Of a stretch of DNA of 42,922 nt, positions 1-42,922 are shown one piece after another (the stretch's first letter is position 1; each line of letters opens with the position of its first letter). Origin of the DNA: Lachnospiraceae bacterium. GTDB lineage: Bacteria > Bacillota > Clostridia > Lachnospirales > Lachnospiraceae. The translations under genes and the position numbers were made by a program. The stretch covers positions 1-42,922 of the forward strand of contig JAUNAG010000005.1 in assembly GCA_030527685.1 (NCBI GenBank), given 5' to 3'. Under the pieces are notes generated by a model. The model was given only the letters and a program-made list of their open reading frames with translations, did no database searches and was not told where the DNA came from.

Positions 1-171
1 CAGGAGAGCACGAAGACCTGGGAGAAGCTGGGAGGTAAATTCCAGGAGAGCACGAAGACCTGGGAGAAACTTGGAAATAAAATCCAGGAAAACATAAAAA
101 CTTCGGGAAAAAAGACAGAACGTACAGAGCAGTCCGGTAAGGGAGAAGGCGAGGAAGCAGAGGATGCGTGA
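1..171 (+). CDS. C-terminal part of a repeat-containing protein (partial)
   Basis: Frame 1 is open from the window edge to TGA at 169-171 (56 codons seen). The first 28 residues are two near-identical 14-residue units starting QESTKTWEKLG, and a third, degenerate unit starts QENIKTSGKK. The DNA repeat period is 42 bases (1-42 and 43-84). The tail is acidic and lysine-rich. The units look amphipathic and helical, with a regular Trp. I cannot assign a family from this fragment. The last codons overlap the start of the next gene by 8 bases, so the two are probably translationally coupled. Being open and in phase with a good overlap supports a real gene end. Confidence 0.6.
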   Translation, partial: QESTKTWEKLGGKFQESTKTWEKLGNKIQENIKTSGKKTERTEQSGKGEGEEAEDA

Positions 172-400
172 GAAAAAGGATTATATGGTTCTGGCATTTC
201 ATACCACGACAGAAGCAATGGCCTTTGAGAAACAGGCAGGTATATCCGGTATTCCGGGACGTCTGATTCCGCTTCCGAGGGAAATCAGCGCAGGCTGCGG
301 ACTGGCCTGGAGAATCCCGGCCGGGGAATATGAAGAGGCAGAGAAACAGATTCAGATACTTGACGTGAAATTTCAAAGCATCACAGCCTGCAGGCTGTGA
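164..400 (+). CDS. DUF3343 family protein (putative Se/S carrier-like)
   Basis: A 78-residue protein matching the DUF3343 pattern: an N-terminal FHTTTEAMAFEK stretch, the PGRLIPLPREIS block, and a single conserved Cys45 in AGCGLAWR. Family members are small and annotated as putative Se/S carrier-like proteins, but the role is not firmly established. ATG at 164 overlaps the upstream gene, has AGGAAG ahead of it, and gives the usual family N-terminus. ATG at 185 is an alternative. The stop codon at 398-400 lies inside the right half of a terminator hairpin, so the end of the gene and the terminator share sequence. Confidence 0.8.
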   Translation: MREKKDYMVLAFHTTTEAMAFEKQAGISGIPGRLIPLPREISAGCGLAWRIPAGEYEEAEKQIQILDVKFQSITACRL

Positions 401-412
401 TGCTTTTCTTTT
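375..412 (+). terminator. Intrinsic terminator after the DUF3343 gene
   Basis: A perfect 16-base inverted repeat (375-390 against 391-406) is followed by TCTTTT. It includes the DUF3343 stop codon. In the other direction it may also stop murG transcripts. Confidence 0.8.
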
Positions 413-423
413 GAGGTATGATC

Positions 424-450
424 AGGCATCCGGAAAAGGATGCCTTTATC
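424..450. terminator. Second hairpin between convergent genes
   Basis: AGGCATCC (424-431) pairs with GGATGCCT (438-445) around a GGAAAA loop. It lies directly after the murG stop on the minus strand. Together with the 375-412 hairpin it probably ends transcription from both sides. The uridine tract is poor in the murG direction. Confidence 0.5.
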
Positions 451-1518
451 TTACTTTGTGCAGTTTTCGATCAGTCCTGCGATGATGCCGATTGCATCGG
501 TTCCGGTGCTTTCTTCCATTGCTCTGACATAGGTCTGTCTGTTTTCATAGAGGCGGTCAACTGCCTCGATCAGAGCCGGAGCTGTGACGGTCTCTTCCTC
601 CATGACAACAGAGAAGCCCTGTTTTTCAAAGGAGTGAGCATTCAGAATCTGGTCACCGCGGCTTGCCTTTGCGGAAAGCGGAATCAGGAGATTCGGCTTC
701 TTGAGAGCAAGCAGCTCGCAGATGGCATTGGCGCCGGCACGGGAGATGGCAAGATCAGCCAGTGCGAACAGATCCGGGAGCTCTTCCTTGATGTATTCGT
801 ACTGAATGTAGCCTGCGGTTCCGTCAAGGCTGTCGTCCTTCTTGCCCTTGCCGCACAGGTGGATGATTTCATACTTTTTCAGCAGCTCCGGAAGGGCGGA
901 GCGGACAGCTGCATTGACAGCTGCTGCACCGAGAGAACCGCCGATGACAAGGATGACCGGCTTTGTTCCGCTTAAGCCTGTGAAGGAAAGAGCCTTCTGG
1001 CGGTTTCCTTCAAGCAGCTCTGCACGGATCGGTGTTCCGGTGAGAACTGCCTTGTCTGCCGGAAGTTCTTTGACTGTCTCGGGGAAGTTGCAGCAGACCT
1101 TTGTGGCCATCGGAATGCAGAGTTTGTTGGCAAGACCCGGTGTCATATCGGATTCGTGGCAGATGACCGGAATCTTCAGAGCTTTTGCAGCTGCGACAAC
1201 CGGAACGGAGACGAAGCCGCCCTTGGAGAAGACGACATCCGGACGAAGCTTCTTTAAAGCCACGCGTGCCTCATGCATACCTTTAATGACACGGAAGGGA
1301 TCAGAGAAGTTTTTCAGATCGAAGTAGCGGCGGAACTTTCCGGTTGAGATACCCGTATACGGGAGATCATAGTCGGCAACCAGCTTTTTTTCGATTCCGT
1401 CATAGGAACCGATATAGCAGATCTCGTAGCCCATCTCACGAAGCTTCGGAAGAAGAGCAATGTTCGGTGTGACATGGCCGGCAGTACCACCTCCGGTCAG
1501 AACAATTCTTTTTTTCAT
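451..1518 (-). CDS. murG: MurG, lipid II synthesis GlcNAc transferase
   Basis: MurG adds GlcNAc from UDP-GlcNAc to lipid I on the inner membrane face, making lipid II for peptidoglycan. The 355-residue length fits the family. It has the N-terminal glycine-rich GGGTAGH loop (residues 9-15), which contacts the lipid diphosphate. A second GGSLGAAAVN loop (about 192-201) and the ISRAGANAICELLAL donor-site segment (about 258-272) are also present. The start ATG has GGAGG six bases upstream on the minus strand. It stands alone here, convergent with the DUF3343 gene and outside any visible mur/fts cluster. A small hairpin (1532-1544) lies in its leader. Confidence 0.95.
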   Translation of the reverse strand: MKKRIVLTGGGTAGHVTPNIALLPKLREMGYEICYIGSYDGIEKKLVADYDLPYTGISTGKFRRYFDLKNFSDPFRVIKGMHEARVALKKLRPDVVFSKGGFVSVPVVAAAKALKIPVICHESDMTPGLANKLCIPMATKVCCNFPETVKELPADKAVLTGTPIRAELLEGNRQKALSFTGLSGTKPVILVIGGSLGAAAVNAAVRSALPELLKKYEIIHLCGKGKKDDSLDGTAGYIQYEYIKEELPDLFALADLAISRAGANAICELLALKKPNLLIPLSAKASRGDQILNAHSFEKQGFSVVMEEETVTAPALIEAVDRLYENRQTYVRAMEESTGTDAIGIIAGLIENCTK

Positions 1519-1776
1519 TTAAACCTCCATTCCCGCTTTGCGGGCACCATCAGTCGTAAAAGTCCTGCTTTTTATGCGCGGTGGCTCGCGCCTTTTGTCA
1601 GAACATATGATATAATATGAATAAGTAATTCAAAAACGTGCAACAGTTATAAAGAATAGTTACTCCAATATATACACAAAACAGATGCGAATTGTATCTG
1701 CTGTGCAGTTTCGGATGACAGCGGTTCAAAAACCGCCGGACATTCAAACCACAGTATAGCATAAGGAGGACAAGGG
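1519..1776. other. Divergent intergenic region between murG and the beta-CASP gene
   Basis: The 258 bases hold the promoters of two divergent genes. TATAAT lies at 1611-1616 and its minus-strand counterpart TATCAT at 1607-1612, but neither has a clear -35 box, so I do not assign a promoter. Two small hairpins precede the beta-CASP gene: CAGAT/ATCTG (1682-1700) and GCGGTT/AACCGC (1721-1736). Confidence 0.4.
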
Positions 1777-3411
1777 ATGAAGCTTACATTTATCGGAGCT
1801 GACCACGAGGTAACCGGAAGCTGCCACTATCTGCAGGCCGCCGGAAAGAATATCCTTGTTGACTATGGAATGGAGCAGGGCAGAAATACCTTTGAGAATG
1901 CGCCCCTTCCTCTGAGTGCGGGAGATATCGATTATGTGTTCGTGACGCATGCGCATATCGATCACACAGGGCTGCTGCCGCAGCTTTCCGCGCAGGGCTT
2001 CCACGGAAAGATCTTTGCAACCTATGCAACCTGCGATCTCTGCCAGATTATGCTTCTGGATTCTGCACACATTCAGGAATTTGAAGCCGAGTGGCGCAAC
2101 CGCAAGGGCATGAGAAAAGGTCTGCCTGCCTATGTGCCGCTTTATACGACAGAGGATGCGGAGAAGGTCTGCCAGCGGTTTATTCGCTGCCCGTATGATC
2201 AGGAAATCGATGTCTGTGAAAATATCAGAATCCGTTTCAATGATGTCGGCCATCTTCTCGGTTCTGCCGCTATTGAAGTATGGGTAAAGGAAGACGGCGA
2301 GGAGACAAAGATTGTCTTCTCCGGTGACGTGGGCAATACAGATCAGCCGCTCTTAAAGGAGCCGAAGAAGATCAGCGAGGCGGATTATCTTCTGATTGAA
2401 TCGACCTACGGTGACCGCAGCCACGGCGAAAAGCCGGACTACAGAACAGCCCTTGCCGAGATTCTGCAGAGAACCTTTGACCGTGGAGGAAATGTGGTCA
2501 TCCCATCCTTCGCAGTAGGCAGAACACAGGAGATGCTCTACATCATCCGTGAGATCAAGGAACAGAATCTGGTGAAGGGACATGAAGACTTCCCGGTTTA
2601 TGTGGACAGTCCGCTGGCTGTCCGGGCAACCGGTATCTTCAACAGACATAATCAGGACTGCTTCGACGGCGAGGCACAGCAGATGATTGCCGACGGCATC
2701 AATCCGATTGATTTTCCGGGACTGGAGCTGGCGACAACGTCGGATGAATCGAGAGCAATCAACCTTCTTGATACGCCGAAGGTCATCCTTTCGGCAAGCG
2801 GCATGTGCGATGCAGGCCGCATCAAGCATCATCTGAAACATAACTTATGGAGAAGAGATTCCACGATCCTCTTTGTCGGCTATCAGGCAGAGGGATCACT
2901 CGGACGTGAACTCATTGAGGGCGAGAAGGAAGTCACTCTTTTCGGTGAGACAATCAAGGTTCAGGCGGAGATCAAGAGCCTGAAGGGTATCTCCGGACAT
3001 GCGGACAGAGAAGGCCTGCTTGACTGGGCATCGGGCTTTACAGAAAAGCCGAAGAAGGTCTTTGTCGTGCACGGTGATGATACTGTGGTACAGCCGTTTG
3101 CGGACCTGCTGCAGGAGAAGCTGGGCTTTGATACTTTCGCACCGTATTCGGGAACGGTGTGGGATCTGACGAATAATGTCTGTGAGAAGATGACCGAAGG
3201 CATCCCGTTCGTGAAGAGAGATGAGAACGGCGTTCCGATTACAGAGGAAGAGCATAAGGCTGCGAAGAAGGATGCTCCGTTTATTCGTCTTGAAAATGCT
3301 CTGAAGAGACTGGCAGCAGTGGTACATTCCTGCCGAGGTCTTCCGAACAAGGATCTCGCGCGATTTGCGGAACAGATTCAGTCTCTGTGTGATAAGTGGA
3401 AGCAGGAATGA
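1777..3411 (+). CDS. Beta-CASP metallo-beta-lactamase family hydrolase (probable RNA-processing nuclease)
   Basis: A 544-residue protein of the metallo-beta-lactamase/beta-CASP superfamily, related to bacterial and archaeal CPSF73-like RNases. The zinc ligands are visible: THAHIDH at 57-63, His159 in DVGHLLGSA, Asp184 in SGDVG and His408 in SGHAD. The beta-CASP motifs follow: ESTYGDR (208-214), IPSFAVGRTQE (242-252), and SASGMCDAGRIKHHL (339-353) with its histidine pair. A C-terminal helical extension of about 80 residues follows the catalytic core. GGAGG lies seven bases before the ATG. It appears monocistronic. The RNA substrate cannot be read from sequence. Confidence 0.9.
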   Translation: MKLTFIGADHEVTGSCHYLQAAGKNILVDYGMEQGRNTFENAPLPLSAGDIDYVFVTHAHIDHTGLLPQLSAQGFHGKIFATYATCDLCQIMLLDSAHIQEFEAEWRNRKGMRKGLPAYVPLYTTEDAEKVCQRFIRCPYDQEIDVCENIRIRFNDVGHLLGSAAIEVWVKEDGEETKIVFSGDVGNTDQPLLKEPKKISEADYLLIESTYGDRSHGEKPDYRTALAEILQRTFDRGGNVVIPSFAVGRTQEMLYIIREIKEQNLVKGHEDFPVYVDSPLAVRATGIFNRHNQDCFDGEAQQMIADGINPIDFPGLELATTSDESRAINLLDTPKVILSASGMCDAGRIKHHLKHNLWRRDSTILFVGYQAEGSLGRELIEGEKEVTLFGETIKVQAEIKSLKGISGHADREGLLDWASGFTEKPKKVFVVHGDDTVVQPFADLLQEKLGFDTFAPYSGTVWDLTNNVCEKMTEGIPFVKRDENGVPITEEEHKAAKKDAPFIRLENALKRLAAVVHSCRGLPNKDLARFAEQIQSLCDKWKQE

Positions 3412-3481
3412 AAAAATTGCGAACTGCCGGAAAGGCGGCGACGGAGCACTGAGAATGTGAACAGAGATGTATAAAACAAAA

Positions 3482-3526
3482 CCAGGGCCATGAACCGGCA
3501 CGGGAGTGTCAGATTCATGACCCTGG
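3482..3526 (-). terminator. Terminator between convergent genes
   Basis: CCAGGGCCATGAA (3482-3494) pairs with TTCATGACCCTGG (3514-3526) with one mismatch. On the minus strand the hairpin is followed by TTTTGTTTT, so it ends the TSCPD gene. It may also stop the beta-CASP transcript. Confidence 0.75.
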
Positions 3527-3550
3527 ATGTTTATATGCTTTTCCTCAGCT

Positions 3551-3793
3551 TTATTCGTGAATGGCAGTCTTCAGAGCCTGTGCCAGCTGATCCGGACATG
3601 AGGTTTTCTTCATGCCGCAGATGGTGCCCTCAAGCTTTTCGATGCATTCGTGAACATCCATGCCTTCTACAAGGCGGGAGATTCCCTTTAAGTTGCCGTC
3701 GCATCCGCCGGAGAACTTTACATTTCTTACTTTGTCATCTACAATGTCAAACTGAATCATCTGAGAGCAGGTGCCCTTAGTTTTAAATAACAT
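3551..3793 (-). CDS. TSCPD-domain / 4-Cys small protein (TIGR03905-like)
   Basis: An 80-residue protein with a Cys-rich TSCPD layout: Cys9, Cys31 in SGGCDGN, Cys50, Cys59, and the family signature TSCPDQLA near Cys66. The family name comes from this motif. Related TSCPD domains occur in vitamin B12-dependent ribonucleotide reductases and may bind metal, but the stand-alone protein has no established function. The start at 3793 has AGGAGG nine bases upstream. The open frame extends further upstream, but that stretch has no family character. Its promoter is at 3878-3906 and its terminator at 3482-3526, so it is monocistronic. Confidence 0.85.
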   Translation of the reverse strand: MLFKTKGTCSQMIQFDIVDDKVRNVKFSGGCDGNLKGISRLVEGMDVHECIEKLEGTICGMKKTSCPDQLAQALKTAIHE

Positions 3794-3861
3794 GATACGG
3801 TTACCTCCTGAAAAAGAATACTTGATACAAATGTCAGAAGTCATACTTTTGACGACTGAAT

Positions 3862-3883
3862 CATATTCGATGATCGAATTATG
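3862..3883. promoter_or_regulatory. Palindromic operator candidate over the -10 box
   Basis: CATATTCGAT (3862-3871) and ATCGAATTATG (3873-3883) are inverted copies except for one extra base. The palindrome covers the -10 box of the TSCPD promoter, a position suited to a repressor. I do not recognise the regulator. Confidence 0.35.
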
Positions 3884-3906
3884 GCACATCTGAAGCAGAG
3901 TGTCAA
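3878..3906 (-). promoter_or_regulatory. Promoter of the TSCPD gene
   Basis: On the minus strand, TTGACA (3901-3906), a 17-base spacer and CATAAT (3878-3883). This predicts a leader of about 78 bases before the ATG. Confidence 0.75.
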
Positions 3907-3920
3907 AGCAGATTGAACTG

Positions 3921-3973
3921 CCGCGCCGTCCGGCTGCAAAGACGGCAATGCGGATGACAGGTACAGTCATCCG
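3921..3973 (+). promoter_or_regulatory. Structured leader before the SAH/MTA deaminase gene
   Basis: CCGC (3921-3924) and GCCGTC (3925-3930) can pair with GCGG (3950-3953) and GACGGC (3941-3946). CGGATGAC (3951-3958) can instead pair over eight bases with GTCATCCG (3966-3973). CGG at 3951-3953 is shared, so the two folds exclude each other in part. It does not match a riboswitch class that I recognise. Confidence 0.35.
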
Positions 3974-4012
3974 AACCCGGGCAATATTAAAAATAGAAGA
4001 AGGAGCACGAAG

Positions 4013-5287
4013 ATGGGGATTCTGATTAAAAATGCACATATTCTCGGAACGCCGGAGAATGAAAGAGCCGATGTCTACATTACGGAAAACAGAATCACAG
4101 GCATCAACAAGGAGCCGAGAAGCTTTCTGGCAGATGAGGTGATCGATGCATCACACAAGACGCTGATGCCCGGTCTGGTGAACTGCCATACACATGCCTA
4201 TATGTCACTGATGCGCAATTACGCAGATGACGTTCCGTTTGCAGAATGGCTGTTCGACAAAATTGTTCCGGTTGAGGATTCCCTCAGCTCAGAGGACGGC
4301 TACTGGGGCAACATGCTCTCGATCATCGAGATGATCCGTACAGGTACAACAACCTTTATGGATATGCAGATGTTCCCGCGCATGGCAGTCAAGGCCTGCG
4401 CAGACAGCGGCATGCGTGCCGTGATCTCCCGCGGCATTCAGGGCGAAAGCCGTCATGACGAGGGTGCAAAGCGCCGCCTTGCGGAAGCATTTGACGAGAT
4501 GGAATACGGCCGTTCTATCGGAGCACCGTGCACTTTTGCACTCGGCCCGCACGCAATTTATACCTGCGGCGAGGACCTGCTCCGCTATGTGGCAGAACTT
4601 GCAAAGGAAAAGGACATGCTTGTGACCACACATCTGTCCGAGACTCAGAACGAGTTCGATACCTGCCTGAAGGAGCACGGCTGCACTCCGACAGAATATA
4701 TGGAGCAGCTGGGACTGCTTGATACAAAGATTGTATTTGCCCACTGCGTCTATCTCTCCGATCATGATTACGAGCTGCTGGCCCGCCCGAATGTCTATGC
4801 CGCAACCAATCCGGCAAGCAATATGAAGCTGGCAAACGGCTTCGCACCGGTTCCGCGCATGCTGAAGGAAGGCGTCAACGTCTGCCTCGGAACAGACAGC
4901 GCAGCAAGCAATAATGCACTGAATATGTTCGGGGAAATGCATCTGCTGTCGATGGCGCAGAAGGGACAGACGAAGGATGCCCTCGCCGTTACCGCAGAGG
5001 AAACCATCCGGATTGCCACAAAGAACGGTGCAGACGCACTCGGACTGGACCGTCTCGGATCAGTGGAAGTCGGAAAGACAGCCGACCTGATCCTGATTGA
5101 CGAGAACTATCCGAACCTTCGCCCGCTGTACAACAGACAGGCAGCTCTCGTTTACTCCGCAACAGGCAATGAAGTCAGCGATGTCATCATCAACGGCCGT
5201 GTCGTAATGAGAAACAAGAACCTGACAACCATTGATGAGGAAAAGGTCTACTACGAGACTGAAAAGATCGCAGCCCGCTTCAGATAA
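4013..5287 (+). CDS. mtaD: 5-methylthioadenosine / S-adenosylhomocysteine deaminase
   Basis: A 424-residue amidohydrolase-superfamily enzyme expected to deaminate the adenine ring of SAH, MTA or 5'-deoxyadenosine to the inosine form. Metal and catalytic residues are visible: NCHTH with His59 and His61, His180 in LGPHAIY, His207 followed by SETQNEF, His244 in AHCVYLSD, and Asp295 in LGTDSAASNN. AAGGAG lies seven bases upstream of the ATG. The next gene, 134 bases downstream, is an SAH hydrolase homologue, so the two form a SAM by-product recycling pair. Family members vary in substrate, and SAH preference here is an inference from that context. Confidence 0.9.
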   Translation: MGILIKNAHILGTPENERADVYITENRITGINKEPRSFLADEVIDASHKTLMPGLVNCHTHAYMSLMRNYADDVPFAEWLFDKIVPVEDSLSSEDGYWGNMLSIIEMIRTGTTTFMDMQMFPRMAVKACADSGMRAVISRGIQGESRHDEGAKRRLAEAFDEMEYGRSIGAPCTFALGPHAIYTCGEDLLRYVAELAKEKDMLVTTHLSETQNEFDTCLKEHGCTPTEYMEQLGLLDTKIVFAHCVYLSDHDYELLARPNVYAATNPASNMKLANGFAPVPRMLKEGVNVCLGTDSAASNNALNMFGEMHLLSMAQKGQTKDALAVTAEETIRIATKNGADALGLDRLGSVEVGKTADLILIDENYPNLRPLYNRQAALVYSATGNEVSDVIINGRVVMRNKNLTTIDEEKVYYETEKIAARFR

Positions 5288-5421
5288 TCAGACTGCGGAC
5301 GAGCGATTAAAAAAGCAGCCCCTTACATAAAAAAGGTCTGTAAAAGGGCGGCATGAACAGTAAGGTAACAACTGCAGCATCGGCTGCGGATTATGCATAA
5401 CTAAAGAAGAGGAAGACAGAC

Positions 5422-6666
5422 ATGAGTGAAATCAGAAATGCAGCACTTGCAGATTCCGGAAACCGTAAAATTGACTGGGTTGAGTCTCACATGCCGGTGC
5501 TCTCCAGCATCTGCCGTGATTTTGAAAAGACAAAGCCGTTCGAGGGAATGAAAGTCGCTATCTCCGTTCACCTCGAAGCAAAGACTGCTTATCTTGCCTG
5601 CGTATTCAAGGCAGGCGGAGCTGAAGTATATGCAACAGGCAGCAACGTGCTCTCCACACAGGATGATGTCGCAGCTGCTCTTGCATCCCGCGGTATTGAG
5701 GTATTTGCATGGCATGCTGCAACAGCAGAGGAGTATGACCGCCATCTGGCAGCAGTTCTTTCTCCGGGTCCGAACATCATCATTGATGACGGCGGCGATC
5801 TGGTCAACATGATGCACAGCCGTTTCCCGGAACTGATTCCGCAGGTAATCGGCGGATGCGAAGAGACAACAACCGGTATCATCCGTCTTCTGGCAATGGA
5901 TAAGGCGGGCAGCCTGCATTTCCCGATGATGCTTGTCAATGATGCAGAAATGAAGCATCTGTTTGACAACCGTTACGGCACAGGCCAGTCAGTCTGGACC
6001 GCAATCAACAAGACTACCAACCTTGTAACAGCCGGCAAGCAGGTTGTCGTTGCTGGTTACGGCTGGTGCGGCAAGGGTGTTGCTATGCGCGCAAAGGGTC
6101 TCGGCGCACGCGTTATTGTCACAGAAGTGGATCCGATCAAGGCAATTGAGGCTGTCATGGACGGCTTCACTGTTATGCCGATGAAGGATGCCGCACCGCT
6201 CGGTGATATCTTCGTAACCGTAACAGGCTGTGCAGGTGTCATCCGCATGGAGCATATGCTGACCATGAAGGAAGGTGCAATTCTGACAAATGCAGGACAT
6301 TTCAATGTCGAAGTCGACTATGCAGCTCTGGAGGCTGAGGCAGTCAAGAAGGAGCTTCGCCGTGAGAACATTGTCGGCTATACACTTTCCAACGGACGCT
6401 CTGTCAACCTGATCGGTGAAGGCAGACTGGTCAATCTGGCAGCAGGTGACGGCCATCCGGCAGAAATTATGGATATGAGCTTTGCTGTACAGGCACTGGC
6501 TGCACAGTATCTTGCAAAGCATAAGGGCGAGAAGCTTCCGATGATCAACCGCGTTCCGGAAGAAATTGACCGCGAGATCGCTGAGAGAAAGCTTCGCTTC
6601 CTGGGTGTGGATATTGACAGGCTGACAGAGGAACAGGATCGTTACCTGCACAGCTTCAACGTCTGA
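5422..6666 (+). CDS. ahcY: S-adenosylhomocysteine hydrolase family (possible S-inosylhomocysteine hydrolase)
   Basis: A 414-residue NAD-dependent SAH hydrolase homologue of the short archaeal/Thermotoga type. The NAD loop is GYGWCGKG (212-219). Conserved points include His50, Asp123 in DDGGD, Glu148 in EETTTG and His293 in NAGHFNVE. Against the human enzyme, by manual alignment, the adenine-contacting Thr57 and Glu59 become Glu52 and Lys54, and Lys186 and Asp190 become Asn196 and Asn200. The protein ends at YLHSFNV and lacks the C-terminal tail that reaches into the neighbouring subunit. Thermotoga and archaeal relatives share several of these changes. Paired with an SAH deaminase, it may cleave S-inosylhomocysteine to homocysteine and inosine. 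Confidence 0.88.
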   Translation: MSEIRNAALADSGNRKIDWVESHMPVLSSICRDFEKTKPFEGMKVAISVHLEAKTAYLACVFKAGGAEVYATGSNVLSTQDDVAAALASRGIEVFAWHAATAEEYDRHLAAVLSPGPNIIIDDGGDLVNMMHSRFPELIPQVIGGCEETTTGIIRLLAMDKAGSLHFPMMLVNDAEMKHLFDNRYGTGQSVWTAINKTTNLVTAGKQVVVAGYGWCGKGVAMRAKGLGARVIVTEVDPIKAIEAVMDGFTVMPMKDAAPLGDIFVTVTGCAGVIRMEHMLTMKEGAILTNAGHFNVEVDYAALEAEAVKKELRRENIVGYTLSNGRSVNLIGEGRLVNLAAGDGHPAEIMDMSFAVQALAAQYLAKHKGEKLPMINRVPEEIDREIAERKLRFLGVDIDRLTEEQDRYLHSFNV

Positions 6667-6682
6667 TAAAAGAGAGGAAATA

Positions 6683-6946
6683 ATGCGAGTCTGGGGCAGA
6701 ATCTGGGAAAACGGGCATATGCTGCGTGATACAGTCGTTGAAGATTACAGTGAAGATACGCGGACACATAAGGTATTCCGGTGTCTGGAGGCGGTCTGCA
6801 TGGAGTTCGATCTGGAGGTTCCGCAGTGGCTGAATCCGAATATCAGGGAGTTTCAGAATACGTCCAAAACCCGTTTCAGTCAGGACAGCTTTATCGAAGA
6901 GATTGAATTTGATTATCTCGAGATTCAGATTATTGAGGAAGACTGA
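6683..6946 (+). CDS. Small conserved acidic protein of unknown function
   Basis: An 87-residue acidic protein beginning MRVWGRIWENG and ending in a strongly acidic tail (IEEIEFDYLEIQIIEED). I have an impression of similar short proteins in Clostridia but know of no assigned function. It has no Cys pair, membrane segment or signal peptide. A GAGAGGAAA binding site precedes the ATG, and it lies 16 bases after the SAH hydrolase gene, so they are probably co-transcribed. The greA-type gene follows after 54 bases. Codon use matches the neighbours. Confidence 0.75.
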   Translation: MRVWGRIWENGHMLRDTVVEDYSEDTRTHKVFRCLEAVCMEFDLEVPQWLNPNIREFQNTSKTRFSQDSFIEEIEFDYLEIQIIEED

Positions 6947-7000
6947 TCCGCAAAGGATGAATGGTTTCAATCCCGAAAGAAAGAGAGAAACGAAGATAGC

Positions 7001-7504
7001 ATGCATGACAGACTGACACAGGGTGATATTGATAAGATGCAGGAAGAGATCGACGAGCGCCGCCTGAAGCTGCAGCCGGAGCTGATCAAGGCTGTACAGG
7101 AGGCAAGAGCGCAGGGCGATCTTTCCGAGAACTTTGAATATTACGCTGCAAAGAGAGAAAAACGGCAGAATGAAAGCCGGATCCGTTATCTGGAGAATAT
7201 GATCAAGACAGCCATTCTGATCGAGGATCATGCGGCTGCCGACGAAGTCTCGATGAATAAAAGCATCGAGGTATATTTTCCGGAGGATGATGAGACGGAA
7301 GTTTTCCGTATCGTCACCACGATTCGCGGAAATTCGCTGAAGAATCTGATCTCGATTGAATCCCCGCTTGGAAGAGCACTGCTGCATCACCATGTCGGTG
7401 ACACGGTGCATGTAAAGGTGGATGACCGCAGCGGCTATGATGTCGTGATTAAGGGAATCGGCGTGGACGAAGGCGAGGATGCGGATACCATTCGGAGCTT
7501 TTGA
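7001..7504 (+). CDS. greA: GreA/GreB family transcript cleavage factor
   Basis: A 167-residue Gre factor, which enters the RNA polymerase secondary channel and rescues backtracked complexes by stimulating transcript cleavage. The N-terminal coiled coil carries the tip motif GDLSENFEYYAAK (39-51), with the acidic residues Asp40 and Glu43 that hold the second catalytic metal. The C-terminal FKBP-like domain includes SIESPLGRALLHHHVGD. Its length is close to typical GreA (about 158). The small gene upstream and this one are probably in the ahcY operon. A strong terminator follows. Confidence 0.92.
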   Translation: MHDRLTQGDIDKMQEEIDERRLKLQPELIKAVQEARAQGDLSENFEYYAAKREKRQNESRIRYLENMIKTAILIEDHAAADEVSMNKSIEVYFPEDDETEVFRIVTTIRGNSLKNLISIESPLGRALLHHHVGDTVHVKVDDRSGYDVVIKGIGVDEGEDADTIRSF

Positions 7505-7513
7505 CAAAATGAC

Positions 7514-7555
7514 TGCAGAGGTTCGTCAATCTGGCGAGCTTCTGCATTTTTTTTT
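7514..7555 (+). terminator. Terminator after greA
   Basis: TGCAGA (7514-7519) pairs with TCTGCA (7541-7546), extended inward by further pairs, and is followed by nine T residues. Confidence 0.9.
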
Positions 7556-7656
7556 GTCTAAACCGTCATGGTGCTGAAGAGAGCTATCAGGTACTATAGA
7601 GTCATAGAAAAAAACAGCCGCAAAGACCGGCGCATCTATTCAGGAGGAATGAAAAA

Positions 7657-8763
7657 ATGGCAAGCCTTTCTCTGAAGCATATTGATAAGACATATCCGAA
7701 CGGCTTTAAGGCTGTTAAAGACTTTAACCTTGAAATCGCAGATAAGGAATTCATCATTTTCGTAGGCCCGTCCGGCTGCGGAAAGTCCACAACCCTTCGT
7801 ATGGTTGCAGGCCTTGAAGATATCACAGGCGGTGAGTTCAAGATCGACGGCAAGCTGATGAACGACGTCGAGCCGAAGGACCGTGACATTGCCATGGTTT
7901 TCCAGAACTACGCTCTGTATCCGCATATGACAGTATATGACAACATGGCATTCGGTCTGAAGCTCCGCAAGGTTCCGAAGGATCAGATCGACAAGGCAGT
8001 CAGAGAAGCTGCTAAGATCCTTGACCTGGATCAGCTCCTTGACAGAAAGCCGAAGGCTCTTTCCGGCGGCCAGAGACAGCGTGTTGCCATGGGCCGTGCA
8101 ATCGTCAGAAATCCGAAGGTCTTCCTGATGGACGAGCCGCTGTCCAACCTGGACGCTAAGCTTCGTGTTCAGATGAGAACAGAGATCTCCAAGCTTCATC
8201 AGAGACTCGGCGCTACCATCATCTACGTTACACATGACCAGACAGAGGCTATGACACTGGGAACCAGAATTGTCGTCATGAAGGCAGGCGAGGTTCAGCA
8301 GATTGATACACCGCAGAACCTGTATGATCATCCGTGCAACCAGTTCGTCGCAGGCTTCATCGGCTCTCCGCAGATGAACTTCATGGATGCTGTTATCAGC
8401 GCTAAGGGCAACACCGTTACAGCAACTGTCGGCGGCCAGACACTGACTGTTCCGGCTGACAAGGCTGCAGCTCTGAAGGAGTATGACGGCAAGACAGTCG
8501 TTCTCGGCATTCGTCCGGAAGATGTTCACGATGAGCAGGAATATCTTACAAAGTTTGCAGATGCTACAATCGAAGCTCCGATCCGTGTATACGAGCTTCT
8601 CGGCGCAGAAGTATTCCTGTACTTCGATTTCGCAGGCACACAGATGACAGCCCGCGTAAATCCGAGAACACCGGCAAGAGCAGGCGACACAGTCAAGTTC
8701 GCTTTCGATATGTCCAAGACACATTACTTCAACAAGGAAACGGAGAAGACAATCGTCGACTGA
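7657..8763 (+). CDS. ugpC: Sugar ABC importer ATPase (UgpC/MsmK/MalK type)
   Basis: A 368-residue CUT1-type ATPase that powers carbohydrate or glycerol-phosphate uptake. Nucleotide-binding motifs are intact: Walker A GPSGCGKST (37-45), Q-loop Gln83, signature LSGGQ (135-139), Walker B FLMDE (156-160), and H-loop His193. A C-terminal OB-type regulatory domain follows from about residue 240. No permease or binding protein lies nearby, and the gene has its own terminator. In Firmicutes such orphan ATPases (MsmX/MsmK) often serve several sugar importers. GGAGG precedes the ATG. I see no convincing promoter in the 100 bases upstream. Confidence 0.92.
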   Translation: MASLSLKHIDKTYPNGFKAVKDFNLEIADKEFIIFVGPSGCGKSTTLRMVAGLEDITGGEFKIDGKLMNDVEPKDRDIAMVFQNYALYPHMTVYDNMAFGLKLRKVPKDQIDKAVREAAKILDLDQLLDRKPKALSGGQRQRVAMGRAIVRNPKVFLMDEPLSNLDAKLRVQMRTEISKLHQRLGATIIYVTHDQTEAMTLGTRIVVMKAGEVQQIDTPQNLYDHPCNQFVAGFIGSPQMNFMDAVISAKGNTVTATVGGQTLTVPADKAAALKEYDGKTVVLGIRPEDVHDEQEYLTKFADATIEAPIRVYELLGAEVFLYFDFAGTQMTARVNPRTPARAGDTVKFAFDMSKTHYFNKETEKTIVD

Positions 8764-8784
8764 TCCGAATTGCAAAACTGACAC

Positions 8785-8820
8785 AAGGGAGTCGTTCCGA
8801 AACGGAGCGACTCCCTTTTT
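8785..8820 (+). terminator. Terminator after the orphan sugar ATPase gene
   Basis: A long stem (8785-8799 with 8801-8815, one G-T pair) encloses a GAAA-type loop and ends in five T residues. Confidence 0.92.
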
Positions 8821-8822
8821 AG

Positions 8823-8851
8823 TTCACAATAAAGATAAAGTGTTGTAAGAT
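8823..8851 (+). promoter_or_regulatory. Promoter of the PucR-type regulator gene
   Basis: TTCACA (8823-8828), 17-base spacer, TAAGAT (8846-8851). The predicted transcript begins near 8858, inside the first hairpin repeat, so both repeats would be in the leader RNA. Confidence 0.5.
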
Positions 8852-8852
8852 A

Positions 8853-8942
8853 CTGTAATAGCCCTGCGAAGCACGAAGCAATCGGCTGTTACAGGGAGTG
8901 ATAGCCTCGCCCTGCGAAGCACGAAGCAATCGGCTATTACAG
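8853..8942. repeat. Tandem pair of hairpin repeats
   Basis: A 34-base unit occurs at 8861-8894 and 8909-8942 with a single difference (GGCTG versus GGCTA); the period is 48. Each unit closes a hairpin: CTGTAATAGCC (8853-8863) pairs with GGCTGTTACAG (8884-8894), and GTGATAGCC (8898-8906) pairs with GGCTATTAC (8932-8940). A related copy with three differences over 29 bases lies at 29502-29530, so this is an interspersed family. Confidence 0.85.
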
Positions 8943-8968
8943 AACTACCGGAAAAAGGAGATCTCAGC

Positions 8969-9871
8969 ATGAGCGGAGACAGCCGCTTCGCGGAAGCACT
9001 GGAGGAACTGAACAGAGTAACAGGACTGAAGCTTTCTGTCGAATCGGAGGACGAGGAGGCAGCGGAGAAACTGCAGATGCTTGCGGCAGCCTATCGTGAC
9101 CGCTTTGACAAAAACGGTTTTATCCGAAAGCTCATGTCCGGAGGCGTGGAGGAAGCGGAGCTGTATTCATCGGCGGCGCGATTCCACATCGCAGACAGAC
9201 AGCGGAGAATTGTTTATGTCGTGGAACTCGATGAGCGTCACGGTGAAGATGCCGCCCGCGTCATGAAATCACTGTTTGTGACTAAGACGGGAGACCTGTT
9301 TGCAGAACTCGGCGAGAGACGTCTTGCTCTGATCAAAACAGTGCAGCCGAAGGATACAGCGGATACAGCGGACAACCTGGCGCATACCATCGTCGATATG
9401 CTGAATACGGAGGTTATGATTCCGGCGCATGTCGGATACGGTGCCGTTTCGGAAAGCCTCAGCACGATTCCGCAGGCCTGCAGGGAAGCCATGCTGGCAC
9501 TGGAGATCGGCAGAGTCTTTGATCTTTCAGAGACGGTTTACCGCTATGACCGCCTGGGTGTGGGACGTCTGGTTCACGATCTTCCGAGGGAATCGGCAGA
9601 GCTGTTCCTGAAGGAAGTGTTCGGAAGCAGAACACCGAAAGATCTGGATGCCGAGACGGTAGAGATTGTAAATGCATTTTTCGATAATAATCTGAACTTA
9701 TCGGAAACGGCACGGCAGCTGTATATTCACAGAAATACGCTTGTTTACCGGCTTGAGAAGCTGAATGCGCTGATCGGGCTGGATCTGAGAAATTTTGATG
9801 ATGCACTCAGACTGAAGCTTGCCATGATGATCGCAGACAGTCTGAAAGCAAAAAATGACAGAGGAATCTGA
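8969..9871 (+). CDS. PucR/CdaR-type transcriptional regulator
   Basis: A 300-residue regulator. The C-terminal 60 residues form a PucR-type helix-turn-helix: NLNLSETARQLYIHRNTLVY followed by RLEKLNALIGLDLRNFDDA. The N-terminal two thirds have no recognisable sensor motif; a GGDEF-like fold is common in this family but I cannot show it. It ends 12 bases before the aconitase-like gene, with a shared AGGAGG region, so the two form an operon and the aconitase homologue is the likely target. The unusual leader with two hairpin repeats may add control. The start at 8969 has AGGAG eight bases upstream. Confidence 0.85.
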   Translation: MSGDSRFAEALEELNRVTGLKLSVESEDEEAAEKLQMLAAAYRDRFDKNGFIRKLMSGGVEEAELYSSAARFHIADRQRRIVYVVELDERHGEDAARVMKSLFVTKTGDLFAELGERRLALIKTVQPKDTADTADNLAHTIVDMLNTEVMIPAHVGYGAVSESLSTIPQACREAMLALEIGRVFDLSETVYRYDRLGVGRLVHDLPRESAELFLKEVFGSRTPKDLDAETVEIVNAFFDNNLNLSETARQLYIHRNTLVYRLEKLNALIGLDLRNFDDALRLKLAMMIADSLKAKNDRGI

Positions 9872-9883
9872 CAGGAGGAGAGA

Positions 9884-12196
9884 ATGATGAAGCTCTATGA
9901 TCACGGCGTCTATCTGATCGGCGGAAGAACACTTGCAGATGAAGCTCCGCTTTCAAAGGTAGAAGCAAAGAAGGGCACAATCGCCTACGGTATCTTAAAA
10001 GATCACAATACATCCGGCAGCATGGAGCAGCTGCGCATCAAGTTCGATGCACTGACTTCTCATGATATTACCTATGTCGGTATTATTCAGACGGCAAGAG
10101 CTTCCGGTCTGGAGCGCTTCCCGATTCCCTATGTGCTGACAAACTGCCACAACTCACTTTGCGCAGTAGGCGGCACTATCAATGAAGACGATCATGTATT
10201 CGGTCTGACAGCAGCAAAGAAATACGGCGGCGTCTATGTACCGCCGATGCAGGCCGTTATCCACCAGTATGCAAGAGAGATGCTTTCCGGCGGCGGAAGA
10301 ATGATCCTCGGTTCCGACAGCCACACCCGTTACGGTGCAATGGGCACCATGGCAATGGGCGAGGGCGGTCCGGAGCTCGTAAAGCAGCTTCTGAACAGAA
10401 CCTATGATATTGCAATGCCGGAGGTGGTCGCTGTCTATCTGAAGGGCGAGGTGCAGCCGGGAACAGGCCCTCAGGATATCGCTCTGGCCATCATCGGTGC
10501 TGTCTTCAAGAACGGCTATGTAAAAAATAAGGTCATGGAGTTTGTGGGACCGGGTGTTGCAGGTCTCTCCATGGATTACCGTATCGGCGTCGATGTTATG
10601 ACGACTGAGACAACCTGCCTGAGCTCTGTCTGGGAGACAGATGCCAGAACAGAGGAGTACTTTGCAATTCACGGAAGACCGGATGCCTATAAGGCACTGA
10701 CTCCGGCAGCAACAGCCTACTATGACGGCTGCATCGAAATCGATCTCTCCGAAATCAAGCCGATGATCGCTATGCCGTATCATCCGAGCTGCGTTTATAC
10801 AATCGATGAGGTCAACGATCATCCGTATGAGATCCTGAAGGAGGCAGAAGAGCGCGCAAAGGTTTCCTTTGGAGACAAGGTTTCTGTTGATCTGCAGGGC
10901 AAGGTCAGAGACGGACGTCTCTGCGTAGACCAGGGTATTATTGCAGGCTGTGCAGGCGGCGGTTTCGAGAACCTCTGCGATGCAGCCGATATCCTTCGCG
11001 GAAAGAGCATCGGCTCCGGCGCCTTCTCACTCAGCGTCTATCCGGCATCCATGCCGGTCTACCGCGAGCTGATGAAGAACGGCTCCATGGCTGATCTGAT
11101 CGATGCGGGTGCTGTTGTGAAGCCGGCCTTCTGCGGACCGTGCTTCGGCGCAGGCGACACACCGTCCAACAATGCATTCTCCATCCGCCACTCCACCAGA
11201 AACTTCCCGAACCGTGAAGGTTCCAAGGTACAGGAAGGCCAGATCTCCTCTGTTGCTCTGATGGATGCACGTTCGATTGCGGCAACAGCTGCCAACCAGG
11301 GCAAGCTGACTTCCGCAGCAGAATATGCAGGCGAATACACAAAGCCGGCTTACTATTTCGACTCCGGCATTTATAAGAACCGCGTCTTTGACAGCCACGG
11401 CGAGGCAGATCCGTCTGCAGAGCTTGTCTACGGTCCGAACATCAAGGACTGGCCGCAGATGCCGGCACTTGCCGACAACCTGCTGCTGAAGGTTGTCTCC
11501 GAGATTCATGATCCGGTCACAACAACAGACGAGCTGATTCCGTCAGGCGAGACCTCTTCTTACCGCTCCAATCCGCTGAAGCTCGCATCCTTCGCGCTTT
11601 CCAGAAAGGATCCCGCTTATGTGGGACGCGCACAGGAAGTACAGAAGGCGGAAAATGCAGTTCTCGCCGGAAACGCACCGGCAGCAGTTCTTCCGGAGCT
11701 GGAGAGCGTAATGGAAACCGTAAAGGCAGAACTCGGCATCGATCTCAGTGCCTTTGCAGCAGAGGCCGCTTCTGTTGCGGCAGCGGATGCATCTGCTGTT
11801 TACGAACCGCTGAAGCTCGGCATCGGTTCTACAATCTTTGCCGTAAAGCCGGGTGACGGCTCTGCCCGCGAGCAGGCTGCTTCCTGCCAGAAGGTACTTG
11901 GCGGCTGGGCAAATATCGCAAATGAGTATGCAACGAAGCGCTACCGTTCCAACCTGATCAACTGGGGCATGCTGCCGCTGCTGATTCAGGAAGGCGAGCT
12001 TCCGTTTGCAAACGGCGACTGGATCTTTGTTCCGGATATCGCAGCAGCTGTTGCGGAGAAGAGACCGGAGATTCAGGCTTATGCAGTAAGAGACGGCAAG
12101 GCAGCTGCATTTACCATGACACTCGGTGATCTGACAGATGACGAGAGAGAGATTATCGGAAACGGCTGCCTGATCAATTATTACAGAAAGCACTAA
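9884..12196 (+). CDS. Aconitase-superfamily hydratase, YbhJ-like
   Basis: A 770-residue aconitase homologue that keeps an Fe-S site: Cys356 in IIAGCAGGG, and Cys417 and Cys420 in [10 protein letters not shown]. Asp40-His41 and the DSHT segment (145-148) match aconitase active-site regions. Two features depart from true aconitase: the SCTNS-type block is AGCAGGG, and I find no GSGSSRE catalytic block in the swivel domain, which instead reads [12 protein letters not shown] before INWGMLPL. This pattern resembles E. coli YbhJ, whose substrate is unknown. It is unlikely to be the TCA-cycle enzyme. It is co-transcribed with the PucR-type gene. No citrate synthase or isocitrate dehydrogenase gene is nearby. 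Confidence 0.8.
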
Positions 12197-12217
12197 AAGC
12201 GCCGGTTCATACGGCGG

Positions 12218-12255
12218 AATCCGTTTTCAAAGGAGCGTATGCGGGAAAACGGATT
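12218..12255 (+). promoter_or_regulatory. Hairpin in the signal peptidase leader
   Basis: AATCCGTTTTC (12218-12228) pairs perfectly over 11 bases with GAAAACGGATT (12245-12255). No T tract follows, so it is not a terminator. It ends six bases before the ribosome binding site. Confidence 0.45.
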
Positions 12256-12270
12256 GATACGGAGGAAGGA

Positions 12271-12801
12271 ATGAAGTTTTTTGTAAAAGAGATTCTGCCT
12301 TATGTGGCGATCGTGGCAGCCGTGCTGCTTCTGAACAAATTTGTTCTGATTAATGCAAAGATTCCGTCACAGTCGATGGAGACAACTCTGATGACACATG
12401 ACCGCCTGTTCGGAAACAGACTGGCGTACATGAACGAAGATCCGCAGCGTCATGATATTGTGATCTTCCGTTATCCGGACGATGAGACGCAGCTGTTCGT
12501 CAAGCGTCTGATCGGTCTCCCGGGAGATACGATTGAGCTGCGTGACGGCGTTGTCTACATCAACGGCGAGAAGGATGAGGACCAGGAAGAATTCACATCC
12601 ACAAACAGACATGACAATTACGGACCGGTGACGGTTCCGGAAGGCTGCTACTTTATGCTTGGCGACAACCGTGCACACAGCAACGATTCAAGATTCTGGA
12701 ACAACACCTTTGTGAAGAGAGAGCAGATTGTGGCAAGAGCGGGCTTCCGCTACTGGCCGCTCAATCAGATCGGCTTCGTCAATAAGCATGCAAAGAACTG
12801 A
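12271..12801 (+). CDS. lepB: Signal peptidase I
   Basis: A 176-residue type I signal peptidase that removes Sec and Tat signal peptides on the outer membrane face. One N-terminal membrane helix (about 8-28) precedes the catalytic serine, Ser35 in IPSQSMETT. The general-base Lys78 lies in FVKRLIGLPGD. Box E is GDNRAHSNDSR (131-141). The single membrane helix and short length fit the Gram-positive SipS type. GGAGGAAGG precedes the ATG. It follows the aconitase-like gene by 74 bases with a hairpin between and has its own terminator. Confidence 0.95.
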   Translation: MKFFVKEILPYVAIVAAVLLLNKFVLINAKIPSQSMETTLMTHDRLFGNRLAYMNEDPQRHDIVIFRYPDDETQLFVKRLIGLPGDTIELRDGVVYINGEKDEDQEEFTSTNRHDNYGPVTVPEGCYFMLGDNRAHSNDSRFWNNTFVKREQIVARAGFRYWPLNQIGFVNKHAKN

Positions 12802-12813
12802 CAAAAGAGAAAG

Positions 12814-12840
12814 GGCCGCCCGATGAGGGCGGTCTTTTTT
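12814..12840 (+). terminator. Terminator after the signal peptidase gene
   Basis: GGCCGCCC (12814-12821) pairs with GGGCGGTC (12827-12834) around a short loop, followed by TTTTTT. Confidence 0.92.
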
Positions 12841-12925
12841 GCTGTACAGAACGGTATGGAAGTATGTGTATAAGCCGCAGGAATGCCGGCCTGGTTTTGA
12901 AACGGTACTTTTAAAGTTGAATATA

Positions 12926-13012
12926 ATATTGTAAAAAATCAGACAATATATCAAATTAATGCATAATGAACTGACGACATAATTTATTTACAATATATAT
13001 TCTGTATATTGT
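12926..13012. promoter_or_regulatory. Cluster of ACAATATA half-sites upstream of an RNA promoter
   Basis: Two inverted pairs of one half-site are present. ATATTGT (12926-12932) faces ACAATAT (12943-12949), 10 bases apart. ACAATATA (12990-12997) faces TATATTGT (13005-13012), seven bases apart and ending one base before the -35 box at 13014. The region is AT-rich, so chance pairs are possible, but sharing one half-site over four positions suggests an operator. Confidence 0.4.
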
Positions 13013-13013
13013 G

Positions 13014-13042
13014 TTGACAGAAGAGGGTCATTCTGCTATATT
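13014..13042 (+). promoter_or_regulatory. Consensus promoter with no protein gene downstream
   Basis: TTGACA (13014-13019), 17-base spacer, TATATT (13037-13042). It is among the best promoters in the window. The next credible protein start is about 890 bases away. Confidence 0.8.
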
Positions 13043-13048
13043 AGTCCT

Positions 13049-13891
13049 ATCAAAAGAAACACCTAACCGATAACCCACTCAGAAATCAGAACTGCCAACA
13101 AGATTTATCATCTGATCGGAGACGAGAAATCCGATAGATGCATCAGCTCTGAAGAATCAGATATTTCTTTCCAGTAACAAAGAAAGTAAGAAGACGATTT
13201 ATCAAAGGAAAAGAGATATCGAAGAAAGAAGCAAAACCAAAGCAGCCGTCTGAAGACTGAGAACCTTAAAAAGAAGAGGAGGATGTTTCCATTGGACACA
13301 TTTGAAGAACCGATCTACGCAGCTCCTCTGTATGATATCGGCAGCATCCGGTAATTCCCGACAAGAAAACCATTTCACATGAACGGTATAGAATACCGAA
13401 GATCCCGACAGATCACCCCCTAAAGCGAAATGGTATATCCCCCGGATGATCATACAAGAGAGAACATGCCAATCGATTATATCGGATGAAGGTTTTGAGC
13501 TAGGAATGTCTCCTGCCTGTACAGCTTGCGCAGACAGCGAAGGCCGGAAAAGGAACCGATCATCGATGTGAAACTTTATAATCGAATATACAGATGGTCA
13601 GAAATACGATCCCAACTCCTCAAACCGATGTGTACCGGATGAGTCGAGCAGGAACGCTGGAAGACATCACAAAATGGATATGAATCTTCTAAATCGAAAG
13701 ATGAGCCGGGAATAAAAATAAAACTTCATTATAAAGAACCTGCATCAATAGTGACTGGTCAACTTTATTGATAACGTTTAAGGCGAGACGAAAATAAGTC
13801 CTTAAATATTAGAAGAGGAAAATCAATTAATTGAATAATGAAGAATTTTAGGACGGCCGCCGTGATACGAAAAGGTATGACGACGGCCGTC
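13049..13891 (+). ncRNA. Candidate large structured non-coding RNA, about 840 nt
   Basis: No credible protein frame exists here on either strand. The region is purine- and A-rich on this strand (30 A against 6 T in 13201-13260) and contains many nested complementary segments. Examples are 13109-13119/13131-13140 (CATCT and ATCGG arms), 13164-13170/13179-13185, 13275-13281/13323-13329 (AGAGGAG/CTCCTCT) enclosing 13283-13290/13294-13301, and 13345-13351/13442-13448 (CATCCGG/CCGGATG). The last encloses 13369-13376/13427-13434 (ACCATTTC/GAAATGGT), which encloses 13384-13389/13393-13398 (CGGTAT/ATACCG). Further helices are 13558-13564/13593-13599, 13660-13667/13680-13689 with an AA bulge, an ATC-GAAA-GAT tetraloop at 13693-13702, 13744-13750/13766-13772 and 13773-13783/13800-13810. 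A long hairpin at 13852-13891 closes it, without a U tract. It does not match RNase P, tmRNA, 6S or SRP RNA motifs. Rather than a free RNA it could be a very long leader of the downstream rluA-like gene. Confidence 0.6.
13852..13891 (+). terminator. Long hairpin at the 3' end of the RNA candidate
   Basis: GACGGCCGCCGT (13852-13863) pairs with ACGACGGCCGTC (13880-13891) with one mismatch, extended by ATAC/GTAT (13865-13868, 13875-13878). It is followed by TTGTCGTG, which is a weak tail, so it may be a 3' processing or partial termination site. Confidence 0.45.
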
Positions 13892-13938
13892 TTGTCGTGC
13901 GCTCAAAAGTAGTGTATAAAAAGATAGGAGGCGAAGAA

Positions 13939-14589
13939 ATGAGAGAGCTGAATATTCTTTTTGAAGACGATATGCTGATTGCTGTCCATAAGCCGTATGG
14001 ACTTGCCGTGGAGAGCGCGAACGTGACACAGGCTGATCTGATCAGTCTTCTGCGGACCCATCTGAACGGTGCTGAAGTTTTTCCGGTTCACCGGATTGAC
14101 CAGCCGGTTGAAGGCATTGTGATTGCGGCAAAGACGAGAGCAGCAGCGGCGGCTCTTTCGGCACAGCTGACAGACGGAAGAATGAAAAAAATGTATATGA
14201 CCGCTGTGGACGGCACCATTCCGGAGGAGTCCGGTGAGCTGACCAACTGGCTGCTGATGGATCGCAAGATCAATCGAAGCCGCGCACTTCCGTACAGGGA
14301 GGGCGAAAAAAAGCCGGCAAAGGATGCCAGAAAAGCGATTCTGAGATACAGAAAGACAGGGGAACATCTCCTGGAGGTGGAGCTTCTGACAGGCCGTCAT
14401 CATCAGATTCGTGCGCAGCTGTCTGCGGCAGGCATGCCGATCAGGGGAGACAGAAAGTACGGCGGAAATCCGGATCCGGGTCTGCCGAAGGGTGCCATTG
14501 CACTCTGCGCATACCGGCTTACGTTCGTTCATCCGGGCACAAAGGAAGAGATGTGCCTGCAGACAACGGCAGCATGGTGTGAAGAGTAA
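13939..14589 (+). CDS. RluA-family pseudouridine synthase
   Basis: A 216-residue RNA pseudouridine synthase. The catalytic aspartate is Asp54 in HRIDQPVEGIVI; the usual following Arg is Gln here. Other family blocks are HKPYGLAVES near the N-terminus and TGRHHQIRAQLSAAGMPIRG near the C-terminus. No S4 domain is present, as in the short RluA subgroup. The start at 13939 is chosen for AGGAGG six bases upstream; an earlier GTG (13897) has no binding site. It overlaps no neighbour and is 69 bases from the next gene. The target RNA cannot be told from sequence. It follows the RNA candidate with no promoter of its own that I can see. Confidence 0.87.
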   Translation: MRELNILFEDDMLIAVHKPYGLAVESANVTQADLISLLRTHLNGAEVFPVHRIDQPVEGIVIAAKTRAAAAALSAQLTDGRMKKMYMTAVDGTIPEESGELTNWLLMDRKINRSRALPYREGEKKPAKDARKAILRYRKTGEHLLEVELLTGRHHQIRAQLSAAGMPIRGDRKYGGNPDPGLPKGAIALCAYRLTFVHPGTKEEMCLQTTAAWCEE

Positions 14590-14658
14590 AAAAAGAGAAG
14601 CCCTGTGAGGAAAACAAGACCTTGCGGGATGCTGATCGATCAGGGGAGTAAAGCAAAA

Positions 14659-17139
14659 GTGAAAAAGAGATTGATGAAGCTTCTTGCCTATATTGTGCTT
14701 TATCTGGCGGGAGTGATTGTATTTTCCAATTTTTCGGTGCTGCAGAGACAGCAGACTGTTGATTCATCGGTACTGACGAATCCGACACTTCCGGTGATGT
14801 GTGTCGATGTGAACGGCAACAAGGTCAATCGCATGTTCGGCTATCGGCAGGAGATGGATGCCACGAATATGCGCGGCGCGCTGATTCCGATGACAACAAA
14901 GCGCGCACTCACGGTTTCCTATAAAGCATATCGCAACAAGGTGCGCTCGGTGTCCTATGAGATTTCGGCACCGGATACAGGAGAGGTCGTGGAGAATGCC
15001 AAGATCGGAAGCTTTTCAGAAGACGGTGAATACCAGACAGCGACATTTTCCTTATCGGAACCGATCCTGATGAACCGCGAGTATCCGATTCGTTTCACGA
15101 TTTCGACCGACAGCGGAGACGTGTATTATTATGCACGCGTCATTCAGCGCTCCGATCCGGTTACAGACAAGTATGTACAGTTTGTCTATGATTTCTATGA
15201 GGGCTGCACCAATCAGCAGGGTGCATCGGAACTCAATTCCTATCTTGAGACAGACGATACGATTACCAATAATTCCTACACATCTGTTGATATCAGGTGT
15301 TCTCTGAAGCAGATTACATGGGGTAATCTGAAACCGCAGATTTACCGCAAGGCGGTTCCGACGATCCGCGAAATCAACGGTGAGACCTGCACGATTACGA
15401 ATGACTATCTGATTTCCGCAGAAGGTGACGGCGGTCAGGAAGTCTATCATGTCTGGGAGTATTACAGACTTCGCTATTACAACAGCCGCATGATGCTGCT
15501 GAATTTCAACCGCAAGGCTCTGCAGGTCTTTAACGGAGAATCTTCGCTTTCGATCAATGCAAACGGTGTCATGCTCGGAGTGGCTGAGCGTGATGTCGAA
15601 TATGTGAGCAACAATACAGCAAGCATCGTGGCCTTTATTCAGGATGGTGCGCTGTGGGAGTTCAATTCCGGAGCACAGAGACTTTCGAGAGTCTTCTCCA
15701 TGCGCGATGTCGGAAGCGAGACGGACGAGCGCAATGACAACAATGATTACGAGATCCGCATTATCCGCGTATCGGAGAGCGGAGGCATCGACTTTGTTGT
15801 CGGCGGCTACATGAGCCGCGGTGAGCATGAGGGTCAGCAGGGTGTGTCCGTCTGCCACTATAATCCGGAGACCTCTACTGTTTCGGAGCGGGCATTTATC
15901 CAGTATAATCGCTCGGCGGCACAGCTCTCCAAGGATCTTGACATCCTGTGCTATGTGACGACAGGCGATGTCGGCTACTTCTATCTGCAGAGAGCCATTT
16001 ACCGGATCGAGCTGGAATCAGGTGCGGCAGATGTCGTTCTGGACAATATCAATCCGGACTGCCTTGTTTCCTCAACGGACAACAGCATGGTGGCATGGAT
16101 GCCGGAAATGCAGCCGGATGCGGCATCTTCTATTACAGTGATGGCGCTGGAGACCTCTTCAGCAAGAAATATTCCGGCAGCGGCAGGTACTTATATTAAG
16201 GCACTCGGCTTCCTGAACGACGACTTCCTGTACGGAATCGCCAGCCAGTCCGACTTAAAGACCGGACCTTCCGGAGATGTGACATTTGCCATGAGCGAGC
16301 TGCGGATCGAGGAGTTCAGCGGAACACTTGTGAAGGACTATAAGCACGACGGAATCTATGTCACGGATGTGCAGATGGAGCCGGGACTTGCGCAGCTGAC
16401 CTGTGCGACGAGAGACAGCGAAGGCAATTATCAGCAGACAGCGGATGACAACATCATGAACAATCTGCAGTCAGAAAAGAGCGCGGTGACAGTGTACCTC
16501 TACAATTCGAGCAGACAGGGCACGATTGTGACACTGAAGATGCCGGGAAGCGTGACGAATCTCTCTCCGAATGTGACGGATTTCAGTATGCGCTATCTGC
16601 AGAATCATCCGGCAGGCGTTGTCTATCAGGAATCAGACAGCTACGTGCTCTATTATGTATATGCGGGCGGCCGTCTGCAGGGCATCTATACAGATCCTGC
16701 AAGAGCCATTACGGAGGCGGATGAACAGGTCGGTGTAGTGATCAACCAGGAAGGCCAGTATATCTACGAGCGAGGAAATAAGCAGACAAAGACAGAGCTT
16801 CACAATGAGGACATTCCGGCAGCGGTGCTGGCAGGTGAAATCAATGCGGACATGCTGGACATGCAGGTCGGAGACGATGTCACGGTCATGAACCTGGCAG
16901 GCTGCACACTGGATCAGGTATTGTACCAGCTTTCACAGGGACGCGCTGTCATTACAAAACTGGCAGACGGATCCACCGCTGTCATCGTCGGATATGACCA
17001 TTACAATACACTTCTTCTGAATATGCAGACAGGAGAACACTATTACATGGGTATCAACGACAGTACGGCAAGTATGCTGGAGGGCGGCAATATCTTTGTC
17101 AGCTATATTGAACGTCAGGCAACGATTAAGGCGGATTGA
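14659..17139 (+). CDS. Large membrane-anchored protein of unknown function with a possible C39-like C-terminus
   Basis: About 826 residues. One N-terminal membrane helix (about residues 8-26, LLAYIVLYLAGVIVF) follows a basic KKRLMK stretch, so the rest is extracytoplasmic. The middle is beta-rich with no motif I recognise, possibly repeated beta blades. The last 110 residues (AGCTLDQVLYQLSQGRAVIT, then STAVIVGYDHYNTLLL) resemble the Cys- and His-containing halves of C39-like papain folds. Where such enzymes have His-Ala-Val the protein has Ser-Thr-Ala-Val, so it is probably inactive. The start is uncertain: GTG 14659 has GGGGAG 10 bases upstream, while GTG 14605 gives 18 more residues. It is probably co-transcribed with the rluA-like gene. 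Confidence 0.8.
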   Translation: MKKRLMKLLAYIVLYLAGVIVFSNFSVLQRQQTVDSSVLTNPTLPVMCVDVNGNKVNRMFGYRQEMDATNMRGALIPMTTKRALTVSYKAYRNKVRSVSYEISAPDTGEVVENAKIGSFSEDGEYQTATFSLSEPILMNREYPIRFTISTDSGDVYYYARVIQRSDPVTDKYVQFVYDFYEGCTNQQGASELNSYLETDDTITNNSYTSVDIRCSLKQITWGNLKPQIYRKAVPTIREINGETCTITNDYLISAEGDGGQEVYHVWEYYRLRYYNSRMMLLNFNRKALQVFNGESSLSINANGVMLGVAERDVEYVSNNTASIVAFIQDGALWEFNSGAQRLSRVFSMRDVGSETDERNDNNDYEIRIIRVSESGGIDFVVGGYMSRGEHEGQQGVSVCHYNPETSTVSERAFIQYNRSAAQLSKDLDILCYVTTGDVGYFYLQRAIYRIELESGAADVVLDNINPDCLVSSTDNSMVAWMPEMQPDAASSITVMALETSSARNIPAAAGTYIKALGFLNDDFLYGIASQSDLKTGPSGDVTFAMSELRIEEFSGTLVKDYKHDGIYVTDVQMEPGLAQLTCATRDSEGNYQQTADDNIMNNLQSEKSAVTVYLYNSSRQGTIVTLKMPGSVTNLSPNVTDFSMRYLQNHPAGVVYQESDSYVLYYVYAGGRLQGIYTDPARAITEADEQVGVVINQEGQYIYERGNKQTKTELHNEDIPAAVLAGEINADMLDMQVGDDVTVMNLAGCTLDQVLYQLSQGRAVITKLADGSTAVIVGYDHYNTLLLNMQTGEHYYMGINDSTASMLEGGNIFVSYIERQATIKAD

Positions 17140-17164
17140 CAAGAAGAAATCCAAAGGGTAAAAT
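17136..17164 (+). promoter_or_regulatory. Promoter of the liv operon
   Basis: TTGACA (17136-17141), 17-base spacer, TAAAAT (17159-17164). The -35 box contains the stop codon of the upstream gene. The predicted leader is about 68 bases. Confidence 0.75.
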
Positions 17165-17238
17165 TATTTATTAAATTCGCAGGGATTAAATGGACAGGGT
17201 CTCTGACGAACAGGATAGGAAAGGATGGTAAATTAGGT

Positions 17239-18387
17239 ATGAACGCAAAGAAAATGATGGCACTTGCGCTGACAGCAGCCATGACAATGAGCATGGGTGC
17301 AGCACTTGTTTCTGCAGATGATGCAGTATGGAAGATCGGTATGATCGGACCGCTGACGGGTCCGGCTGCTAACTACGGTACATCCGTTGATAAGTCTGCA
17401 CAGATCGCTGTTGAGGAGATCAATGCAGCCGGCGGTATCAACGGTTACCAGATCGAGTACAGAGGTGAGGACGACGAGCTTGACAGCGAGAAGTCTGTTA
17501 ACGCTTACAACACACTGAAGGACTGGGGTATGCAGATCCTTGACGGCTGTACAACATCCGGCTGCTCCATCGCTGTTTCCGAGAAGACAAAGGAAGATAA
17601 GCTTTTCCAGATCACACCGTCCGGTTCTGCTGATGACTGCACAAAGTACGACAACGTATTCCGTGTATGCTTCTCTGATCCGCAGCAGGGTATTGAATCT
17701 GCAAAGTACATCGGTGAGCACGGCCTTGCAAAGACTGTCGGCGTCATCTATGACAGCTCCGATGTTTACTCTTCCGGTATTGAGAATGCATTCAAGGAAG
17801 AGAGTGCAAACCAGGATTTCGAGATCGTTGTAGAAGAAGCTTTCACAGCTGATTCCAACTCCGATTTCTCTTCTCAGCTGCAGAAGATGGTCGATGCCAA
17901 TGTTGATCTGGTATTCCTTCCGATCTACTACACACAGGCAGGAACAATTCTGACACAGGCTTTCACAATGGGCCTTGATACAACATTCTTCGGCTGCGAC
18001 GGCTTCGACGGCATGCTGGAGATGGACAACTTCCAGAAGGAACTGGCAGAAGGCGTTATGCTTCTGACACCGTTCTCTGCAAGCGCAACAGATGAGAAGA
18101 CAGTTGCATTCGTAAAGGCATTCCAGGATGCTTTCGATATGCTTCCGAACCAGTTCGGTGCTGACTCCTACGATGCAATCTATGCGATCAAGGCTGCTGC
18201 TGAGAAGCAGAACCTGACACCGGATATGAGCATTGAAGAGATCTGCGAAGGCCTGAAGGCAGGTATGGTTGAGATCTCCATCGACGGTCTGACAGGTACA
18301 AACATGACATGGTCTGCAGAAGGCAACCCGTCCAAGGAGCCGAACGTCTATGTCATCAAGGACGGCGCATACTCAGTTGCTGAATAA
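17239..18387 (+). CDS. livK: Branched-chain amino-acid type ABC substrate-binding protein
   Basis: A 382-residue periplasmic-binding-protein-like type I receptor. The conserved start of the mature protein is KIGMIGPLTGPAANYG, followed by a DELDSEKSVNAYN stretch and a TSGCSIAVSE ligand-loop region typical of LivJ/LivK. It is the first gene of a complete livKHMGF set. A signal peptide is present (KK, then a hydrophobic core, then GAALVSA before DDAVWK). It has no lipobox cysteine, which is unusual for a Gram-positive binding protein. The ligand may be an amino acid or a related compound and is not fixed by sequence. TAGGT lies just before the ATG. Confidence 0.92.
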   Translation: MNAKKMMALALTAAMTMSMGAALVSADDAVWKIGMIGPLTGPAANYGTSVDKSAQIAVEEINAAGGINGYQIEYRGEDDELDSEKSVNAYNTLKDWGMQILDGCTTSGCSIAVSEKTKEDKLFQITPSGSADDCTKYDNVFRVCFSDPQQGIESAKYIGEHGLAKTVGVIYDSSDVYSSGIENAFKEESANQDFEIVVEEAFTADSNSDFSSQLQKMVDANVDLVFLPIYYTQAGTILTQAFTMGLDTTFFGCDGFDGMLEMDNFQKELAEGVMLLTPFSASATDEKTVAFVKAFQDAFDMLPNQFGADSYDAIYAIKAAAEKQNLTPDMSIEEICEGLKAGMVEISIDGLTGTNMTWSAEGNPSKEPNVYVIKDGAYSVAE

Positions 18388-18414
18388 TCGGTCTTGCAAA
18401 ACAGGAAACTGTGT

Positions 18415-18442
18415 GAAGGGGCATCCGTTCGGATGCCTCTTC
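18415..18442 (+). promoter_or_regulatory. Intercistronic hairpin between livK and livH
   Basis: GAAGGGGCATCCG (18415-18427) pairs with CGGATGCCTCTTC (18430-18442), with one G-T pair. There is no T tract after it. Such hairpins can protect the binding-protein message or give partial termination, so the receptor is made in excess over the permease. Confidence 0.7.
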
Positions 18443-18463
18443 GTTCAATAAGGGGTGGATCCT

Positions 18464-19351
18464 ATGGTCAGTTTTTTTACTAATCTGATAAACGGCCTGA
18501 GCCTGGGAAGTATCTATGCGATCATCGCCATCGGTTATACGATGGTATACGGTATTGCCAAGATGCTGAACTTCGCGCACGGGGACATCATCATGATCGG
18601 AGCCTATATTTCGTTCACGGTGATTACGACACTGAAGCTTCCGACAGCAGCTGGTATCCTCGCGGCGATTCTCGGATGCATGTGTCTGGGCATTACGATT
18701 GAAAAGGTTGCATATAAGCCGCTCCGGCATGCCACCTCTTCACTTGCTGTTCTGATCACGGCAATCGGCGTCAGCTATTTCCTTCAGAACATCGCTCTGC
18801 TGATTTTTTCTTCCAATCCGAAGATGTATACCTCAATTATTCCGTTCTCCCACATGATCATTCAGATCGGAGCCTTCCGTATTCAGACGATCAGCGTGGT
18901 GAGCATCTGTGTCAGCGTTCTGCTTGTCATTCTGCTGCAGCTCTTCATTAATAAGACACGTCCGGGTCAGGCTATGCTTGCCTGCGCACAGGACCGCGGA
19001 GCTGCTTCTCTGATGGGCATCAGTGTTGACAGAACGATTTCCATGACATTTGCAATCGGATCTGCCATGGCAGGTATTGCAGGCGTTCTGCTTTGCTCTG
19101 CCTATCCGACTCTGTCTCCGTATACAGGTGCTATGCCGGGTATCAAGGCTTTCGTTGCAGCCGTTTTCGGTGGAATCGGATCCATTCCGGGTGCGATGAT
19201 CGGCGGCCTTCTTCTTGGCATTATTGAAATTCTGAGCAAGAGCTACATCTCTTCACAGCTCTCGGATGCAATTGTTTTCTCTGTTCTGATTATTGTCCTT
19301 CTTGTAAAGCCTACAGGAATCATGGGCAAGGTCATTCAGGAAAAGGTCTGA
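18464..19351 (+). CDS. livH: Branched-chain amino-acid ABC permease LivH
   Basis: A 295-residue multi-spanning permease with the LivH start LSLGSIYAIIAIGYTMVYGI and the family block AVFGGIGSIPGAMIGGLLLG near the C-terminus, which contacts the ATPases. Several hydrophobic helices run through its length. The start ATG 18464 is chosen because AAGGGG lies upstream at a good distance; GTG 18455 would overlap that site. It lies 76 bases after livK, with a hairpin between, and 15 bases before livM. Confidence 0.93.
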   Translation: MVSFFTNLINGLSLGSIYAIIAIGYTMVYGIAKMLNFAHGDIIMIGAYISFTVITTLKLPTAAGILAAILGCMCLGITIEKVAYKPLRHATSSLAVLITAIGVSYFLQNIALLIFSSNPKMYTSIIPFSHMIIQIGAFRIQTISVVSICVSVLLVILLQLFINKTRPGQAMLACAQDRGAASLMGISVDRTISMTFAIGSAMAGIAGVLLCSAYPTLSPYTGAMPGIKAFVAAVFGGIGSIPGAMIGGLLLGIIEILSKSYISSQLSDAIVFSVLIIVLLVKPTGIMGKVIQEKV

Positions 19352-19366
19352 CGGAGGATAGAACGA

Positions 19367-20446
19367 ATGAACAGAAAAAACAAATCAAAAGCCTCCAGAG
19401 ATGATCGTCTTACCATTGTTCTTCTTCTGGTGGCCTATGCGGCAGTTATGCTTGCAAACAGTGCCGGCCTTATCAACAGCCATATGAACGGCATGCTGGT
19501 TCCGCTGTGCGTCTATGCGACAATGGCGGTATCCCTGAATCTTGTCGTCGGTATTCTCGGTGAACTTTCTCTGGGACATGCGGGCTTTATGTGTCTCGGC
19601 GCATTTGCCAGTGCATTTTTCAGTAAATTATTTGAAAATACAATGGGCGTATTTCCGCGTTTCCTGATCGCGATTCTGATCGGCGGACTGGTTGCGGGAA
19701 TCTTCGGCTTCCTGATCGGTATTCCGGTACTTCGTCTGAACGGCGACTATCTGGCAATTGTGACACTTGCTTTCGGCGAGATTATCAAGAACGTCATCAA
19801 CGTACTGTATGTCGGCCGCGACAGCGCAGGTCTTCACTTTGCACTGGATCAGTCGAAGCTCGGCATGGACAAGGAAGCAGGCGAACTGCTGATTGCCGGA
19901 CCGCAGGGTATTACAGGCACACCGAACGATGCTTCCTTTACGATCGGTTTTGCCGTTCTTCTGATTTCCACAATTCTGGTACTGAACCTGATCAATTCCC
20001 GCGAGGGACGCGCGATCATGTCAATCCGTGACAATCGTATTGCCGCAGGCTCAGTCGGCATTCCGATTACAGCCTACAAGATGCGTGCCTTCACAATGTC
20101 CGCTGTCATTGCCGGATTTGCAGGTGCTCTGTATGCGCATAATCTGGCATCTCTGATTGCGACACCGGCACGTTTCGGCTATAACATGTCGATCATGTTC
20201 CTGGTCTTCGTCGTACTCGGCGGTATCGGATCAACGAGAGGCGCCATCATTGCAGCAGTCGTGCTGACCCTGATTCCGGAGCTCCTCCGTTTCATGAACG
20301 ACTACCGTATGCTGATCTATTCAATCGTCCTGATTGCAATGATGATCATCAACTGGAATCCGAAATCCAGAGCCTGGATTCAGTCCCATCTTCACAGAAA
20401 GAAGGCGGCTGAAACGGCTGAATCTGATGGAAGGGAGGATGCTTGA
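19367..20446 (+). CDS. livM: Branched-chain amino-acid ABC permease LivM
   Basis: A 359-residue permease. Family blocks are NLVVGILGELSLGHAGFMCL (N-terminal third), LRLNGDYLAIVTLAFGEI, and FVVLGGIGSTRGAIIAAVVL near the C-terminus. A basic N-terminal cytoplasmic stretch and about eight to ten membrane helices are visible. The C-terminus is charged (HRKKAAETAESDGREDA). It follows livH by 15 bases, and its stop lies two bases before the livG ATG, with the livG binding site inside the livM end. This is typical operon packing. Confidence 0.93.
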   Translation: MNRKNKSKASRDDRLTIVLLLVAYAAVMLANSAGLINSHMNGMLVPLCVYATMAVSLNLVVGILGELSLGHAGFMCLGAFASAFFSKLFENTMGVFPRFLIAILIGGLVAGIFGFLIGIPVLRLNGDYLAIVTLAFGEIIKNVINVLYVGRDSAGLHFALDQSKLGMDKEAGELLIAGPQGITGTPNDASFTIGFAVLLISTILVLNLINSREGRAIMSIRDNRIAAGSVGIPITAYKMRAFTMSAVIAGFAGALYAHNLASLIATPARFGYNMSIMFLVFVVLGGIGSTRGAIIAAVVLTLIPELLRFMNDYRMLIYSIVLIAMMIINWNPKSRAWIQSHLHRKKAAETAESDGREDA

Positions 20447-20448
20447 CA

Positions 20449-21210
20449 ATGGCAGCACTTCTTGAGGTCAATCATCTGGCCATTCAATTCGGCGGTCTTC
20501 ATGCTGTCGATGATTTTGATCTGACAATTCAGAAAGGTGAGCTCTACGGACTGATCGGTCCGAACGGTGCAGGCAAGACAACGGTATTCAATCTGCTGAC
20601 CGGTGAATATAAGCCGACTGAGGGCGTTATCAAGCTCGACGGCCGCGATATCACAGGCTTAAGCACGATTGAGATCAACAGAGCGGGCATTGCGCGAACC
20701 TTCCAGAATATTCGTCTGTTTAAGCAGCTCTCTGTTCTTGATAATGTCAAGATCGGTCTGCACAATCAGTATCACTACTCCATGCTTTCTGCACTTCTGC
20801 ATGACGGTGCTTACCGGAAAACAGAAAAAGCGATGGACGAGAAGGCACTGGAACTTCTGTCTGTCTTCAATCTGGAGAGTGAGGCGAACACAATTTCCGC
20901 CAATCTCCCCTACGGCAAGCAGAGAAAGCTGGAGATTGCACGTGCTATGGCAACCAATCCGAAGCTTCTGCTTCTGGATGAGCCGGCAGCCGGCATGAAT
21001 CCGAATGAGACACTGGAGCTCATGGAAGACATCCGCTATGTGCGTGAAAACTTCGATATGACAATTCTTCTGATTGAGCATGATATGAAGCTGGTTTCCG
21101 GCATCTGCGAGAAGCTGACGGTTCTGAATTTCGGCCGTACGCTGACACAGGGCAATACAAAGGAGGTTCTGACGAACCCCGAGGTTGTAAAGGCATATCT
21201 CGGCGAGTAA
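20449..21210 (+). CDS. livG: Branched-chain amino-acid ABC ATPase LivG
   Basis: A 253-residue ATPase with Walker [10 protein letters not shown] (near residue 37) and Walker [14 protein letters not shown]. The signature region reads [14 protein letters not shown], the usual LivG variant of LSGGQ, and the H-loop is [10 protein letters not shown]. The start ATG 20449 is preferred to TTG 20443 because GGGAGG lies 10 bases ahead. It overlaps the livM operon end and is followed by livF 51 bases later. Confidence 0.94.
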
Positions 21211-21261
21211 AAGAGTATGTCCGATGCGGAAACAGGCAAACCAAGTTTAGGAGGACATGGC

Positions 21262-21975
21262 ATGTCAGCTATGCTGAAAGTGACAGATCTCTGCGTAAAC
21301 TACGGAGTTATTCCGGCACTGCGCAGTATTTCCTTCGAGGTCAATGAGGGCGAGATCATCGCACTCATCGGTGCCAACGGTGCCGGAAAGACCACAACTC
21401 TGCATACAATCACGGGTCTTGTGGAAAAGGCCGGCGGCAAGGTAGAGTTCGAGGGAGTTGATATTACAAAGGTTCCGGCACACAAAATCGTACGTATGGG
21501 CATGGCCCACGTACCGGAAGGCAGACGCGTCTTCCCGGAAATGACAGTCGGTCAGAACCTGCTTCTCGGTGCTTACACAAGGTCAAGCGCAGAGGAGAAA
21601 AAGAAAAACCTGGAAGAGGTTTACTGGCATTTCCCGCGCCTGAAGGAGCGTTCAAAGCAGCTTGCCGGAACGCTTTCCGGCGGTGAGCAGCAGATGCTTG
21701 CGATGGGAAGAGCCCTGATGTCAAATCCGAAGATCATTCTGATGGATGAGCCCTCCATGGGACTTTCACCGATCATGGTCGGAGAGATTTTCAACATCAT
21801 CCAGAAGGTCGCAGAGCAGGGCAAGACCGTTCTGCTGGTAGAGCAGAATGCAAAGAAGGCACTTTCAATCGCCGACCGCGCATATGTACTGGAAACAGGA
21901 CGCATCACCACAGAGGGTCCGGCTGCTGAACTGATGAACAATGATGAAATCAGAAAGGCTTATTTAGGAGAATAA
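21262..21975 (+). CDS. livF: Branched-chain amino-acid ABC ATPase LivF
   Basis: A 237-residue ATPase with Walker A GANGAGKTT, signature LSGGEQQMLAMGRAL, Walker B IILMDEPSMGLSP and H-loop LLVEQNAKKAL. The EQNA sequence, where other ATPases have EHD, is typical of LivF. ATG 21262 has AGGAGG seven bases upstream. An upstream in-frame ATG (21217) would add 15 residues without family character. It completes the importer. Confidence 0.94.
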   Translation: MSAMLKVTDLCVNYGVIPALRSISFEVNEGEIIALIGANGAGKTTTLHTITGLVEKAGGKVEFEGVDITKVPAHKIVRMGMAHVPEGRRVFPEMTVGQNLLLGAYTRSSAEEKKKNLEEVYWHFPRLKERSKQLAGTLSGGEQQMLAMGRALMSNPKIILMDEPSMGLSPIMVGEIFNIIQKVAEQGKTVLLVEQNAKKALSIADRAYVLETGRITTEGPAAELMNNDEIRKAYLGE

Positions 21976-22020
21976 GACAGTGGGGGCTGTAAGAAAGCAG
22001 CTTTCAAGAAGGAGGACACC

Positions 22021-22647
22021 ATGAGCCAGAGGATTGTAATCTGTATTAACCGTGAATACGGAAGCGGCGGAAAAACAATCGGCGAGATGCTGTCAAAGGA
22101 TCTCGGAATTCATTATTATGACAAAGAGATCCTGAAACTTGCGGCAGAAGAATCCGGCATCAGCGAGCAGCTGTTTGCAAGCGCTGATGCGAATTTCAAG
22201 AAGACGCTGTTCCACACCGCCGGAAAAGTCTACAACGGAGAACTGATTCCGCCGGAAAGCAGCGACTTCACATCGGATCAGAATCTCTTCAATTACCAGG
22301 CAAAGGTGATTAAGGAGCTTGCTGAGACCGAGAGCTGCATCATTATCGGACGCTGCGGCGGTTACATCCTGCGTGACAACCCGGATGTTGTCCGGATCTT
22401 TGTTCATGCACCGCATTATTTCCTGATGGAGCAGGCAGCGAAGAAGAAATCTCTTCCGCCGCGTGAACTCGAGAAATATATCGAGAAGGTGAACAAGCAG
22501 CGCGCCGACTATAATAAGACTTACAGCGGCTGGGAATGGGACGATGCACATAACTACGACTTATGCGTGGATGCTTCAAAGCTGGGCTTTGAGAAGTGCG
22601 TTGAAATCATCAAGGGCTACATCAAGGTTCGCTTCGGCGAGAACTGA
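22021..22647 (+). CDS. Cytidylate kinase-like family protein
   Basis: A 208-residue P-loop protein with NREYGSGGKTIGEMLSKDL at residues 10-28, the variant phosphate-binding loop of the cytidylate-kinase-like family. It also has YDKEILKLAAEESGISE and IIIGRCGGYIL. True CMP kinase (Cmk) is a different, related family; the substrate here is unknown. It follows livF by 45 bases with GGAGG, so it probably shares the liv transcript, and it has its own strong terminator. Functional linkage to transport is not established. Confidence 0.85.
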   Translation: MSQRIVICINREYGSGGKTIGEMLSKDLGIHYYDKEILKLAAEESGISEQLFASADANFKKTLFHTAGKVYNGELIPPESSDFTSDQNLFNYQAKVIKELAETESCIIIGRCGGYILRDNPDVVRIFVHAPHYFLMEQAAKKKSLPPRELEKYIEKVNKQRADYNKTYSGWEWDDAHNYDLCVDASKLGFEKCVEIIKGYIKVRFGEN

Positions 22648-22672
22648 AAGCCTGCAGACAAAGAAAAGAGAG

Positions 22673-22710
22673 GGAACCGGAACTGCCGCGAGGCAGCTCC
22701 GGTTCCTTTT
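22673..22710 (+). terminator. Terminator of the liv operon
   Basis: GGAACCGGA plus CTGCC (22673-22687) pairs with GGCAG plus TCCGGTTCC (22692-22706) with one internal mismatch. The loop is GCGA and TTTT follows. Confidence 0.93.
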
Positions 22711-22888
22711 GCATGAGAGGAAATCCTGCAGAATACCATTGTTTCGCAATGCTGCCCGGGCATAATAGAGCTGAAGGAGACTCATTGTCCTTAAAACCTA
22801 ACAGAAATTTAGTTTGAATTCAAAAAAGTAAATTGTTGCTCAAATCGACGGAGAACCATATAAATTCTCACACCTCATTCGTGCATTA
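22711..22888. other. Intergenic DNA upstream of the serA promoter
   Basis: No coding frame, repeat or RNA motif that I can support. Base composition turns AT-rich after 22790. Confidence 0.5.
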
Positions 22889-22942
22889 TGCTATGATACA
22901 TACAACGAGAAGCACGCAAAGTGCATTTTCATTCGTGAAAAT
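22889..22942 (+). promoter_or_regulatory. Extended -10 promoter and twin hairpins before serA
   Basis: TGCTATGAT (22889-22897) is an extended -10 box with no good -35. Downstream are two adjacent hairpins: GCAC/GTGC (22912-22924), and ATTTTCA/TGAAAAT (22925-22942) with a TTCG tetraloop. No T-box sequence is present. Confidence 0.5.
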
Positions 22943-22964
22943 CAATAAAAACGGAGGTAGCAAT

Positions 22965-23873
22965 ATGAGAATTCTTGCAGCAGACGGACTTGCGCCAAAG
23001 GCAGTGGAGAGACTGAAGACTCTGGGACACGAGGTTGTGGAACAGCACTACGAGCAGCCCGAGGTCGGCGCTGCGATTCGCGATTTCGATATTGTGATCG
23101 TCCGTTCCGCAACAAAGGTCAAGGAACCGGAAATTGATGCAGCAAAGGGAAGCAGACTGAAACTGATCATCCGCGGCGGCGTCGGTCTTGACAATATTGC
23201 AGTTGCCTATGCGAAGGAAAACGGAATCGATGTAAAGAATACACCGAAGTCCCCGTCCAATGCAGTGGCAGAGCTTGCAATCGCCATGCTGTTCTCCTGC
23301 GCAAGAAATATCTCCATCGCAGGTCATACCATGCGCGAAGAGCAGTGGGAGAAGAAGGCATACAGCAAGGGCTTTGAACTTGCAGGCAAGACGATGGGCA
23401 TCATCGGCTACGGCAAGATCGGCCAGTGCGTAGGTAAGAAAGCACAGGCACTCGGCATGAACGTTCTCGGCACAGTTCACAGAAACAAGCCGGAAGGATG
23501 CGAGTGTGAAACCATGAAATTTGTTCCTATGGATGAGATGCTTGCAGGATCAGATTTCATTGTTCTTTGCTGCCCGGCAGCAGATAAACCGATTATTGAT
23601 AAAGAGAGCATTGCAAAAATGAAAGACGGCGTTACAATTATTAATGTATCCCGTGGATCGAATCTTGATGAAGAGGCAGTGCTTGAAGGACTGAATTCCG
23701 GCAAGATCAAGGCAGCAGGAATTGATGTCTGGATGTCTGAGAAGCAGGCCAACTGGGAGCTTGCAAAGCATCCGGCAGTGACCCCGACTCCGCATATCGG
23801 TGCCGGTACGAAGGAAGCACAGGCGCGCATCGGCGACGAGATTCTTGAGATTATAGAAAATTATGAGGTATAA
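22965..23873 (+). CDS. serA: D-3-phosphoglycerate dehydrogenase-type 2-hydroxyacid dehydrogenase
   Basis: A 302-residue NAD-dependent dehydrogenase that probably oxidises 3-phosphoglycerate in serine synthesis. The NAD loop is GYGKIG (148-153). Catalytic Arg230 (NVSRGSNLDEEA), Glu259 after GIDVW, and His277 in TPHIGAGT are present. The short form without ACT or regulatory domains is common in Clostridia. ATG 22965 has GGAGG upstream; an earlier in-frame ATG (22833) would add 44 residues without family character. The DUF1015 gene starts one base after its stop, so the two are tightly coupled. No serC or serB lies in the window. Confidence 0.85.
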   Translation: MRILAADGLAPKAVERLKTLGHEVVEQHYEQPEVGAAIRDFDIVIVRSATKVKEPEIDAAKGSRLKLIIRGGVGLDNIAVAYAKENGIDVKNTPKSPSNAVAELAIAMLFSCARNISIAGHTMREEQWEKKAYSKGFELAGKTMGIIGYGKIGQCVGKKAQALGMNVLGTVHRNKPEGCECETMKFVPMDEMLAGSDFIVLCCPAADKPIIDKESIAKMKDGVTIINVSRGSNLDEEAVLEGLNSGKIKAAGIDVWMSEKQANWELAKHPAVTPTPHIGAGTKEAQARIGDEILEIIENYEV

Positions 23874-23874
23874 C

Positions 23875-25149
23875 ATGGCTGATTTCAGTGGTCTTGGCTT
23901 TTATCCGGCAGATATTCTGCTCCCGAAGGATGCAGATATGACGAAGTGGGCGGTCGTCGCGTGCGACCAGTTCACCTCACAGCCGGAATACTGGGAAGAG
24001 ACAGACAGGATTGCCGGAGATGCTCCGTCAACACTTCGTCTCATCCTTCCGGAAGCAAAGCTTAACGATCCCAATGTCGGTGAAGAGATTGAAAAGATCA
24101 ATCGTACAATGGAGGAGTATGCAGAGCAGGGCGTTTTCCGTGAGCTGCCGTCTTCTCTGATCTATATCGAGAGAGAACAGTCTGACGGACGTATCCGTCA
24201 CGGTCTGATCGGTATGGTCGATCTGGAGGAATATGATTACACACCGGGCAGCGGTGCGCTGATTCGTGCTTCGGAGGGAACCATTCTTTCAAGAATTCCT
24301 CCGCGCGTTCGTGTCAGAGAGCATGCGCTGATTGAACTTCCGCATATCATGGTTCTGATCGATGATCCGGACAGAACTGTGATCGAGCCGCTGAAAGACA
24401 CATCTGCCATGGAGAAGGTTTATGACTTTGATCTGATGCAGGGAGGCGGCCACCTGGCCGGCTGGAAGCTGACAGATGAGCAGATGACAGCAGTGGCAGA
24501 TGCACTGCGCGCTGTCGGAAGCGAAGAGGCAATGCAGAAGAAATACGGTCTTTCCGGCGTGAAGCCGCTTCTCTTTGCGGTCGGTGACGGCAATCACTCT
24601 CTGGCAACGGCAAAGCAGTGCTATGAAAACCTGAAGAAGGTGACACCGGAAGAGGAGTGGAAGAACCTTCCGGCAAGATATGCACTGGTAGAAATTGTAA
24701 ACAATCATGATGATGCACTTCAGTTTGAGGCAATCCACAGAGTGCTCTTTGATGTGGATCCGGAGAAGCTGCTTGCAGAATTCCACGCTTTCTATCCGGG
24801 CACAATCGACGGAGAGGGCGAAGGCCACCGCATTGAATACGTCTGGGAAGGCGGCAGCGGTGTCCTGACTGTACCGAGTCCGAAGATGCAGCTTGAGGTA
24901 GGAACTTTACAGACCTTCCTCGATGCTTATCTGAAGAACAACGGCGGCGAGATTGACTATGTACATGATCCCGAGGTTGTCAGACGACTCGGAAGCGAGC
25001 CGAAGAATATCGGCTTCCTTCTTCCGGCAATGGGCAAGGAGCAGTTCTTTGCAACCATCATGAAGGACGGCGTCCTTCCGAGAAAGACTTTCTCAATGGG
25101 TCATGCAGAGGACAAGCGTTACTATGTAGACGCAAGAAAGATTCGCTGA
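23875..25149 (+). CDS. DUF1015 family protein coupled to serA
   Basis: A 424-residue DUF1015 protein. The N-terminal part has FYPADILLP and VVACDQFTSQPEYW. A central VGDGNHSLATAK motif (236-247) is the family's DGxH segment. That segment resembles the DGxHR active-site loops of ParB/sulfiredoxin-fold proteins, some of which are serine kinases; this comparison is my inference. The ATG at 23875 has GAGG inside the serA end, so translation is coupled. Partnership with serA suggests a role in serine or phosphoserine metabolism. The function is unproven. A terminator follows. Confidence 0.88.
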   Translation: MADFSGLGFYPADILLPKDADMTKWAVVACDQFTSQPEYWEETDRIAGDAPSTLRLILPEAKLNDPNVGEEIEKINRTMEEYAEQGVFRELPSSLIYIEREQSDGRIRHGLIGMVDLEEYDYTPGSGALIRASEGTILSRIPPRVRVREHALIELPHIMVLIDDPDRTVIEPLKDTSAMEKVYDFDLMQGGGHLAGWKLTDEQMTAVADALRAVGSEEAMQKKYGLSGVKPLLFAVGDGNHSLATAKQCYENLKKVTPEEEWKNLPARYALVEIVNNHDDALQFEAIHRVLFDVDPEKLLAEFHAFYPGTIDGEGEGHRIEYVWEGGSGVLTVPSPKMQLEVGTLQTFLDAYLKNNGGEIDYVHDPEVVRRLGSEPKNIGFLLPAMGKEQFFATIMKDGVLPRKTFSMGHAEDKRYYVDARKIR

Positions 25150-25181
25150 GAAAACGGCGAAAAGAGGCAGAATTGAATGTG

Positions 25182-25215
25182 CGGCACCGCTCTTTTCACG
25201 GAGCGGTGCCGTTTT
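25182..25215 (+). terminator. Terminator after DUF1015
   Basis: CGGCACCGCTC (25182-25192) pairs perfectly with GAGCGGTGCCG (25201-25211), followed by TTTT. Confidence 0.93.
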
Positions 25216-25248
25216 GCGGGCAAAGAACTGTGAATAATCACAAATGAT

Positions 25249-25277
25249 TTGCCCAAATGTTCCCTGAATGGTATGAT
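25249..25277 (+). promoter_or_regulatory. Promoter of the flavoprotein-tatD operon
   Basis: TTGCCC (25249-25254), 17-base spacer, TATGAT (25272-25277). The leader contains an ACAGCTG/CAGCTGT hairpin at about 25287-25311. Confidence 0.65.
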
Positions 25278-25336
25278 TCATCTGTAACAGCTGCGAAAAG
25301 AAAACAGCTGTCCTCTTATAAAGGAGAAACTAAAAT

Positions 25337-26707
25337 ATGAAATATGATGTCATTATTATCGGAGCAGGCCCGGGCGGAATCTTCTCAGCTTATGAACTGA
25401 CAAAGAAGAAGCCGGAGCTTTCCATCGCTGTCTTTGAAACGGGCAATCCGCTTGAGAAGCGTCGCTGCCCGATTGACGGCAAGAAAATTAAGAGCTGCAT
25501 CAGCTGCGAAACCTGTGCAATCATGAACGGTTTCGGCGGAGCAGGGGCATTCTCAGACGGAAAGTATAATATTACAAATGACTTCGGCGGCACACTCTAT
25601 GAGCATATCGGCCGCGAGAAGGCACTGGAGCTGATGGAGTATGTCGATGAGATCAACATCTCCCATGGCGGAGAAGGAACCAGAATGTTCTCCACAAAGG
25701 GCTCTGCATTCAAGAAGATCTGCATTCAGAACAAGCTGCAGCTTCTGGACGCTTCCGTCCGCCATCTGGGAACAGATATCAACTATGTCGTGCTGGAGAA
25801 CCTCTATGCAGAGATGAAGGATCATGTCGATTTCTTCTTCCGCACACCGGTTGAGAAGATTGAAGTAATGGACGGCGGCTATCGCGTCATCACAGCGAAG
25901 GAAAACTATGAGTGCGAGAAGTGCATCGTGTCAGTCGGACGAAGCGGAAGCAAGTGGATGGAAAGTGTCTGTCGTGATCTGCAGATCCCGACACTGTCCA
26001 ACCGTGTCGACATCGGTGTCCGCGTAGAGCTTCCGGCAGTTGTATTTGCCGATATCACAGACAACCTGTATGAAGGCAAGATCGTATACCAGACTGAAAA
26101 GTTTGAGGACCGTGTCCGTACCTTCTGCATGAACCCGAACGGTATCGTTGTTAATGAAAATACAAACGGCATCGTAACCGTTAACGGCCACAGCTTCGAG
26201 GATCCGTCCAAGAAGACCGACAACACAAACTTCGCTCTTCTTGTCGCAAAGCATTTCTCCGAGCCGTTCAAGGACAGCAACGGCTACGGTGAGAGCATTG
26301 CCCGTCTCTCCAACATGCTCGGCGGCGGTGTCATCGTACAGCGTTTCGGCGATCTGGAGCGCGGCCGCAGAAGTACAGTCAAGAGAATTGAAGAAGGCAC
26401 CGTGCGTCCGACACTGCATGCAACGCCGGGCGACCTGAGCCTTGTTCTGCCGAAGCGAATTCTGGACGGCATTGTCGAGATGATTCATGCTCTCGACAGA
26501 ATTGCTCCGGGTACAGCGAATGAAGACACACTGCTCTACGGTGTGGAAGTCAAGTTCTACAACATGGAAGTCGTCATCAATGACAATCTGGAGGTCGAGG
26601 ATCATCCGGGACTTTACATCATCGGCGACGGCAGCGGCGTGACACATTCTCTGTCACATGCATCAGCCAGCGGCGTCTTTGTTGCTGATCACATCATCGG
26701 TGCCTGA
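25337..26707 (+). CDS. FAD-dependent dehydrogenase, COG2509-like
   Basis: A 456-residue flavoprotein. The FAD dinucleotide loop is GAGPGG (9-14). A Cys-rich segment follows: Cys44 in CPIDG, then Cys54, Cys57 and Cys60 with CxxCxxC spacing, then GFGGAGAFSDGKYN. This block is characteristic of the uncharacterised COG2509 family. The C-terminal IIGDGSGVTHSLSHASASG closes the FAD site. Substrate and electron partner are unknown; the cysteines may bind a metal or an Fe-S cluster, which is inference. The tatD gene starts two bases after its stop. Confidence 0.87.
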   Translation: MKYDVIIIGAGPGGIFSAYELTKKKPELSIAVFETGNPLEKRRCPIDGKKIKSCISCETCAIMNGFGGAGAFSDGKYNITNDFGGTLYEHIGREKALELMEYVDEINISHGGEGTRMFSTKGSAFKKICIQNKLQLLDASVRHLGTDINYVVLENLYAEMKDHVDFFFRTPVEKIEVMDGGYRVITAKENYECEKCIVSVGRSGSKWMESVCRDLQIPTLSNRVDIGVRVELPAVVFADITDNLYEGKIVYQTEKFEDRVRTFCMNPNGIVVNENTNGIVTVNGHSFEDPSKKTDNTNFALLVAKHFSEPFKDSNGYGESIARLSNMLGGGVIVQRFGDLERGRRSTVKRIEEGTVRPTLHATPGDLSLVLPKRILDGIVEMIHALDRIAPGTANEDTLLYGVEVKFYNMEVVINDNLEVEDHPGLYIIGDGSGVTHSLSHASASGVFVADHIIGA

Positions 26708-26709
26708 AT

Positions 26710-27492
26710 ATGATATTTGATACACATGCACATTACGACGACAGTCAGTTCGATGAGGACAGGGAGACCGTTCTGAACGGGCTGGCTGCCGCCGGCGTCG
26801 GCTGCGTTGTCGACGTCGGCTCCACTGTGCAGAGCCTTGAAAAAATCAGAGAGCTGACAGAGCGTTATCCCTTTGTGTACGGTGCTGTCGGTCTGCATCC
26901 CGATGAAGTCGGGCAGCTGACTCCGGAGATTATGGAAGAGCTGGAGAAGCTGCTGCAGAATCCGAGGATTCTGGCGGTGGGAGAGATCGGTCTGGATTAC
27001 CACTGGGATGTGGAACCGCACGATGTACAGATCCGATGCTTTCAGGAGCAGATGCGGCTCGCCCGAAGATGCGGAAAGCCGATCATTGTTCACTCGCGCA
27101 CGGCAGCTGCGGATACATTGCAGGTAATCCGGGAAATGTACGAGGACAGCGGCATAGAGCTGCCGGGCATTATTCACAGCTATTCCGGCTCTCTCGAACA
27201 GGCAAAGATCTATACAGCAATGGGATTTTTCCTTGGGATAGGCGGCGTTGTCACCTATCCGAATTCGAAAAAGCTGAAAAAAGTCGTGCAGGGAATTCCG
27301 CTTTCCTATCTGGTGCTCGAGACAGACTGCCCGTATCTCTCACCTGAAGAGAAGAGAGGCAGCAGAAATATCTCAGCGAACCTTTCCTATGTGGTAAAGG
27401 CAATTGCAGAGCTGAAGGGCGTTACAGAAGAAGAGGTAGAGCGAGTCACAGAGGCAAATGCCCGGAGACTGTTCGGCCTCAATGCGGATTGA
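26710..27492 (+). CDS. tatD: TatD family metal-dependent hydrolase
   Basis: A 260-residue TatD-type TIM-barrel hydrolase, a family that includes 3'-5' exonucleases and D-aminoacyl-tRNA hydrolases. Metal ligands are His6 and His8 in FDTHAHYD, Glu in VGEIGLDYHWD, His in IIVHSRTA, His in GIIHSYSG, and Asp in LETDCPYLSP. Its length is typical. It is coupled to the flavoprotein gene, with a two-base gap and the binding site in the end of that gene. No terminator is visible before the rfbF promoter. Confidence 0.93.
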   Translation: MIFDTHAHYDDSQFDEDRETVLNGLAAAGVGCVVDVGSTVQSLEKIRELTERYPFVYGAVGLHPDEVGQLTPEIMEELEKLLQNPRILAVGEIGLDYHWDVEPHDVQIRCFQEQMRLARRCGKPIIVHSRTAAADTLQVIREMYEDSGIELPGIIHSYSGSLEQAKIYTAMGFFLGIGGVVTYPNSKKLKKVVQGIPLSYLVLETDCPYLSPEEKRGSRNISANLSYVVKAIAELKGVTEEEVERVTEANARRLFGLNAD

Positions 27493-27515
27493 AGGTAGGA
27501 ATAGCGTTTTGAGAA

Positions 27516-27524
27516 TGCTATAAT
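27516..27524 (+). promoter_or_regulatory. Extended -10 promoter for rfbF
   Basis: TGCTATAAT is an extended -10 consensus. The -35 region is poor. The predicted start lies about 30 bases before the rfbF GTG. Confidence 0.6.
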
Positions 27525-27559
27525 AGACGAAAATAAGTTTAAAGACAGAGGTAGACGGC

Positions 27560-28330
27560 GTGAAAGTTCTGATCCTTGCGGGCGGTTATGGTACCCGCAT
27601 CTCTGAGGAATCGCAATATAAACCGAAGCCCATGATCGAGATCGGCGGAAAACCGATTCTCTGGCATATCATGAAGCACTATTCGTCTTATGGCTACAAG
27701 GATTTTATGATTCTGGGCGGCTATAAGCAGTACGTGATCAAGGAGTTCTTTGCAGATTACTTCCTGCATAATTCCGATGTCACATTCAATCTGGAGACCA
27801 ATGAGATCAAGGTTCTCGACGAGCATTCCGAAAAATGGTCGGTAACGGTTGTCGATACAGGACTTGATACCATGACAGGCGGCCGCATCAAGCGCGTGCA
27901 GAAATATGTCGGCGATGAGCCGTTTATGCTGACTTACGGCGACGGTGTCTGCAACGTCAACCTGGACGAGCTGCTCGCCTTCCACCAGAAGCACGGAAAG
28001 ACAGCAACTGTCACCATGATCCGTTTTGCTCAGCAGAAGGGTGTCATTGATTTCACCGAGGACGGCAGCATCCGCGCCTTCCGCGAGAAAAACAGACGTG
28101 ACGGCGATGTCATCAATGCGGGCTTCATGGTATTCCAGCCGGAGATCTTCAATTATCTGGAGGGTGACAAAACCGTTCTCGAGGCAGAAACCATGCAGAA
28201 GCTTGCGGATGAAGGCCAGCTGATGGGCTACCTCCACAAGGGCTTCTGGCAGTGCATGGATACTCAGCGTGAAAAGAAGAAGCTGGAGGATCTGTGGGCC
28301 GGCGGCGAAGCTCCGTGGAAAACCTGGTAA
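27560..28330 (+). CDS. rfbF: Glucose-1-phosphate cytidylyltransferase
   Basis: A 256-residue nucleotidyltransferase that makes CDP-glucose from CTP and glucose-1-phosphate, the first step to CDP-dideoxysugars. The nucleotide loop is LAGGYGTRISEES (6-18), followed by KPKPMIEIGGKPILWHIM, with YGDGVCNVNL holding the metal Asp and NAGFMVFQPE later. The start is GTG with AGAGG upstream. It is the first gene of the rfbFGH set and has its own promoter. CTP rather than dTTP preference is inferred from this family pattern and its neighbours. Confidence 0.93.
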   Translation: MKVLILAGGYGTRISEESQYKPKPMIEIGGKPILWHIMKHYSSYGYKDFMILGGYKQYVIKEFFADYFLHNSDVTFNLETNEIKVLDEHSEKWSVTVVDTGLDTMTGGRIKRVQKYVGDEPFMLTYGDGVCNVNLDELLAFHQKHGKTATVTMIRFAQQKGVIDFTEDGSIRAFREKNRRDGDVINAGFMVFQPEIFNYLEGDKTVLEAETMQKLADEGQLMGYLHKGFWQCMDTQREKKKLEDLWAGGEAPWKTW

Positions 28331-28429
28331 GACACAAAGACAGACGATTTTCTGACAATCGGTATCTGTACCAATAAAAGCCGTGCGGCTGTTTTGCAGC
28401 CTGCGGGAAGAGAGGAAACAAAGGGATTC

Positions 28430-29482
28430 ATGCCAGATATGGAATTTTACCGCGGAAAGAGGGTTCTTCTGACAGGTCATACCGGATTTAAGGGCGCATG
28501 GCTTGCGAAGATCCTGACAGATGCGGGCGCAGAGGTGACGGGAGCGGCAATAGAACCGCCGACCGATCCGAACCTGTTTACGCTTTCGGGCGTTAAGAAC
28601 AAGATGAATTCACTCCGCGTGGACGTCAGAGACAGAGCTGCGCTGGAGGCTGCATTTGCAAAAGCGAAGCCGGAGATTGTCCTGCACCTGGCAGCACAGC
28701 CGATTGTGCGTGCTTCTTATGCAGATCCGGTTTATACCTACGAGACCAATGTCATGGGCACAGTCAATGTCTGCGAGTGTGTGCGGAAAAGCGGGACTGT
28801 GAAGTCCTTCCTCAATGTCACGACAGACAAGGTCTATGAAAACCGTGAGTGGGTCTGGGGCTATCGCGAGGACGAGCCGCTGGACGGCTATGATCCGTAT
28901 TCGAACAGCAAGTCCTGCTCGGAACTGGTCACACACAGCTATACAAAGTCCTTCTTCAACGATCTCGGTGTGGCAGTTTCAACTGCCCGTGCGGGAAATG
29001 TCATCGGCGGCGGCGACTTCGCGGCTGACCGCATCGTTCCCGACTGTATCCGCGCCGTTTCGGCCGGAAAGAAGATCGATGTGCGGAATCCGAATTCGAC
29101 GAGACCGTACCAGCACGTGCTGGAACCGCTGTTTGCCTATCTGATGATTGCGCAGAAGCAGTACGAGGATCCGAGCTATGCCGGCAGCTACAATGTCGGA
29201 CCGGATGAAAAAGACTGCATTACAACCGGACAGCTGGCAGAGATGTTCTGCCGCGCATGGGGCAAGGGCGCTGCATGGCAGACAAAGAACGATCACGGCC
29301 CTCACGAGGCGAACTTCCTGAAGCTGGACTGCTCAAAGCTGAAGAGCACCTTCGGCTGGGCACCGCACTGGAGTGCAGAGACCGCTGTGAAGAAGACAGT
29401 TGAGTGGTCAAAGATCTGGCTGAAGGATCCGTCAAAGGTTCCGGCCTGTATGGAAGCGCAGATCAGGGAATACCTGTCATAA
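28430..29482 (+). CDS. rfbG: CDP-glucose 4,6-dehydratase
   Basis: A 350-residue short-chain dehydrogenase-type enzyme that turns CDP-glucose into CDP-4-keto-6-deoxyglucose. The NAD loop is TGHTGFKG (15-22), where the Phe-Lys is typical of RfbG. The catalytic TTDK (131-134) and Tyr157/Lys161 in DPYSNSKSCSE are present. ATG 28430 has AAGGGA upstream; an earlier in-frame ATG (28394) lacks a site. The 99-base gap after rfbF has no clear promoter, so they probably share a transcript. The stop codon is the first part of a hairpin repeat (29480-29530). Confidence 0.92.
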   Translation: MPDMEFYRGKRVLLTGHTGFKGAWLAKILTDAGAEVTGAAIEPPTDPNLFTLSGVKNKMNSLRVDVRDRAALEAAFAKAKPEIVLHLAAQPIVRASYADPVYTYETNVMGTVNVCECVRKSGTVKSFLNVTTDKVYENREWVWGYREDEPLDGYDPYSNSKSCSELVTHSYTKSFFNDLGVAVSTARAGNVIGGGDFAADRIVPDCIRAVSAGKKIDVRNPNSTRPYQHVLEPLFAYLMIAQKQYEDPSYAGSYNVGPDEKDCITTGQLAEMFCRAWGKGAAWQTKNDHGPHEANFLKLDCSKLKSTFGWAPHWSAETAVKKTVEWSKIWLKDPSKVPACMEAQIREYLS

Positions 29483-29530
29483 AAGCTGCGATTGCGGGAG
29501 TGCGCAGCACGGAGCAATCGGCTTTTACAG
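29480..29530. repeat. Dispersed copy of the hairpin repeat
   Basis: TAAAAGC (29480-29486) pairs with GCTTTTA (29521-29527), and GATTGC (29490-29495) with GCAATC (29514-29519). Bases 29502-29530 match the repeat units at 8866-8894 and 8914-8942 with about three differences. The rfbG stop codon is inside the element. Confidence 0.75.
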
Positions 29531-29580
29531 CACGGTGGCAAAGCCCCGCGATGCGGACATGAACGAAGAGTAAACAGGTG

Positions 29581-29634
29581 GGCAGATCTGCCGCAATGAG
29601 TCTGGCGGCTCATGGCAGGGACTGCCTTCTTTTT
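29581..29634 (+). promoter_or_regulatory. Attenuator-like leader before rfbH
   Basis: Four short blocks alternate: GGCAG (29581-29585), CTGCC (29588-29592), GGCAG (29614-29618) and CTGCC (29622-29626). The last pair forms a small hairpin followed by TTCTTTTT, which is terminator-like. The middle pair encloses ATGAG/CTCAT and would form a longer competing hairpin that blocks the terminator. The first pair would release it. It is 20 bases before the rfbH start. Confidence 0.4.
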
Positions 29635-29654
29635 ATAACAGAAATGGAGATAAG

Positions 29655-31025
29655 ATGTTTGAGAATCTGACAGAGGCAGAAGCAAGACAGCAGTTACTGA
29701 ATGAAGTAGGAGAATACTGCCGCAAATATCACAATCAGGGTAAGGAATTTGAGCCGGGCGACAGAATTCCGTATGCCTCCCGTGTTTATGATGAGAAGGA
29801 GATGACCAATCTGGTCGATTCCGCTCTCGAATTCTGGCTCACCTCGGGACGCTACACGAAGGAATTCGAGAAGCGTTTCGGAGAGCACCTCGGCGTAAAG
29901 TACGTCAGCATCGTCAATTCAGGATCTTCTGCCAATCTGCTGGCATTCAATGCGCTGACCTCCCCGCTTCTGGGTGAGCGCCGCATTCTGCGCGGAGATG
30001 AAGTTATTACAGTTGCTGCCGGCTTCCCGACAACCGTCACACCGATGATTCAGTATGGTGCTGTTCCGGTTTTCGTTGACGTCAAGCTGGAGACAGCCAA
30101 TATTGACGAGACAATGCTGGAGGCAGCATACAGCCCGAAGACAAAGGCAGTCATGCTGGCACATACACTTGGCAACCCGTTCGCACTGAAGGCTGTCAAG
30201 AGCTTCTGCGATGAGCACGGACTGTGGCTGATCGAGGATAACTGTGATTCACTGGGTTCCACCTATACACTGGACGGCAAAACAGGATTCACAGGAAGCT
30301 TTGGCGACATCGCATCCTCTTCCTTCTATCCGCCGCATCATCTGACCATGGGCGAAGGCGGAGCTGTTTATACAAACAACCCGCTGCTGCACAAGATTGT
30401 CCGCTCCCTGCGTGACTGGGGCCGCGACTGCGTCTGTGTTTCCGGCCAGGATAACCTCTGCGGACACCGCTTTGACGGCCAGTACGGCGAGCTGCCGAAG
30501 GGCTATGATCACAAGTATGTATATTCTCATTTCGGCTGGAATCTGAAGGCAACAGATCTGCAGGCAGCAGTCGGCTGTGCACAGATCGATAAGCTGGACG
30601 GCTTCACAGCAAGAAGACGTCATAATTTCGAGTTCCTGGAGGCGAAGCTGAAGGAGCTCGGTGCTGAAGAGGAACTTATGCTCCCGACAGCAGAGGAGAA
30701 TGCCTCTCCGAGCTGGTTCGGCTATCTGATGACCATGAAGAAGCCGGGCAAGCGTGAGAGAGTCGTCCGCTATATTGAGGGACAGGGCATTCAGACAAGA
30801 ATGCTGTTCTCCGGCAATCTGATCCGCCACCCCTGCTTTGATGAGATGCGTGCCGCATACCAGGCAGGAGACTTTGAGAAGGCAGGCTACAGAGTAGTCG
30901 GTGATCTTGCAAATACAGACCGCATCATGAATGATTCATTCTGGGTAGGTGTATATCCGGGAATGACAGATGAAAAGCTTGCCTATATGGCAGAAGTCAT
31001 CATGAAGGCTGTAAAGGAAGCATAA
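29655..31025 (+). CDS. rfbH: CDP-4-keto-6-deoxyglucose 3-dehydrase (RfbH/E1 type)
   Basis: A 456-residue PMP-dependent, [2Fe-2S] dehydrase that removes the C3 hydroxyl. In the aminotransferase fold the usual PLP lysine is replaced by His228 in SFYPPHHLTMGEGG, diagnostic of dehydrase rather than aminotransferase function. Cluster ligands are Cys197 (EDNCDSLG), Cys259, Cys261 and Cys269, with the spacing of Yersinia E1. The reaction needs an E3 reductase (RfbI/AscD type), which is not in this window. Terminal enzymes (RfbE, RfbS, AbeA types) are also absent. It is separated from rfbG by 172 bases with a repeat and an attenuator-like leader. Confidence 0.93.
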   Translation: MFENLTEAEARQQLLNEVGEYCRKYHNQGKEFEPGDRIPYASRVYDEKEMTNLVDSALEFWLTSGRYTKEFEKRFGEHLGVKYVSIVNSGSSANLLAFNALTSPLLGERRILRGDEVITVAAGFPTTVTPMIQYGAVPVFVDVKLETANIDETMLEAAYSPKTKAVMLAHTLGNPFALKAVKSFCDEHGLWLIEDNCDSLGSTYTLDGKTGFTGSFGDIASSSFYPPHHLTMGEGGAVYTNNPLLHKIVRSLRDWGRDCVCVSGQDNLCGHRFDGQYGELPKGYDHKYVYSHFGWNLKATDLQAAVGCAQIDKLDGFTARRRHNFEFLEAKLKELGAEEELMLPTAEENASPSWFGYLMTMKKPGKRERVVRYIEGQGIQTRMLFSGNLIRHPCFDEMRAAYQAGDFEKAGYRVVGDLANTDRIMNDSFWVGVYPGMTDEKLAYMAEVIMKAVKEA

Positions 31026-31080
31026 ACAGCACACGTAATACGGGTTTTTAAAAGAAGTGTCATTATAAAAGAAATACAGG

Positions 31081-31145
31081 CTGTAAAAGCTCCGCGGTGA
31101 TTCCGTGACAGAAGCCACGGAATCGCATGCGGGAAGCTGTAAAAA
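31081..31145 (+). repeat. Nested hairpin in the adenine deaminase leader
   Basis: GATTCCGTG (31099-31107) pairs with CACGGAATC (31116-31124). Outer bases GCTCCGC (31089-31095) pair with GCGG and GAAGC (31129-31137). A direct repeat of CTGTAAAA flanks it (31081-31088 and about 31137-31144). No T tract follows. It shares the TGTAAAA-flanked style of the other hairpin repeats, but its sequence differs. It does not resemble a purine riboswitch. Confidence 0.5.
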
Positions 31146-31215
31146 GGAAAAGGATTATTCAGGAGGCACAGGGTTTTGTAGCAGGGAAGGTTTACCGGTA
31201 AAAGGAGGCACGGAT

Positions 31216-32919
31216 ATGAAGCTTGAGAAGTATGTCGGCTGCTCAAGAGCAGCACAGAAGCTCGAAAAAGCAGATCTTGTTCTGAAGAATGCCAAGATCG
31301 TCAATGTATTCACGGATCGCGTGGAGGAAGGCAATGTGGCGATTAAAAACGGCATGATTGTGGGCATCGGCGACTACGAGGGGGAGGAAGAGATTGACCT
31401 TCACGGCCAGTATCTGACTTCCGGCTTTATTGATGCGCATCTCCATCTGGAGTCAACCATGGTAAACCCGCAGGTGCTGATTGCACAGGCTGCCCAGCAC
31501 GGAACCACAACCTTTATGGTGGATCCGCACGAGGCTGCCAATGTATCCGGAACGGACGGCGTGGATTATCTGCTGGACCAGACCAGTGATTCACCTGCCC
31601 ACGTCTATGTGATGATGGCAAGCTGTGTGCCGGCCACTCCGGTTGATGACAACGGCTTTACGCTGACAGCGGAGAAGATGGCTCCTTACCTGAAGAACCG
31701 CCGCGTTCTCGGCCTCGGAGAGGTCATGGACTGCTATTCTGTTATCGGCGGAGATGCAGCCATGAATGAAAAACTGGAGCTTTTCGACGGCAAGGTCAAG
31801 GACGGACATGCACCGGGACTGACGGATGAGCAGATGGCTGCCTATGTCATGGCGGGCATTACGACCGATCATGAAGGAACGACCTACGAATATGTGATGA
31901 AGGAACGTTCCATGGGCATGACCTGCCACATCCGCGAGGGCAGTGCGGCGAGAAATCTGGAGATGATCGTCAAGGGCATTGTCGAAAACAATACCAACAC
32001 AGAGGGCTTCTGCTTCTGCACAGATGACAAGCATATTGAGGACATCAGCCGGGAGGGTGACATCGATCATAACGTCCGGAAGGCTGTCAGCATGGGCATC
32101 AGTCCGATTGCGGCAGTGAAGATGGCCACAATCCAGCCGGCAAGATGCTACGGACTGCGCAGAACCGGTGCAGTGGCACCGGGCTATGATGCCGATCTGG
32201 TTGTATGGGATTCAATCAAGGATTTCAATGCACAGATGGTGTTCTATAAGGGCCATCTGATCAATGACATGCTGAAGATCAAGCCGAAGCCGTGCCCGGA
32301 GCAGCTTCTGGACACTGTGCATCTCGGAGAGCTTGATCCGGAGAAGCTGAAAATCCGCGCAGACGGAAAGCCTTTCCCGGTACTGCGGATGATTCCGGGA
32401 CAGATTCTGACAGAGCGGGAGGATCTGGTTCTTCCTTCTGATGACGAAGGTTTCTTCGCACCGGACGGGACGCTGGATAAGATCGCTGCATTTGAAAGAC
32501 ATAAGGCAACCGGCCTGATCGGAGCAGGCGTAGTAAAGGGCTTCGGCCTGAAAAACGGCGCCATTGCTTCTTCTGTCTCACACGACAGCCATAATATCAT
32601 CGCGATCGGAACGAGTGACGAGGATATCATGCTTGCTGTCCGCGAGCTGGAGAGAGTACACGGCGGCTATACAATCGTAGAAAACGGAGAGGTCTATGAC
32701 ACGCTGGAACTGCCGATCATGGGTCTGATCTCCGATAAGAGTTATTCCTATGTGAATAAAAAAGTGCGTCGCATGACGGCGAAGGCGCATAAGATGGGTG
32801 TTCCGAAAGATATGGAGCCCTTTATTACGCTTTCCTTCATGGCTCTTCCGGTTATTCCGGAGATCCGCTGCACGCCTCGCGGCATCTACAGCGTGACAGA
32901 AGCAAAGCTGCTCAGATGA
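31216..32919 (+). CDS. ade: Adenine deaminase
   Basis: A 567-residue amidohydrolase converting adenine to hypoxanthine and ammonia. Metal-binding motifs are DAHLHLEST (73-81, His75 and His77), DPHEAANV, and SCVPATP, which is typical of this enzyme. Later blocks are GLGEVMD, CTDDKH, and the C-terminal SHDSHNIIAIGTSDEDI stretch that distinguishes adenine deaminase from other deaminases. ATG 31216 has AAGGAGG upstream; an earlier in-frame ATG (31105) runs through the leader hairpin. The substrate is inferred from family motifs. I see no terminator after it. Confidence 0.93.
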   Translation: MKLEKYVGCSRAAQKLEKADLVLKNAKIVNVFTDRVEEGNVAIKNGMIVGIGDYEGEEEIDLHGQYLTSGFIDAHLHLESTMVNPQVLIAQAAQHGTTTFMVDPHEAANVSGTDGVDYLLDQTSDSPAHVYVMMASCVPATPVDDNGFTLTAEKMAPYLKNRRVLGLGEVMDCYSVIGGDAAMNEKLELFDGKVKDGHAPGLTDEQMAAYVMAGITTDHEGTTYEYVMKERSMGMTCHIREGSAARNLEMIVKGIVENNTNTEGFCFCTDDKHIEDISREGDIDHNVRKAVSMGISPIAAVKMATIQPARCYGLRRTGAVAPGYDADLVVWDSIKDFNAQMVFYKGHLINDMLKIKPKPCPEQLLDTVHLGELDPEKLKIRADGKPFPVLRMIPGQILTEREDLVLPSDDEGFFAPDGTLDKIAAFERHKATGLIGAGVVKGFGLKNGAIASSVSHDSHNIIAIGTSDEDIMLAVRELERVHGGYTIVENGEVYDTLELPIMGLISDKSYSYVNKKVRRMTAKAHKMGVPKDMEPFITLSFMALPVIPEIRCTPRGIYSVTEAKLLR

Positions 32920-32929
32920 TGCACAGCTG

Positions 32930-33026
32930 CTGATAAATCTGCTTTTTACTGATAAGTCTGCTTTGCGGGCGAATTTCGCAGGGCAGACAGGAATGGTTTG
33001 AGCATAAAACGGCCGGCCTGCCGGCA
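32930..33026. repeat. Short tandem repeat and hairpins between ade and the GH1-like gene
   Basis: A 16-base unit CTGATAARTCTGCTTT is present twice (32930-32945 and 32949-32964). Hairpins GTCTGC/GCAGAC (starting about 32956) and GCCGG/CCGGC (33013-33026) follow. I cannot assign a function. Confidence 0.4.
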
Positions 33027-33050
33027 TCGGGGTTGAAAAGGGAGTACATT

Positions 33051-34346
33051 ATGAACGGATACAGACTGCCGCAGACGCTGCTTCTCGGAGTATCCTCCTC
33101 TGCAGCACAGATTGAGGGTGGGGAGACCGCAGGAAACTGGAACGAATGGTGCCGGATGAACCGCATCAGTGACAAGTCTTCGATTTCCAGAGCCTGTGAT
33201 CACTGGAACCGCTGGAAGGAAGACATTGATATTATGGCGGCGATGGGCGTGCAGACGTACCGTATGGGCATCGAGTGGTCGAGAATCCAGCCGAAGCCGG
33301 GCAGCATCGACTATACGGCAGTCAATCATTATCGCCAGGAACTGGAATATCTGCAGACACGCGGCATTCGTCCGCTTCTGACAATCCACCATTTCTCCAA
33401 CCCGCTGTGGTTTGAGAAGAAGGGCGGCTTCGAAGCTCCGGCAAATGTACGGTATTTCCTGAAGTATGTCGGCATCATCGTCAACTGTTTCGGAGATCTT
33501 GTATCGGATTACGTGACATTCTCCGAGCCGAATGCCTATGCTTTCGGCGGCTATGCGGGACAGGGCTTCCCGCCGGGAGAGAACAATCCGATCACACTCC
33601 GCCGCGTGCTTTCAGTCATGGCAGGCTGTCATATCCGCGCTTATGAGAAAATTCACCGGATGAGAACCGCTATGGGTTACAGCGACACCAAAGTCGGCAT
33701 TGCACTGCAGATGAAGGTGTTCGCTCCGCTGCAGCCATCCTCCGTATGGATGAAGCACAGCGCAGAACTGCAGCGCAGGGCTTATCAGGAAGCAGTCGCA
33801 AAGGCATTCCTGACAGGTGATTTCAGAGGACCTCTCGAGAATCTGGGACATTTTAAAAAAGGACTTTACTGTGATTACCTCGGCATCAGCTACGCCTCAA
33901 GAGTTCACGTCTCAAAGCCGGGCGAGGAGCAGGCAAGACCGCAGGATCCGAAGGATGATCACGGAAGAGAGATCTATCACTACGGACTTGAGCTCTGCAT
34001 GCAGGAACTTGTCAACACAGTGCAGGGACAGCTTCCGGTCTGGATTCTCTCAAGCGGCGCAGATGACAGAAAGGATGCTTTCCGCAGCCTCTTCCTCTAC
34101 GATCAGCTGAATGTGCTTGCAAAAACAAAGCTTCCGGTGGAGCGGTATTACTGCAGATCCTTTACGGACAGCTTCGAGTGGCTTGACGGTGAAAAGAGCC
34201 GTTTCGGTCTTGTCCGCGTAAACTTTGAGACACAGGAAAGAACGGTTAAAAAGAGCGGTCGTTTCTTCCGTGAAATCGTTGCTGCCGGCGGTGTGACGCC
34301 GGATATGGCAGAACGCTATGTAAAAGGCGAAAAATACCATAAGTGA
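33051..34346 (+). CDS. GH1-family protein lacking the catalytic nucleophile
   Basis: A 431-residue protein with the full GH1 beta-glucosidase scaffold: GVSSSAAQIEGG (13-24), ACDHWNRWKEDI (48-59), GIEWSRIQP (73-81), TFSEPN with acid/base Glu159, and DSFEWLDG with FGLVRVNFETQ near the C-terminus. The conserved ITENG nucleophile motif is ILSSG at 332-336, so the nucleophile Glu is Ser334 (TCA). Nearby family sites also differ: GINYY becomes GISYA (278-282), and TFNEP is TFSEP. The reading frame is intact and the other motifs are well kept, so this looks like a maintained protein with altered or lost hydrolysis. It lies between ade and glgB. GGGAG precedes ATG 33051. Confidence 0.82.
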   Translation: MNGYRLPQTLLLGVSSSAAQIEGGETAGNWNEWCRMNRISDKSSISRACDHWNRWKEDIDIMAAMGVQTYRMGIEWSRIQPKPGSIDYTAVNHYRQELEYLQTRGIRPLLTIHHFSNPLWFEKKGGFEAPANVRYFLKYVGIIVNCFGDLVSDYVTFSEPNAYAFGGYAGQGFPPGENNPITLRRVLSVMAGCHIRAYEKIHRMRTAMGYSDTKVGIALQMKVFAPLQPSSVWMKHSAELQRRAYQEAVAKAFLTGDFRGPLENLGHFKKGLYCDYLGISYASRVHVSKPGEEQARPQDPKDDHGREIYHYGLELCMQELVNTVQGQLPVWILSSGADDRKDAFRSLFLYDQLNVLAKTKLPVERYYCRSFTDSFEWLDGEKSRFGLVRVNFETQERTVKKSGRFFREIVAAGGVTPDMAERYVKGEKYHK

Positions 34347-34350
34347 CGCA

Positions 34351-34379
34351 TTTACAGGGGTTTAAAATCAGGATATACT
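34351..34379 (+). promoter_or_regulatory. Promoter of glgB
   Basis: TTTACA (34351-34356), 17-base spacer, TATACT (34374-34379). The predicted leader is about 60 bases. Confidence 0.7.
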
Positions 34380-34446
34380 ATTAAGAGTGCCTTGCAAAAA
34401 AGCAGGGATACGGAATAGAAATATTACGCAGGAACAGGAGAAGCTG

Positions 34447-36426
34447 ATGGAAAACAGGTACGAGTTTACAACAGATGATCAGTATTACTTCGGACACGCA
34501 ACCCATTATGATCTCTATAAGAAGCTGGGCGCTCATCCGACAGTGATTGACGGACAGCAGGGTACATATTTTGCTGTCTGGGCTCCGAATGCTAAGAGTG
34601 TCTCTGTCATCGGAGATTTCAATGGCTGGGATACGAATGCGAATGTCATTACCAACAGAGATGACATCGGTGTATGGCAGATCTTTATCCCGGGTGTAAA
34701 GCCGGGTATGCTTTATAAATACTTTATTATCGGCGCACAGGATCAGCAGCTTTATAAGGCAGATCCGTACGGCAACCAGATGGAGCTCCGTCCGGGCACA
34801 GCATCAATCGTAGCAGATCTGGCTTCTATTACCTGGTCAGACAGCGCATGGATGAAGAAGCGCAGAGAGTTCAATCAGGACAAGGATGCGATGGTCGTCT
34901 ATGAGTGCCACATCGGCTCCTGGATGAAGCATCCGGAATGCGACGGCATTGAAGGCGGCTTCTATAATTATCGTGAATTCGCAGAGCGCTGCGCAGCTTA
35001 TATCAAGGATCTCGGCTATACACATGTCGAGCTGATGGGTATCGCAGAGCACCCGTTTGACGGCTCCTGGGGCTATCAGGTAACGGGCTATTATGCACCG
35101 ACATCCCGTTACGGAACACCGGAAGATTTCGCTTACATGATCAACTACTTCCACAAGAAGGGTATCGGCGTTATTCTTGACTGGGTTCCGGCACATTTCC
35201 CGAAAGATGAGTGCGGTCTGGCAGAGTTCGACGGCTATGCACTTTATGAGCATGCAGACCCGAGACAGGGTGAGCATCTCGAGTGGGGCACCAAGATCTT
35301 CAATTACGGAAGACCGGAGGTCAAGAACTTCCTGCTTGCCAATGCACTTTACTGGGTTGAGTTCATGCATGTCGACGGCCTGCGTGTAGACGCTGTTGCC
35401 TCCATGCTGTATCTGGACTACGGCAAGAAGGACGGCGAGTGGGTTGCCAACAAGTACGGCGAAAACAAGAACCTGGATGCAGTCGAGTTCTTCAAGCACC
35501 TGAATACACTTCTCCGCGGAAGAAACCCGGGCGTTGTCACCATCGCCGAGGAGTCTACCGCATGGCCGAAGGTCACAGGCGATGTCGAGAAGGAAAACGG
35601 TCTCGGTTTCACCATGAAGTGGAACATGGGCTGGATGAATGACTTCCTTGAGTACATGAAGCTTGATCCGCTGTTCCGTAAGGGCAATCACTACAAGATG
35701 ACATTCTCCACCTCTTATGCATACAGTGAACGCTATATGCTCGTCCTTTCACATGACGAGGTCGTTCATCTGAAGTGCTCGATGTGGAGCAAGATGCCGG
35801 GCATCTATGAGGATAAGTTCTCCAACCTGAAGGCAGGCTATACATATATGGCGGGCCATCCGGGCAAGAAGCTGCTCTTCATGGGTCAGGAATTCGGCCA
35901 GCAGCGTGAGTGGAGCGAGGAGCGTGAGATCGACTGGTTCCTCCTTGACAACGAATACAACAGACAGCTGAAGGATTATGTCAAGGCACTGTGGAAGATG
36001 GTCGGCAAGTATCCGGCACTGTATGCTACAGACTTTGATCCGGACGGCTTCCGCTGGATCAATGCAGATGATACAGAGAGAAGCATCTACAGCTTCGTTC
36101 GTCAGTCTCCGGACGGAAAGGACAATCTGCTCTTTGTCCTCAACATGACACCGATGCAGCGCGACGACTATCGCGTAGGCTGCTTCGTACCGGGCACCTA
36201 CAAGCTTATTCTGAATTCCATGGATCCGAAGTTCGGCGGTGATTCCCCGATCTCCAAGAAGACCTATACGGCAGAAGAGATTGTATGGGACAACAAGCCG
36301 TACAGTGTCGGCTTCAAGCTTCCGGCATACGGCGCATGCGTCTTCCGCTATGACAATCCGGACGTTGCAAAGGCAGCACCGGCAAAGAAGACAGCTGCCA
36401 AGAAGACAACAAAGAAGTCCAAATAA
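34447..36426 (+). CDS. glgB: 1,4-alpha-glucan branching enzyme with a Lys/Ala tail
   Basis: A 659-residue GH13 enzyme that forms alpha-1,6 branches in glycogen. It has a CBM48-type N-terminal domain (FAVWAPNAKSVSVIGDFNGW, 42-61). The barrel then carries nucleophile Asp315 in DGLRVDAV, acid/base Glu368 in TIAEEST and Asp437 in SHDEVVH. The base after DEVVH is Leu where branching enzymes usually have Gly. The last 20 residues are AKAAPAKKTAAKKTTKKSK-like, a basic low-complexity tail that resembles histone H1-type tails and is not part of the usual enzyme. ATG 34447 has AGGAG upstream. No glgA, glgC or glgP is in the window. Confidence 0.92.
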   Translation: MENRYEFTTDDQYYFGHATHYDLYKKLGAHPTVIDGQQGTYFAVWAPNAKSVSVIGDFNGWDTNANVITNRDDIGVWQIFIPGVKPGMLYKYFIIGAQDQQLYKADPYGNQMELRPGTASIVADLASITWSDSAWMKKRREFNQDKDAMVVYECHIGSWMKHPECDGIEGGFYNYREFAERCAAYIKDLGYTHVELMGIAEHPFDGSWGYQVTGYYAPTSRYGTPEDFAYMINYFHKKGIGVILDWVPAHFPKDECGLAEFDGYALYEHADPRQGEHLEWGTKIFNYGRPEVKNFLLANALYWVEFMHVDGLRVDAVASMLYLDYGKKDGEWVANKYGENKNLDAVEFFKHLNTLLRGRNPGVVTIAEESTAWPKVTGDVEKENGLGFTMKWNMGWMNDFLEYMKLDPLFRKGNHYKMTFSTSYAYSERYMLVLSHDEVVHLKCSMWSKMPGIYEDKFSNLKAGYTYMAGHPGKKLLFMGQEFGQQREWSEEREIDWFLLDNEYNRQLKDYVKALWKMVGKYPALYATDFDPDGFRWINADDTERSIYSFVRQSPDGKDNLLFVLNMTPMQRDDYRVGCFVPGTYKLILNSMDPKFGGDSPISKKTYTAEEIVWDNKPYSVGFKLPAYGACVFRYDNPDVAKAAPAKKTAAKKTTKKSK

Positions 36427-36452
36427 GCAGCGGCTTTGTAAAACATGAATTC

Positions 36453-36505
36453 AAAACCCGTATTGTGCAGGATCCTTAAACGGATAACAGCACAGTACGG
36501 GTTTT
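36453..36505 (+). terminator. Terminator after glgB
   Basis: AAAACCCGTATTGTGC (36453-36468) pairs with GCACAGTACGGGTTTT (36490-36505) with one G-T pair. The loop is 21 bases and the T tract is part of the stem. Confidence 0.85.
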
Positions 36506-36721
36506 ATTATCGGAACGGGCAGTGTGCTTTGGATTGGAAGGTCTGGTCCGGCAGAGGATTTTTCAGACAGTTTCGATGTCCGGGAAGAAAAAAAGACATC
36601 AAAAGAGTATGAAATCGGTTACAGAAATAATCGGATAACTGTGAAGGCGGATCCCGACACGAAACAGGCGAAATGCCCTAAAAAAGGGGAAATTTAAAGA
36701 AAAAAACGGCAATTATATCGA
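36506..36721. other. Intergenic DNA without a recognised feature
   Basis: About 215 bases between the glgB terminator and the next promoter. The later part is A-rich and purine-rich. No supported coding frame, repeat or RNA motif is seen. Confidence 0.5.
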
Positions 36722-36749
36722 TTGAAACAAATCTGAAATGTGATAGAAT
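36722..36749 (+). promoter_or_regulatory. Promoter of the small gene at 36801
   Basis: TTGAAA (36722-36727), 16-base spacer, TAGAAT (36744-36749). The predicted leader is about 45 bases. Confidence 0.65.
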
Positions 36750-36800
36750 ATGCTCGTACTGAAGAAATGAAATAAATCATACGAAAGGAGAGTACGAGAT

Positions 36801-37034
36801 ATGAAGGTAACTAATATTAAAGATGTAAACAGATTTTTCGAGGTTGTCGACACATGCAAGGGCAAGGTTATGCTTGTAACCGGCGAAGGCGATCAGCTGA
36901 ACCTGAAGTCCAAGCTCTCCCAGTATGTTTCACTGGCTAACATCTTCTCAAACGGCGAAATTCCGGAGATGGAAATCATCGCTTCGGAGCCTGAAGATGT
37001 ACAGAAGCTGGTTTCCTTCATGATGGGACAGTAA
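36801..37034 (+). CDS. Small conserved protein of unknown function
   Basis: A 77-residue protein beginning MKVTNIKDVNRFFEVVD and ending VQKLVSFMMGQ. It has no membrane segment, signal peptide or metal motif. The pattern GKVMLVTGEGDQLNLKSKL and IFSNGEIPEMEI is one I associate with short Lachnospiraceae proteins that have no experimental function. It has its own promoter, GAAAGGAG site and terminator, so it is an independent monocistronic gene, which supports it being real. Confidence 0.8.
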   Translation: MKVTNIKDVNRFFEVVDTCKGKVMLVTGEGDQLNLKSKLSQYVSLANIFSNGEIPEMEIIASEPEDVQKLVSFMMGQ

Positions 37035-37094
37035 GCAGCTGTCTTTGCAAATGCGGGCCTGCTTGAAAAAGCCTGCATCCATATAACAATAACC

Positions 37095-37129
37095 GGGATT
37101 GCGATCATTTGAGATTGCGGTCCCTTTTT
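37095..37129 (+). terminator. Terminator after the small gene
   Basis: GGGATTGCGATC (37095-37106) pairs with GATTGCGGTCCC (37113-37124) using several G-T pairs, followed by TTTTT. Confidence 0.8.
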
Positions 37130-37130
37130 G

Positions 37131-37139
37131 TGTTATACT
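37131..37139 (+). promoter_or_regulatory. Extended -10 promoter for pth-mfd
   Basis: TGTTATACT is an extended -10 element placed just after the terminator of the preceding gene. TTGAGA (37110-37115) lies 18 bases upstream as a weak -35, inside that terminator. Confidence 0.5.
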
Positions 37140-37180
37140 TAAATATTGGTTTATCAACTAAGAAATTAATGGAGAATAAC

Positions 37181-37774
37181 ATGCTTTTTTCGAATTCATC
37201 ATCAGGCATCAGTTATCTGATTGTGGGCCTCGGAAACCCGGGTGCCAAATACGATAAGACAAGACACAACATGGGCTTCGACGTGATTGACAGACTGATC
37301 GAGGAATACAATGTGCCGCAGAGCGGAACCAAATTCCATGCCATGATCGGCAAGGGCACGATCGGTACGGAGAAGGTGCTTCTGATGAAGCCGCTGACCT
37401 ATATGAATCTTTCCGGTACAGCGGTGCGCGAGGCAGTGAACTTCTATAAGCTGGATCCTGCGACACAGGTGATTGTCATCAGCGATGATATTGATCTTGC
37501 ACCGGGAAAGCTGCGTATCCGCAAGAAGGGAAGCGCGGGCGGCCAGAACGGCCTGAAGCACATCATCGCACAGCTCGGCACAGACCAGTTCACCCGCATC
37601 CGCGTGGGAACAGGATCGAAACCGGAGGGCTGGCAGCTTGCCGACTGGGTGCTCTCACGTTTTTCTGCCGAGGACAGAAAAGCGGTGGATGAGGCGATTG
37701 ACCGCGCAGCAAAGGCTGCAGCCTGCATCGTGACAGACGGACCGGATAAGGCCATGAACCTTTATAACGGCTGA
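37181..37774 (+). CDS. pth: Peptidyl-tRNA hydrolase
   Basis: A 197-residue enzyme that frees tRNA from prematurely released peptidyl-tRNA. The active-site residues are all visible: Asn19 in GLGNPG, His29 in TRHNMGF, Asn76 in YMNLSG, Asp102 in SDDIDL, and Asn123 in GGQNGLKHI. ATG 37181 has GGAG upstream; ATG 37169 is four residues longer and less well placed. The mfd gene follows after 15 bases, the common pth-mfd pair of Firmicutes, so they share a transcript. Confidence 0.95.
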   Translation: MLFSNSSSGISYLIVGLGNPGAKYDKTRHNMGFDVIDRLIEEYNVPQSGTKFHAMIGKGTIGTEKVLLMKPLTYMNLSGTAVREAVNFYKLDPATQVIVISDDIDLAPGKLRIRKKGSAGGQNGLKHIIAQLGTDQFTRIRVGTGSKPEGWQLADWVLSRFSAEDRKAVDEAIDRAAKAAACIVTDGPDKAMNLYNG

Positions 37775-37789
37775 TTGGAAAGGATTGCT

Positions 37790-40700
37790 ATGAAGAAACT
37801 CTTTGTCGAGCCGCTTACAGAGCTGCGTGAATATGCAGAGCTGCGGGCTGCTATGCGCAGGAAGAAAGGAATATTGTCGCTGACCGGCTGTGTCGAGGCA
37901 CAAAAGGCGCAGATGATTTATGCGCTCGCCTACGATGTGCCCAATGTCGTCATTGTCGCAGAGCACGATATGGCTGCCAGGACGATTTATGAGAATCTGC
38001 GTTTCTATGAGCCGCAGGTCTGTTATTACCCGGCAAAGGATCTTCTCTTTTATCAGGCAGATATTGCGTCCAACGAACTGGATCGACAGCGCGTGACCGT
38101 GATGCGGAAGCTTCTGGAGCCGAAAGAACACCATGTGGTTGTGCTGCCGGCTGCGGCGCTTATGGATTTTGTGACGGCCCGCGGAGTGATGGAGGCGGAA
38201 AGGCTGACCTTCACAGTCGGTGAGGAAAGCGAGCTGGAGACCATTAAGAAGGCACTGGTGCTTCTCGGATATGAGCGCACTCCGCGTACAGAGATTCCGG
38301 GGCAGTTTGCCTGCAGAGGCGATATTCTTGATATCTGGCCTCTGACAGAAGACCTCCCGATCCGAATTGAATATTTCGGAGACGAGATCGATTCGATCCG
38401 TACATTTGACCCGCAGACACAGCGCTCGATTGAGGAAATCGAGGAGACAGAGGTGTATCCGGCCAGCGATCATACCGGCACACTGAAGCCCTTTATCAGC
38501 TGGTTTGATACGGAAAAGACGCAGTTCTTCCTGGATGATCCGAACAGAATGCTGGAGGCGGTCCGCTCAACAGAAGAGGAATTCCGTCTCAGTATTGAGA
38601 TGCGAATGGAGCAGGGCGGTTTTTCAAAGGATGAGCTGCCGGATCTGATGAGTGCGGCTGAGCTGACAGCAGCCTTCAACAGAAGTTATACGATCGCGCT
38701 GTCCATGCTTGATATCCGCCGGGAACACTGGGATCTGAAAGAGACCTACGGCCTTACTGTACAGGCGGTTAATACCTATAACAACAGCTTCGAGATGCTC
38801 ACGGGAGACCTTCTGCGCTACAGAAAGCGCGGCTTCCGTGTCATTGTTGTGTCCGCTTCGCCGACAAGAGCGAGACGTCTGGCGCAGGGCCTGATGGATG
38901 CGGGCATTCCGGCCTATTATACGGAAAATGTTATGAATCCGCTTTCTTCCGGGCAGATCGTCGTGATGTACGGTCACGCCACACGCGGCTTCGAATATCC
39001 GCTGATCCGCTTCGCCATGATTTCCGAGACGGATATCTTCGGTGAGAAGAAGGAGAAGAAGAGAAGGCGCAGAGAGAAGAAAGACGGCAGTGATCACATT
39101 GCATCGCTGAACGATCTGTCGGTCGGCGATTATGTCATTCATGAAAACCACGGCCTCGGTATCTACAGAGGTATCGAGAAGGTGGAGGTTGACGGCGCGC
39201 TGAAGGATTACATGAAGATCGAGTACAGCGGCAGCAATCTCTATATTCTGGCTACACAGCTGGATCTGCTGCAGAAGTATGCCGGAGGCTCCGGTGACAG
39301 CAAGCCGAAGCTGAACAAACTCGGCGGGCAGGAATGGGAGAAGACACGCACAAAGGTCCGCGGAGCAGTACAGAATATCGCGAAGGATCTGGTGGAGCTC
39401 TACGCCAAGCGGCAGGAGAGCGCGGGACATGCCTGCTCTCCCGACACCGAGTGGCAGCGTGAGTTTGAGGAACTATTTCCCTATGAGGAGACCGATGACC
39501 AGCTGCAGGCGATTGAGGACACCAAGCGGGACATGGAGAGCAGAAAGATCATGGACCGCCTGATCTGCGGAGACGTCGGTTACGGAAAAACCGAGATTGC
39601 CATCCGTGCCGCCTTTAAGGCTGTACAGGAAGGCCTGCAGGTCGTCTATCTTGTGCCGACAACGATTCTGGCGCAGCAGCATTTTAATACCTTTGCACAG
39701 AGAATGAAAGACTTCCCTGTCAATGTGGAGCTGCTCTGCAGGTTCAGGACGCCGGCGCAGCAGAGCCAGACGCTGAAGAATCTGAAGAGCGGCATGGCGG
39801 ATATTGTCATCGGCACGCACCGCCTGCTCTCAAAGGATGTCAGCTTTAAGAATCTGGGACTTCTGATCATTGATGAGGAACAGCGCTTTGGCGTGGCACA
39901 TAAGGAAAAGATCAAGAAGCTTAAGGACAATGTCGATGTTCTGACGCTGACGGCAACACCGATTCCGCGAACGCTTCATATGAGCCTGATCGGTATCCGT
40001 GATATGACGGTTCTGGAAGAGCCGCCGCAGGACCGTGTCGCAATTCAGACCTATGTCATGGAATACAATCCGGAGATGGTGCGCGAGGCAATCTGCAGAG
40101 AGCTCGGGCGAGGCGGACAGGTCTACTATGTCTACAACCGCGTTAAGGACATTGCGGAGGTGGCCGGAAAGATCAGGGAGATGGTGCCGGAGGCGCAGGT
40201 CGCCTATGCACACGGTCAGATGAGTGAGCGTGAGCTTGAGAATATTATGGTGGATTTCGTCAACGGAGAGATCGATGTACTTGTGACCACCACCATCATC
40301 GAGACCGGCCTTGATATCGGCAATGCCAACACGATGATTATTCACGATGCGGATAAGATGGGACTTTCACAGCTCTATCAGCTGCGCGGCCGCGTGGGCA
40401 GAACCAGCCGGACAGCCTATGCCTTCCTGATGTACAAGCGCGACAAGATGCTGAAAGAAGTGGCAGAAAAACGACTTGCTGCCATCCGCGAATTTACGGA
40501 GCTTGGCAGTGGATTCAAGATTGCCATGCGTGACCTGGAGATCCGCGGTGCGGGCAACCTGCTCGGCGCCGAACAGTCCGGTCATATGGAGTCGGTCGGT
40601 TATGATCTGTACTGCAAGATGCTTTCGGAGGCGGTCAGCGAGGCAAAGGGCGAGCCTGCTGTGCGGGACTTCGAGACGACCGTGGATCTGAACTTCAATG

Positions 40701-41119
40701 CCTATATTCCGGACAGCTATATTCCGGATGAATTCCAGAAGCTCGATTTCTACAAGAGAATCGCAGCGATTCAGGACAGCTCCGATTACGATGATGTCCT
40801 GGATGAGCTGATCGACCGTTTCGGTGAGCCGCCGAAGGCCGTGACCAATCTGATGAAGATTGCCGAGCTGAAGAGCGGAGCACACAGGGGTCAGATTGCG
40901 GAAATCAAACAGACCGGAAGACAGGTGAAGATTGTGACTGTGACCGATCCGGCATTCGATGTGCGGAAGATTCCGGGAATCATCTCGGGCTTCGGCGGAC
41001 GTTTCACAATCCATGTGTATCCGACGGAGACCTACTTCCTGTATCACGGTGCGCTGACCGAGGAGGAACTGCTCCCGGCGCTTGCAGACTTTGCAAAAGC
41101 GCTGGAAGAGGCAGTCTGA
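37790..41119 (+). CDS. mfd: Transcription-repair coupling factor Mfd
   Basis: A 1109-residue ATP-dependent translocase that removes stalled RNA polymerase and recruits UvrA. The N-terminal third is the UvrB-like region, with [20 protein letters not shown] and [20 protein letters not shown]. The RNA-polymerase interaction domain follows ([20 protein letters not shown]). The helicase core has Walker [10 protein letters not shown] (about residue 593), [19 protein letters not shown] and QLRGRVGR. The TRCF domain is at the C-terminus. Length is near normal (about 1150). ATG 37790 has AAAGG upstream. Confidence 0.96.
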
Positions 41120-41213
41120 AGCCCGGCCGCAAAAATACGGGATGCACTCATGGGAATTCCGGACTCCGATATAAATCGCAGCAGGGGACGGTGTGAAAGA
41201 TTCGTGACGTCTC

Positions 41214-41242
41214 TTGCCGAATGATGCAAAAAAGTCTATACT
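41214..41242 (+). promoter_or_regulatory. Promoter of the PrsA-like lipoprotein gene
   Basis: TTGCCG (41214-41219), 17-base spacer, TATACT (41237-41242). Confidence 0.7.
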
Positions 41243-41290
41243 AACAAGGCTATGTTTATTAATTTTGATTAATCTGGGAGGGAGTTTGTG

Positions 41291-42775
41291 ATGAACTCTG
41301 TATTTCGCAAAACAATGGCAATGTCGCTTGCCGCTCTGCTTGGCGTATCTGCGCTGACAGGCTGCGGAAGCAAGAAGGAAGAGGCTGCGGGAATCGACGG
41401 CACAAAGACCGTTATGACCGTAAACGGAGAAGAGATTCCGCTTGGTGTGGCTTCCTTCTATACAAGATATGATCAGACGATCGAATATCAGTACATTCAG
41501 ATGTATCAGATGTATGGTCTGAACTACAGCTTCGATACCGTTCTTGACGAAGAGAGCGGCGAGACCATGGGTCAGACACTGAAGAAGAGCCTGATGGAAG
41601 AGCTGCAGAAGCAGATCATCGTCAGCCAGCATGCAGGCGATTACAATATTGCTCTGACAGATGATGAAAAGAATGCAATCGCAGAAGTCGTCAAGGCTTA
41701 TGTCGAGAACAACTCTGAAGATGTTCGCGCAAAGGTCGGCGCTTCCGAAGCTGATCTGACAAAACTTCTCGAGGTACAGACACTGGTCAGCGATATGCGT
41801 GATCCGATCGTGGCAGATGTCGATACCACTGTTACAGATGAGGAAGCACAGCAGACAACTCTGACCTATGTTTCCGTTCCGGTTCCGGAAGAGCTTCCGG
41901 TTGAATCCGGTGCAGAATCTGTTGTTGAATCTGCAGCAGCAGTTGTGACAGCAGAATCCGTTCTGGAAGCAGCATCCTCAGCAGAGTCTGTTGTAACAGA
42001 TTCCGTTGAAGCATCCGTTGTCAATGCGGCAAATGATGAGAGCACAGGCAGCGCAGTTGTAACAGAATCCGGTGCGGAATCTCTTGCAGAGTCCACAGTC
42101 GAAGAAGTTTATGAGGAGCCGGCAGCAGAGCTGCAGGCAGTTGCCGAGGCAAAGGCACAGCAGGTTCTGGATCTTCTGAAGCAGGAATCCGATGTTGCGG
42201 CAATGGGCACAGATGCGATTACAGCTGTTGCCGCTCAGGTAGATGACACACTGTATGCCGAGGACGGCCAGTTCACAAGAAACGATACAGCTGATACAAC
42301 ATTGGATGCAAATGTTGTGGAAGCTGCTATGGCTCTTGCAGACGGCGAGCTCTGCGACACCGTTGTAAAGAGTGAAGACGGTACAGCTTACTATGTGATC
42401 CGCCTGAACAAGGTATTCGATGAGGATGCAACCGATGTAAAGAAGACAGACATTGTCATCAGCCGCAAGGAGGCAAAGTATGATGAAGTTGTTTCTGCAT
42501 GGGTTGAGGAAGCAAAGGTTTCTGTCGATGAGGACGTCTGGGCAGCAGTGGAAGTAAAGGATTCCGAGCTGTTCACACTTGCACCGGCTCCGCAGACAGA
42601 AGCTGAATCAGAAGCAGCAGCCGTTGAATCTGTAGTTGAAAGCACAGTTGAGTCAGCAGCTGAGGCCAATACAAACGGCGCAGAGCCGCTTGCATCAGAT
42701 GTTCTGTCCGGTGCAGAGAGCGCAGCTTCCGCGGTGGAAAGCGCTGTCTCAGCAGTTGAGAGCATTGCAGAGTAA
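41291..42775 (+). CDS. PrsA/parvulin-like lipoprotein with low-complexity insertions
   Basis: A 494-residue lipoprotein. The lipobox is LTGC with Cys25, and the N-terminal region resembles SurA/PrsA foldases (VMTVNGEEIPLGVASFYTRY, then ELQKQIIVSQHA). The parvulin-like region begins at LTYVSVPV (191-198), is interrupted by a Glu/Ser/Ala/Val-rich stretch at about 199-280, then resumes at AEAKAQQVLDLLKQ and ends near VVKSEDGTAYYVIRL. A similar tail (about 431-494) repeats SAVES-type units. It probably helps proteins fold outside the membrane; isomerase activity is uncertain because the usual active-site residues are not obvious. ATG 41291 has GGGAGGGAG upstream. Confidence 0.85.
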   Translation: MNSVFRKTMAMSLAALLGVSALTGCGSKKEEAAGIDGTKTVMTVNGEEIPLGVASFYTRYDQTIEYQYIQMYQMYGLNYSFDTVLDEESGETMGQTLKKSLMEELQKQIIVSQHAGDYNIALTDDEKNAIAEVVKAYVENNSEDVRAKVGASEADLTKLLEVQTLVSDMRDPIVADVDTTVTDEEAQQTTLTYVSVPVPEELPVESGAESVVESAAAVVTAESVLEAASSAESVVTDSVEASVVNAANDESTGSAVVTESGAESLAESTVEEVYEEPAAELQAVAEAKAQQVLDLLKQESDVAAMGTDAITAVAAQVDDTLYAEDGQFTRNDTADTTLDANVVEAAMALADGELCDTVVKSEDGTAYYVIRLNKVFDEDATDVKKTDIVISRKEAKYDEVVSAWVEEAKVSVDEDVWAAVEVKDSELFTLAPAPQTEAESEAAAVESVVESTVESAAEANTNGAEPLASDVLSGAESAASAVESAVSAVESIAE

Positions 42776-42817
42776 AATCTTCGCGAAAAACAGGATTTTG
42801 AGAATAAAACCTGAAAA

Positions 42818-42851
42818 GGAGGCGTGCCGTTGAGGTGCGCCTCCTTTTTTT
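42818..42851 (+). terminator. Terminator after the PrsA-like gene
   Basis: GGAGGCG (42818-42824) pairs with CGCCTCC (42838-42844), followed by seven T residues. Confidence 0.92.
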
Positions 42852-42922
42852 ATTGCGTTTTACTTACCTGAGAAGGGAAGTTTATGGTAGTCTCCTTGGT
42901 ATTATGTAAACAGATTGAGAGT

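Follow-up and report, generated by a model that had tools for sequence, protein, structure and literature searches.

The question raised by this locus of a Lachnospiraceae genome is what is encoded in the interval flanked by genes for signal peptidase I (12271-12801) and an rluA-type pseudouridine synthase (start 13939). The stretch of DNA that was analysed (hereafter the window) is 42,922 nucleotides long and, further upstream, carries an aconitase-type hydratase gene and a PucR-type regulator gene. The initial annotation had proposed either a large non-coding RNA or an exceptionally long leader of the rluA-type gene. The former proposal was borne out by homologues, covariation, a pseudoknot, a recurrent promoter and a 3' hairpin: bases 13014-13892 form a stand-alone gene-like stretch for a large pseudoknotted RNA. 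Judged from sequence comparison, this stretch is almost certainly a conserved structured RNA gene, and its product very probably stands alone and acts in trans. The coordinates of all features are specified in Table 1.

Table 1. Features of the RNA locus (window coordinates)
Feature	Position	Strand	Remarks
Promoter, sigma-A type	13014..13042	+	-35 TTGACA 13014-13019; extended -10 TATATT 13037-13042
Predicted RNA, about 845 nt, promoter to 3' hairpin	13043..13892	+	ends inferred from promoter and 3' hairpin
Hairpin A, stem ATCGGA/TCCGAT, loop GACGAGAAA	13115..13135	+	present in window
Shine-Dalgarno AGGAGG	13277..13282	+	9 nt before start codon
Mini-ORF, TTG start, 20 codons, TAA stop: MDTFEEPIYAAPLYDIGSIR	13292..13354	+	inside core 1
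Helix P1, 5' strand	13326..13335	+	95.1% of cells paired; both-sided changes at 7/10 pairs
Pseudoknot PK1, 5' strand GGCAG	13340..13344	+	96.2% of cells paired; both-sided changes at 5/5 pairs
Helix P2, 5' strand CATCCGG	13345..13351	+	counted as two helices: 78.6% and 93.0% paired; 4/4 and 4/4 pairs changed on both sides
Long-range helix, 5' strand TTCCCGAC	13355..13362	+	ties core 1 to 3' domain
Helix P3, 5' strand ACCATTTC	13369..13376	+	88.1% paired; both-sided changes at 8/8 pairs
Helix P3, 3' strand GAAATGGT	13427..13434	+	partner of 13369..13376
Helix P2, 3' strand CCGGATG	13442..13448	+	partner of 13345..13351
Helix P1, 3' strand	13450..13460	+	partner of 13326..13335
Pseudoknot PK1, 3' strand ATGCC	13466..13470	+	4/5 PK1 pairs form in window itself
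Positional counterpart of GUAAAGAA-loop hairpin	13560..13590	+	window has GTGAAACT instead
Core 2: CTTCTAA, hairpin ATC-GAAA-GAT, GAGCCGGGAA	13686..13712	+	GAAA-loop hairpin at 13693-13702
Long-range helix, 3' strand GCCGGGAA	13705..13712	+	7/8 pairs form in window
AATTGAATA element, 5' of 3' hairpin	13829..13837	+	8-mer ATTGAATA present in 56/70 transcripts
3' G+C-rich hairpin, probable terminator	13852..13891	+	window copy without long T run

The annotated promoter (TTGACA-17-TATATT) was present in the window with a score of 11/12 and a TG preceding the -10 box, and TTGACA-17-TAnnnT was found 5' of core 1 in 62/70 homologues (scan performed without shuffled control). The strong A excess described earlier was also recovered (AT skew 0.18-0.36 across 13000-13899). 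The folding energy was -203.7 kcal/mol, versus -173.8 ± 6.5 kcal/mol for 20 shuffles (z = -4.6). Homologous RNAs with both ends recognised and a strong 3' hairpin measured 506-1352 nt; the median length over 70 homologues was 796 nt, for which unrecognised ends were set to default positions. The long 3' hairpin of the initial annotation is real and recurs: a hairpin scoring at least 28 followed a TTGAATA-like element in 52/70 homologues, was weak in another 9/70 and was absent in 9/70 (same scan, no shuffled control). The long T run is often missing from it among homologues, and transcription probably ends there. Right after this hairpin, a weak promoter-like sequence (TTGTCG-17-TATAAA, 13892-13920), perhaps serving the rluA-type gene, was spotted by eye and is absent from the promoter scan list. 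On the other side of the locus, a likely terminator of the signal peptidase gene (G+C-rich hairpin at 12816-12841 followed by TCTTTTTT, + strand) was also identified by eye; the feature scan gives the hairpin on the other strand.

Homologues were collected by DNA and covariance searches. The DNA search matched 23/145 genomes, own genome included, i.e. 20 others of the genus, one of another genus in the same family (G067) and one of another family (G129); within the window, the best matches fell into two blocks separated by about 270 nt. The G129 match (L021) is weak (query bases 165-222, E 1.2e-4) and may be due to chance. R1, a covariance model of core 1, matched 30/42 genomes of the genus and, with strict filters, 21/397 genomes of the family (own genome included in both). 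A second model, R2, used with lax filters, matched 9/40 family genomes, each from a different genus and the own genome not among them, and gave 21/392 for the order draw and 3/391 for the class draw (own genome included in both). No R1 or R2 match fell outside the family, the order and class draws being scored for only 6 candidates per genome and including an uncounted share of extra-family genomes. In total, 71 matches from 29 genera of Lachnospiraceae were aligned, a few of these genera being represented by weak matches (27-40 bits). Twelve of the 42 same-genus genomes gave no core-1 match with R1, and again none with R2 and lax filters; four of the twelve are at least 90% complete. The RNA can be lost in such genomes, or it falls at assembly breaks, the latter in at least some cases because two of them (G024 and G031) have core-2 matches near a contig start. 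There was one match per genome, except in G056, where a weak partial second match (L111), which may be due to chance, was found in addition to a full copy elsewhere in the genome. A scan with the core-2 pattern gave three matches among named records, all in uncultured Lachnospiraceae, and no match in viral contigs.

The regions were aligned as follows: 19 of 21 were kept (L042 and L045, without core 1, were dropped), and they share a conserved promoter, core 1, a variable insert, core 2, the AATTGAATA element and the 3' hairpin. Alignment A1 omits L035, A2 omits L039 and L040, and A3 was unused. Alignment A4 contains 11 of the 19 sequences, picked because MAFFT kept their register, and R1 was built from it. 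Alignments A5 (49 sequences) and A6 (71 sequences) were fitted to the structure, which favours the structure; A4 was not so fitted, but the structure was derived from it. A6 leaves out L060, the window's own row, and L103, which occupies the position of L089; it contains L111, a weak partial match that stands outside the 70-row counts.

Core 1 consists of three nested helices and a pseudoknot. In A4, the P1-P3 pairs were formed in 88.5% of cells, versus 32-46% with slid partners, and 11 pairs were changed on both sides. The corresponding figures were 90.7% and 22/26 pairs in A5, and 90.1% and 23/26 pairs in A6; slid-partner controls for P1-P3 paired at 33-49% in A6 and at 32-49% over the three alignments. 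The A6 cells changed on both sides numbered 313, versus 83.9 after shuffling, and 0/500 shuffles scored as high on any of five measures in A4, A5 or A6. PK1, which is not part of the structure of the covariance models, occurs in many sequence variants (GGCAG/CUGCC, GGUAU/AUACC, GGUAA/UUACC, GACAG/CUGUC, GGCUG/CAGCC, GAUGG/CCAUC and others). Its paired share was reached by 0/500 shuffles, two weaker measures being reached by 3/500 and 14/500, and its slid controls paired at 18-54%. By these comparisons, the nested core P1/P2/P3 and the pseudoknot are conserved as RNA structure. Two helices of the initial annotation, CATCCGG/CCGGATG (13345/13442) and ACCATTTC/GAAATGGT (13369/13427), are thus P2 and P3 and were found to be conserved and to covary; P1 (13326/13450) was absent from its helix list. 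Its third helix, AGAGGAG/CTCCTCT (13275/13323), is present in the window but does not occur generally: a Watson-Crick match of at least 4 between the Shine-Dalgarno and the 10 nt in question was found in 29/62 homologues and none in 33/62. This pairing, which also competes with P1, was rejected as a conserved element and lock on the start site in view of the 33/62 without a match. The CCGAT/ATCGG pairings were rejected as well, because the genus alignment shows no conservation of the ATCGG at 13337.

A long-range helix joins core 1 to core 2. Over 40 homologues, its positions were 90.3% paired, versus 81.7 ± 1.1% with partners shuffled; over the 21 unique pairs the values were 89.3% and 79.8%, and 0/3000 shuffles were as high. 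The strands change in step (UUCCUUAC/GUAGGGAA, UUCCCAAC/GUUGGGAA, UUUCCUGC/GCAGGAAA). For this test, the register was anchored on GGGAA and the better of two 5' offsets was taken, for real and shuffled pairs alike; row L095 (4/8 pairs), which looks misplaced, was kept among the 40. When the 3' strand was placed one base off, and at wrong places in some loci, pairing was 45.6%, versus 46.6% shuffled. The annotated GAAA tetraloop hairpin in core 2 is real, and hairpins recur at this and the 3' position in homologues with other loops and stems. The core-2 pattern did not match in 30/70 homologues, and it misses some real cases (L056). In two loci, L032 and L033 (rows L058 and L059), core 2 lies 857-860 nt past the start codon, versus 421 nt in the window, which makes their inter-core insert longer by about 440 nt.

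Two further hairpins have fixed loops on stems that differ in sequence. The loop [AG]ACGAGAAA on a stem of at least 4 pairs, as in hairpin A, was present in 26/70 homologues (mean 0.1/70 in 30 shuffles), and the GUAAAGAA loop on a stem of at least 4 pairs in 45/70 (mean 0.27/70 in 30 shuffles). The window sequence GTGAAACT was found in 10/70 homologues, and as a hairpin loop in 0/70. In L086, L087, L100, L101 and L106, the GACGAGAAA hairpin lies 3' rather than 5' of core 1, as if the module had moved.

Core 1 also contains a ribosome start site. The initial annotation had reported no credible protein frame; there is indeed no long plus-strand ORF, and the listed ORFs of at least 50 aa within the stretch (63 and 83 aa) are on the minus strand only, but a conserved Shine-Dalgarno sequence and a 20-codon mini-ORF had been overlooked. 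A Shine-Dalgarno sequence with a start codon was found in 64/71 homologues (ATG 36, TTG 24, GTG 4; the scan permits these triplets only), at a spacing of 7-10 nt in 63 of these 64. Without preselection of triplets, model position 1 was ATG, TTG or GTG in 69/70 homologues, ATA in one and CTG never. A conserved Shine-Dalgarno sequence and start of a short ORF, as seen here, are expected of a dual-function RNA. The distance from the start to the P1 strand varies, yet it is in frame in 54/70 homologues (24, 27, 30, 33, 36 or 39 nt); the tally of distances counts two wrong assignments, 5 (L124) and 44 (L092), as off-frame. In L085 and L088, from two further genera, a start 16 nt downstream is the more likely one, and it too fits the frame. 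The frame is both kept and open in 47/70 homologues, with such a member in 20/29 genera. In most homologues, the mini-ORF overlaps the 5' strands of P1, of the pseudoknot and of part of P2.

Exceptions were recorded as follows: the frame is lost in seven genomes of the window's genus, the conserved block is read in a different frame by one clade of that genus, and five other genera, together with members of the window's genus, keep just 2-10 codons. In genus g311 (assessed by eye), the ORF stops short of P1 after 3-5 codons, and GGTGA replaces AGGAGG as the upstream motif. The peptide consensus was M(G/D)...QY(D/E/V)xG(R/I/M/K)A. Changed-codon scores only mildly exceeded those of column shuffles (32, 45, 53 and 26 of 300 shuffles reached the observed value in the four length classes). 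From these mild scores, the out-of-frame genus members and the 2-10-codon ORFs, initiation looks better conserved than the peptide.

Four explanations other than a trans-acting RNA gene were weighed. A functional micropeptide made from the mini-ORF, with the remainder as a long structured 3' region, would make this a dual-function RNA. RNAIII/hld and SR1 are dual-function RNAs of this kind, with a short ORF within a structured regulatory RNA; here, in contrast, peptide conservation is weak and the pseudoknot core is overlapped by the ORF. The retention of Shine-Dalgarno, start and frame in most homologues speaks for a micropeptide, as do the open in-frame ORFs (46/52, versus about 55% by chance, relatives being counted as independent) and the top score that frame 0 had in each length class (four classes, 51 sequences). 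However, amino-acid conservation beyond chance is weak by the column shuffles, the conserved QYxxG sits on the P1 and pseudoknot strands, so that RNA pairing can explain it, and some ORFs are very short or frame-shifted, as described above. Four mini-ORF peptides compared with Pfam and NCBIfam at E up to 5 gave no match. Overall, a micropeptide gene is an improbable reading. A decayed protein gene or a mobile element that resembles an RNA by chance is scarcely credible: some core 1 stretches do translate to protein-like strings in single species, but against this stand the compensatory changes at 23/26 pairs and the pseudoknot, the single-base indels between relatives in core 1 past the mini-ORF, the single match per genome outside G056 and the absence of any phage or plasmid match at E 1e-5.

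A cis-acting leader, i.e. an attenuator with a leader peptide before the rluA-type gene, was weighed with a neighbour survey of 59 loci (up to 3 ORFs on each side; several loci per genus, so not independent). The order of promoter, leader ORF, structure and terminator is that of an attenuator, but the downstream gene on the same strand, which would be constant for an attenuator or leader, was of rluA type in 22/59 loci only, window included. In L154 and L155 an rluA-type gene was downstream but on the opposite strand, and in L150 and L157 it preceded the RNA; in 33/59 loci, some of which are cut by contig ends, none was among the listed ORFs. The weak promoter-like sequence between hairpin and rluA in the window also counts against a leader. 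The long rluA leader proposed in the initial annotation is therefore not supported as a rule, and a cis-acting leader is very unlikely. An rluA-type synthase was found near the RNA in 26/59 loci and an aconitase-type hydratase in 28/59; both were present in 16/59 (the window's genus and five others), with the RNA between them and the order reversed in L157. Such a pattern suggests that the RNA occupies an old slot in the chromosome rather than serving as a regular rluA leader. In six loci (L145, L148-L152), the RNA is followed by a large shared protein, c7 (913 aa in L151), which had no Pfam match at 1e-5, CbbX and SpoVK matches being far below cut-off.

The last alternative, suggested by size and style, is that the RNA is a diverged version of a large or housekeeping RNA already known (OLE, ROOL, GOLLD, raiA/ModT, 6S or RNase P). 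Rfam 15 gave no match over the whole window at gathering scores, and at E up to 5 over bases 12000-15000 it gave four weak hits, all outside 13043-13892. At 19 homologues there was no match inside the RNA; the hits outside it were a T-box (L057) and a weak one (L096). The former is a T-box-like leader (L057 543-922, minus strand) that scores 59.7 bits and so does not reach its gathering score (93). Searches for 6S and RNase P RNA found both above cut-offs on other contigs of the same genome. Rfam holds profiles for OLE, ROOL, GOLLD and raiA (PMC12286853; PMC11706538), and no covariance match to these models was obtained for the window or the 19 homologues, in agreement with the initial annotation, which could not assign the RNA to any of them. 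A divergent copy of a known RNA is thus highly improbable.

Likenesses to known systems can nevertheless be drawn. The raiA motif (ModT RNA) is trans-acting, with SigA promoter boxes, pseudoknots and uninformative synteny (PMC11706538); the present RNA resembles it in promoter boxes, pseudoknot, uninformative synteny and proposed trans action, but lacks an Rfam match, is longer, is found in one family only and carries a Shine-Dalgarno sequence and a mini-ORF in its core. The present RNA is large and ornate, as is OLE RNA, which measures about 600 nt and occurs in Gram-positive bacteria that are extremophilic or anaerobic (PMC9723947); unlike OLE, it has no Rfam match. ROOL and GOLLD, which are encoded in phages or prophages, often near tRNA islands, share its size class and ornate style (PMC12286853); in contrast, the present RNA has no tRNA in the 42.9 kb window and no phage match, and hydratase, signal peptidase and rluA genes lie alongside. 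The available parts of the literature on large bacterial RNAs (including PMC11109978, PMC12286853, PMC8040213, PMC11706538 and PMC5171806) do not describe it, and supplements or the 2017 survey of 224 candidate RNAs may hold an entry.

Taken as a whole, a large structured trans-acting RNA gene, perhaps with the mini-ORF as a gate, is a likely account of the locus. With covarying helices over several hundred nt, its own promoter and a 3' hairpin, it has the characters of a large structured bacterial ncRNA, and it would be a new class of such RNAs with an embedded ribosome start site. Its RNA would work in trans, on its own or within an RNP, as a regulator or a scaffold. Ribosomes loading on the mini-ORF would unfold the core, and a drop in initiation, as under starvation or stress, would let it fold and make the RNA active. 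Gating of the core by ribosomes is a tentative proposal, the ground for it being the overlap itself of the mini-ORF with the 5' strands of P1, pseudoknot and P2. Against it stand the g311 ORF that ends before P1 and the other ORFs that stop after 2-10 codons, and a simpler role of the ribosome, i.e. protecting or positioning the 5' part, would fit the short g311 ORFs equally well. An RNA machine whose pseudoknotted core shares strands with a ribosome-read mini-ORF, and which switches between a translated and a folded state to report translation status in trans, is likewise conceivable rather than probable.

Few classes of large structured bacterial RNAs are known, and those studied are RNA cages, membrane RNPs and growth regulators. 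The RNA reported here, without a match in Rfam 15, occurs widely within a major family of gut and rumen bacteria and has a core with a pseudoknot that is supported by covariation. It offers a clear case in which the same strands are seemingly under both RNA-structure and translation constraints.
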